Assembly (NCBI GenBank): GCA_022822425.1
Contig: JAJEBS010000226.1
Span: 1 to 41,560 of the forward strand
Length of the DNA stretch: 41,560 nt
Direction of reading: 5' to 3'
Source of the DNA: Gemmatimonadota bacterium
GTDB lineage: Bacteria; Gemmatimonadota; Gemmatimonadetes; Longimicrobiales; Gaopeijiaceae
Shown: in pieces, positions 1 through 41,560 of the stretch
Layout of the letters: each line of letters starts with the position of its first letter
Numbering within the stretch: position 1 is the stretch's first letter
Translations under genes and position numbers: made by a program
Notes under the pieces: model-generated
Database searches by the model: none
Told to the model about the DNA's origin: nothing
Seen by the model: the letters and a program-made list of their open reading frames with translations, nothing else

Positions 1-845
1 GGGCCGGTGGCGTTGAAGTCGCCGGCGGTGCCGTCCTCGGCCAGGCGCACGATCCATTCGGTGATGTCGCGCTGGTCGATGATCTGGTTGGCGTGCTCCG
101 GGTTACCGGGGGCGAGCACCTCGCCGCCCTCGAAGATGCGCAGCGGCCAGTAGGTGAAGCGGTCGGTGCGGTCGCCGGGGCCCACGATCAGGCCCGGCCG
201 GACGATGGTGGCGCGGCCCGGGAAGGCGGCGTGGGCGATATCCTCGCTCAGCGCCTTCATGAGCCCGTAGTGGGCTTCATCCCCGTCCTGCCAGCCGTCG
301 GGAGGCGTGAAGCGCTCCGAGTCCTCGTCGATGAGATGCTCGTAGAGGACGCGGTCCTTGTGCTCGTACGCGAGCCCGGGGCTCACATAGGCCGAAATCG
401 AGGAGACGAAGATGTACTGCTCGGCGGCGTCCCGCAGCAGCTCGGTGCTCAACTGCGCCCAGCGATAGTTCTGCGTGTTGTTGTCGAGCACGACGTCCCA
501 GTTGCGGCCCTCGAGGGCGCCCAGGTCGCCGTCGCGGTCGCCGATGAGGTGCTCCACGTCGGGAAGGTCGGCCTGAGCGCGCCCGCGGGTGAAGATGGTC
601 ACCTCGTGCCCACGCTCCACCGCGTAGCGAACCATGTGCGGGCCGATGAAGCCGGTGCCGCCCAGGATGAGCAGCCGCTTGGGCGTGGGCGCCTGCTGGG
701 TCCAGAGACCGGAGTCGTCGCCGGCACGACGCGTACGCGTGCCGTTGGAGGAGGCGAGGCCGAGGCCGGGGGTGCCGAGACCGAGTCCCAGTCCGGCCGC
801 GGTGATTCCGGTCGTGCGCAGAAAGTCTCGGCGCGTCGGTTTCAT
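1..845 (-). CDS. Tat-exported NAD-dependent epimerase/dehydratase (3' end outside window)
   Basis: The frame starts at the ATG read from 845 and stays open to the window edge, giving 281 codons without a stop. The N-terminus has a twin-arginine signal (TRRDFLRTTG) followed by a Gly/Ala/Leu-rich stretch, so the protein is probably exported folded by Tat. A Rossmann NAD-binding motif follows at about residues 61-75 (LLILGGTGFIGPHMVRYA, then a basic TRGR that would suit NADP). Further on come VSSISAYV and a YGLMKAL segment, which fits the YxxxK catalytic pair of extended SDR/epimerase enzymes if the spacing is counted loosely. Exported epimerase-like proteins of this type occur in several environmental phyla; substrates are unknown. 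The gene follows the lipoprotein gene by 15 nt on the same strand, so the two are probably co-transcribed. Family assignment is firm, reaction unknown. Confidence 0.85.
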   Translation of the reverse strand, partial: MKPTRRDFLRTTGITAAGLGLGLGTPGLGLASSNGTRTRRAGDDSGLWTQQAPTPKRLLILGGTGFIGPHMVRYAVERGHEVTIFTRGRAQADLPDVEHLIGDRDGDLGALEGRNWDVVLDNNTQNYRWAQLSTELLRDAAEQYIFVSSISAYVSPGLAYEHKDRVLYEHLIDEDSERFTPPDGWQDGDEAHYGLMKALSEDIAHAAFPGRATIVRPGLIVGPGDRTDRFTYWPLRIFEGGEVLAPGNPEHANQIIDQRDITEWIVRLAEDGTAGDFNATG

Positions 846-860
846 GATGTGTGCTCCGTG

Positions 861-1319
861 TTACTGGCGCGCCAGCGTACCCGAGAGGATCACGCGCCCG
901 CAGAAGTCGGTGTCGGCATGCTCGGAGATCTCCGCGCTTCTTCCAAAGAACCTGACGGTTGAGCTGAGCGTTCTGGTGGGGCCACAAAACTCCTCGCTGA
1001 CCGAGGAGGCCGAGAAGCCCCCGTCCGTCAGTTCGAGGAACCCGGTGGCGTCCAGCGTTCCGGTAACCGCGGGAATCGACTCGATTCTGCCCGAAGCCTG
1101 GATCTCGCCGGTAATCGTCACGCTTTCCCCGGCCTGTTCGACGACGACCTGCATCGATCCCTGTATGCCCTGCCGGTTCAGCAGGAGCTGGACGATGAAC
1201 GAACCGTTGTAGGTGCCCGTGACATCGGGAATCGGTCCGGTCGGCTCGTCATCGCCGCATGCGGTCCCGGCAAGCGCAAGGACGACCGCCGCCAGCCCTC
1301 GTCGCCATCGCTGCGTCAT
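861..1319 (-). CDS. Small lipoprotein of unknown function
   Basis: This 152-residue protein starts with basic residues, a hydrophobic segment and a lipobox (LAGTAC at about 17-22), then an acidic GDDEPTGP spacer, so it is a lipidated envelope protein. The mature part (VTGTYNGSF, later GTLDATGFLEL and FCGRVILSGTL) reads as short beta strands, resembling small beta-barrel or lipocalin-like lipoproteins with a TG-x-Y-x-G start. Two later cysteines (in EFCGP and DFCGR) could form a disulfide in the periplasm. It lies 15 nt upstream of the epimerase gene on the same strand and is divergent from the MerB-like gene. No specific function can be assigned. Confidence 0.75.
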   Translation of the reverse strand: MTQRWRRGLAAVVLALAGTACGDDEPTGPIPDVTGTYNGSFIVQLLLNRQGIQGSMQVVVEQAGESVTITGEIQASGRIESIPAVTGTLDATGFLELTDGGFSASSVSEEFCGPTRTLSSTVRFFGRSAEISEHADTDFCGRVILSGTLARQ

Positions 1320-1505
1320 AATCCTGTCCGACCTCCTGTCACGCCCATCCGTTATGCGCCCTTCGTCTGATCGGAAAGCCTAGCCGCGGGATGGCAAGGC
1401 TGCAACGGGTCGCGTGGGGCTGGACGTTTCGGCAGCGGCTCACCATGGTGCCGGGATGAGTGCAGAGACGGATGTTGCCTGGCGTTGGAGCATGGGGAGA
1501 CCGTG
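1320..1505. other. Divergent intergenic region, lipoprotein / MerB-like operon
   Basis: This 186-nt spacer lies between divergent starts and must carry both promoters. I cannot point to convincing -35/-10 boxes. The only clear element is a Shine-Dalgarno-like GGGGAGA at 1494-1500, placed for a GTG start at 1506 (6 nt after GGAG). Other possible starts in the same frame are TTG 1485 and GTG 1503. Confidence 0.4.
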
Positions 1506-2189
1506 GTGACAGGACGAGTTGGCGCATTCGCGTGGCGCTTGCGCGGCCACCTGTACCGGAGAATCCGTGAATCGGGGATGGTCCCCGGCCGCGCCGAACT
1601 TGGCGAGAGACTGGGAGCCGGTGCCGGCGATGTGGATCGAGCTCTGGCCTGCCTGGCGGAAGCTCACATCCTGGTTCTGGACGAGCCGGGCGAAATCCGG
1701 ATGGCTCATCCCTTTTCGGCCGTTGAGACGCCCTTCCGGGTGCGTACGCAATGGACGGACTACTGGGCCAACTGCGCCTGGGATGCGCTCGCGATCCCGC
1801 TGCTCCTCGACGTCGACGGCCGGACGCGAACCGCGTGCCCCCGGTCGGGCGCCGCGATCGACCTGGCGGTGACCAACGGGCGGGTCGAACCTGCCGACGG
1901 CGCGGTGGTCCGCTTCCCCGTGCCGGCCAGGCGCTTCTGGGACGACATCGGCTACACCTGACGCAACATCCTGGCCTTCCGGTCGGAAGCGGATGCGGCC
2001 CGGTGGGCGGCGAGGCGGCGTGTCGACCCGGGCGCGACAGTGCCGGTCGAGACGCTGGGCAGGCTGAGCCGCGGGTGGTACGCGGGCCGCCTGAGCGACC
2101 ATTGGCGTCCCTCAACGGCGGAGACGAAGCAGGCCCTCCTGCGCGAGGCGGGTCTCGGAGGTGCCTTCTGGCAGCTCCAACCGTCATGA
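1506..2189 (+). CDS. MerB-family (organomercurial lyase-like) protein, candidate selenoprotein with in-frame TGA
   Basis: The reading frame is open from GTG 1506 to TGA 1959-1961, then open again in the same frame for 75 codons to TGA 2187-2189, giving 227 residues if the first TGA is decoded. The N-terminal ~60 residues look like the winged-helix region of MerB relatives (PGRAELGERLGAGAGDV), followed by MAHPFSAVETPFRVR. The catalytic core motif NCAWDALAIP carries Cys90 and Asp93, matching Cys96 and Asp99 of MerB. The TGA is codon 152 in DDIGYT-U-RNILAFRSE, 62 residues after Cys90; MerB has 63 between Cys96 and catalytic Cys159, and the local alignment (FCCHVHFFAS versus TURNILAFRS) puts the TGA at Cys159. 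After the TGA the protein continues with family-like sequence (WAARRRVDPGATVP, SDHWRP, FWQL). MerB cleaves carbon-mercury bonds; the substrate here is not proven. The stop overlaps the next gene's ATG. The alternatives are a single-base nonsense mutation or a sequence error. Confidence 0.8.
1976..1989 (+). promoter_or_regulatory. Candidate bacterial SECIS hairpin downstream of the TGA
   Basis: CTTCC (1976-1980) pairs perfectly with GGAAG (1985-1989) around a GGTC tetraloop (1981-1984). The loop starts 20 nt after the TGA. In the E. coli fdhF SECIS, as I recall it, the apical loop is also GGUC and starts 19 nt after the UGA, and SelB recognises the loop G and U. A wider pairing of GGCC at 1973-1976 with GGCC at 1997-2000 could lengthen the stem with a bulge. 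Caution: the hairpin encodes the conserved peptide FRSE (TTC CGG TCG GAA), so part of the self-complementarity follows from the protein code. Confidence 0.6.
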
Positions 2190-3244
2190 GGATCTCGACG
2201 GCGCTCGTGGTCGCGGCCGCCGCCGCGTGCGCCGACTCCACGCGCGCGACCTCCGTCGTGGGCGAGCCACTCGAGGGCTGCCCCGATCCCGGCGCGGGCA
2301 CCACGATCGGAGGGCTTCGAGGAACCGGGAGAGACGCCACCCCGTCTCCCGTCCGCCGGCTGGTGCTCATGGGAGGCGGCCCGGAGGAGGACGGCGCCGC
2401 CCGCCGTTTCGCCGAAGCGGCCGCCGGAGGCGACATCGTCGTGTTGCGCGCAACCGGCTCGCTGACCAGCTATCCGGACTACTTCTCGGCGGAGTTGGCC
2501 CCCAGTCCGGCTCCGGCCTCGGTGGTCACGATTCGCACAGACACCCCTCCGCTGGCGGACCACCCGAGCGTCCTCTGCCGCCTCGACAGAGCGGAAGCGA
2601 TATGGCTCGCGGGTGGCAGCCAGTGGGACTATCTCGGACGATGGCCGCATCCGGTCCACGTAGCCATCCGGGAAGCGTGGCGGCGCGGCGCGGCCATGGG
2701 CGGAACCAGCGCAGGAGCGGTTTCGATGGGCGAAGCCGTATTCGACGCCCGGCACGGTACCGTGACATCGGCTGAGGCGCTCGCGGATCCGGCGGACGTC
2801 TCGGTCAGCGTCGGGCCATCCAACCTGCCCCAGCCCGAGCTTCGCAACATGATCGTGGACTCCCACTTCACGGAGCGGTCCCGTGAGGGACGGCTCCTCG
2901 CCTTCCTCGGGCGTCTGCTGGCTCAGCACCGCTCGGGTTCCTTCATCGGGATCGGGATCGACGAAGGGGTCGCGCTCGAGATCGAGGACGACGGCTACAG
3001 GGTGTCCTCGGCGCGAGGCGGGGCCGTCTGGATGTATGAGGCGACCGGTCCCGCCGTCGTTCGGCCCGGCAGGCCGCTCTCGCTGGACGGCATACGGCGC
3101 GTGCGGCTGGCGGATGGCGCCTCGGGTCGCTGGCCCTTCCTGTTCGAGGAGGCCGAGCGTGTTCAGGAGCTCGTGGTGGAGGAGGGGGTGGTGCGGATCC
3201 AGGGCGCGAGCACCGCGGCCGACCGCCGATCAGAACTCCGGTAG
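2186..3244 (+). CDS. Cyanophycinase-like peptidase S51 lipoprotein
   Basis: The start ATG at 2186 overlaps the MerB-like stop in an ATGA, which indicates translational coupling. The 352-residue product begins with a short hydrophobic signal and a lipobox-like AAAC at about residues 12-15, so it is probably lipidated. The body matches the cyanophycinase / S51 serine peptidase fold: VLMGGGPEED near residue 62, LAGGSQWDYL before the active site, and the nucleophile motif GGTSAGAVSMGE with Ser175. IGIGIDEGVALEI in the later part is also typical of the family. Cyanophycinases cut the beta-Asp-Arg polymer cyanophycin, but secreted relatives in other bacteria are generic or unknown peptidases, so the substrate is open. 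The link with a MerB-like gene is unusual. Confidence 0.85.
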   Translation: MRISTALVVAAAAACADSTRATSVVGEPLEGCPDPGAGTTIGGLRGTGRDATPSPVRRLVLMGGGPEEDGAARRFAEAAAGGDIVVLRATGSLTSYPDYFSAELAPSPAPASVVTIRTDTPPLADHPSVLCRLDRAEAIWLAGGSQWDYLGRWPHPVHVAIREAWRRGAAMGGTSAGAVSMGEAVFDARHGTVTSAEALADPADVSVSVGPSNLPQPELRNMIVDSHFTERSREGRLLAFLGRLLAQHRSGSFIGIGIDEGVALEIEDDGYRVSSARGGAVWMYEATGPAVVRPGRPLSLDGIRRVRLADGASGRWPFLFEEAERVQELVVEEGVVRIQGASTAADRRSELR

Positions 3245-3261
3245 GGCGCGTGCCTCCCGGT

Positions 3262-4629
3262 CTATCTCCCCGCTTCGACCCGCACGCAGGCCCGCCGCAG
3301 CCGCTCCACCCCCTCTGCGACCTCCTCGCGGGTGATCAGCATCGAGGGGCCGATGCGGATCACGTGGCCGCCCATGCCGCCGAGGCCGATGAGCACGCCT
3401 TCCTCGCGCGCGGCCTCCAGGAGCGCCTTGCCGAGCTTGGCGCCGGGCTCTTTGGTGACGGGGTCCTCCACCAGTTCCAGGGCGATCATCAGCCCCATTC
3501 CGCGCACGTCGCCGATCCACGGATGGTCGCGCTGGAGCGCTTCCAGCCCTTCGCGTAACTGGCGTCCACGCACGGCGGATCGGGCGGGCGTGTCCTCCTC
3601 GACCATCACGTCCATGGTCGCGCGCGCGGCCGCCATCGACACCGGGCTGCCCCCGTAGGTGGAGAAGGTGAGGCCCGTCCAGGCGGCCGCGATCTCCTCG
3701 CGGGCCAGGGTGCCGCCCACGGGGAAACCGTTCGCGACTCCTTTGGCGACTACCATGATGTCGGGCTCGACCTCCCAGTGCTCAATGCCGAACCAGCGGT
3801 CGCCGGTGCGCCCGAACCCGGCCTGCACCTCGTCGCAGATGAACACGCCCCCGTACGCGCGGATCACCTCGGCGGCACGCGTGTGGTATTCCGGCGGCGG
3901 AACAATGTAGCCACCCACCCCCTGGATGGTCTCGGCGAGCAGCGCAGCGGGGCGCCCCGTGGTCGTGGTCTCGATCACCTCGACCAACTCGTCGATGTAG
4001 CGGTCGACATTGGCGCCGTCGGCGTGCCGGTACGGATACGGCGCGATGGCGTGCCGGATCGGGGCCATCGCCGGAAGCGGCTTCCACTGGGCCTGGCCGG
4101 TCAGGCCCGTAGCCAGCGTGCTGCGCCCGGAGTAGCCGAGCCGCAGGCCGATGATCTCGCTGCGCCGGGTATGCATCTGCGCCAGCATGACCGCGGTTTC
4201 GATGGCCTCTGTGCCGCTGTTGGTGAACATGACCTGGTCGAGGCCGGCAGGCGCGAGACCGGCAAGCCGCTCGGCCGCGGCCACGTAGGGCTCCGTCACA
4301 TAGAGGTTCGAGGTGTGGCCCAGGCGGGCGACCTGATCCTGCACGGCGGCAACCACTCTCGGGTGACAGTGTCCGATGGACGTGGTCAGAATGCCCGCGA
4401 AGAGGTCGAGATACTCTCGCCCGTCAGCGCCCCTGGCCCGCACTCCCTCCGCCTCCACGAGCACCAGGGGCCCGTCGTACAGCGGCTTGACGCAGGGGAA
4501 GATGGAGGCGCGCTGGCGCTCGATCAGTTCGGCCGCATCGACCTCTCGCGAGTCGGGCGCACCCGACTCCGCCACCTGCGGGCGCGCCTCTGCCGCTGGC
4601 GCTGGAGCCACGGTCCCGGGAGCCGTCAT
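3262..4629 (-). CDS. Class III aminotransferase (AGXT2 / omega-aminotransferase type)
   Basis: This 455-residue PLP enzyme has the full fold-type I, class III layout: NSGTEAIETA (phosphate binding, about 137-146), CDEVQAGFGRTG with the PLP-ring Asp266, and Lys296 in VVAKGVANGFPVGG. The C-terminal small domain ends with VIRIGPSMLITREEV. Members move an amino group from beta- or omega-amino acids (beta-alanine, aminoisobutyrate, GABA) or alanine to pyruvate, glyoxylate or 2-oxoglutarate. The usual GYHGR motif reads GYSGR here, a minor substitution. It lies 19 nt downstream of mmsA on the same strand, so aminoisobutyrate or beta-alanine is a plausible substrate, with mmsA oxidising the resulting semialdehyde. 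Family is certain; substrate is inferred from the neighbour. Confidence 0.92.
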   Translation of the reverse strand: MTAPGTVAPAPAAEARPQVAESGAPDSREVDAAELIERQRASIFPCVKPLYDGPLVLVEAEGVRARGADGREYLDLFAGILTTSIGHCHPRVVAAVQDQVARLGHTSNLYVTEPYVAAAERLAGLAPAGLDQVMFTNSGTEAIETAVMLAQMHTRRSEIIGLRLGYSGRSTLATGLTGQAQWKPLPAMAPIRHAIAPYPYRHADGANVDRYIDELVEVIETTTTGRPAALLAETIQGVGGYIVPPPEYHTRAAEVIRAYGGVFICDEVQAGFGRTGDRWFGIEHWEVEPDIMVVAKGVANGFPVGGTLAREEIAAAWTGLTFSTYGGSPVSMAAARATMDVMVEEDTPARSAVRGRQLREGLEALQRDHPWIGDVRGMGLMIALELVEDPVTKEPGAKLGKALLEAAREEGVLIGLGGMGGHVIRIGPSMLITREEVAEGVERLRRACVRVEAGR

Positions 4630-4648
4630 CGGATTGTGTTCACCCGTG

Positions 4649-6127
4649 TTACCACCGCGTGATCACCACGCGCTTGTCGGTGAAGAACTCGACGGAGTCA
4701 CGGCCCTGGGCCTTGAGATCGCCGAAGAAGGAGCCGCGCGAGCCTCCGAAGGGGAAGAAGGCCATCGGCGCCGCCACGCCGATGTTGATGCCGATCATGC
4801 TGATGCCTGCGTGGTAGCGGAACTCGCGTGCCGCGCGTCCGCTCGTCGTGAAGATCGAGGTGGCGTTGCCGTACTCGCTCCGGTGCATGAGCTCGATGGC
4901 GTCCTCGACGGTATCGGCCCTGGACATCCCCATCACCGGCCCGAAGATCTCGTCCTTGCCGATCGCCATGTCGGGATGCACGTCCTCGAAGATGGTCGGG
5001 CCGACCCAGTTGCCGTCGGGGTAGCCGGGCACCCGGGCGTCGCGACCATCCATCGTCAGCGACGCGCCTTCCTTCACGCCGCTGTCGATATAGCCCACCA
5101 CCCGGTCGCGGTGGCTGGCGGAGATCACCGGGCCCATGTCCACCCCGTCCTCGAGCCCGTTGCCCACGCGCAGGGAGGCCGAGCGGTCGAGAATGCGCTC
5201 GCGGATGTTCGCGTAGGCGTCGGCCACGCCCACCACGACGCTGCCCGCGAGACAGCGCTGCCCGGCCGAGCCGAAGATCGACGACACCACCGCGTCGGCG
5301 ACCAGGTCGTAGTCCGCGTCCGGGAGCACGATCATGTGGTTCTTGGCCCCGCCGAGCGCCTGCACGCGCTTGCCGGCCGCGCCCGCCTTCCGGTACAGGA
5401 TGCGCGCGACTTGGCTCGAGCCCACGAAGGACACCCCCGCGATACCGGGATGCTCGAGCAGGGCGGTCACCGCCTCCCGGTCGCCGTGCACGACATTGAG
5501 GACGCCCGGGGGCAGCCCCGCCTGCTCGGCCAGCTCCACCACCCGCTGGTGGGTGAGCGGATCCTGCTCGCTGGGCTTGAGCACCACCGTGTTGCCCGCC
5601 GCCACGGCGTAAGGCCAGAACCACATCGGGATCATCACGGGGAAGTTGTAGGGAGAGACGACGGCGAAGACCCCGAGCGGCTGCCGGATAGCCTCGCAGT
5701 CGATGCCCGGCGCCACGTCCTCCAGTATATCGCCCATCATCAGCGTGGGGATGCCGCAGGCGTGTTCGACGTTCTCGATTCCGCGCTGAAGCTCGCCCCG
5801 GCACTCGTCCAGGTTCTTTCCGTGTTCGATGACCAGGGAGCGGGCCAGCGCGTCCTTGTGCTCGTCGAGCAGATGCTTCAGACGGAAGAGCACCCGGGCG
5901 CGGTCGACCGCGGGCGTGCGGCGCCAACCGGGGAAGGCCGCGGTGGCTGCGGCGACGGCGGTGTCCACATCCGCGCCCGTGGAGAGCGGCACCCGTCCCA
6001 GCGGCTCACCGGTGGTGGGATTTGTTACGGGCAGCGACCCCGTGCCCGATGGCGCCGTCCAGCGGCCCGCGACGTAATTGCGGATGGGCTGGGAGGAAGG
6101 GTCGATGGTGGCGGTATCGGCGGACAT
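4649..6127 (-). CDS. mmsA: CoA-acylating methylmalonate-semialdehyde dehydrogenase
   Basis: The protein (492 residues, normal family length) matches MmsA/IolA end to end. It has the NAD-binding aldehyde dehydrogenase core (SPYNFPVMIPMWF, LKPSEQDP), the catalytic Cys292 in FGSAGQRCLAGS, and the very conserved ending FFGDLKAQGRDSVEFF then TDKRVVITRW. It converts methylmalonate semialdehyde (or malonate semialdehyde) plus CoA and NAD to propionyl-CoA (or acetyl-CoA) with CO2, in valine, thymine or beta-alanine breakdown. It is the first gene of a two-gene unit with the aminotransferase downstream. A pair of direct repeats lies about 100 bp upstream. Confidence 0.96.
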   Translation of the reverse strand: MSADTATIDPSSQPIRNYVAGRWTAPSGTGSLPVTNPTTGEPLGRVPLSTGADVDTAVAAATAAFPGWRRTPAVDRARVLFRLKHLLDEHKDALARSLVIEHGKNLDECRGELQRGIENVEHACGIPTLMMGDILEDVAPGIDCEAIRQPLGVFAVVSPYNFPVMIPMWFWPYAVAAGNTVVLKPSEQDPLTHQRVVELAEQAGLPPGVLNVVHGDREAVTALLEHPGIAGVSFVGSSQVARILYRKAGAAGKRVQALGGAKNHMIVLPDADYDLVADAVVSSIFGSAGQRCLAGSVVVGVADAYANIRERILDRSASLRVGNGLEDGVDMGPVISASHRDRVVGYIDSGVKEGASLTMDGRDARVPGYPDGNWVGPTIFEDVHPDMAIGKDEIFGPVMGMSRADTVEDAIELMHRSEYGNATSIFTTSGRAAREFRYHAGISMIGINIGVAAPMAFFPFGGSRGSFFGDLKAQGRDSVEFFTDKRVVITRW

Positions 6128-6222
6128 GGCGTCAACTCCCGCAGATGGCGGCAGGAAGGGGCAGGGCGGCGGCCTCGGACCGGGAAACGGCTCTCAACCG
6201 ACGGTCGAAGGATAGCTCTGAA

Positions 6223-6250
6223 GTGTCAAAACTGGTCCCATTGGTGTCAA
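6223..6250 (-). promoter_or_regulatory. Two TTGACAC direct repeats upstream of mmsA
   Basis: Read on the mmsA strand, TTGACAC occurs at 6250-6244 and again at 6229-6223, a 21-bp period that is two helical turns. They lie about 100-120 bp upstream of the mmsA start in the 216-nt spacer to the DUF1971-like gene. Each copy also resembles a -35 box, but I see no matching -10 at 16-18 nt. A dimeric activator or repressor site is the better guess; it is not proven. Confidence 0.35.
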
Positions 6251-6343
6251 GGGAAGATCGGGGCAGAACTTGAAGGTCCGCCTGGACGGGGTGACGGTTC
6301 GAGATCGGCCATGACCCGGAGGCGGAGCGTCACCGTCCCCTGC

Positions 6344-6631
6344 TCAGTCCCGCCTTTTCCGGAAGAAGTCGATCCGGCACCGTACCGGGCCATCGACAGC
6401 CACGTGGTGACGCATGCGGGGATGGATCGTAACCCGGTCCGGCGCGGAGATCGTCCGCGTCTCGCCCGTTTCGAGATTCACGAATCGCAGACTGCCCTCC
6501 AGGACGTTAAGCACGCCCCAGTGCCCGGGCGCGAGGGCATGCTCCCGCTGCAGCGCGTCCGGAAGCGTGTCCTGCGTGAAGATGGGGGAACTGTTGGCGG
6601 GGACGAGTCCGTCGGGCAGGGGATCGTACAT
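6344..6631 (-). CDS. DUF1971-like small cupin protein
   Basis: The gene most likely starts at the ATG read from 6631 (MYDPLPDGLVP), giving 95 residues. The frame runs open further upstream to 6802, but that extension is low-complexity and overlaps the peptidase start. The sequence LPDALQREHALAPGHWGVLNVLEGSLRFV, written here only as two halves, LPDALQREHALAPG and HWGVLNVLEGSLRFV, is characteristic of the DUF1971 family, which is also found fused or next to TehB-like tellurite-resistance methyltransferases. HPRMRHHVAVDGPVRCRIDF is a cupin-like end with possible His ligands. The biochemical role is not established. It is divergent from the S9 peptidase. Confidence 0.8.
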   Translation of the reverse strand: MYDPLPDGLVPANSSPIFTQDTLPDALQREHALAPGHWGVLNVLEGSLRFVNLETGETRTISAPDRVTIHPRMRHHVAVDGPVRCRIDFFRKRRD

Positions 6632-6800
6632 GGCGCGCGATGATTGATGGGTTCCTGGATTCCTCTTGTTTGATGGGCCGGACGGCGGGCCTCGCAGCAC
6701 TCTCTCGATTGGCCTCCCGCACCGGGATTGTCGTTGCACCGGTGGAGGCCATCGGGCCATCTTCCTCAAGCAAACCGTTTCCCCGCATCGGAGGAAGGCC

Positions 6801-9230
6801 ATGCGGCCGCCAGTATCGCATCCGACACGACTCGATATGTCGTCTTTCTTTCTGATTCTGGCGCCTGTCCTTGCGACTCTGGCCCCGATCGCGGGTCACG
6901 CCCAGGAGGCGCCGCGGGCGCTCACCGCTGAGGACTACGCCCGCGCCGAACGGCACCTCGGGGAGCACCTGAACCCGCTTGTGTTCAACGGAGCGGTCGA
7001 TCCCAACTGGATGCCGGACGGCCGCTTCTGGTACCACAATCGCGCGCCGGAGGGGGGCCAATACGTGATGGTCGACCCCGGCGCCGGCACCCGGGAACCC
7101 GCCTTCGACCATGAGCGAATGGCGAACGCGCTGTCGGGGGTGGCCGGCGCGGGCGCGACGGCGGATGGCCTGCCACCCGGGCAGTTCATCCCCGAGGCGG
7201 CGGTGATGCTCTTCGCGCCTGAAGGTGACGACTTCCGCGAGGAGGGACGCGCCTTCCGCTGCAGCACGATCGCCTACCGCTGCGAGGAGTTGGAGGGCTC
7301 CCCGGAACAGCGCCGGGCCAACTACATGGCCATCTCCATGGGCTTCGAGGCGGCGTTCCGCCGCTCCGCCGGCGTCGTCTCGCCGGACGAGGCGCGGGAG
7401 GCCTTCATCCGCGACCACAACCTGTGGGTGCGCGAGACGCAGACCGGCGAAGAAACTCAGCTGACCTTCGACGGCGAGGAGGACTTCGGCTACGCCACCA
7501 ACAACGCGGGCTGGGTGCGGAGCCCCCGGCCCGTCCTCCGCTGGTCCCCCGACAGCCGCAGGATCGCGACCTTCCAGCACGACGCGCGCGGCGTGGGCAT
7601 GATGTACATGGTCAACACCCAGGTGGGTCATCCCGAGCTGGATGCCTGGCGCTATCCGCTGCCCGAGGACTCGGTGATCTTCCGCATCCATCGCGTGGTG
7701 CTGGATCTGGACGCGTCCGCCGACTCGCGCCTGGTGCGTTTCGACATGCCACCGGACCAGCACCGCTCGACGGTGTGCGACCACGTCGCCTGCGGCGGCA
7801 CCTTCGCGGACGTGGAATGGAGCGACGACGCCAACCGGGTGGCCTTCGTGTCGAGTTCCCGCGACCACAAGGAGGCTATCCTGCGCATCGCCGACGCGCG
7901 CACCGGCGAGGTTCGGGATGTTCTGGAGGAGCGGGTGGAGACCTTCTTCGAGTCCGGAGACGGAGGCCACAACTGGCGCGTCCTCGAGGAGAGCGGCGAG
8001 GTCATCTGGTTCTCCAGGCGCGACAACTGGAGCCATCTCTATCTGTACGACCTTGATACCGGGGCGCTTAAACGGCAGATCACCTCCGGGGAGTGGAATG
8101 TCCTGGAGGTGCTGGAGGTCGACACCGACGCCCGCACCGTGCTCTTCATCGGCAACGAGCGCGAGGACGGGGACCCGTACTTCCGCTACCTGTATCAGAT
8201 CGGGCTGGACGGGGGCGACGTGCGGCTGCTCACTCCCGACAGCGCCGACCACTCCATCTCGCGCTCTCCCGACGGCGACTACTTCGTCGACACCTGGTCC
8301 ACCCCCGTGACGCCGCCCGTGAGCGCCGTGCGCGACATGAGGGGAGAGGTCGTGCTGGAGCTCGAACGCGCAGACATCTCCGGCCTGGAGGCGGCCGGCT
8401 GGCAGCCGCCCATCCCCTTCGAGGTGAAGGCGCGCGACGGCGTCACCGACCTCTACGGGCTCATGTTCCGCCCCTCCAACTTCGACCCGTCGATGAAGTA
8501 CCCGATCGTCAACTACCTCTACCCGGGTCCGCAGAGCGGGAGTGTCGGGAGCCGCAGCTTCCGAGCCGCGCACCGGGATCTGCAGGCGATCGCGGAGCTG
8601 GGATTCGTGGTGGTCGAGCTGGACGCCATGGGTACGCCCATGCGCTCGCGCTCCTTCCACGAGGCGTATTACGGCAACATGGGCGACAACGGCCTCCCCG
8701 ATCAGATCACCGGCATCCAGCAGCTCGCCGAGCGGCACGAGTGGATGGACATCGACCGGGTGGGCATCTTCGGGCACTCGGGCGGCGGCTTCGCGTCCAC
8801 GGCCGGCATCCTGCGCTATCCGGAGTTCTACAAGGTGGCGGTGTCACAGGCGGGCAACCACGACAACCGCAACTACGAGGACGACTGGGGCGAGAAGTGG
8901 CAGGGGCTGCTCGAGGAATACGACGACGGCACGACCAACTACGACAACCAGGCCAACCAGCTGGTGGCGGAGAACCTGCAGGGCAAGTTGCTGATCGCCC
9001 ACGGCACCATGGACACCAACGTGCCTCATTCCAACACCATGCTGGTGGTGGACGCCCTCATCGCCGCGAACAAGGACTTCGACCTGGTGCTGTTCCCGAA
9101 TCGGGGCCACGGCTTCGGCAACGAGCCCTACATGATGCGCAAGCGCTGGGACTACTTCGTGCGCCATCTCATGGGCGCGGAGCCGCCGGCGGAATATGAG
9201 TTCGGGCAGCTGCGGCGGCCGGTCGGGTGA
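6801..9230 (+). CDS. Secreted S9 family peptidase, DPP-IV-like
   Basis: I chose ATG 6801 because a strong ribosome-binding site (GGAGGAAGG, 6790-6798) precedes it and a signal peptide follows (hydrophobic core after RLDMSSF, cleavage probably after GHAQ). The mature protein is 809 residues with precursor. The N-terminal two thirds form the DPP-IV-type beta-propeller (repeats such as WSPDSRRIATF and WSDDANRVAF), and the C-terminal third is the alpha/beta hydrolase. The catalytic triad is visible: Ser660 in GIFGHSGGGF, Asp738 in GTMDTNV, and His770 in RGHGFG. Such enzymes remove dipeptides from peptide N-termini or act as oligopeptidases in the periplasm. It stands alone, convergent with the universal stress protein gene. 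Confidence 0.93.
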   Translation: MRPPVSHPTRLDMSSFFLILAPVLATLAPIAGHAQEAPRALTAEDYARAERHLGEHLNPLVFNGAVDPNWMPDGRFWYHNRAPEGGQYVMVDPGAGTREPAFDHERMANALSGVAGAGATADGLPPGQFIPEAAVMLFAPEGDDFREEGRAFRCSTIAYRCEELEGSPEQRRANYMAISMGFEAAFRRSAGVVSPDEAREAFIRDHNLWVRETQTGEETQLTFDGEEDFGYATNNAGWVRSPRPVLRWSPDSRRIATFQHDARGVGMMYMVNTQVGHPELDAWRYPLPEDSVIFRIHRVVLDLDASADSRLVRFDMPPDQHRSTVCDHVACGGTFADVEWSDDANRVAFVSSSRDHKEAILRIADARTGEVRDVLEERVETFFESGDGGHNWRVLEESGEVIWFSRRDNWSHLYLYDLDTGALKRQITSGEWNVLEVLEVDTDARTVLFIGNEREDGDPYFRYLYQIGLDGGDVRLLTPDSADHSISRSPDGDYFVDTWSTPVTPPVSAVRDMRGEVVLELERADISGLEAAGWQPPIPFEVKARDGVTDLYGLMFRPSNFDPSMKYPIVNYLYPGPQSGSVGSRSFRAAHRDLQAIAELGFVVVELDAMGTPMRSRSFHEAYYGNMGDNGLPDQITGIQQLAERHEWMDIDRVGIFGHSGGGFASTAGILRYPEFYKVAVSQAGNHDNRNYEDDWGEKWQGLLEEYDDGTTNYDNQANQLVAENLQGKLLIAHGTMDTNVPHSNTMLVVDALIAANKDFDLVLFPNRGHGFGNEPYMMRKRWDYFVRHLMGAEPPAEYEFGQLRRPVG

Positions 9231-9257
9231 GGGCAGCCGTAAGAGCCGTCAAGGCTG

Positions 9258-10190
9258 TTACGACGCGCCAGCCGAGGGACGCCGGGTGATGAGCAGGGGT
9301 ATCTCGGCGCCCCGAATCAGCTTGTCGGCGACGCTGCCGACCAGGAAACGGGTAACGCCGCCCCTTCCGTGCGTCGAGAGAACGATCACGTCGACGTCCG
9401 CCTCTCTGCAGTAGCGAAGCAAGCCGTGCGCCGCGTCATGCGCTGTGAGCACACGCGTTTCCAACAAGCCGACTCCCTCGTTCTTCACACGCTGTGAGGC
9501 CGTAGCCAGATAGGCCTCCGCCCCCTTTCTACGCTCTTCCCGGAACGAGTCCCCGGATATCGTTTGCGGCAGATAGGCCTCCGGGATGGGGAACCCCTCC
9601 TCGACGACACTCGCAAGTGTAAGCCGGACGCCATCCGATGCCGGAAGCACCAGCGACACCACGTCAAGGGCGGCTTCGGCCGCTTCTGAACCGTCCAGGG
9701 GAACCATCACGTGGCGGATTTGGTCCTCGGCGAACAGTTTCTCGCCGCTCCCGGTAGACGGAAGGAGGAGATGCGGTCGTTCCAGGCTGCGAAGCAGTTC
9801 GTCCGCCGTACTTCCGAGCCAGGCCCGCCGGAACGGTCCCCGGCCGTGGGTGGTCAGGACGATCAGGTCGATGTCGAGTTCGTCGGCCACCTTCCTGATG
9901 GTCTTGCCCACGCTGCCCACGCCCACGCGAACCTCGACTCGGAGTTCTGCGGAGCGGGCCGCGACCCGGGCGGCCGTCTGCTCCAGGTAGCGCCGGAGGC
10001 GAGCTTCCTCCTGAAGCATCCAGTCCGGAAACAGGGTTGGGTCCGCGAAGGAAATCGGAACAGGAGGTACGGTGGAGACCACCGAAACGAGATGAATCTC
10101 CGCCCGGAATCGGATCGCAAGAGCCACGGCCGGGCTCAAAGCCCGCTTTGCGAAGTCGGACCCGTCCAGGGGCACGAGTATCCGTTTCAT
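9258..10190 (-). CDS. Tandem universal stress protein (UspA-type)
   Basis: This 310-residue cytoplasmic protein holds two Usp domains in tandem, starting with MKRILVPLDGSDFAKRAL and, near residue 160, VMVPLDGSEAAEAAL. Each half ends with the ATP-binding signature G-x2-G-x9-G-S/T: THGRGPFRRAWLGSTADEL in the first and THGRGGVTRFLVGSVADKL in the second. Both domains should therefore bind ATP. Tandem Usp proteins are linked to stress, starvation and redox responses, without a known catalytic reaction. The gene is divergent from the ZIP transporters. Confidence 0.93.
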   Translation of the reverse strand: MKRILVPLDGSDFAKRALSPAVALAIRFRAEIHLVSVVSTVPPVPISFADPTLFPDWMLQEEARLRRYLEQTAARVAARSAELRVEVRVGVGSVGKTIRKVADELDIDLIVLTTHGRGPFRRAWLGSTADELLRSLERPHLLLPSTGSGEKLFAEDQIRHVMVPLDGSEAAEAALDVVSLVLPASDGVRLTLASVVEEGFPIPEAYLPQTISGDSFREERRKGAEAYLATASQRVKNEGVGLLETRVLTAHDAAHGLLRYCREADVDVIVLSTHGRGGVTRFLVGSVADKLIRGAEIPLLITRRPSAGAS

Positions 10191-10372
10191 TGCCCCGCTC
10201 CTTGCTCCGGGGTGTACTCTCCCTCACACAGTTTAGGAGCGCCCGGGAGCGATGGTCAACGAGCCGGGCGTGGCGGTCGGCGGGTATTCACCAGCGGCCT
10301 GCGGTCGAAGGATGCGGTAACGGTGACGGCGGTATACGGCGATGGATCCGAGACGTGCCTGGAGGCGGGCAC

Positions 10373-10389
10373 CCGGGCGGGACGCCCGG
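10373..10389 (+). promoter_or_regulatory. Perfect GC hairpin 16 nt ahead of the first ZIP gene
   Basis: CCGGGCG (10373-10379) and CGCCCGG (10383-10389) form a 7-bp stem with a GGA loop, ending 16 nt before the ATG at 10406. The start has no obvious Shine-Dalgarno sequence. The hairpin may therefore affect translation or be an operator palindrome. In GC-rich DNA such stems also occur by chance. Confidence 0.3.
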
Positions 10390-10405
10390 CGGCCGGAATT
10401 CGCTG

Positions 10406-11140
10406 ATGGATCCCGCGTTCGCCGTCCTCCTGCTCTCGGCAATCGCGGCAGCCGCGTCCACGGTCGGGGTCCTGCCGCTCGTACGCAGGCCGCACGTCCC
10501 GCTCGTCGCGATCGGATGGGCGCACGCGCTTGCCGGGGGTGCGATGCTGGGCGCGGCGTTCGTCCTCATGACCGCGACTCCGAACCGCAGTCCGGATGTC
10601 GCCGCGCTGGGCGCGCTGCTCGGGATCGCCTTCGTCCGCCTCACGCACATGGCTTCGGGCACCGAGGACCTCGATCTGGACCGCCTGGACGAGACGAGCG
10701 GGATGTACGGGTACAGGGTTCTGCTCGTGAACGCCCTCCACTCGGCGTTCGAAGGGGTTGCGATCGGGGCGGCTGTGATGGTCGACCTGCCGTTCGGCGT
10801 CTTCGTTGCGCTGGCGATGGGTGTGCACAACGTGCCCGAGGCCACGGCGTTGAGCGCGGTGCTGCGGGCGCACGGCGTACGCCTTCGCCACGCCGCCGGT
10901 CTCGCGTTCGTCAGCAACGTACCGCAGATCCTGATGGCGGTGGCCACCGTCGCCCTCATCCGGACTGAGCCGTCGCTCCTGCCGTGGGCGCTGGGCTTCG
11001 CCTTTGGAGCAATGGTCTATCTCGTGCTCGCCGAGCACCTGCCCGAATCGTACCGCAAGGCGGGATACACCACGATCGCGCTTGTCACCATCGTCGCCAT
11101 GGGGATCGTTGTCCTCATGGGCGGTGGCCGGGGGGGCTGA
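10406..11140 (+). CDS. ZIP family metal transporter (first of pair)
   Basis: The 244-residue protein is a polytopic inner-membrane protein with about eight hydrophobic segments. The ZIP metal-binding motifs are present in the two central helices: NALHSAFEGVAIG (His and Glu) and MGVHNVPEATALS. ZIP proteins carry divalent metals such as zinc, iron or manganese into the cytoplasm. A moderately charged loop (GTEDLDLDRLDETSG) replaces the His-rich loop of many ZIPs. ATG 10406 is chosen because it begins the first membrane segment. It is followed by a second ZIP gene after 1 nt, so the two are co-translated and may form a heterodimer, since ZIPs are dimeric. Confidence 0.88.
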   Translation: MDPAFAVLLLSAIAAAASTVGVLPLVRRPHVPLVAIGWAHALAGGAMLGAAFVLMTATPNRSPDVAALGALLGIAFVRLTHMASGTEDLDLDRLDETSGMYGYRVLLVNALHSAFEGVAIGAAVMVDLPFGVFVALAMGVHNVPEATALSAVLRAHGVRLRHAAGLAFVSNVPQILMAVATVALIRTEPSLLPWALGFAFGAMVYLVLAEHLPESYRKAGYTTIALVTIVAMGIVVLMGGGRGG

Positions 11141-11141
11141 G

Positions 11142-11879
11142 ATGTTCATGGAGCCGTGGGTCGTCGTCGGAATCTGCGGGCTTGCGACGGCGCTGGCCAC
11201 GGGGCTGGGCGCGATCCCGTTTGTCTTCGTGCGCAACGTGTCGGCGAGGGCCGTGGCCGTGTCGAACGCGCTCGCCGCCGGGCTCATGCTGGGGGCCAGC
11301 TTCGGCCTGGTGGCCGAGGGGACGGCGCACGGGCGCTGGCAGACATTGGTCGGCGCGGTGGTCGGCCTCGCGTTCATCCTTGGCGTGGAGCGGGCGCTCG
11401 AAGGTCGCAACCTCGAGATCGGCCTCGTTCGGGGCGCGGATTCCCGGCGCATGGCGCTCATGGTCATCGTCATGACCGCCCATTCCTTCTCGGAGGGGGT
11501 GGCGGTCGGCGTCTCGTTCGGAGGCGGTATCACGCTGGCCACCGTGATCACGCTGGCGATCGCCGTGCACAACGTCCCCGAGGGTCTGGCGATCAGCGCG
11601 GTGCTGCGGCCGCGCGGCGTCTCGCTGTGGAAGTGCGCGGGCTGGAGCGTCTTCTCGTCGCTTCCCCAGCCGCTGATGGCGGTGCCCGCGTTCCTGTTCG
11701 TGGAATTGTTCCGGCCGACGCTTCCCTACGGGATCGGCTTCGCTGCGGGCGCCATGGTGTTCATGGTGCTGGCCGAACTCCTTCCCGAGGCCTACGAGAC
11801 CGAGCGCAAATCGACTGTGGCGCTGCTCGTGAGCCTCACGCTGGTGGGGATGGTCCTCTTCCAGCGCGTCCTCGGCTGA
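11142..11879 (+). CDS. ZIP family metal transporter (second of pair)
   Basis: The ATG at 11142 lies one base after the stop of the first ZIP gene. The 245-residue product has the same layout of about eight membrane helices, with the metal motifs MTAHSFSEGVAVG and IAVHNVPEGLAIS. It keeps the complete HNxPEG motif, whereas the first copy reads HNVPEA, so the second copy is the more canonical transporter. The pair is probably an old duplication that has diverged, with the two proteins working together or on different metals. The metal cannot be told from sequence. Confidence 0.88.
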   Translation: MFMEPWVVVGICGLATALATGLGAIPFVFVRNVSARAVAVSNALAAGLMLGASFGLVAEGTAHGRWQTLVGAVVGLAFILGVERALEGRNLEIGLVRGADSRRMALMVIVMTAHSFSEGVAVGVSFGGGITLATVITLAIAVHNVPEGLAISAVLRPRGVSLWKCAGWSVFSSLPQPLMAVPAFLFVELFRPTLPYGIGFAAGAMVFMVLAELLPEAYETERKSTVALLVSLTLVGMVLFQRVLG

Positions 11880-11889
11880 GCCGTGTCCG

Positions 11890-11910
11890 GGCGGGCGAAC
11901 GATGCCCGCC
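11890..11910 (+). terminator. Hairpin after the ZIP operon
   Basis: GGCGGGC (11890-11896) and GCCCGCC (11904-11910) form a 7-bp stem with a 7-nt loop, 10 nt after the ZIP stop and in the 164-nt space between convergent genes. It is followed by GAAAAAG and not by a T run, so it is not a textbook intrinsic terminator. Confidence 0.35.
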
Positions 11911-12043
11911 GAAAAAGCCGCGCGACCAGAACCGGGCATTACGCCGGGCCAGCGCGCGCATCACCCCCGCCAGTTCGGCGTCTGACGTCACCGCTCCGGC
12001 GACGCCGATTGCCGGCCTCTGTCCCGCGCGAATCGACGCGGCT

Positions 12044-12586
12044 CTACCCGCCGGCCGTCGTCTCCGCCGCCAGCACGTCGCCCACCGCCTGCACGATGTC
12101 CTGCTGCGGACCGATGCCCGTATAGGCGACCTTGCCCTCCGCGTCCAGGATGACCACGTAGGCGGTCGCCGGCGCCAGGAAGGCGCGCGTGGCGTTGCCG
12201 CGGGTGTCCCATAGCATCAGGAAGGGGATGGCGTGCCGCTCCAGGTGCCGGCGCACGGCGCGCTGGCTCTGGGCCACCGCGACCGCGACCGCGAGGAAGC
12301 CGACGTCGTCGCCGTAGCGCTCGAAGGCGGCGTCCATGCTGGGCTGCAGCGCCTCGCACTGCTCGCACCAACTGGCCCAGAACTCGAGCAGCAGGGGTCG
12401 CTCGCCGACGTATTCCGCGAGGTCGACGGGTTCTCCGTCGAGGGTCTCGATGGTGGGAGGCTGCGGCGTCTCGCCCACGGCGATGCCGATCTCGCCCCGC
12501 TCCTGCGCGCCCGCGCCGCTGAAGAGCATCGCGACGGTGCCAAGCACCGCCGCTGCCGCCAGGAGATTCCTTCTGACCGTATTCAC
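12044..12586 (-). CDS. TlpA-like periplasmic thioredoxin
   Basis: The gene starts at GTG read from 12586, which overlaps the ccdA stop in a GTGA. The 180-residue product has a signal peptide (basic start, Ala/Leu core, cleavage after GAGAQ) and then a thioredoxin fold with the redox motif WASWCEQC (Cys74, Cys77). TlpA/ResA-type proteins pass electrons from CcdA to periplasmic disulfides, for example in cytochrome c maturation. The direct coupling to ccdA supports this. The open frame extends far upstream on this strand, but that extension runs across ccdA and glcE and is not coding. Confidence 0.9.
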   Translation of the reverse strand: MNTVRRNLLAAAAVLGTVAMLFSGAGAQERGEIGIAVGETPQPPTIETLDGEPVDLAEYVGERPLLLEFWASWCEQCEALQPSMDAAFERYGDDVGFLAVAVAVAQSQRAVRRHLERHAIPFLMLWDTRGNATRAFLAPATAYVVILDAEGKVAYTGIGPQQDIVQAVGDVLAAETTAGG

Positions 12587-13311
12587 ATCACCAGTCCCGT
12601 TTGAATCAGGTAGTACTCCGCCACGCCCAGCATAATGATACCCGCCGCCTTCTTGATCCATACCATCCAGGCTCCGGACTTCGGCAGCCAGGTGGCGGTG
12701 CCGGAGAAGAGCCCGACCGCGACCAGCAGCGAGGTCATCCCCAGCGAGAACACGAAGAGGTAGATGAACCCCATGGCGCCGGCCTGGGTCGCCGCCACCC
12801 AGGTGAGGACCACGGCGAAGGCGGGGGCGCCGCAGGGCGCCGCCACGATGCCGGAGGTGGCGCCCAGCAGGAAGACCGCCGGGTAGGATCCGCCGCCCAG
12901 CCCGCCGGCCCAATGCAGCAGCCGCTTGGGCGCGCTGACCGGAATCACATCCAGCATGGCCAGCGCGAAGATGATGAGCAGGTTGGCGGTGGCGAACCGC
13001 ACCCAGGGGTTCGCGCTGACCGTGCCGAAGAGAGTGCCGCTCAGCCCCGCCAACAGGCCGAGCAGGGCGTAGAACATGGCCAACCCCGTCACATAGGTGA
13101 GCGTCAGCCCCACGATGCGCGCGCGCGGCGCCTTGTCCCTGGAGGCCCCGGCGATGACCGAGGCGGTGATGGGGATCATCGGGTAGACGCACGGCGTCAG
13201 GCTGGTCAGCACACCTGCCCAGAAGAGCAGCCCCATGGCCAGCAGGGGACTCGCGCTCAGGCTCTCGGAGATGCCTCCGACCTGCGCGGCGGCGGTCCAG
13301 ATGGCTGACAT
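12583..13311 (-). CDS. ccdA: CcdA/DsbD-type thiol-disulfide membrane transporter
   Basis: This 242-residue inner-membrane protein has six predicted membrane segments. The two redox cysteines of the family sit in helices 1 and 4: LTSLTPCVYPMIPIT and VAAPCGAPAFAVV. CcdA moves reducing equivalents from cytoplasmic thioredoxin to periplasmic partners. Its stop overlaps the start of the tlpA-like gene by four bases, so the two form a functional pair. Upstream, glcE ends 25 nt before the start, which places the redox pair in the same transcript as the glycolate oxidase subunits. Confidence 0.92.
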   Translation of the reverse strand: MSAIWTAAAQVGGISESLSASPLLAMGLLFWAGVLTSLTPCVYPMIPITASVIAGASRDKAPRARIVGLTLTYVTGLAMFYALLGLLAGLSGTLFGTVSANPWVRFATANLLIIFALAMLDVIPVSAPKRLLHWAGGLGGGSYPAVFLLGATSGIVAAPCGAPAFAVVLTWVAATQAGAMGFIYLFVFSLGMTSLLVAVGLFSGTATWLPKSGAWMVWIKKAAGIIMLGVAEYYLIQTGLVM

Positions 13312-13335
13312 GGCCCGACTCCCGGGTGCGGCGGT

Positions 13336-14628
13336 CTACGAGGCCGGCGGGGACAGTACCCCGGCGGGGTCGAAGCTGTCCACGATGCCGCGCGTGAGCG
13401 CGAGGACGCCCTGCGCGGTAGCGGGTTCGGGCGCGGGCCACCGGGGGAGGCCTGCGCGCGAGACCCGGAAGGTCGCTCCGGCCGGCACGACATCGTCGCG
13501 CAGGCGGGCGAGGGTGTCGAAGGCGGCCGCCGGGTCGGCACCGCCGGCCCCGCCCACCGCCACCCGCAGCACCCCCAGCGAGACGTGCGCGGCCACCGTG
13601 CCGCACTCCACGGCCGGCTCCGCCAGGTCGCCCAGGCGAGAGGGCAGGTGGCTGACCCGCGCCACGGCGGCTGCCTGGTCCTCGAAGCGTTCCAGCGCCG
13701 CAAACCAGCGCGCGGACGCCTCGCCCTCCAGGCGCTGGCTGGCGTTCCGTCCCACGCGCCCGTTGAGGATGCGCTCCGATTCCGCGACCGCCTCGGGCGA
13801 GCCGAGCAGGCGAACGGCGACGGTCGGCTCCTTGCCGTGGCCGGCCACCAGCTCCAGCGCCGGGATGCGCACCGGCGCGGTGGCGAGCGAGCGGGCCAGC
13901 ACGACGGTCAGCGCCAGCCGGGGGGTCTGGTAGAGGAGGGTCACGTCCCGGGCCGGCCGCGGGTGCAGGCGCACGGTCGCGGAGGTCACGATCCCGAGCC
14001 GCCCGCCGCTCCCCACCGCGAGCTTCACCAGGTCGTAGCCGGCGACGTTCTTGACCACCCGGCCGCCCAGTTCGAGCACGCGCCCGTCCCCGGTCACCAG
14101 CGTCAGCCCGAGGACGTGGTCGCGGGGGGTGCCGAACTTGCCCTGAAGCGGCCCGTACGCCCCGCTCGCCAGCACGCCTCCGAGGCTGCGCCGGGCCCGT
14201 CCGGGCGGGTCGAGGGGGAGCCACTGGCCCTGGTCGCCGGTCACGCGTTCCAATTGACCGAGGGCTACCCCGGCGTCCGCCGTGAGGGTCAGGTCGGCTG
14301 GGTCGTAGGCGTGGACGGTGTCCAGCGCGCGCGTGCTCACCACCAGGTCCACCGGTCCGTCCAGGTAGCCGGGAGGGAGGGAGCTGGCGTTGCCGATGCA
14401 GCGCACCTGCCGGCCGTCGCGGGACGCCCGCGCCATCAGGTTGCGCAGCTCCCTGACCGTCTGCGGCACCACCACGGGCGCGCCGCCGGCCACCGCCACC
14501 CGGCCGTCCGCCGCCGCTCCGCCGTTCATTGCGGGCGCGCCGCCGGGGTTCGCCTCGCGGTCCGGGCGCTCCGTTCCCGCCTCGTCATCGCTCACCGTCG
14601 TCGGGCCGTTCAGCTCGTCCGGGCTCAT
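13336..14628 (-). CDS. glcE: Glycolate oxidase subunit GlcE-like, FAD-binding
   Basis: The start is the ATG read from 14628, which overlaps the glcD stop in an ATGA. The 430-residue product has a long Gly/Ala/Pro-rich N-terminal extension (about 50 residues), then the FAD-binding PCMH half-domain: VPQTVRELRNLM, LTADAGVALGQLERV, RRSLGGVLASGAYGPL, and the GlcE hallmark ELGGRVVKNVAGYDLVKL. The remainder is a divergent C-terminal domain. GlcE works with GlcD and the iron-sulfur subunit GlcF to oxidise glycolate (or another 2-hydroxy acid) to glyoxylate and feed electrons to the quinone pool. No glcF is next to it here. Confidence 0.92.
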   Translation of the reverse strand: MSPDELNGPTTVSDDEAGTERPDREANPGGAPAMNGGAAADGRVAVAGGAPVVVPQTVRELRNLMARASRDGRQVRCIGNASSLPPGYLDGPVDLVVSTRALDTVHAYDPADLTLTADAGVALGQLERVTGDQGQWLPLDPPGRARRSLGGVLASGAYGPLQGKFGTPRDHVLGLTLVTGDGRVLELGGRVVKNVAGYDLVKLAVGSGGRLGIVTSATVRLHPRPARDVTLLYQTPRLALTVVLARSLATAPVRIPALELVAGHGKEPTVAVRLLGSPEAVAESERILNGRVGRNASQRLEGEASARWFAALERFEDQAAAVARVSHLPSRLGDLAEPAVECGTVAAHVSLGVLRVAVGGAGGADPAAAFDTLARLRDDVVPAGATFRVSRAGLPRWPAPEPATAQGVLALTRGIVDSFDPAGVLSPPAS

Positions 14629-16115
14629 GTCGTCGCACCCGCGGGAACCGCCCTTGTAGCCTTCCCGCTCCCGGCCTCGGCCACGCCCGCGTCCGCCGCG
14701 TCCGCTCCCCGGATCCGATCCGGGAGCACCTTGCCCGGGTTGCACAGGCCTGCAGGATCGAACACGCGGCGCACCGACTCCATCGCCCGCAGGGTGTCGT
14801 CGGAGTGGATCAGCGACATGTAGTCGCGCTTGTCGAGCCCCACGCCGTGTTCGCCGGTGATCGTTCCCCCGGCTTCGACGCAGATGCGCATGATCTCCCT
14901 GGAGGCCCGCTCCACCCGCTCCATCTCGTCGGCGTCGCGCCGGTCGAAGAGGATGTTGGGGTGCAGGTTGCCGTCTCCGGCGTGGAAGACGTTGGCGACC
15001 TTGAGGTCGTAGCGCACGCCGATCTGCGCGATCTGCGCCAGGACGTCGGGAAGCTTCGTGCGCGGGACGGTGGCGTCCTGCACCAGCAGGTCGGGGGCGA
15101 TCCTGCCCATGGCGCCGAAAGCCTTCTTCCTTCCCTTCCATAGCGCGGCGCGCGCATCCGCGGACGTGGCCTTGCGCACCTCGCGCGCCCCGCACTCCAG
15201 GCACGCCGCCTCCGCGCGCGCGGCCTCGGCCTCAAGCCCCGCCTCGATGCCATCGAACTCGACCACCAGCGCGGCCGCCGCGTCGGTGGGATATCCGGCG
15301 GCGAAGATGCTCTCTTCCACTGCCCGAATGGTGGCCTGGTCGATGATCTCGAGCGCCGCCGGGAGCAGGCCGTCCGCGATGATCGCGGTCACCGCCCGCC
15401 CCGCGTCCTCCAACCGCTCGAAGATGCCGAGCAGCGTGTGCGTCGCCTGCGGCAGCGGCAGCAGTTCGAGATCGATTTCCACCGCGATGCCGAAACAGCC
15501 CTCCGATCCCACGAACAGTCCCGCGAGGTCGAATTCCCCGGTGTCCAGCCCGCGGTCGCCCAGGTACACGCGGCTCCCGTCCGGCAGCACCACGTCCAAC
15601 CCCCGGATGTAGCGGGAGGTGACCCCGTACTTGAGGCAGTGGGGGCCGCCCGAATTCTCCGCGACGTTGCCGCCGACCGAGCAGGCGCTCTGCGACGAGG
15701 GATCCGGGGCGTAGTAGAGGCCGTGGGGCCTGGCCGCCGCGGTGAGGTGGGCGTTCACCACGCCGGGCTGGATGCGCGCCCGCCGGTTGTGCAGATCGAG
15801 TTCCAGAATCCGGTTCATGCGCGCCGTGCACACCACCACCGCCCCGTCGACCGCGAGCGCGCCGCCGGAGAGGCCCGTTCCCGATCCGCGCGCCACGAAG
15901 GGCACGCGCTCGGCGGTGATCGCACGCACCGCCCGGGCGGTTTCGTCCCCGTCCCGGGGGAGCACGACCGCCCGTGGCGGATAGCGATAGGCCGTGAGGC
16001 CGTCGGACTCGTACACCATGAGCCGGGCGGGGTCGGTGATGACACCGTCCTCGCCCACAATGCGGACGAGTTCCTCCGCCAGCCCGGTCGACAGGCGCGG
16101 TGGTTTGGCGATCAC
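14625..16115 (-). CDS. glcD: Glycolate oxidase subunit GlcD, FAD-linked oxidase
   Basis: This 496-residue protein is a full-length GlcD/D-lactate dehydrogenase-type flavoprotein. The FAD-binding region reads VPFVARGSGTGLSGGAL and GGNVAENSGGPHCLKYG. The C-terminal FAD-oxidase domain has VANVFHAGDGNLHPNILF and TGEHGVGLDKRDYM, including the conserved His and Glu residues of the active site, and ends with FDPAGLCNPGKVLP. It oxidises glycolate, D-lactate or a related 2-hydroxy acid at the membrane in a GlcDEF complex. The stop overlaps glcE by four bases. The metallo-beta-lactamase gene upstream is 81 nt away on the same strand. Confidence 0.94.
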   Translation of the reverse strand: MIAKPPRLSTGLAEELVRIVGEDGVITDPARLMVYESDGLTAYRYPPRAVVLPRDGDETARAVRAITAERVPFVARGSGTGLSGGALAVDGAVVVCTARMNRILELDLHNRRARIQPGVVNAHLTAAARPHGLYYAPDPSSQSACSVGGNVAENSGGPHCLKYGVTSRYIRGLDVVLPDGSRVYLGDRGLDTGEFDLAGLFVGSEGCFGIAVEIDLELLPLPQATHTLLGIFERLEDAGRAVTAIIADGLLPAALEIIDQATIRAVEESIFAAGYPTDAAAALVVEFDGIEAGLEAEAARAEAACLECGAREVRKATSADARAALWKGRKKAFGAMGRIAPDLLVQDATVPRTKLPDVLAQIAQIGVRYDLKVANVFHAGDGNLHPNILFDRRDADEMERVERASREIMRICVEAGGTITGEHGVGLDKRDYMSLIHSDDTLRAMESVRRVFDPAGLCNPGKVLPDRIRGADAADAGVAEAGSGKATRAVPAGATT

Positions 16116-16196
16116 GGCACGGCTCCCGGTGAAGGAGAAGCGCGCGTCCGGCGGGAGCGGACCGCCGCCGGTAACGCGCGCCGCGTCAGGGGAATA

Positions 16197-16934
16197 CTAC
16201 CCCCCGGCGGCCAGATAGTCGAGCATGGCTGCGATGCTCGCCTCGGCGGCGTCGCGGAGCCCGGGCGGCAGCTCGTCGCCGTAGATCATGGTGACCAGTT
16301 GCGCCGGCGTCGCGGCGGGATGATCGCGCTGGGCCTGCTCCGCCTGTTCGATGCGGGCGAGGCGATGTTCGCGGTATGCCGCGAGCGCCCCCGGCACATC
16401 CTTGATCGGCGGCCCGTGCGCCGGATGGATCACGGTCGGCGCCAGCGACTCGATCCGTTCCAGCGACGCCAGGTAGTCGCGCACGCACCCCGGATACTCG
16501 CCCACCCAGGTGGTGCTGCCCTCGCCCAGCATCAGGTCGCCCGCGAACAGGGCCCGGGCGCGCGGCCACGAAAAACACACGTGCTCGGCGCAGTGCCCCG
16601 GCGTGTCCACGGCCAGCAGCTCGCCCTCATCGGTCTCCACCGCGGCGCCGTCGGCGAGGGGGCCATCCGCGTCCCGACACGGTCCGAGCAAGGGGGCTCC
16701 GAGCGCGTCCGCGAGGGCGCGGGCGCAACCGGAGTGGTCGGCATGGTCGTGGGTTACCAGCACGGCGACGCGACGCGCACCCGCGAGCGCGGTCCGGAGC
16801 GCACGCAGGTGATCCGCATCGTCAGGGCCGGGATCGATCACCGCCGCCACCTGGCGCCCGACGATGCAGGTCCGGGTTCCGTCGAGGGTGAACGGCCCCG
16901 GGTTGGCTGCCGTAAAGACTCGCGGGCGGGTCAT
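16197..16934 (-). CDS. Metallo-beta-lactamase fold hydrolase (LACTB2-like)
   Basis: The 245-residue protein carries the complete MBL metal-binding set: LVTHDHADHSG (His62, His64, Asp66, His67), DTPGHCAEHVCF, LFAGDLMLGEG (bridging Asp) and VIHPAHGPPI (late His). The C-terminus (LARIEQAEQAQRDHPAATP, LVTMIYGDELPPGL) is the helical domain of the LACTB2/CPSF-like group of MBL hydrolases, whose members include RNases and thioester hydrolases. It is cytoplasmic, as it has no signal peptide. Substrate is unknown. It lies between the GAF gene and glcD on the same strand. Confidence 0.88.
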   Translation of the reverse strand: MTRPRVFTAANPGPFTLDGTRTCIVGRQVAAVIDPGPDDADHLRALRTALAGARRVAVLVTHDHADHSGCARALADALGAPLLGPCRDADGPLADGAAVETDEGELLAVDTPGHCAEHVCFSWPRARALFAGDLMLGEGSTTWVGEYPGCVRDYLASLERIESLAPTVIHPAHGPPIKDVPGALAAYREHRLARIEQAEQAQRDHPAATPAQLVTMIYGDELPPGLRDAAEASIAAMLDYLAAGG

Positions 16935-16995
16935 GGCGAGCGCGGATCGGTCCCGCCCACGGTCATGCCCGGGACAACTCGATGGTCGCTGTCCG

Positions 16996-17463
16996 CTACC
17001 GTCGCTCGTGGACGAACTGCTCGGCGAGCTTGTCGGCGATCATCTGCACGGCGAGTTCGTCGTCATCGCTGAAGGCCGCCGGCGTGCGGCTGTCGATGTC
17101 GATCTGCCCGAAGATCTCCTTGCCCGCCCGGATCAGGACCACGAGCTCGGATTTCACGTTGGGGTTGCACGAGAGGTAGTTGTCGACCGCGCCCACGTCG
17201 GGCACGTTCTGGTTCTTGCCGGTCGCCACCGCGGTGCCGCACACACCCGTGCCCACGGGAATCTTCGCGTGCTCGGTGCTGGCTCCGATGTAGTTGTGAA
17301 GCCAGAGTTCATCCTCGTCCTCGCCCAGCAGATAGACGCCCACCCAGTCGAAGTTGTCGGTCCGGGACAGCCCCCGAACCGCGTGACGCAGGAGGGCATC
17401 CGACAGATAGCCCTGCTCTCTCAGGCGCTGCAGGTCGCCGAGCAATTCTACGGTGTTCACCAT
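16996..17463 (-). CDS. GAF-domain protein related to free methionine-R-sulfoxide reductase
   Basis: The 155-residue protein is a single GAF domain of the fRMsr (YebR) type. The family segments IPVGTGVCGTAVATGKNQNV and CNPNVKSELVVLI, followed by FGQIDIDS, are present. Two of the three active-site cysteines of fRMsr are conserved (Cys75 and Cys99, corresponding to the later two). The first one, normally a few residues before the IP, is absent (EHAKIPVG). The catalytic cysteine in E. coli fRMsr is the last, so the enzyme may still reduce free Met-R-sulfoxide with a changed recycling route, or it may be a sensor. No membrane segment is seen. Confidence 0.82.
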   Translation of the reverse strand: MVNTVELLGDLQRLREQGYLSDALLRHAVRGLSRTDNFDWVGVYLLGEDEDELWLHNYIGASTEHAKIPVGTGVCGTAVATGKNQNVPDVGAVDNYLSCNPNVKSELVVLIRAGKEIFGQIDIDSRTPAAFSDDDELAVQMIADKLAEQFVHERR

Positions 17464-17574
17464 GTTGTCGATCTTCTCCGTGGTGCGGCGCCTCGAGCCC
17501 CGCCGGTTTCCGGTTTCCCCGCCGCCCTCATCCGCGTCACCTCCAAGATGAAAGATAACGCGATCGAGCGCACG

Positions 17575-18834
17575 TCAGGCGCGATCCGCGATTGCCTCCG
17601 CGAAGTCCGACCCGCTGGGTTCCTGGAACGCCTTCAGCCCGAACTCCGGCAGAATCGCGATCAGATGGTCGAAGAGGTCGGCCTGGAGTCCCTCGTAGTT
17701 CGCCCACGCGGTGTCGCTCGAGAAGCAGTAGATCTCGATGGGCACGCCCTGCGGTCCGGGCGCGAGCTGGCGGGCCAGTACCGTCATCTCCTGACTGATG
17801 CGGCGGTTGGCCTTCAGGTAGTTGAGGACGTAGAAGCGGAACGTTCCGAGGTTGGTCAGGCGCCGGATCTCCGGGATGATGCCGGGATCGCCCTGGGCCT
17901 TGGCGGCGTTGTAGCTCTCGATCCTGCGCCGCGCCTCGATCATGTATTCGCGCAGCGTCTCGTAGCGCGACAGCCGCTCGATTTCGTCGTCGGTCAGGAA
18001 GCGCACCGAATTCATGTCGACGCGCAGCGACCGCTTGATGCGCCGTCCCCCGGCCTCCGTCATCCCTCGCCAGTTCTTGAAGGACTCGCTGATGAACTTG
18101 TGGGTGGGGATGGTGGAGATGGTCTTGTCCCAGTTCTGGATCTTGACCGTGTGCAGCGCGATCTCGATGACGTCCCCGTCGGTGTTGGCCTGCGGCATCG
18201 AAACCCAGTCGCCGATGCGGATCATGTCGTTGGACATGATCTGGATGCTCGCGACCAGCGACAGGATGGTGTCGCGGAAGATGAGCATGAGAACGGCCGT
18301 GAGCGCGCCGATCCCGGAGAGGAAGACCAGGGGGCTCTGGTTCGCCAGAATCGCAATGGCGACGACACCCGCCCCCAGGTAGGCCAGCAGGCTCACGCCC
18401 TGGAGGTAGCCCTTGATCGGCCGCGAACGCGACTGCTCGAAGGCTTCCACGTAGATGTCGTTGACCGCGTCGAGGAAGGCGCTGAACGCCGCGGCCGCGG
18501 CCATCACGATGACGGCGGCGGAAAGACGGCGCGCGAACGTCCAGGCGAGAATGAGCCCGGCGGACTCGGTCCCGGCGGCCGCCTCGGCGGGCGTCACGCC
18601 CAGCACCGGCCCGATGCCGTAGTAGACGATGGCGGCGGGCACGATATGGGAGAGACGGGCGAAGACCTTGCGCTCGATGACGCGGTCGTCCCAGGAGGAA
18701 CGGGTCCGGGCCGCAACCCGCCGGATCGCGCCGTGGACGATGCGGGTGGTCACCCAGTCCACGATCCACGCCGCGGCGACGAGGATCACGAGACCGGCGA
18801 CCAGGCTGAGCCAGTTGTCGGGGAGGAAGGGCAT
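17575..18834 (-). CDS. MscS-family mechanosensitive channel (YbdG-like)
   Basis: The 419-residue protein starts with five hydrophobic helices (LSLVAGLVILVAAAWIV is the first) and continues into the MscS pore helix and beta domain, FLSGIGALTAVLMLIFRDTI, then NDMIRIGDWVSMPQANTDGD. The C-terminal cytoplasmic domain is long, with TIPTHKFISESFKNWRGMTE and MNSVRFLTDDEIERLSRY, which is the pattern of the E. coli YbdG (MscM) group. It opens under membrane tension and releases solutes after osmotic downshock. It has its own upstream region; the GAF gene follows after 111 nt. Confidence 0.9.
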   Translation of the reverse strand: MPFLPDNWLSLVAGLVILVAAAWIVDWVTTRIVHGAIRRVAARTRSSWDDRVIERKVFARLSHIVPAAIVYYGIGPVLGVTPAEAAAGTESAGLILAWTFARRLSAAVIVMAAAAAFSAFLDAVNDIYVEAFEQSRSRPIKGYLQGVSLLAYLGAGVVAIAILANQSPLVFLSGIGALTAVLMLIFRDTILSLVASIQIMSNDMIRIGDWVSMPQANTDGDVIEIALHTVKIQNWDKTISTIPTHKFISESFKNWRGMTEAGGRRIKRSLRVDMNSVRFLTDDEIERLSRYETLREYMIEARRRIESYNAAKAQGDPGIIPEIRRLTNLGTFRFYVLNYLKANRRISQEMTVLARQLAPGPQGVPIEIYCFSSDTAWANYEGLQADLFDHLIAILPEFGLKAFQEPSGSDFAEAIADRA

Positions 18835-18857
18835 GGGTTTGGTCTCCGGCTTCCGCG

Positions 18858-18920
18858 CTAGATCTTCCTGCGCAGCCAGTCCAGGACGAAGCGCAAGGCG
18901 TACCTGAGAATCCGCATCAT
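18858..18920 (-). CDS. Possible 20-residue leader peptide upstream of the MscS gene
   Basis: A complete short frame on the channel strand begins with two Met codons at 18920 and ends at TAG 18858-18860, 23 nt before the channel's ATG. It would encode MMRILRYALRFVLDWLRRKI, a basic, amphipathic peptide. No good Shine-Dalgarno sequence precedes it. It may be a leader peptide or chance. Confidence 0.3.
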   Translation of the reverse strand: MMRILRYALRFVLDWLRRKI

Positions 18921-19168
18921 GGCGGGGCCGTCCTTATTCGGTTTTCGAGCATCGACTGCCGGATACCGGCGGTCACGATAAGGACGTGTACGGAAGAAGG
19001 AGGGTCAAGGGTTTGGCGCGGCGCACGCCGGGGCCCTGGCTCGCGGAGGGACCGGGCATCAGCGAATGAGGGAGAGCTGAGCGTAACGCCGTCGAACGGC
19101 TCGTCCGTGTCAGTTTGATGATGCTATCATCGATTTGACATGGATCACAGACTGCATCAGACTGAGGT
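18921..19168. other. Divergent spacer between MscS region and DUF4143 ATPase
   Basis: This 248-nt spacer holds no convincing gene. Its right end is lower in GC than the surroundings. It contains a perfect 15-bp palindrome and a 10-bp-spaced direct repeat, listed separately. Promoters for both flanking genes should lie here. Confidence 0.4.
19117..19164 (+). promoter_or_regulatory. Palindrome, -35-like box and direct repeats upstream of the DUF4143 ATPase
   Basis: GATGAT (19117-19122) and ATCATC (19126-19131) form a perfect inverted repeat around GCT. TTGACA, a consensus -35, follows at 19135-19140. CAGACTG then occurs twice, at 19148-19154 and 19158-19164, one helical turn apart and just before the ATG at 19169. 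I find no good -10. This cluster looks like a regulated start region. Confidence 0.4.
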
Positions 19169-20413
19169 ATGATCGCTCGACATCTGACGCCCGCGCTGAA
19201 GCGAGCTGCGGAGCGGTACCCGGTCGTCACCCTGACCGGCCCGCGCCAGTCCGGCAAGACGACTCTGGTGCGGGCCGTCTTCTCCGGACACCGGTACACG
19301 TCGCTGGAGGCGCCCGACGTCCGCGCGCGCGCCCTCTCCGATCCACGCGGGTTCCTGGCAAGGGGCGACCCTGTGATTCTCGACGAGATCCAGCGGGCGC
19401 CCGAGCTCCTTTCCTACGTTCAGGGGCTGGTGGATGAGGATCCCCGCCCGGGCCGGTTCATCGTCACGGGCTCGCAGAACATCCTGCTCATGAAGGCCGT
19501 ATCGCAGACGCTGGCGGGGCGGACAGCGCTGCTGCTGCTCCCCCCCTTTTCGCTGGCGGAACTGCACGGTCTGCCTCCGTGGGACCCGCGCGAACTGGAC
19601 CGCGGCTCCGCAGCCCTGCCCGCGAATGCGATTGCGCGACTCTCCGACATGGATCTGTGGGAGGCGCTGGTGACCGGCTTCTATCCGCCCGTACACGACC
19701 GGGGACTCTCGGCAAGCGAGTGGATGGGCGACTACTTTCGCACCTATGTGGAGCGCGATCTCCGCGAGGTGACCCAGGTTCTGGATCTCGGAGCCTTCGA
19801 GACCTTCGTGCGTCTGGCAGCCGGGCGCACAGCGACGGAACTCAACCTCAGCGGGCTGGCCAGCGATGCGGGGATCACACACCAGACCGCTCGGCGCTGG
19901 CTCACCGCGCTCGAAATCGGGTATGTCGCAACCACGCTTCCCTCCCATCATGCGAACTATCGCAAGCGGCTGCGGAAACGGCCCAGGCTTCACTTTCTCG
20001 ACAGCGGCCTGGTGTGCTACCTGCTGGGCATCGGGGACGCCGCCACCCTGGAGAGGCATCCGCTGCGGGGCGCGATATTCGAGTCATTCGTGGTGGCGGA
20101 GCTCACCAAGGCCTTCGCCGCAATGCGTCGCGATGCGCCGCTCTTCTTCTGGCGCGATGCGACCGGACACGAAATCGATATCCTCATCGACACGGGGAAT
20201 CGCCAGATCCCGATCGAGGTCAAGTCGGGTCGAACGGTACCGCCGGATGCGGTAGCAGGCCTCAGGTGGTGGACCGCCATCCCCTCAAATCCGAATCGGG
20301 GAGGCGTCCTCGTTCACGGCGGCACGGAGAGCTTCGATCTGAGCGGCTTCCGAGTGCTGCCGTGGTTTCTGGCCGCAGGTGTGGACGCGGATCCTCCCAG
20401 GCCTCCTGCCTGA
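19169..20413 (+). CDS. ATPase with DUF4143 domain
   Basis: The 414-residue protein has an AAA-type P-loop at the N-terminus (TLTGPRQSGKTTLVR, residues 21-35) and a Walker B DPVILDEIQRAP near residue 70, followed by GRFIVTGSQNILL, a sensor-like segment. The centre has the DUF4143 hallmark MGDYFRTYVERDLREVTQV and a helix-turn-helix-like SGLASDAGITHQTARRWLTA. The C-terminus carries ATGHEIDILID then QIPIEVKSG, which resembles the D...ExK active site of PD-(D/E)xK nucleases. This is a widespread family that often spreads as a single-gene mobile cassette; its cellular role is unknown. It begins with ATG 19169 behind a close GAGG. Its 3' end overlaps the reading frame of a decayed gene on the other strand. 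Confidence 0.9.
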   Translation: MIARHLTPALKRAAERYPVVTLTGPRQSGKTTLVRAVFSGHRYTSLEAPDVRARALSDPRGFLARGDPVILDEIQRAPELLSYVQGLVDEDPRPGRFIVTGSQNILLMKAVSQTLAGRTALLLLPPFSLAELHGLPPWDPRELDRGSAALPANAIARLSDMDLWEALVTGFYPPVHDRGLSASEWMGDYFRTYVERDLREVTQVLDLGAFETFVRLAAGRTATELNLSGLASDAGITHQTARRWLTALEIGYVATTLPSHHANYRKRLRKRPRLHFLDSGLVCYLLGIGDAATLERHPLRGAIFESFVVAELTKAFAAMRRDAPLFFWRDATGHEIDILIDTGNRQIPIEVKSGRTVPPDAVAGLRWWTAIPSNPNRGGVLVHGGTESFDLSGFRVLPWFLAAGVDADPPRPPA

Positions 20414-21441
20414 GGAAGCAGGGTTCGGCGTCGGCCGCAGCCTCCGGATGGATGATGCGCTGGACCAGTCCCCCCGAAGCGTCGTCCTGCCACTGCACCT
20501 GCAGCGCCGTCAGGGCGCGTTGCCCGCCGGCCTCCTTGGTGCCCAGGGAATAGACGCCGTAGGGGCCGAGCACGGTCTCGGTGGACGCTGAGAACAGGTA
20601 GTCCCGGACCGCGCCCGCATCGAGCGCTCCCGTTGCCGTCGGCGTGGCCTCGATGGCTTCGGCCAGGAGCTCCACGGCTCCGAATCCGCCCGCCGCGTGA
20701 TAGCCCGGGTCCGATCCGTGCGCCTGCCGGTAGCGTTGAACGAAGGTCTCGCTGTCGGCGATGTGGCCCGAGGTGCGCACTGCCGGGATCCATGACGCGG
20801 CGGCCGTCATGCAGCGCGCCAGGTCGCCGACATCCTGCGGGAACCTCGGGTCGGCCGGGCCAAGGGAGAGATTCACCATGAACGGCGCGTAGTCCGCCGC
20901 CGCCAGTGCCCGCGTGAAGGCGACCGCGTCATCATAGTAGCCTCCGCCGATGAAAAGATCGGCCCCGGCGCCGCGCGCGGCCGCTACCAGCCCCGCGTGG
21001 TCCGCTCCACCGACGCCCGCGGTCGGACCACACCCCGGGAGCCGACGCCATCGGCGCGATGAGCGGCCAGCCCGCCGCCTCGGTCACCGCCACCACGGCC
21101 TCCGTGATCGGGGTGCCGAAGGGACCCAGCAGCGCGTCGATGGAGTCGGACGCCATGAACTCGTCGTACAGGCGGGCCGCGGTCGCCGGATCGCTCCCAT
21201 CGTCGCGGGTCACCAGGCGCACCTCCTTGCCGCCGATGCCGCCCATCTCGTTCAGCATCTCCACGCCGAGCCGGTAGCCCCGGACCATCTCACCGGCCGA
21301 CTGGGTGCGGATCCCGGTCTCGGAGACCGTTGCCGCGATCGTAATGAGTTCAGGTTCGTCCGGCGGGGCGACGGCGTCGCGGCAGCCCGCCGCGACCATG
21401 AGCATCACCCAGAGCACCGCCAGGTCCCGTGTATTTCGCAT
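20262..21441 (-). pseudogene. Broken branched-chain amino-acid-type ABC substrate-binding lipoprotein
   Basis: The first part starts at ATG 21441 behind AGAGGAC, with a signal and lipobox (LMVAAGC) and a LivJ-like N-terminal lobe: ITIAATVSETGIRTQSAGE, GVEMLNEMGGIGGKEVRLV and LLGPFGTPITEAVVAVTEAA. It is in one frame to about 21030 (APMASAPGVW). The second part, in another frame, reads GLVAAARGAGADLFIGGGYY, then DDAVAFTRALAAADYAPFMV and continues to ELLAEAIEATPTATG and YGVYSLGTKEAG. By the usual family order roughly 50-60 residues between the two lobes are missing, so this is an internal deletion with a frame change, not a single-base slip. The 3' end runs into the DUF4143 gene and stops only at 20262. 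It was probably a periplasmic solute receptor; no permease genes are nearby. Confidence 0.8.
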
Positions 21442-21573
21442 CTGTCCTCTTCCCGTCATTCGGTCGCGCACGTTCCTCATCAAGGAGCGTGCGCCCGCAT
21501 TCGTGCTGAACGGCACGTAAGGCGACGTGCGTCATTCAGGGCGAATATGACGACAAAACGACGACGATCAAAA

Positions 21574-24000
21574 CTACCCGATCAGGCGGCGAAGCGCGGC
21601 GATGTCGTCCTGGATCGAGCGCTCGATTTCGTCGGCGCGGCGGTCGGCGTCGAGTTCCTCGATCTGCGCCTCGATTTCGCGGATCCTGCCGTCCAGATCG
21701 TATGCCTCGATTTGCGCCTCGAGCTCCCGCACCTTGCCGTCGAGGTCGTATTCCTCGATCTGTGCCTCGATGGCGGCTACCCTCCCTGCGAGATCGTACT
21801 CCTCGATCTCCGCTTCAATCTCCCGCATCCCCTCGCGCTCAAGGTCGGCCACTTCCTGCTCGAGTTCGGCTCGTCGCGCAGCGAAATCTTGCTCGATCTG
21901 TTGCAGATTGTCCGCCAGGGTCGCCCAGTCATCCGCCAATTCCGCCATGTCGCCCATCGTCTCCTGCACCTCGGGTGTCTCCAGGGCCGCGGCCGCGACC
22001 TGCAGCGCTTCCGCCAGGTCGCCTGTTTCCAACGCTTGCCTGGCCGCCTCGATGGCTTCCTGGACGTCGACGCGTTCCAGGGACTCCCGCACGGATTCCG
22101 ATACTTCCCGTATTCTGGCTGTGGCCGAGGCATGCCTGGCGGTCTGCCCGCGCAAGACGGCGACGTGTCCTCGATGAGCGGCGACTTCTCCGCGCAGCGT
22201 GGCGACCTGTCCTCGGTGGGCGGCGATCTCCCCGTGTAGCGTGGCGACTTGTCCTCGGTGGGTGGCGATCCTCCCCCGCAGTGTTGAGACGTGCCCTCTG
22301 TGCACGGCGATCTCTCCGCGCAGGCTGGCTTGTTCGCCGCGAATCTGCTGCGCATCGAGGTAACCGTTCATCACCGTCAGCATCAGGTCGCGCCATTCCT
22401 CGGCCTCGTCGTCAAAGGTCTCGGGGCGACCATCGATGCTCCAGCCGTACTCCAGGCCGCTGGGGCCGGGAGTGACCACCAACCGGTGCAATCGCTCCGC
22501 CTGCGACTCGAGCACCAGCCAACTGTCGGCATCCAGGCTCTGGATGGTGGTACCATTCGACGCCATCTCGACGTTGCCGGTGGTGCGCATGCACAGGCGC
22601 ATGCCGTCCACGCGGCGCTGGAGGGTCCATTCGCCCCCTTGCCGCCTGACAGTCACCCCATTTCCGGGGTCGCATGCGAACGCCTGCTGGCCGGCGTCCC
22701 GCGCGACCTCGGGCGCGGCCAGCGCTGCCTCCGGCACCGAAGCCGGCTCCGGCGGAAGCTCTGACACGGGAGTCGACACGGGCGCCGGGTTCGCCGACGA
22801 CGCGGGCTCTGCCGACGGCGCGGGAATCACGCGTTCCTGCGGCTGCGCCTCGCCCGGGACCGTCGGCTCCACCTGGGGCGAGGGCTGTGGGTCCGGATCC
22901 CTGGGGACTGGATTGGCGCAGGCGATGAGCGTCCCCGCCAATCCGATCCCCGCCAGCGCGGCGATGGTGCGGGCGAACGAATAGCGGGGGCGATGCTGTT
23001 TCAGGATGGACATGATTCGGTTCTCCAGTTGCGAGCGCTGTACCACGGGGAGGGCCAGCAGGGCGCGATGGTCCGTCGTCTCCGACGCGAGCGTGAACAG
23101 GTGCCGGGCGTATTCCGAGGGGCGCGTGCCGAGTTCCAGCACCTCCTCGTCGCACGATCGCTCGGCGGCGATGGCCGCGGCCCGCCACGCCGGCCAGCTG
23201 AGGGGGTGGAACCAGTAGAGGGCCACCACGCATCGGCCCATGACCTGCCGTAGTGCGTCGCGGCGCCGGACATGGATCAGCTCGTGGGCCAGCACCACCG
23301 CCCGTCGCTCGGGCGACCAGGCCTCCGCGACCGACGGCAGCAGGATCACCGGCCTCCAGGGACCACCCGCCATCGGTGTGGGCACCTTCGGGCTTATCAG
23401 GATCCGGACCTGGCTCCGCATCCGCAGGCGTCGTCGAATCGTGTCGGCCTGGTGTCGCCACGCCGGGTTTCGCACCGGCGCCGCCGCGCGGACCAGCTTC
23501 CGAAAGCGAAGGCTCCCGACCCCGAGAGAGATCAGGGCGGCACCACAGCCCAAAGCCCAGATCAGAAACGCGAGACCGGCGAGGGTCAGCGGGGCGCGTA
23601 CATCGCCTGCTCCGGGTTGGGACGGGCTCGACGCCTCCGTGTCGGAGCCGGATAAAGCCATGGAGCCTTCCATCCGCCGCGGGGACCCTGATGAAATGGT
23701 GGAGCCGAGGGTCTCACGCGCAATTCCCGGAGCCGACGCCTCCTCGACCGCCAACACGAAGGACTCGCCCCTGGTCTCGACGTCCCGGGCCGGCAGGATG
23801 GGCACCGTCCACGACGGGCCCAGCAGGCTCAGCACAGGCAACGCCAGCAGAAGCACGAACGCCGTCGTCCAGAGGAGGTGCAGGGTTCTCGCCGATCCCC
23901 GGCGCGCGAACCACGCCAGGGCCAGCGCCAGGCAGAGGACCAGAGTGGCTTTTGCAACCACTCCCGCAACACCCGCCGCGACGACGCCCAGCCCGCTCAC
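21574..24000 (-). CDS. M56 (BlaR1-type) membrane metallopeptidase with repeat-rich sensor tail
   Basis: The 808-residue protein begins with four membrane helices and an M56 zinc-peptidase domain: VVLAHELIHVRRRD (HExxH, about residue 240) and the third ligand in AAERSCDEEVLEL. A further helix near residue 350 leads to CANPVPRDP and a Pro/Glu-rich linker. The periplasmic part has a small beta domain (GGEWTLQRRVDGMRLCM) and two blocks of tandem repeats: about four 14-residue units (LRGEIAVHRGHVST type) and four 16-residue units (EAQIEEYDLDGKVREL type), with an acidic coiled-coil between. In BlaR1-like systems the sensor domain triggers the peptidase, which leads to cleavage of the BlaI repressor. 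Here the sensor is not a penicillin-binding domain. The gene overlaps blaI-like by four bases. Confidence 0.88.
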   Translation of the reverse strand: MSGLGVVAAGVAGVVAKATLVLCLALALAWFARRGSARTLHLLWTTAFVLLLALPVLSLLGPSWTVPILPARDVETRGESFVLAVEEASAPGIARETLGSTISSGSPRRMEGSMALSGSDTEASSPSQPGAGDVRAPLTLAGLAFLIWALGCGAALISLGVGSLRFRKLVRAAAPVRNPAWRHQADTIRRRLRMRSQVRILISPKVPTPMAGGPWRPVILLPSVAEAWSPERRAVVLAHELIHVRRRDALRQVMGRCVVALYWFHPLSWPAWRAAAIAAERSCDEEVLELGTRPSEYARHLFTLASETTDHRALLALPVVQRSQLENRIMSILKQHRPRYSFARTIAALAGIGLAGTLIACANPVPRDPDPQPSPQVEPTVPGEAQPQERVIPAPSAEPASSANPAPVSTPVSELPPEPASVPEAALAAPEVARDAGQQAFACDPGNGVTVRRQGGEWTLQRRVDGMRLCMRTTGNVEMASNGTTIQSLDADSWLVLESQAERLHRLVVTPGPSGLEYGWSIDGRPETFDDEAEEWRDLMLTVMNGYLDAQQIRGEQASLRGEIAVHRGHVSTLRGRIATHRGQVATLHGEIAAHRGQVATLRGEVAAHRGHVAVLRGQTARHASATARIREVSESVRESLERVDVQEAIEAARQALETGDLAEALQVAAAALETPEVQETMGDMAELADDWATLADNLQQIEQDFAARRAELEQEVADLEREGMREIEAEIEEYDLAGRVAAIEAQIEEYDLDGKVRELEAQIEAYDLDGRIREIEAQIEELDADRRADEIERSIQDDIAALRRLIG
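21625..21816 (-). repeat. Tandem 48-bp repeat, four copies
   Basis: Four 48-bp units at 21816-21769, 21768-21721, 21720-21673 and 21672-21625 encode 16-residue units starting EAEIEEYDL, EAQIEEYDL, EAQIEAYDL and EAQIEELDA. A fifth, degenerate unit ends the protein. They build an acidic coiled-coil at the C-terminus of the M56 protein. Confidence 0.85.
22156..22323 (-). repeat. Tandem 42-bp repeat, four copies
   Basis: Four 42-bp units (22323-22282, 22281-22240, 22239-22198, 22197-22156) encode 14-residue units of the pattern LRGEIAxHRGxVAT, with a fifth partial unit after them. A 14-residue period with Leu/Val/Ile every 3-4 positions is two heptads, so this is a repetitive coiled coil in the M56 protein. 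Confidence 0.88.
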
Positions 24001-24380
24001 CGTCCTTCCCCCGCCGCTTCATCGATCATCGCCTTGATGCGCGCCCGCTCGGCCGGCGTCAGATCGCCTTCCCGGAGCTTCAGGAGCGTGGCGACCGCGC
24101 CCTCCACGGAGCCACCGAAGAACGTCGACAGCACGTGACGCATGGCGGAGCGGCTCGCGCGGGGAGCCGGCGTGGTCGGCGAGTAGACGTAGCGGGGACC
24201 GTCCAGTTCCCGGGTCAGTTGTCCCTTGTTGATCAGGATGCGCAGGATCGAGCGGACGGCCGAATCCGTCGGCGGGTTTGACATGCGCTCCCGAATCTGG
24301 ACCGCGGTGGCGCCGCCCGTCTCGTAGAGGATGTCCATCACCTGCCGTTCTCGCCTGCTCAGCGGGGGAAGTTCGCTCAC
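23997..24380 (-). CDS. BlaI/MecI-family transcriptional repressor
   Basis: The 127-residue protein is a winged helix-turn-helix repressor of the BlaI/CopY group. It opens with LSRRERQVMDILYETGGATA, and continues with VQIRERMSNPPTDSAVRSIL (recognition helix) and GQLTRELDGPRYVYSPTTP (wing). The C-terminal half (FFGGSVEGAVATLLKL) is the dimerisation and proteolysis region. It overlaps the M56 gene by four bases, the normal pairing with a BlaR1-type peptidase. It probably represses its own operon and perhaps other envelope genes. Confidence 0.93.
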   Translation of the reverse strand: MSELPPLSRRERQVMDILYETGGATAVQIRERMSNPPTDSAVRSILRILINKGQLTRELDGPRYVYSPTTPAPRASRSAMRHVLSTFFGGSVEGAVATLLKLREGDLTPAERARIKAMIDEAAGEGR

Positions 24381-24392
24381 GTGTCTCGCGCT

Positions 24393-24478
24393 CCGGATGG
24401 GTTGTTGCCTCTGATGCCGGATGGGTCGTTCCTCTGGAGGCCCAGTGGCCCGCCGCCAGGGACATCATGGGACATGTC
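24393..24478 (-). promoter_or_regulatory. Direct repeats and palindrome upstream of the blaI-like gene
   Basis: A near-identical sequence occurs twice at 24393-24413 and 24417-24437 (CCGGATGGGT, then T/CGTT, then CCTCTG), 24 bp apart, just upstream of the repressor's ATG. Further out, the perfect 8-bp palindrome GACATGTC lies at 24471-24478, with a partial GGGACAT copy ten bases before. BlaI-type operators are ACA-TGT dyads, so the palindrome is a candidate operator. The divergent SDR gene shares the region. Confidence 0.4.
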
Positions 24479-24600
24479 TGCTGAAAAATCAACATCCCAT
24501 CTCTCGCCACAATCCGCGAAAGATGTGAGCTTGGGGCGGACGAGCGGTGCGGCACGCCAGTGGCGCCCATCGGACGTGCACCTTCAGGGGAGCCGGCGAA

Positions 24601-25389
24601 GTGATCTCACTCGAGGGCAGGAACGCGATCGTCACGGGAGCGGCGAGAGGCATCGGGGCCGCGTGCGCGCTGGCGTTTGCGCGTCATGGGGCGAACGTGG
24701 TGCTGGGCGACGTGCTGGAGGAGGACTGCGCCGAAACCGCGCGCCGCATTCGCGACGAGACGCGGGCGTCCACCGTGTCGATTCGGGCGGACGTGAGCCT
24801 GGAGGAGGATTGCGCGGGGTTGCTCGACGCCTGCACGAAGCATTTCGGCGCCTGCGACATCCTTCTGAACAACGCGGGCATCATCGTGCCGGGATCGATT
24901 CTGGACGGCGCCGTCGAGGACTTCGATCGCGTGCTGTCGGTCAACCTGCGGGGTACCTATCTGATGTCGCGGCTCGCCGCTCGTCACATGGTGGAGCGGG
25001 GCGTGAAGGGGTCCATCGTCAACATGTCGTCCACCAACGCGGTCGTGACGATTCCGAACCAGCTCGCCTACGCGGTCTCCAAGGGCGGGGTGGCGCAGCT
25101 CACCCGGGTGATGGCGATGGCGCTCGCGCCGCACGACATCCGGGTCAACGCGATCGGGCCGGGTTCCATCGCCACGAAACTGCTGGACGAGGTGATGGCC
25201 GACGAAGAGGCCCGGCGCACGATTCTGTCGCGGACGCCGATGGGGCGGGTGGGAGAGCCCGAGGAGGTCGCGGGCGTGGCGGTCTTCCTGGCCAGCGACT
25301 ACGCGTCCTACCTCACCGGCGAGACCATCTATCCGGACGGTGGCAGGCTGGCGCTGAACTACACGGTTCCGCTGCGCGAGGATGGCTGA
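24601..25389 (+). CDS. Short-chain dehydrogenase/reductase (classical SDR)
   Basis: I start it at GTG 24601, behind AGGGGAG; the frame is open upstream to 24547 but that part does not fit an SDR. The 262-residue enzyme has all classical SDR marks: AIVTGAARGIGAACALAFAR (cofactor), ILLNNAGIIVPGS, the catalytic serine in SIVNMSSTNAV, and YAVSKGGVAQLTRV. FLASDYASYLTGETIYPDGG is the usual ending. Asp after the second strand (VVLGDVLEED) suggests NAD rather than NADP. It is the upstream partner of a fused hydantoinase, whose start overlaps its end by 8 nt. Confidence 0.92.
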   Translation: MISLEGRNAIVTGAARGIGAACALAFARHGANVVLGDVLEEDCAETARRIRDETRASTVSIRADVSLEEDCAGLLDACTKHFGACDILLNNAGIIVPGSILDGAVEDFDRVLSVNLRGTYLMSRLAARHMVERGVKGSIVNMSSTNAVVTIPNQLAYAVSKGGVAQLTRVMAMALAPHDIRVNAIGPGSIATKLLDEVMADEEARRTILSRTPMGRVGEPEEVAGVAVFLASDYASYLTGETIYPDGGRLALNYTVPLREDG

Positions 25390-28300
25390 GGGTTCCCGGC
25401 AGGGCATGAAGGCGCCCGGGGCGCGGCTGGCGATCGACATCGGCGGGACCTTCACCGATGTTGCGCTGGAGGCCGGCGGGTCGCCCGTCACCACCAAGGT
25501 GCTCACCACTCCGGCGGCGCCCGAGCAGGGGGTGTTGGCCGGGGTGCGCAAGGTGCTGGAGATCGCCGGCGTGGCGCCCTCGGCGGTGCGGCTGGTCATC
25601 CACGGGACCACCCTGGCGACCAACGCGATCATCGAGCGCAGAGGCGCGCGCACGGCTCTGATCGTCACATCGGGACATCGCGACGCCCTGGAGATGGCGC
25701 GCGAGAACCGCTTCGAGCAGTACGACATCAGCATCGACCGGCCCGAGCCCCTGGTGCCGCGCCGCCTGCGCCTGCCTGTGCGCGAGCGCGTCGATCGTCA
25801 CGGACGCGTGCTGGTGCCGCTGGACGAAGGGTCGGTGCGCGCACTGCTTCCGGTGCTGGACGAACACGGGGTCGAGGCCGTGGCCGTGGGGCTGATCCAC
25901 GGCTACGCCAACCCGGACCACGAGCGGCGCATCGGCGCGATTCTGGCATCGGAGCGCCCGGCGCTTGCGGTGACGCTGGCCTCGGATGTGTGCCCGGAGG
26001 TGCGCGAGTACGAACGGCTGTCGACTGCGTGCGCCAACGCGTATGTCCAGCCGCTCATGTCCCGCTACCTGAAGGGGCTGGCGGAGTCGCTGGCGGCTTC
26101 GGGGCTCGACTGCCCCTTTCTGCTCATGACCTCCGGAGGAGGGCTCACGACGCTCGAAACCGCCATGGCGGCACCCGTGCGGCTGGTGGAATCCGGTCCC
26201 GCGGGCGGTGCGATTCTGGCGAGCCACCTGGCGCGGCGGCTGGAGTTGGGCGACGTGCTCTCCTTCGACATGGGGGGCACGACGGCGAAGCTGTGCGTGA
26301 TCGACGGGGGCCGGCCGCTGCAGTCGCGCGCGTTCGAGGTGGCCCGCAGCTACCGCTTCAGGAAGGGGAGCGGGTTGCCGGTACGCATTCCGGTGATCGA
26401 AATGGTCGAGATCGGGGCGGGCGGCGGATCCATTGCCGCGGTGGACGACCTCGACCGCATCGAGGTGGGGCCGGCCAGCGCCGGGTCCGAACCCGGGCCG
26501 GCGGCGTACTGCCGGGGCGGGACCGAACCTACCGTCACCGACGCGGATGTGGTGCTGGGCCGCATCGATCCGGCCTTCTTCGCGGGAGGCGCGATCCCTC
26601 TCGACCGCGCGCGGGCGGCGGCGGCCATTCGCAACGAGGCGGGGGCGAGACTTGGGCTGGATGAGACGAACGCCGCCCTCGGCATCAGCGAGATGGTGGA
26701 CGAGAACATGTCCAACGCCGCGCGAACGCACGCGATCGAGTGGGGGAAAGGGCTGGCCGGCCGGACGCTGGTGGCGTTCGGGGGCTCGGCGCCCATCCAC
26801 GCGGCCCGTCTGGCGGACAAGCTCGAACTCGACTGCTTTCTGGTCCCGGCCGACGCCGGAGTGGGTTCGGCGGTGGGCTTCCTCCTGGCGCCGATTTCAT
26901 ACGAAGTGGTGCGCAGCCGCTACATGCGCCTGTCGGCGTTCGACGCCACGGTGGTCTGCGCCGTCATGCACGAGATGCGGGACGAAGCGACCGCCGTGGT
27001 CGCGCGGGGAGCTCCCGGCGCCGGGACCACCGAGGTCGTGCGCGCCTATATGCGCTACGTGGGGCAGGGCCACGAGATCGGGGTGGAGGTGCCTCGGGAG
27101 GTGGCGGTGGGCACGGGCTCTGCAGCGGGTAGCGGCTCTGCGGCGGGCGACGATTCCAAGGACGCCCTGCGGAGGGCCTTCGACCATGCCTACCGGGCCG
27201 TGTACGGTCGCGTCATTCCGGGGCTGGATGTGGAGGTGCTGAGCTGGACGCTGGTGGTGACCGCGGACTCGCCGGCCGGTAGGTTGGGGGCGGGCGGCGA
27301 TGGGTCGGCCGGGATGGTTACGGGCGGTGAGATACCCATGCGGGAACCGGGGGACACGTCTTCCGGGTCGGCGCAGCTGATCGGTCGGGACGCGGCCGCG
27401 GAAAGCCACCTGTCCGAGCCACATCTGTCCGGGGGCCCGCCCCAACCGGGTTCGTCCGGGGGTTCGCCCATCTCTGCCGCGCTCCGGCCGGTCCGCTGGT
27501 CCGAACTGGTCGACGGGGCGGAGGGTGGTCCGGTCGCGGCGGCGGTGCACCCCCGTCGCAGGCTGTGGGAGGGCGTGCGGGTCGAGGGACCGGCTTTGGT
27601 CGTAGAGACCCAGACCACCACGGTCGTCCCGGGGGGGTGGGGGGCGGTGGTGCTCCCCGGCGGGCACCTGCTGGTGCGCCGAAACAGTGACCCTGCCGCG
27701 GTCGCCAGTCTCGCATCCAGCCGCCCGGGATCCGAAACCGACCGTGCAGCACACACATCCATGGACCCGGACGGAACATCGACGGACCCTGAGCGCCAGT
27801 CCGCTGGCACGGTGCCCGACTCCCCCCTTCCCGAATCCACATCCGAGCGCCCCGCACCCACGTCCGTCGATCCCATACACAAATCCACACGCCCCGCACG
27901 AGAGCCTCGCGGTCCCCATCCGACATCCCCCCGCCCCGCCCTTTCCGTCCTTCAGGACCAGATCATGTGGAGCCGCCTCCTGTCGGTTGTGGAGGAGCAG
28001 GCCCGCACCCTGGTGCGCACTGCCTTTTCCACACCGGTCCGGGAGGCGGGCGACCTCTCCGCGGGTGTCTTCGACCTGTCCGGACGCATGCTCGCGCAGG
28101 CCGTCACCGGCACCCCCGGACACGTCAACGCGATGGCGGAATCGGTGGGGTTCTTCCTGCGCGACCATCCCCTCCCGACCCTCGTCGACGGCGATGTCCT
28201 CATCACCAACGATCCCTGGGAGGGAACCGGCCACCTGAACGACTTCACGGTCGTGACCCCGGCCTTCGTCTCGGGACGTCCGGCAGCTCTTTTCGCCGCT

Positions 28301-29608
28301 ACCAGCCACATCGCCGACGTGGGCGGCCGCGGCTTCGGAGCCGACGCCAACCAGGTGTTCGAAGAGGGCGTGCGCATCCCCATCGGATACCTGATGCGCG
28401 CCGGTCGCGTGGACGAAACCCTGATTCGCCTCATCCGCGCCAACGTGCGCGACCCCGACGTAGCCCAGGGCGACCTCTACTCTCTCGCCGCCTGCAACCG
28501 CACCGGCTGCGAACGCCTCGCGGCGATGATGGCCGAGTTCGGGCTCGATTCCCTGGATCCGCTCGCGGAGATGGTCGTTTCCGCGTCCCGTCGCGCCATG
28601 CTGGCGCGCATCGGCGCCCTGCGTCCGGGCACCTATCGCCATCACATGAGGATCGACGGATACGACCACGACCTCGACCTCGCCTGTGCCCTGACCGTCT
28701 CGCCCGACGGCATCCGCATCGACTTCGACGGCACCTCGCCCATGTCCCCGCGCGGCATCAACGTGCCCCTCACCTATACCCGAGCCTACGCCTCCTTCGG
28801 CGTCCGCTGCGTGGTGGGCTCCGAGGTGCCCAACAACGCGGGGTCGCTCAGCACGATCTCGGTCGGCGCCCCGAGCGGGTCCATCCTGAACGCCCCGCCG
28901 CCCGCCGCCGTCGCAGCCCGCCACGCCATCGGCCAGATGCTGCCCGATGTGGTGCTCGGGTGCCTGGAGCAGGCGATGGAACCCGGATCCGTCCCCGCGG
29001 AGGGAGCCTCGTGCCTCTGGAATCCGGTGCTGCTGGGCGGCCCGGGCCTGACCGGCACCCACCCGTACAGCGGCTCCGAGCCCTTCGTGGTCAATCCCTT
29101 CCACACCGGGGGCACGGGCGCCCGCCCGGGCAAGGACGGGCTCTCGGCCACCGCCTTTCCCTCCGGCGTCCGCAGCACGCCCATCGAAATCACCGAAACC
29201 GTGGCCCCGCTCATCTTCTGGAGAAAGGAGTACATCCCCGACTCCGGAGGGCCCGGCGAGTTCCGGGGCGGCCTGGGCCAGGTCATGGAGATTTCCCACG
29301 CCTCCGGCGAACCCTTCGCCATCTCCAAGATGTTCGAACGGGTCCGCAACCCTGCCCGGGGTCGTGCGGGCGGCGGCGATGGCGCGCTGGGCCGGGTCCA
29401 CGTGCCGAACCTCGGGGAACTCCGCGCCAAGGGCCGCGAAGTGGTGCCGCCCGGCCACCGCGTCGTATTGGAAACCCCGGGAGGAGGCGGCCTCGGCGAC
29501 CCGCGGCACCGTTCTCGCGAGCACATCCGGGACGACGTGCTCGACGGCTACGTTACGGAACCGGCGGCAACGAAAGACTACGGACTCGTCACTGGAGAGC
29601 CCGACTAG
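25382..29608 (+). CDS. Fused hydantoinase A-hydantoinase B (5-oxoprolinase-type) protein
   Basis: The 1408-residue protein joins HyuA and HyuB in one chain. The HyuA half (about 1-770) is an actin-like ATPase: ARLAIDIGGTFTDVAL near residue 15, VIHGTTLATNAIIERRGA, and DVLSFDMGGTTAKLCV. The HyuB half (about 853-1408) begins DQIMWSRLLSVVEEQARTLV and has ITNDPWEGTGHLNDFTVV and ETPGGGGLGDP. Such enzymes use ATP to open 5-oxoproline, hydantoin or related rings. The normal fused length is about 1280; the excess is a Gly/Ser/Pro-rich insert near residues 635-700 and a Pro/Ser/Thr/Asp-rich linker of about 80 residues at about 770-852. Start ATG 25382 overlaps the SDR gene. The substrate is not known. 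Confidence 0.9.
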   Translation: MAEGSRQGMKAPGARLAIDIGGTFTDVALEAGGSPVTTKVLTTPAAPEQGVLAGVRKVLEIAGVAPSAVRLVIHGTTLATNAIIERRGARTALIVTSGHRDALEMARENRFEQYDISIDRPEPLVPRRLRLPVRERVDRHGRVLVPLDEGSVRALLPVLDEHGVEAVAVGLIHGYANPDHERRIGAILASERPALAVTLASDVCPEVREYERLSTACANAYVQPLMSRYLKGLAESLAASGLDCPFLLMTSGGGLTTLETAMAAPVRLVESGPAGGAILASHLARRLELGDVLSFDMGGTTAKLCVIDGGRPLQSRAFEVARSYRFRKGSGLPVRIPVIEMVEIGAGGGSIAAVDDLDRIEVGPASAGSEPGPAAYCRGGTEPTVTDADVVLGRIDPAFFAGGAIPLDRARAAAAIRNEAGARLGLDETNAALGISEMVDENMSNAARTHAIEWGKGLAGRTLVAFGGSAPIHAARLADKLELDCFLVPADAGVGSAVGFLLAPISYEVVRSRYMRLSAFDATVVCAVMHEMRDEATAVVARGAPGAGTTEVVRAYMRYVGQGHEIGVEVPREVAVGTGSAAGSGSAAGDDSKDALRRAFDHAYRAVYGRVIPGLDVEVLSWTLVVTADSPAGRLGAGGDGSAGMVTGGEIPMREPGDTSSGSAQLIGRDAAAESHLSEPHLSGGPPQPGSSGGSPISAALRPVRWSELVDGAEGGPVAAAVHPRRRLWEGVRVEGPALVVETQTTTVVPGGWGAVVLPGGHLLVRRNSDPAAVASLASSRPGSETDRAAHTSMDPDGTSTDPERQSAGTVPDSPLPESTSERPAPTSVDPIHKSTRPAREPRGPHPTSPRPALSVLQDQIMWSRLLSVVEEQARTLVRTAFSTPVREAGDLSAGVFDLSGRMLAQAVTGTPGHVNAMAESVGFFLRDHPLPTLVDGDVLITNDPWEGTGHLNDFTVVTPAFVSGRPAALFAATSHIADVGGRGFGADANQVFEEGVRIPIGYLMRAGRVDETLIRLIRANVRDPDVAQGDLYSLAACNRTGCERLAAMMAEFGLDSLDPLAEMVVSASRRAMLARIGALRPGTYRHHMRIDGYDHDLDLACALTVSPDGIRIDFDGTSPMSPRGINVPLTYTRAYASFGVRCVVGSEVPNNAGSLSTISVGAPSGSILNAPPPAAVAARHAIGQMLPDVVLGCLEQAMEPGSVPAEGASCLWNPVLLGGPGLTGTHPYSGSEPFVVNPFHTGGTGARPGKDGLSATAFPSGVRSTPIEITETVAPLIFWRKEYIPDSGGPGEFRGGLGQVMEISHASGEPFAISKMFERVRNPARGRAGGGDGALGRVHVPNLGELRAKGREVVPPGHRVVLETPGGGGLGDPRHRSREHIRDDVLDGYVTEPAATKDYGLVTGEPD

Positions 29609-29928
29609 GAGTCTGCGCTGCAGGAATCGCGCACTACTACCTATGGCATGCCAACACGCCCATACCACTACCTGTCGTGTGTTCGAGGGCCTTGGATCGT
29701 TCTGCGGTACAAGCTGCTAGCCGGTGTTTCGACGGCAGAGTCCTTCCTCCGAAACGCGTGGTCGCGGAAACGGCTGCAGTCAGATTGCCGCGTCGATGAT
29801 CTTCCAGAGCACGCGGCCGACGAACTAGAGCGCTCGCCACGCGTGACCCCATGCCCGCCTGAGCACGCCCGGAGGTCTCTTCCTCCCGCGAACCGCCATC
29901 GGCTGGCCGGGGCTGCGCAAAATCAGCA
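29609..29928. other. 320-nt convergent intergenic region
   Basis: Between the convergent hydantoinase and M42 genes I find no gene I can recognise. Short frames exist on both strands (71 residues on minus, up to 131 on plus), but neither has a ribosome-binding site or a recognised family. The base composition is less GC-biased than the flanks, and CCGGAGG...CCTCCCG at about 29869-29888 could form a short hairpin. It may be the remnant of a lost gene. Confidence 0.35.
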
Positions 29929-30996
29929 TTACCGCGGCGTGAAGTCCTCGTCCCCGCCCAGGTCGCGCACGAATGCCGCCAGCAGGTTCGCGGCCGCGTC
30001 CAGGTCGCTCGTGCTGACGATCTCGTTGGGCGAGTGCATGTAGCGGTTGGGAACCGATACCAACCCGGTCGGGACGCCGGTGCGAACCAGGTGGATGCCG
30101 TCCGCGTCGGTGCGGGTCGCGCGCGGGGCCGCCTGGATGCTGTAGGAGATGCCTTCGGACTCCGCCACCCGCGTCAGCCGCTCGAACACCACGGGGTGGG
30201 CTGCGGAACCGCGGCTCAGCACCGGGCCGCCCCCCAGCTCGTGCTCGCCCAGCTCCTTCTTGTTGATGGTCGGGGCGTCGGTGCTGAAGGTGACGTCGAC
30301 CACCAGCGCCACATCCGGATCCACGGAGTAGGCGCTGGGGCGGGCGCCGCCCCCGGAATACCCGATCTCCTCCTGTACCGTGGCGACCGCCACCGCGCCG
30401 GCTGAACCGGGGGACTCCGCCAGCCGGCGGAGCGCCTCCAGCACCACGTAGGCGCCGATCCGGTTGTCGATGGCGCGCGAGGCGATGCGGTCGCCGGCCA
30501 GCCGCACCAGGGCCGCGTCGATCACCGCAGGGTCTCCCACGCGCAACCCCAGTTCGCCCGCCGCGTCACGGTCGCCGGCCCCCACGTCGATCCAGAGATC
30601 CCGGACCTTGCTCGCCTTGGTCCGGTCCGATGCCTGCATGAGGTGAATCGGCTTCTTGCCGATGACGCCGGGCACCTCCCCCGCAGCGCCGAGAATGCGC
30701 ACCCGCTGGCCCACGAGCACCTGCGCATCCCATCCGCCGATGGTGTCGAAGTAGAGGAACCCGTCCTTGTCGATGTGGGTGATCTGGAGGCCGATCTCGT
30801 CGACATGCCCCGCCATCATCACCCGCGGCCTGGCGTCGAGATTGACCGCGGCGAAGGAATTGCCCGTCACGTCTGTCCACACCCGGTCGGCGAAGCCCTC
30901 GGCCCGCTGCCGCCAGACCCGCGCGGGCCGGACCTCGAAGCCGGACGGGCCGGGCGCGTTGAGAAGGTGCTCGAGGAAGTCGATCTCCCGGGTCAT
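29929..30996 (-). CDS. M42 family metallo-aminopeptidase
   Basis: I start it at ATG 30996 (MTREIDFLEHLLNAPGPSGF); the frame extends 35 codons upstream into fxsA, but that part does not match. The 355-residue product keeps the two-metal site of M42/M18/M20 peptidases: MMAGHVDEIGLQI, IASRAIDNRIGAYVVLEAL, VATVQEEIGYSGG, VALVVDVTFSTD and YMHSPNEIVS. M42 enzymes are cytoplasmic dodecamers (TET-like) that remove N-terminal residues from peptides. The upstream fxsA gene ends 13 nt before this start, so they are co-transcribed. Confidence 0.92.
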   Translation of the reverse strand: MTREIDFLEHLLNAPGPSGFEVRPARVWRQRAEGFADRVWTDVTGNSFAAVNLDARPRVMMAGHVDEIGLQITHIDKDGFLYFDTIGGWDAQVLVGQRVRILGAAGEVPGVIGKKPIHLMQASDRTKASKVRDLWIDVGAGDRDAAGELGLRVGDPAVIDAALVRLAGDRIASRAIDNRIGAYVVLEALRRLAESPGSAGAVAVATVQEEIGYSGGGARPSAYSVDPDVALVVDVTFSTDAPTINKKELGEHELGGGPVLSRGSAAHPVVFERLTRVAESEGISYSIQAAPRATRTDADGIHLVRTGVPTGLVSVPNRYMHSPNEIVSTSDLDAAANLLAAFVRDLGGDEDFTPR

Positions 30997-31009
30997 CGAT
31001 CCGTTCCGG

Positions 31010-31576
31010 TCATCTGTCGTCCCGTTTCTCAGGTTGGATGATCTCTCCGGGGGCGGGACGGTGTCTGGCCGCCTCGTCAGCGGGCGCCTCCCGGGGCCCA
31101 AATCGTTCGCGCCCGGTCCCGAATCCCCATCCAGACGCCCCGCCAGCGCCCGGATGCATTCCGGCTCCCGGAAACCCTCCCAGGGTTGTCACGCGGATCG
31201 ATCCCTCGGCGACCTGGCGCTCGATGCGCCGCTTCATGCGAGCCTGAATCCAGCGCCGGCTGGGAGGCAGCAGAAGCGCGAAGCCCAGCAGGTCCGTGAG
31301 CAGTCCGGGGGTGAGCAGCACCGCGCCCCCGATGAGGATGCACATTCCGTCCATCAGCGCCCGGCCGGGCACGCCGCCCCTCGCCAGCCGCTCCTGGAAC
31401 GACCACAGCGCCCGCAGCCCCTCCCGGCGCGCGAGCCACGCCCCGGCGACCCCCGTCAGCACGCACAGCGCGAGGGTGGGAAAAAGACCGATCGCGCCTC
31501 CCAGACGGATCAGGAGGAACAGCTCCAGCAGCGGGACCGCCACGAAGATGAGCGCGAGCCTGGACAGTATCGACAT
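31010..31576 (-). CDS. fxsA: FxsA family membrane protein
   Basis: The 188-residue protein starts with a hydrophobic helix (LALIFVAVPLLELFLLIRLG), a second (LFPTLALCVLTGVAGAWLAR, then REGLRALWSFQERLARG) and a third (MCILIGGAVLLTPGLLTDLL, then GFALLLPPSRRWIQ), which is the full FxsA pattern. The C-terminal tail is longer than usual, Gly/Pro/Arg-rich and probably disordered. FxsA was described as a suppressor of phage exclusion by the F plasmid; its general role is unknown. It heads a two-gene unit with the M42 peptidase. Confidence 0.9.
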   Translation of the reverse strand: MSILSRLALIFVAVPLLELFLLIRLGGAIGLFPTLALCVLTGVAGAWLARREGLRALWSFQERLARGGVPGRALMDGMCILIGGAVLLTPGLLTDLLGFALLLPPSRRWIQARMKRRIERQVAEGSIRVTTLGGFPGAGMHPGAGGASGWGFGTGRERFGPREAPADEAARHRPAPGEIIQPEKRDDR

Positions 31577-31799
31577 GGGAAAGCTCTACACCGGCACGGT
31601 GATTCCGGTGCCGGGAACGCCCGCCGAGACCCGAACCCGCGTCAACGCGGCGGCTCCGGGCCGGGCCGACGTCGCGGGAGGGTGGTCGCGCAGCAGCGTC
31701 CGTCCCGGCGCCAACGCCGCCGGGAAATGGTTGCGCGGCAGGCCCCGCATCCCCCGGCGCGCGGCTTGATCGGGAGGCGCGGCTTCGCTTACTTGCCAT

Positions 31800-33089
31800 A
31801 TGGAGCAGACCTACTTCCGGAAGGGGTTCGGCCTGAAGACCCAGGTCAAACCCATCATCGACGCCGAGTACCACTCGCAGCTCGTGGATCGCATCCGGGC
31901 GCGCGGCTACACCGACGTCTTCGGCGACATCACCGTGCGCCTGGCGCAGGAGTTCGGGTTCTGCTACGGGGTCGACCGCGCCATCGACTACGCGTACGAG
32001 ACCGTGACCAAGTTTCCCGGCAGGAACATCTACCTTGTCGGGGAGATCATCCACAACCCGCATGTGAACCAGCGCATGCGCGAGATGGGCATCCGGTTCC
32101 TCTATCCGCGCGAGGACCAGAGCTTCGACTTCTCGCACCTCACGCCCAGGGATGTGGTTCTGATTCCGGCGTTCGGCGTCACGCGGCACGACTTCAGCAC
32201 GCTGCGCGAGATCGGGTGCCTGCTGGTGGATACCACGTGCGGCTCCGTGCTGAACGTGTGGAAACGGGTCGAGCGATACGCGCGCGAGGGCTTCACGGCC
32301 GTCGTCCACGGCAAGTACACGCATGAGGAATCCCGCGCGACCGCGTCCCAGGTCACCCTTTACGACGGCGGCAAGTACCTGATCGTGCGCAACATGGAGG
32401 AGGCGGAGCTGGTGTGCGACTACATCGCGCACCGGCCCGGGAGCCTGTCGGCCGAGGAGTTCGTGGAACACTTCCGCGACAAGGCCACGCCCGGGTTCGA
32501 CCCGGAGTTGGATCTGAGCAAGGTCGGGGTGGCGAACCAGACCACCATGCTGGCCAACGAGTCGCTGGCGATCGCCGCGAGAATTCGCGAGGCGATGGTG
32601 GAGGGAAACGGGGAGGAGTACGCCAGCGAGCGCTTTCGCTCCTTCGACACCATCTGCTCGGCGACGCAGGAGCGGCAGGACGCGGTCGAGGCGATGATGG
32701 CCCCGCCGCCGGATGTCATGATCGTGATCGGCGGCTACAACTCGTCGAACACCAACCATCTGGCCGCCATGTGCCGCGAGTACACCGTGACCTACCACAT
32801 CGAGGATGCGGTGTGCATCGACACGACGACCGGCCTGGTGCGCCACAAGCCCGAACTCGACCCGCACGCCCCGGAGGTGGTCGCCCGCAACTGGCTGCCG
32901 GAGGGTCCCTTCGAGCTGGGCATCACGGCCGGCGCCTCCACTCCGAACAACAAGATCGGAGAGGCGTTGGCGCGCGTGCTGGCGATCCGGGGGGAGCTGC
33001 CGGCGGAGGAAGCGGCCGACCGGCCGGGCAACGGTACACGCGCGCCCAGGGTCCTGCCGCAGGCTCGCGGCCGTTCGGCCTCTCCCTAG
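31800..33089 (+). CDS. ispH: 4-hydroxy-3-methylbut-2-enyl diphosphate reductase IspH, long (plant/cyanobacterial) type
   Basis: The 429-residue protein is an IspH of the larger type found in cyanobacteria and plants, with an N-terminal extension of about 45 residues. The three cluster cysteines are Cys55 (EFGFCYGVDRAI), Cys147 (VDTTCGSVLN) and Cys286 (FDTICSATQERQDA). Active-site segments EIIHNPHVN (His85, His88) and NSSNTNHLA are present. It makes IPP and DMAPP from HMBPP using a [4Fe-4S] cluster, the last step of the MEP pathway. The C-terminal 30 residues are low-complexity. Its stop shares a CTAG with the lpdA stop from the other strand. Confidence 0.95.
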   Translation: MEQTYFRKGFGLKTQVKPIIDAEYHSQLVDRIRARGYTDVFGDITVRLAQEFGFCYGVDRAIDYAYETVTKFPGRNIYLVGEIIHNPHVNQRMREMGIRFLYPREDQSFDFSHLTPRDVVLIPAFGVTRHDFSTLREIGCLLVDTTCGSVLNVWKRVERYAREGFTAVVHGKYTHEESRATASQVTLYDGGKYLIVRNMEEAELVCDYIAHRPGSLSAEEFVEHFRDKATPGFDPELDLSKVGVANQTTMLANESLAIAARIREAMVEGNGEEYASERFRSFDTICSATQERQDAVEAMMAPPPDVMIVIGGYNSSNTNHLAAMCREYTVTYHIEDAVCIDTTTGLVRHKPELDPHAPEVVARNWLPEGPFELGITAGASTPNNKIGEALARVLAIRGELPAEEAADRPGNGTRAPRVLPQARGRSASP

Positions 33090-34495
33090 ATGTGAATCGC
33101 TCTCCCCAGCGCTGACAGCGCCCCTTCCGCCACGGCCTCGGAGAGGGTCGGGTGCGGGTGCATCGCCTTCTCCATCTCCTCGACGGTCGCCTCGAGGTGG
33201 CGTCCCACCACGAACTCGGCGATGAGCTCGGTGGCGCCTGGGCCCACGATGTGCGCGCCCAGAATCTCCGAGTAGCGCGTGTCGCGGATGACCTTCAGGA
33301 ATCCCTCCGAGTCGCCGGCCGCCAGCGCGCGCCCGTTGCCCACCCAGGGGAACCTGCCCACCTCGATGTCGTGGCCGGCCTCCCGGGCCTGGGCCTCGGT
33401 GAGCCCGACGGACGCTACTTCCGGGTGGCAGTAGGTGCAGTTGGGGATGTTGCCGTAGTCGACGGTCCCGTGTCCGGCTCCGGCGATGTGCTCCACCGCC
33501 ACGATGCCCTCGTGTGAACCCTTGTGGGCGAGCAGGGGCGGGCCGGCGCAGTCGCCGATGGCGAAGATGCCGGGCACGCTGGTTTCCATGTGCTCGCTGA
33601 CTTCGACGAAACCGTCGCTGGTAGTGGCCACGCCGGCTCTTTCCAGCCCGATGTCCTCGGTGTTGGGGACGCGCCCGACCGCCGAAAGGACGTAGTCGGC
33701 TTCGAGAACGCCTTCCTCGCCGTCGCCGTCGGCGACCGTCAGCCGGACGCCGCCGTCGTGGATTTCGGTGTTCCGGAGGCTCGTGCCCGTCAGGATCTTC
33801 ATCCCGCGCCGCCTGTAGCTCTTCGCCACGGCCTCCGAGACCTCTTCATCCTCCACCGGAAGAATGCGGTCGAGCATCTCGACCACGGTGACCTTCGAGC
33901 CGTAGGCGGCGTAGATGTCCGCGAACTCGATGCCCACCGCGCCCGCGCCCACGATCACCAGGTGCCCGGGGGCGTCGGACTGGAAGAGAGCGTGCGTCGA
34001 CGACCAGACGCGCTCGCCGTCGATGACGAGGACGGGGATGTCGCGGGGCCGGGAGCCGGTGGCGATGATGACGTTGCGTCCGTGGTAGCGCTGCGATTCA
34101 CCGTCCTCGCCCCGAACCTCGACGGTGCCTCCGCCGGCCAGCCGGCCGTAGCCCTTGATGTGGGCAACGCCGTTTTTCCTGAAGAGATGGCCGATGCCGC
34201 GCACCAGCCGCGAGGCGACGTTGCGGCTGCGTTTCTGGGCGGGACCCAGATCCACCCCCATCTCGCCCAGCATGATGCCGTGCTGTTTCGCCTTCTTCAG
34301 CTGGCCGACCAGCAGCGCGCTCGAGAGCAGGGCCTTGGTGGGAATGCAGCCCACGTTCAGGCACACCCCGCCCAGTTCGTCGTACTCGACGCAGGCGGCG
34401 CTCAGCCCGAGTTGGGCCGCGCGGATGGCCGCGACGTAGCCGCCCGGGCCGCTGCCGATGACGATCACGTCGAAATTCGTTTCGGCGTCGGTCAC
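33086..34495 (-). CDS. lpdA: Dihydrolipoyl dehydrogenase (E3)
   Basis: The 469-residue flavoenzyme has the FAD motif VIVIGSGPGGYVAAIRAAQL, the redox-active disulfide GGVCLNVGCIPTK (Cys45, Cys50), a second NAD-binding motif IVGAGAVGIEFADIYAAYG, and the C-terminal His-Glu dyad HPHPTLSEAV. It reoxidises dihydrolipoyl groups of 2-oxoacid dehydrogenase complexes and the glycine cleavage system with NAD. No E1 or E2 genes are next to it. The final stop overlaps the ispH stop on the opposite strand. Confidence 0.96.
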   Translation of the reverse strand: MTDAETNFDVIVIGSGPGGYVAAIRAAQLGLSAACVEYDELGGVCLNVGCIPTKALLSSALLVGQLKKAKQHGIMLGEMGVDLGPAQKRSRNVASRLVRGIGHLFRKNGVAHIKGYGRLAGGGTVEVRGEDGESQRYHGRNVIIATGSRPRDIPVLVIDGERVWSSTHALFQSDAPGHLVIVGAGAVGIEFADIYAAYGSKVTVVEMLDRILPVEDEEVSEAVAKSYRRRGMKILTGTSLRNTEIHDGGVRLTVADGDGEEGVLEADYVLSAVGRVPNTEDIGLERAGVATTSDGFVEVSEHMETSVPGIFAIGDCAGPPLLAHKGSHEGIVAVEHIAGAGHGTVDYGNIPNCTYCHPEVASVGLTEAQAREAGHDIEVGRFPWVGNGRALAAGDSEGFLKVIRDTRYSEILGAHIVGPGATELIAEFVVGRHLEATVEEMEKAMHPHPTLSEAVAEGALSALGRAIHI

Positions 34496-34598
34496 TTCTT
34501 CACCTCCGATTCAGTGCGGGAACCCCGAGAAGTGTAGGGGAGCCGGTGCGGGTTGCAACCCCCGTGCCGGGCTTCTTTGTGCGTTGCCACGGGCTTGT

Positions 34599-34604
34599 TA
34601 TATT
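34599..34604 (+). promoter_or_regulatory. Probable -10 box of tRNA-Pro
   Basis: TATATT lies 10 nt before the tRNA 5' end, a good -10 in otherwise GC-rich DNA. A weak -35 candidate (TTGTGC at 34577-34582) sits 16 nt upstream of it. Transcription would begin near 34611, at or just before the tRNA. Confidence 0.5.
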
Positions 34605-34614
34605 GCGCGTTCTT

Positions 34615-34688
34615 CGGGACGTGGCGCAGTCCGGTAGCGCACCTGAATGGGGTTCAGGGGGTCGCCGGTTCGAATCCGGCCGTCCCGA
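34615..34688 (+). tRNA. tRNA-Pro (anticodon GGG)
   Basis: The cloverleaf folds fully: acceptor CGGGACG (34615-34621) with CGTCCCG (34681-34687) and discriminator A34688. The D-arm is GCGC-AGTCCGGTA-GCGC. The anticodon arm is CCTGA-ATGGGGT-TCAGG, loop anticodon GGG (reads CCC and CCU). The T-arm is GCCGG-TTCGAAT-CCGGC. CCA is not encoded. It is 74 nt long. Confidence 0.96.
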
Positions 34689-34746
34689 TTATTAGGGTTA
34701 AGAGTGTCGCGGACACGACGTTACCTCGTCCGGCAAGGAGCGCCTC

Positions 34747-36561
34747 ATGCGGCTGCACCTGAGTGTTCTCCCGGCTTTTCTCGCCTTGTACCTCGGATCG
34801 CCCGCCCTGTCCCTGGTGGGCAATCCCCCTCCCGCCCAGGCCGGCGCGGGCGCGGTTGCGGTCGGCTTCAGCCATGTCTGCACCCTTGGAGGGGACGGAG
34901 CGGCGAGCTGCCGGGGCACCAACACCTACGGGCAACTGGGCGATGGCGGCACCGCCGACCGCGCCGAGCCGGCCCCGGTGTCCGGCGGTTTGAGCTTCCA
35001 GTCGATCTCGGTCGGGCACGGGCACGCCTGCGGGGTGACGGCCGACGGCGCCGTCCACTGCTGGGGCCGAAACGCGTACGGGGAGCTGGGTGACGGCTCC
35101 ACCACCGACCGCGCCGAACCGGTGCGCGCCGCGGGGGACATGACCTTCGCGGCGGTGGCGGCGGGCACCAACCACACCTGCGCGCTGACCGGCGACGGCG
35201 AGGCGTACTGCTGGGGGTTGAACAGTTCGGCGCAGCTGGGCGTGGCGGCGGGCACCCCGAGCCTCGAGCCGGTCCGGGTTCCGGTGGACACCGAGTTCGA
35301 GTCCATCACCGCCGGCGTCGACCACACCTGCGCGCTGGCCGGGAACGGACGGGCCAGCTGCTGGGGCTCGAACGACATGGGCGAACTCGGCGACAGCACC
35401 CGCGCCCTGGGCTCGGCGCAGCCGGGCGAGGTGGATGGCCCGAGATACGACGTGCTCTCCGCCGGCAGCAACCGCACCTGCGGGGTCACCGGCGGCGGCG
35501 ACGCGTACTGCTGGGGCAACAACAACTACGGCGTGCTGGGCGACGGCACCGAGGAGCGCCGGGCAGGCCCCACCGAGGTGGCCGGCGGACATGACTTCTC
35601 GACCATCACGGCCGGCGGCGTGCACACCTGCGCGCTGGACGACGACGGCGAGGCGTACTGCTGGGGCCTGAACACTTTCGGCCAGCTGGGCGATGGTTCG
35701 ACCACCGAGCGGCTGGAGCCGGTCGCGGTCGCGGGCGGACACACCTTCGAGTCGATCTCGGCGGGCAACTACGGCACCTGCGCGCTGACCGCCGCCGGCG
35801 AGGTCTACTGCTGGGGCCGGGTGGCCGGGATGGGAGGCTACGAGGAGGGCGAGGGGATGGACACCGAGCCCACGCTGGTGGGCGGCGAGCCGCCCTCCGG
35901 CGAGACCGGCTCCGCGGGAACCTCGGACGCCGCCGGCGATGGCAATTGGGCCGCGCTGGCAGCACCCCTCGGCGCCCTCTCGGCGCAGACCCCCGTGCGC
36001 ACGGTCCAGCCCGGAGCTCCGGGCGAGAGCACGCGCGTGCTCGAACCGGGCGAACTCGACGGCACCGAACTCCCCCCGCACACGGAAGCCGATCTGCGCT
36101 TCATGCGCGGGATGATCCCGCATCACGCCCAGGCGCTGGAGATGGTGGAGCTGCTCCGCGACCGCACCTCGAACCCGCGGCTGCACCGGCTGGCCCTGCG
36201 CATCGAGATCTCTCAGGAGGACGAAATCGCGATGATGCAGCGCTGGTTGCGCGACCGGGGCGAGGACGCCCCCGGCGGCATGGCGCACCACGGACACGAC
36301 GGCATGATGGAGGTCATGCCGGGGATGCTCACGCCGGAACAGATGACGCAGCTCACGGAGGCGCGCGAAGCCGAATTCGACCGCCTCTTCCTGGAGTTCA
36401 TGATCAGCCACCACGAGGGCGCGCTGGTCATGGTCCAGGAGCTGTTCGCGAGTCCGGGCGCGGGGCAGGGATCCGCCATCTACCACTTCGCGTCGGATGT
36501 GGAGGCGGACCAGGAGATGGAGATCCGGCGCATGCGCGCGCTGCTGGAGAGCAGCGGCTGA
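34747..36561 (+). CDS. Exported RCC1-repeat beta-propeller fused to DUF305
   Basis: The 604-residue protein starts at ATG 34747 behind AAGGAG, with an N-terminal signal peptide (cleavage after PAQA or nearby). Residues about 37-375 contain seven RCC1-type repeats of 50 residues, each with a paired Cys motif: HTCALTGDGEAYCWG, then QLGDGSTT and SISAG, which fits a closed seven-bladed propeller with a possible disulfide in each blade. After a low-complexity linker, residues about 435-604 form a DUF305 domain with two MIPHHAQALEM / MISHHEGALVM His-His motifs, that are proposed metal or copper ligands, and a His/Met-rich segment (MAHHGHDGMM). DUF305 is periplasmic. RCC1 propellers usually bind proteins. 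The combination is unusual; function unknown. Confidence 0.88.
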   Translation: MRLHLSVLPAFLALYLGSPALSLVGNPPPAQAGAGAVAVGFSHVCTLGGDGAASCRGTNTYGQLGDGGTADRAEPAPVSGGLSFQSISVGHGHACGVTADGAVHCWGRNAYGELGDGSTTDRAEPVRAAGDMTFAAVAAGTNHTCALTGDGEAYCWGLNSSAQLGVAAGTPSLEPVRVPVDTEFESITAGVDHTCALAGNGRASCWGSNDMGELGDSTRALGSAQPGEVDGPRYDVLSAGSNRTCGVTGGGDAYCWGNNNYGVLGDGTEERRAGPTEVAGGHDFSTITAGGVHTCALDDDGEAYCWGLNTFGQLGDGSTTERLEPVAVAGGHTFESISAGNYGTCALTAAGEVYCWGRVAGMGGYEEGEGMDTEPTLVGGEPPSGETGSAGTSDAAGDGNWAALAAPLGALSAQTPVRTVQPGAPGESTRVLEPGELDGTELPPHTEADLRFMRGMIPHHAQALEMVELLRDRTSNPRLHRLALRIEISQEDEIAMMQRWLRDRGEDAPGGMAHHGHDGMMEVMPGMLTPEQMTQLTEAREAEFDRLFLEFMISHHEGALVMVQELFASPGAGQGSAIYHFASDVEADQEMEIRRMRALLESSG

Positions 36562-36622
36562 CGTACTCACCCCGCGCCGCCCGACTCGGAGCGGGCGCGG
36601 AACCCGACGGGAGAAGGGGACG

Positions 36623-38518
36623 ATGAAGAAGCGGCTTCAGATCGATCGAGGACCGATGGGGATGCGCACGTTGTGGATGGGCATCGTGCTTGTGGCGCTG
36701 GCGCTGCCGGCGTTCGCGTCCGCCCAGGCCGTTCCGCCCGGTCAGCCACGGCCCGAGGAGCTCGCGGAGGTGCGCACCGACTCGCTCGCCGAGCCCGCGC
36801 TTCCCGCCTTCGACTGGGACATCCTCGATCCGCGGGTGAACCTGGCGGCGGGCTGGCTCGACGCCGAGAGCGCCATCCGGAACCTGGAGCTGGTGGCGAC
36901 GACGCCACGTCCGGAGGGCTTCTTCAACCCTGAGACGCCACGCCAGGGGGCGGGGTTCTCCAACACCGACCTCGCCTTCCAGGGGAATTACCTCTTCCAG
37001 GGCAACTACAACGGCTTCCAGGTCTACGACATCTCCGACCCCGGCAACATCGAGCTGCACGTGGCGGTCGTGTGTCCGGGCGGGCAGGGCGACGTGTCCA
37101 TCTACGGGGACCTGCTGTTCATGTCCGCGCAGGAGACCCGCGGCCGCCTCGACTGCGGCACCGAGGGCGTCCAGGACAGCGTGAGCGTGGAGCGCTTCCG
37201 CGGGGTGCGCATCTTCGACCTGTCGAACCTGGAGGCGCCCCGGCAGGTGGCGGCCGTCCAGACCTGCCGCGGTTCGCACACGCACACAGTGGTCACCGAC
37301 CCGAATGACGGCGAGAACGTCTACGTCTACGTCTCCGGAACGTCGGGAGTGCGTCCGGCGGACGAGCTTCCCGGGTGCTCGGGGCTGCCCCCGGAGGAAG
37401 ATCCCAACACCGCGTATTTCCGCATCGAGGTGATCCAGGTGCCGCTGGCAAACCCCGAAGACGCCCGCATCGTCAACATGCCGCGCATCTTCGCGGACCC
37501 CGAGACCGGCGAATACGGCGGCCTCTGGCAGGGCGGCGACCACGGCGAGGGCACTCAGGAATCCCGTCTCACCAACCAGTGCCACGACATCACGGTGTTC
37601 CCCGACATCGGGCTCGCCGCCGGGGCGTGCGCCGGGAACGGCATCCTGCTCGACATCTCCGACCCGGTAAACCCGGTGCGCCTCGACGAGGTGGTCGACC
37701 CCAACTTCGCCTACTGGCACTCCGCCACCTTCAACAACGACGGCACCAAGATCCTCTTCACCGACGAGTGGGGCGGAGGAGGCCAGCCCCGCTGCCGCTC
37801 CACCGATCCGCCCGACTGGGGCGCGAACGCCATCTTCGACATCGTCGACGGACAGATGGAGCTCGCCGGCTACTACAAGCTGCCGGTGCCGCAAAGCGAG
37901 CTGGAGAACTGCGTGGCCCACAACGGCGCCATCATCCCGGTGCCCGGACGCGACATCATGGTGCAGGCGTGGTACCAGGGCGGCCTGTCGATGCTCGACT
38001 TCACCGACGCATCCGACCCGGTTGAGATCGCCTTCTTCGACCGCGGCCCGCTGAGCGAGGACGAGATGTTCACGGGCGGCTACTGGTCCACCTACTGGAA
38101 CAACGGCTTCATCTACGGCGCCGAGATCACGCGCGGGCTCGACATCTTCCGGCTGAGCCCCAGCGAGCATCTGTCCCGGAACGAGATCGACGCAGCCAAC
38201 ATGGTTCAGGTCGAAGAGTTCAACGCGCAGCTCCAGCCGATGTTCACCTGGCCCGCCCATCCCGCCGTCGCGGGGTCGTACCTCGACCAGCTGGAGCGCG
38301 CCGGCGACATCCAGCCCTCGTTGCTGCGGAGATCGCGAGACGTGCTTTCGGCCGCCGCGTCATCCCCGAGCGCCGACGTGGCCGCGCAGTTGAGAGAGAC
38401 CGCAGCCACGCTGGACGCGAACGCCGACGAGGTCAATGCGGGCGAGCGCCTGGGCGACGCGCCCCGACAGCGCTGGCTCGCACAGGCGATGCGGGAACTG
38501 GCGGCGTCGATGGATTGA
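36623..38518 (+). CDS. Secreted LVIVD-repeat beta-propeller protein
   Basis: I choose ATG 36623, after GAGAAGGGG, because it starts a basic region and hydrophobic signal (LWMGIVLVALALPAFASAQA). The 631-residue product has LVIVD-type repeats: NYNGFQVYDISDPGNIELHV, RGVRIFDLSNLEAPRQVA, GILLDISDPVNPVRL and GLSMLDFTDASDPVEIAFF. His-rich motifs SHTHTV, WHSATF and CHDITVF recur at blade edges and might bind metal. The C-terminal ~100 residues are helical. LVIVD proteins are extracellular propellers of unknown function. The 61-nt gap from the RCC1 gene suggests an operon. Confidence 0.88.
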   Translation: MKKRLQIDRGPMGMRTLWMGIVLVALALPAFASAQAVPPGQPRPEELAEVRTDSLAEPALPAFDWDILDPRVNLAAGWLDAESAIRNLELVATTPRPEGFFNPETPRQGAGFSNTDLAFQGNYLFQGNYNGFQVYDISDPGNIELHVAVVCPGGQGDVSIYGDLLFMSAQETRGRLDCGTEGVQDSVSVERFRGVRIFDLSNLEAPRQVAAVQTCRGSHTHTVVTDPNDGENVYVYVSGTSGVRPADELPGCSGLPPEEDPNTAYFRIEVIQVPLANPEDARIVNMPRIFADPETGEYGGLWQGGDHGEGTQESRLTNQCHDITVFPDIGLAAGACAGNGILLDISDPVNPVRLDEVVDPNFAYWHSATFNNDGTKILFTDEWGGGGQPRCRSTDPPDWGANAIFDIVDGQMELAGYYKLPVPQSELENCVAHNGAIIPVPGRDIMVQAWYQGGLSMLDFTDASDPVEIAFFDRGPLSEDEMFTGGYWSTYWNNGFIYGAEITRGLDIFRLSPSEHLSRNEIDAANMVQVEEFNAQLQPMFTWPAHPAVAGSYLDQLERAGDIQPSLLRRSRDVLSAAASSPSADVAAQLRETAATLDANADEVNAGERLGDAPRQRWLAQAMRELAASMD

Positions 38519-38519
38519 C

Positions 38520-38780
38520 ATGAAGCAGATCGCCACCACGAGGTTGTCATCAAAGGGCCAGGTCGTAATCCCGGAAGCCATCCGCCGGAGACTTGGCCCG
38601 GAGTCCGGGACGGAGTTCGTGGTGCTCGGGGAGGATGGCACGGTCATGCTCAAGGTGATCGACGCGCCCTCGATGCGCGATTTCGATGACATCGTCGCGC
38701 GAGCACGCGAGGGAGCGCGGCGTGCCGGCCTCAGGCAGTCGGACATTGCCGCAGCGATCCGCGCCGTACGATCGGCGTGA
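38520..38780 (+). CDS. AbrB/MazE-type (SpoVT-AbrB domain) antitoxin-like regulator
   Basis: ATG 38520 lies just after the stop of the LVIVD gene. The 86-residue protein starts with a swapped-hairpin AbrB fold: TTRLSSKGQVVIPEAIRRRL, then LGPESGTEFVVLGEDGTVML. The C-terminal tail (FDDIVARAREGARRAGLRQS) is the usual partner-binding part of VapB/MazE antitoxins. A PIN-domain or MazF toxin would be expected just downstream, but the next frame is an FG-GAP lipoprotein. It may act alone as a regulator, or its toxin was lost. Confidence 0.85.
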   Translation: MKQIATTRLSSKGQVVIPEAIRRRLGPESGTEFVVLGEDGTVMLKVIDAPSMRDFDDIVARAREGARRAGLRQSDIAAAIRAVRSA

Positions 38781-38831
38781 AGGCCCGGGCCAGGACCGAG
38801 TGGATGGATGCGAGAGCACCAACGGCGGTCG

Positions 38832-40439
38832 ATGACTTCGAGGTTCGAGACGGTGCGGAAGGGCGGAGGATTGTCCGGTATTCTCCTTGCCCTCGTGTGG
38901 GCCTGTGGGGAACCGGCGCGCGAGAGGGAGACCGCGTCTTCAGACCAGACCGGAGGCGCGCCCCCGCCCACGGCCCTCTGGCACGACGCCACCGACGACT
39001 TCCTTCCTTCCACCGCCGAATGGACCAACAAGGTCGAGCTCGCCGACATCGACGGGGACGGCCGGATCGACCTGCTGTTCGCGAACGGGGGCAACTACTC
39101 CGAGCCGGGTGAGCCCGAGCTGAACCGGGCGTTCGCCAACCGCGGTCCGGGGCAGCCCTTCGAGGAGGTGACGGACCGGGTGTTCGGCTCCACGCCGGAC
39201 CTCGCGCGGGTCATCAAGGCGCGCGACTTCGACGGCGACGGCGATGCCGACATCTTCGTGGGGGCGACGTACCAGACCCGGAGCCGGCTGTTTCTGGGGA
39301 TCGGAGAGGGCGCCTTCGACGAGCGCACCGCGACCCATCTCCCACGGATGCCGCTCAGCCTGGGCGACGCCGAGCCCGGCGACGTGGACCTGGACGGAGA
39401 CCTCGACCTGGTGCTGGCGGACTGGGGGCCGGGCAACAACATGACCAACGAAGGCGGCCGCACGCGCCTCTGGCTGAACGACGGCACCGGGCGCTTCACG
39501 GACGCCACCGACGGCCGCATGCCCGCGACCCTGGTGCGCTTCTCCTGGGACCTCGAGCTGGTCGACGTCGACAACGACTTCGACCTGGACCTGCTGGTGT
39601 CATGCAAGCGCTGCGCGGGTAGCCTCCTCTTCCGCAACGACGGCACCGGCGTATTCGAGGAGGATCCGCGCGGGCTGCCGCAATACACCAACAACTACGA
39701 GTTCGAGGCGATGGACCTCGACGGCGACGGTTTCCTCGACCTCGCGACCATCAACGACGGCGAGATCGTCGGGGAACGCAGCTCCAGACGGCGCGAACAC
39801 GTCTTCCGCAACGATGGCGAGGGCCGGTTCGTGGACGCCACGGACGCCTGGTGGCCCACCTCGGAGAACATCGGCGAGGACGACAACGTGGTCGCCTTCC
39901 TGGATTTCGATTCCGACGCCGACGCCGACTTCCTGATCGGCTCGCTGAGCGGGCCCGATCGCCTTCTGATCAACGATGGGAGCGGCCGGCTCAGTGTGGC
40001 GACGAACGTGTTCGCCGGCGCGGAGACGCCCGGCACGCTCGGCATGGCCATCGCCGACCTGGACGGCGACGGCCGCATCGACGTGGTGCAGTCGCAGGGC
40101 GAGCACCCCACGGCCATCCAGGAGCGCATCTTTCTGGGGCGGGGGCTCGACGCCTACAATGGTGTGCCCGTCGTGGGCGATCCGCTGACCGTGCCGGATG
40201 GCGACAGCGCTCTCGTTCTGGTCCGCGTCCACGAGCGCAAGAGCCCATCTCTCACGGCGGAGTGGGAATCCGTCGAAGTGACGTGGGAATCCGAAGACGG
40301 CGAGGAGACGGTCCCGATGCGCTGGTACGGCGAGTACCTCTGGCGGGCCCGGATACCGCTGGACGCGAGGCCATCGGTCATTGACGCGAAGGCTGCGTCG
40401 GGAGGCCGGACGCGCATGCAGGTTCTCCGTCCCGACTGA
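38832..40439 (+). CDS. FG-GAP/VCBS-repeat lipoprotein
   Basis: I use the ATG at 38832; an earlier in-frame ATG at 38808 is possible. A basic start, hydrophobic segment and lipobox LVWAC lead to a 535-residue secreted lipoprotein. It carries at least six FG-GAP calcium-binding loops: DIDGDGRIDLL, DFDGDGDADIFV, DVDLDGDLDLVL, DVDNDFDLDLLV, DLDGDGFLDLAT and DLDGDGRIDVVQ. These build an integrin-alpha-like seven-bladed propeller. The C-terminal part (VEVTWESEDGEETVPM) is a small beta domain. It is outer-membrane or surface anchored; ligand unknown. The TonB receptor follows after 22 nt. Confidence 0.9.
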   Translation: MTSRFETVRKGGGLSGILLALVWACGEPARERETASSDQTGGAPPPTALWHDATDDFLPSTAEWTNKVELADIDGDGRIDLLFANGGNYSEPGEPELNRAFANRGPGQPFEEVTDRVFGSTPDLARVIKARDFDGDGDADIFVGATYQTRSRLFLGIGEGAFDERTATHLPRMPLSLGDAEPGDVDLDGDLDLVLADWGPGNNMTNEGGRTRLWLNDGTGRFTDATDGRMPATLVRFSWDLELVDVDNDFDLDLLVSCKRCAGSLLFRNDGTGVFEEDPRGLPQYTNNYEFEAMDLDGDGFLDLATINDGEIVGERSSRRREHVFRNDGEGRFVDATDAWWPTSENIGEDDNVVAFLDFDSDADADFLIGSLSGPDRLLINDGSGRLSVATNVFAGAETPGTLGMAIADLDGDGRIDVVQSQGEHPTAIQERIFLGRGLDAYNGVPVVGDPLTVPDGDSALVLVRVHERKSPSLTAEWESVEVTWESEDGEETVPMRWYGEYLWRARIPLDARPSVIDAKAASGGRTRMQVLRPD

Positions 40440-40461
40440 TGGCGTTGCGAGGAATGAGCGG

Positions 40462-41560
40462 ATGAAGCCCCCGAACCCCCTCACGCGCCGCAGCGTCCCT
40501 CTCGCAATCGTCGGCGTCTTGCTTCCGTTAATGGCCGCGACCCCCGCGACCGCCCAGACCACGGGTGCCATCGAAGGCACGGTCATCGGCTCGAACGGCT
40601 TTCCGATGTCCGGTGCCCTCGTGACGGTGACCGGCGCTGCCGCGAGCCGGGAGAGCGTCACCGGCGCCGACGGCTCCTGGGCGTTCGCGGATCTGGCCGC
40701 CGGCGACTACGTCGTTACGGGGATGCTCCCGGGCTTCGAGACGGCGGAGCTGCAGGTCACGCTCGCGGCGGGCGCCACGGAAACCGTCCAGTTGATTCTG
40801 CAGATCGCCTATGTGCTCGACACGCTCAGCGTCGTCGCCGAGGAGCCCCGGATCTTCGCCCGCAACTTCGTCCCCGAGTCGATGATCCGGCAGCAGTCGA
40901 AGATCACCAACGTGACGGCGGTGGTGGACAACCTTCCGGGCGTATCGGTGCAGGAAGGGGACGCGTACGGCTTCGACGACTGGTCGAGCAGCGTGGCCGT
41001 GCGCGGCTTCCAGGTGACCCTCAGCGACATTCAGATCGGCACCACCATCGACGGGTTTCCGAACGGCACCTCCGACTACTGGGGCGGCGCCAAGGCCAAC
41101 CGGTTCGTCGACCCCATGAACCTCGCGAGCGTCGAGGTCTCGCAGGGCGCGGCCGACATCGCCTCCCGGTCCGTCGAGGCGCTGGGCGGCACCTTCAACT
41201 ACCTCACCGACGATCCGGCGGCGGCGCGTGCCTACACCGCCTCGGCCACGATCGGCGAGAACGGCGGTGAGCGGTTCTCCATGCGGGTGGACACCGGACC
41301 GCTGTTCGGCGGGGAGACCCGCGCCTGGCTCGCCGGCGTACGCCAGGAGGCGACCGACTGGATGGAGGGTTCCGCGAGGAACGAGCGGGAGCACATCGCC
41401 GCCAAGCTGGTTTCGTCGCACGGCCGCCTCGACCTGACCAGCTATCTCTCGTACGACGACATCCACGAGGACGTCTATCAGCGGCTTTACAGCGATGCCG
41501 ACTTCAGGGCCGACCCGCGCTGGGACCGGCTGGTCGGCGACTGGCCCGGCGTGCCGTACC
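40462..41560 (+). CDS. TonB-dependent outer-membrane receptor (5' part)
   Basis: The frame opens at ATG 40462, 22 nt after the FG-GAP gene, and has no stop before the window edge (366 codons). It begins with a signal peptide (LTRRSVPLAIVGVLLPLMAA, cleaved after ATAQ). A carboxypeptidase-regulatory-like domain follows: GAIEGTVIGSNGFPMSGALV and SWAFADLAAGDYVVTGML. The plug domain is then seen (TAVVDNLPGVSVQEG, VAVRGFQ, ASVEVSQGAADIASRSVEAL, then GGTFNYLTDD), and the first barrel strands. This is a TonB-linked receptor for an iron chelate, vitamin or glycan/peptide; the ligand is unknown. No TonB box can be assigned with certainty. Confidence 0.92.
   Translation, partial: MKPPNPLTRRSVPLAIVGVLLPLMAATPATAQTTGAIEGTVIGSNGFPMSGALVTVTGAAASRESVTGADGSWAFADLAAGDYVVTGMLPGFETAELQVTLAAGATETVQLILQIAYVLDTLSVVAEEPRIFARNFVPESMIRQQSKITNVTAVVDNLPGVSVQEGDAYGFDDWSSSVAVRGFQVTLSDIQIGTTIDGFPNGTSDYWGGAKANRFVDPMNLASVEVSQGAADIASRSVEALGGTFNYLTDDPAAARAYTASATIGENGGERFSMRVDTGPLFGGETRAWLAGVRQEATDWMEGSARNEREHIAAKLVSSHGRLDLTSYLSYDDIHEDVYQRLYSDADFRADPRWDRLVGDWPGVPY

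Follow-up and report, generated by a model that had tools for sequence, protein, structure and literature searches.

The closest described relatives of the protein analysed here are the organomercurial lyase MerB and the MerB-like protein SaoL, the latter of which goes with Sao ABC transporters. Three residues of MerB (i.e. Cys96, Asp99 and Cys159) are described as essential in the accessible text of one study (PMC8261052). SaoL appears as a 'MerB-like organometallic lyase' with accession NF040728 and the selenocysteine (Sec) motif CU in the accessible part of a 2026 review (PMC13188914), and an alkylmercury lyase MerB-like selenoprotein is given, again as NF040728, in that of a 2022 review (PMC9312934). 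The original prediction knew of no described Sec-containing protein of the MerB family; SaoL was already in print (PMC13188914) and, as it is catalogued, a Sec-containing MerB-like protein is not new in kind. A word search of the accessible text of three selenoproteome papers (PMC2398784, PMC5029168 and PMC12013277) found no mention of MerB, and no description of the TGA-containing clade reported below was found in the literature text available to our search.

The locus lies in a 41,560-nucleotide stretch of a Gemmatimonadota genome (contig JAJEBS010000226.1; hereafter the window), which forms one contig (C165) of a 4.40-Mb draft assembly (G000) of 339 contigs with 89% completeness and 5% contamination. 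Re-reading of the frame confirmed that the 227 codons beginning at GTG 1506 are interrupted by a sole in-frame TGA at codon 152, after which 75 further codons lead to a TGA stop (2187–2189) overlapping the ATG (2186) with which the next gene begins (Table 1). An alternative in-frame GTG start is present at 1503; the GTG at 1506 was judged by eye to be a better fit to the GGGGAGA at 1494–1500. Cys90 and Asp93 fall within the sequence NCAWD and the TGA codon within GYTURNILAF. In phmmer alignments, Cys90 and the TGA codon aligned with both catalytic Cys residues of MerB and MerB2, and Asp93 aligned with the Asp of MerB. The coordinates, residue numbers and correspondence to Cys96, Asp99 and Cys159 given in the original prediction were thereby upheld. 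With full read-through, the protein passed the gathering score of the PF03243 superfamily (95.1 bits; cut-off 27), while the portions upstream and downstream of the TGA scored 59.5 and 17.4 bits alone, the latter being below the cut-off of 27.

Table 1. Positions of the candidate selenoprotein gene, its key codons and its adjoining features in the window.
Feature	Position	Strand	Remarks
Candidate Sec-MerB gene	1506..2189	+	GTG start, TGA stop; 227 aa, Sec (predicted) at 152; Pfam MerB 95.1 bits; AlphaFold pLDDT 92
UGA codon, predicted selenocysteine	1959..1961	+	Position equivalent to MerB Cys159; 56 TGA and 13 Cys among 69 distinct copies
Cys90 codon	1773..1775	+	Equivalent of MerB Cys96
Asp93 codon	1782..1784	+	Equivalent of MerB Asp99
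Cys111 codon	1836..1838	+	Equivalent of MerB Cys117 (structural)
Bacterial SECIS hairpin (predicted), CUUCC-GGUC-GGAAG	1976..1989	+	Apical loop 1981–1984; fits the quoted bSECIS loop, stem and spacing rules
Peptidase S51 family gene	2186..3244	+	Overlaps stop of the Sec gene; Pfam PF03575 31.4 bits, cut-off 23.9

The codon at the Sec site was examined in relatives of the gene. Matches at 1e-3 were present in 21 of 98 genomes, including that of the window, and 18 of these had a TGA at the site. A search of 395 genomes of the phylum using an alignment-based model at 1e-15, in which up to 7 candidates were scored in each genome, produced at least 70 matches in at least 68 genomes, with an in-frame TGA in at least 52 and none in at least 18 (several of them partial or distant). 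This recurrence of an in-frame TGA across the phylum is far beyond chance. Scanning of named genome contigs produced nine loci, all with TGA, three of which were in records titled Acidobacteria or Acidimicrobiia. Among the fetched copies, the codon was TGA, TGC or TGT wherever the site was covered; the match of L034 stops short of it. Removal of duplicates left 74 copies, and exclusion of five short or decayed copies (L033, L058, L035, L037 and L115) brought the set to 69 distinct copies (counting that of the window), each aligned over 150 positions or more. Other members of the family had been predicted to be informative as to Cys or TGA at this codon, and 56 of the 69 (including the window's) had TGA, 13 had Cys and none had anything else, although these counts are not independent events since the copies are related. 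The UGA thus aligns with a Cys of homologues and is common to other species, as expected of a bacterial selenoprotein. No extra in-frame TGA was observed in the aligned part of any of the 56 TGA copies. Within the phylum, TGA copies were spread over seven groups at family level (f1, f2, f4, f6, f7, f8 and f9), and they also occurred in records titled Acidobacteria and Acidimicrobiia, indicating that the TGA is not a sequencing error. In the tree, the copy titled Acidobacteria (L043) was placed amid members of the window's family, which may reflect transfer or a mistaken title.

Several individual copies differed from this pattern. The copy in genome G049 is degenerate and has a second TGA. An Acidimicrobiia genome bin (L046) has two divergent copies, at 3019–3660 (+) and 4214–4807 (-), both with TGA and hairpin. 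A copy on Rubrobacter radiotolerans plasmid NZ_CP007515 (L058, 3031–3261) is annotated as an 89-aa 'organomercurial lyase' ending at the family's TGA; it lacks the hairpin, its downstream similarity is in another frame and it looks decayed. Plasmid copies occurred in seven records, and the four examined comprised three Cys copies and this decayed TGA copy. A protein scan of viral contigs found no relative. A scan with the hairpin pattern identified 12 viral contigs, of which 11 had no match to the family model and one (L128, 14611–14641, from IMG/VR) contained a family fragment with TGA and hairpin, the preceding part of which was unmatched by the family model and which is perhaps a chimeric assembly. 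After these scans of viral contigs and the reading of four of the seven plasmid records, spread by phages or plasmids was rejected.

Selection was assessed on both sides of the TGA for the window copy and four genus relatives (10 pairs). The dN/dS values were 0.21–0.39 after the TGA and 0.14–0.34 before it, showing that the downstream portion evolves under purifying selection. Decay of a gene whose close homologues have Cys was another concern of the original prediction; close homologues were found to have TGA too, and the window copy and its genus relatives were free of decay.

The apical part of the E. coli fdhF SECIS is a small hairpin with a GGUC loop ~20 nt past the UGA. The hairpin predicted downstream of the window's UGA is like this element in its GGUC loop and spacing, whereas its stem is shorter and the remaining sequence is unrelated. 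The bSECIS model, as given in the accessible text of the 2026 review, has a loop of 3–9 nt with a G in the first two places, a stem of 4–16 bp, a loop location 16–37 nt past the UGA and a minimum free energy of -7.5 kcal/mol or lower (PMC13188914). The loop (GGUC, starting at nt 20 after the UGA), the 5-bp stem and the spacing of the window hairpin all conform to these rules. In folding calculations, a 39-nt stretch formed the hairpin at -15.5 kcal/mol, a mild departure from shuffled sequences (z -1.36); the 18-nt hairpin alone reached -5.9 kcal/mol, which is again mild (z -1.04) and weaker than the published -7.5, and other pairs were preferred in 48-nt and 31-nt stretches (z -0.03 and 0.60, respectively). 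The hairpin pattern was rejected as a marker of further selenoproteins in G000, where its sole match was the window's copy.

The hairpin, or a close variant, was present in 56/56 TGA copies at 15–28 nt after the UGA, with a GGUC loop in 52 and a GGGN loop in four. In the Cys copies the hairpin is not kept, and GGUC was present in 3 of 13. The sequence is nearly fixed in TGA copies even at synonymous positions: the codons in the middle of the hairpin were TTC for Phe (56/56), CGG for Arg (56/56), TCG for Ser (52/52) and GAA for Glu (44/55), as compared to usages of 84%, 32%, 38% and 30%, respectively, elsewhere in the same genes. Pairing was intact in 98.9% of cells among 54 distinct rows versus 42–68% when the partners were slid. 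Two-sided changes were absent from the five core pairs in these 54 rows because these pairs hardly vary, and so covariation speaks neither for nor against them. Covariation was seen at a sixth pair outside these (20 cells; a level reached in 0/500 shuffles), but this pair fails in 13/54 sequences and may reflect amino-acid choice. A gene of the ordinary truncated or decayed MerB-like kind, with the TGA as a stop or an error, would be in keeping with the below-cut-off Pfam score of the downstream portion alone and with the existence of decayed relatives (L033 and L058). This explanation is highly improbable given that the TGA is common to many genera with a similar length following it (72–89 codons in the copies listed), and given the purifying selection, the hairpin and the Sec machinery described below; conservation of TGA and hairpin together with selection after the TGA led us to reject truncation, sequencing error and pseudogene formation.

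The Cys copies include a sister subclade of 11 rows (L031, L100, L101, L103, L105, L108, L111, L112, L114, L056 and L057). These proteins resemble those of the TGA clade in being alignable throughout, with Trp191 and Tyr192 of the C-terminal part present in 11/11, but differ in having Cys at 152 and Cys in place of Asp93, in lacking Cys111 and in not keeping the hairpin. Their site thus consists of C-x-x-C plus Cys152, and to judge from these residues the members of the subclade may bind metal instead of acting as lyases. In a quick tree of 71 rows, the subclade formed one branch (SH-aLRT 99) and two Sec/Cys changes were needed versus a mean of 13.8 after shuffling; the site was blanked in TGA rows only, three long rows were flagged and, as the root is not settled, neither is the direction of the Sec/Cys change.

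The presence of Sec machinery was investigated in the window's genome and in other carriers. The original prediction had proposed a search for selA, selB, selC and selD, and selA, selB, selD and a tRNA-Sec(UCA) are all present in G000. SelA (457.9 bits; its gene split over two contigs, with the first part elsewhere), SelB (307.7 bits) and SelD (293.5 bits) exceeded their curated cut-offs, and tRNA-Sec scored 74.8 bits (cut-off 47), with ARAGORN also calling a tRNA-SeC with anticodon tca. Among 14 named control genomes, 1, 2, 2 and 5 were over cut-off for SelA, SelB, SelD and the tRNA-Sec model, respectively; as weaker matches also occurred in control genomes, only matches over cut-off were counted. 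SelB was over cut-off in 16/18 TGA carriers versus 45/80 other genomes of the first set of 98, and in 34/36 further TGA carriers versus 2/9 further Cys-subclade carriers (among them G129, with a partial copy only). When pooled with G068, SelB was over cut-off in 50/54 TGA carriers versus 3/10 Gemmatimonadota carriers of the Cys subclade (Fisher P = 5e-5, ignoring kinship). Four TGA carriers lacked SelB over cut-off: two (G017 and G020) have a full SelA, one (G378) has a SelA fragment and one (G410, 81% complete) has neither. The seven Cys-subclade carriers without SelB were also without SelA, and the three with SelB have SelA.

An in-frame TGA could also arise if UGA were decoded as a different amino acid (e.g. 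Trp) through an altered code or a suppressor. The chance of this is negligible: the gene's own stop is TGA in the window and in many relatives, a fact that led us to reject this explanation, while non-TGA copies invariably have Cys at the aligned position and a Sec tRNA is present. Insertion of Sec at the position that is catalytic in MerB is instead strongly supported by the restriction of the site to TGA or Cys, the kept hairpin, the sel machinery and selection past the TGA. We consider Sec insertion at this position very probable, and a separate estimate for Sec insertion placed it close to certainty.

The predicted protein was then compared with MerB and SaoL. An AlphaFold model from 11 sequences had a pLDDT of 92 and a pTM of 0.90, and Foldseek ranks 1–11 were all MerB or MerB2 crystal and NMR structures, including Hg-bound forms, with query TM-scores of 0.47–0.63, rmsd values of 3.4–6.8 and 21–23% identity. 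On this model, the protein is predicted to fold like MerB. Besides the predicted fold, it shares with MerB (PF03243; PDB 3f2f, 3f0o and 5c17) the Pfam domain, equivalents of Cys96, Asp99 and Cys117 and the spacing of the catalytic sites; it differs in the predicted Sec in place of Cys159, in Arg rather than Cys at the place of Cys160, in the low identity of the structural alignments and in the lack of mer genes among the neighbours scanned. Three of the four residues of the canonical MerB set are therefore present, the fourth (Cys159) being a predicted Sec. The Cys90 equivalent was Cys in all 56 TGA, 11 Cys-subclade and 4 other MerB-like rows. The Asp93 equivalent was Asp in 55/56 TGA rows (Glu in one) and in 4/4 other MerB-like rows but Cys in 11/11 Cys-subclade rows, while the Cys111 equivalent was Cys in 50/56, 1/4 and 0/11, respectively.

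At the level of protein families, the window protein reached the cut-off of no NCBIfam 20.0 model. The MerB models NF009710 and NF033555 gave 47.1 and 40 bits against cut-offs of 193 and 200, and the SaoL model NF040728 gave 38.3 bits against a curated cut-off of 140. Like SaoL, the window protein is a MerB-like (here predicted) selenoprotein, and membership of SaoL that has gone unrecognised would agree with the superfamily in common and with the listing of SaoL as a selenoprotein. Such membership is very unlikely in view of the low profile score, of the residue before Sec (T-U in 55/56 and I-U in 1/56 TGA rows, never the C-U of the motif listed for SaoL) and of the lack of any ABC-transporter family in a scan of 20 ORFs from the neighbourhoods of 10 loci. 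The two are set apart by profile score and listed motif rather than by sequence alignment, and members of the present clade came from Gemmatimonadota and from records with the titles Acidobacteria and Acidimicrobiia. Scores far below both cut-offs suggest that the TGA clade is distinct from described SaoL and MerB.

The genomic neighbourhood was examined for indications of function. Of the two flanking genes in the window, one encodes a peptidase S51 and the other a protein with no Pfam match. In the five genus relatives carrying the Sec gene, this gene is directly followed by a relative of the S51 gene and, among loci compared, S51 relatives adjoin genus copies only; the two genes are perhaps translationally coupled. 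Among 45 loci compared, no neighbour recurred beyond small groups of loci, and a shared operon was rejected; outside the genus the neighbours differ. A scan of 20 neighbouring ORFs from 10 loci, selected out of the ORF lists of 14 loci, revealed no mer gene. MerA was over cut-off in 12/98 genomes (2/18 TGA carriers versus 10/80 others), such that there is no association with the TGA copy and MerA is uninformative as a marker of function; in G000 (89% complete) no MerA was over cut-off, the best match scoring 353 of 454 bits. Two MerA-like frames below cut-off, in genomes G029 (C26:57853-59205) and G016 (C11:3286-4638), have one internal TGA each and are possible further selenoproteins.

These observations bear on whether the protein is a lyase. 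A selenoprotein other than an organomercurial lyase, in which Cys90 and Sec152 form a thiol-selenol redox couple or in which another soft metal(loid) or organic compound is bound or cleaved, is a substantial possibility, though one we rate below an even chance. The lack of mer genes among the scanned ORFs, the lack of association with MerA and the 47.1 bits against the curated MerB cut-off of 193 are all in its favour. Against it, the set of residues retained beside Cys90 and Sec152 (i.e. Asp93 in 55/56 and Cys111 in 50/56) is that of MerB, and the best structural matches are to MerB, Hg-bound forms included. MerB-type lysis of organometals is slightly favoured. Differing neighbours, the lack of a mer gene and the rarity of MerA make a stand-alone organometal lyase our lead, with mercury as the best guess for the metal; the likelihood that mercury is the natural metal falls just short of even. 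In the accessible text of a review, selone mimics of organomercurial lyase outpace their sulfur analogues (PMC11639659), which makes an advantage of Sec plausible on chemical grounds. On the other hand, the release of product might be slowed by tight binding of Hg to Se. The genomic context lends no support to the faster attack on carbon-mercury bonds that the original prediction thought a Sec could bring.

What the computations show is a conserved codon, a hairpin, the Sec machinery and a predicted MerB-like fold, and the organometal chemistry is what we infer. At the UGA, SelB with Sec-tRNA-Sec(UCA) would bind the hairpin and insert Sec instead of allowing termination. The product would be a 227-residue MerB-fold protein with a reactive trio of Cys90, Asp93 and Sec152. 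The Sec152 selenolate and Cys90 thiolate would capture the metal of an organometal, with R-Hg+ as the leading candidate, and Asp93 would give a proton to the carbon, whereupon R-H would leave. The metal would then stay on Cys90 and Sec152 until taken by small thiols or another protein.

A wider reading, in which these proteins are widespread, unannotated, selenium-dependent organomercurial or organometal lyases without MerA, with Sec for the attacking Cys159, is held tentatively. If it is true, gene callers cut the gene at the UGA and the demethylation capacity of Gemmatimonadota and their neighbours has been overlooked. According to its accessible text, a 2026 ocean survey discarded merB sequences without Cys-159 (PMC12874090), so that Sec forms would be uncountable in this way. 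The conserved hairpin is a simple signature for re-annotating such genes. If carbon-metal bonds are cleaved, the family would constitute a natural experiment on selenium versus sulfur at the MerB site, with the Cys sister clade as the comparison.
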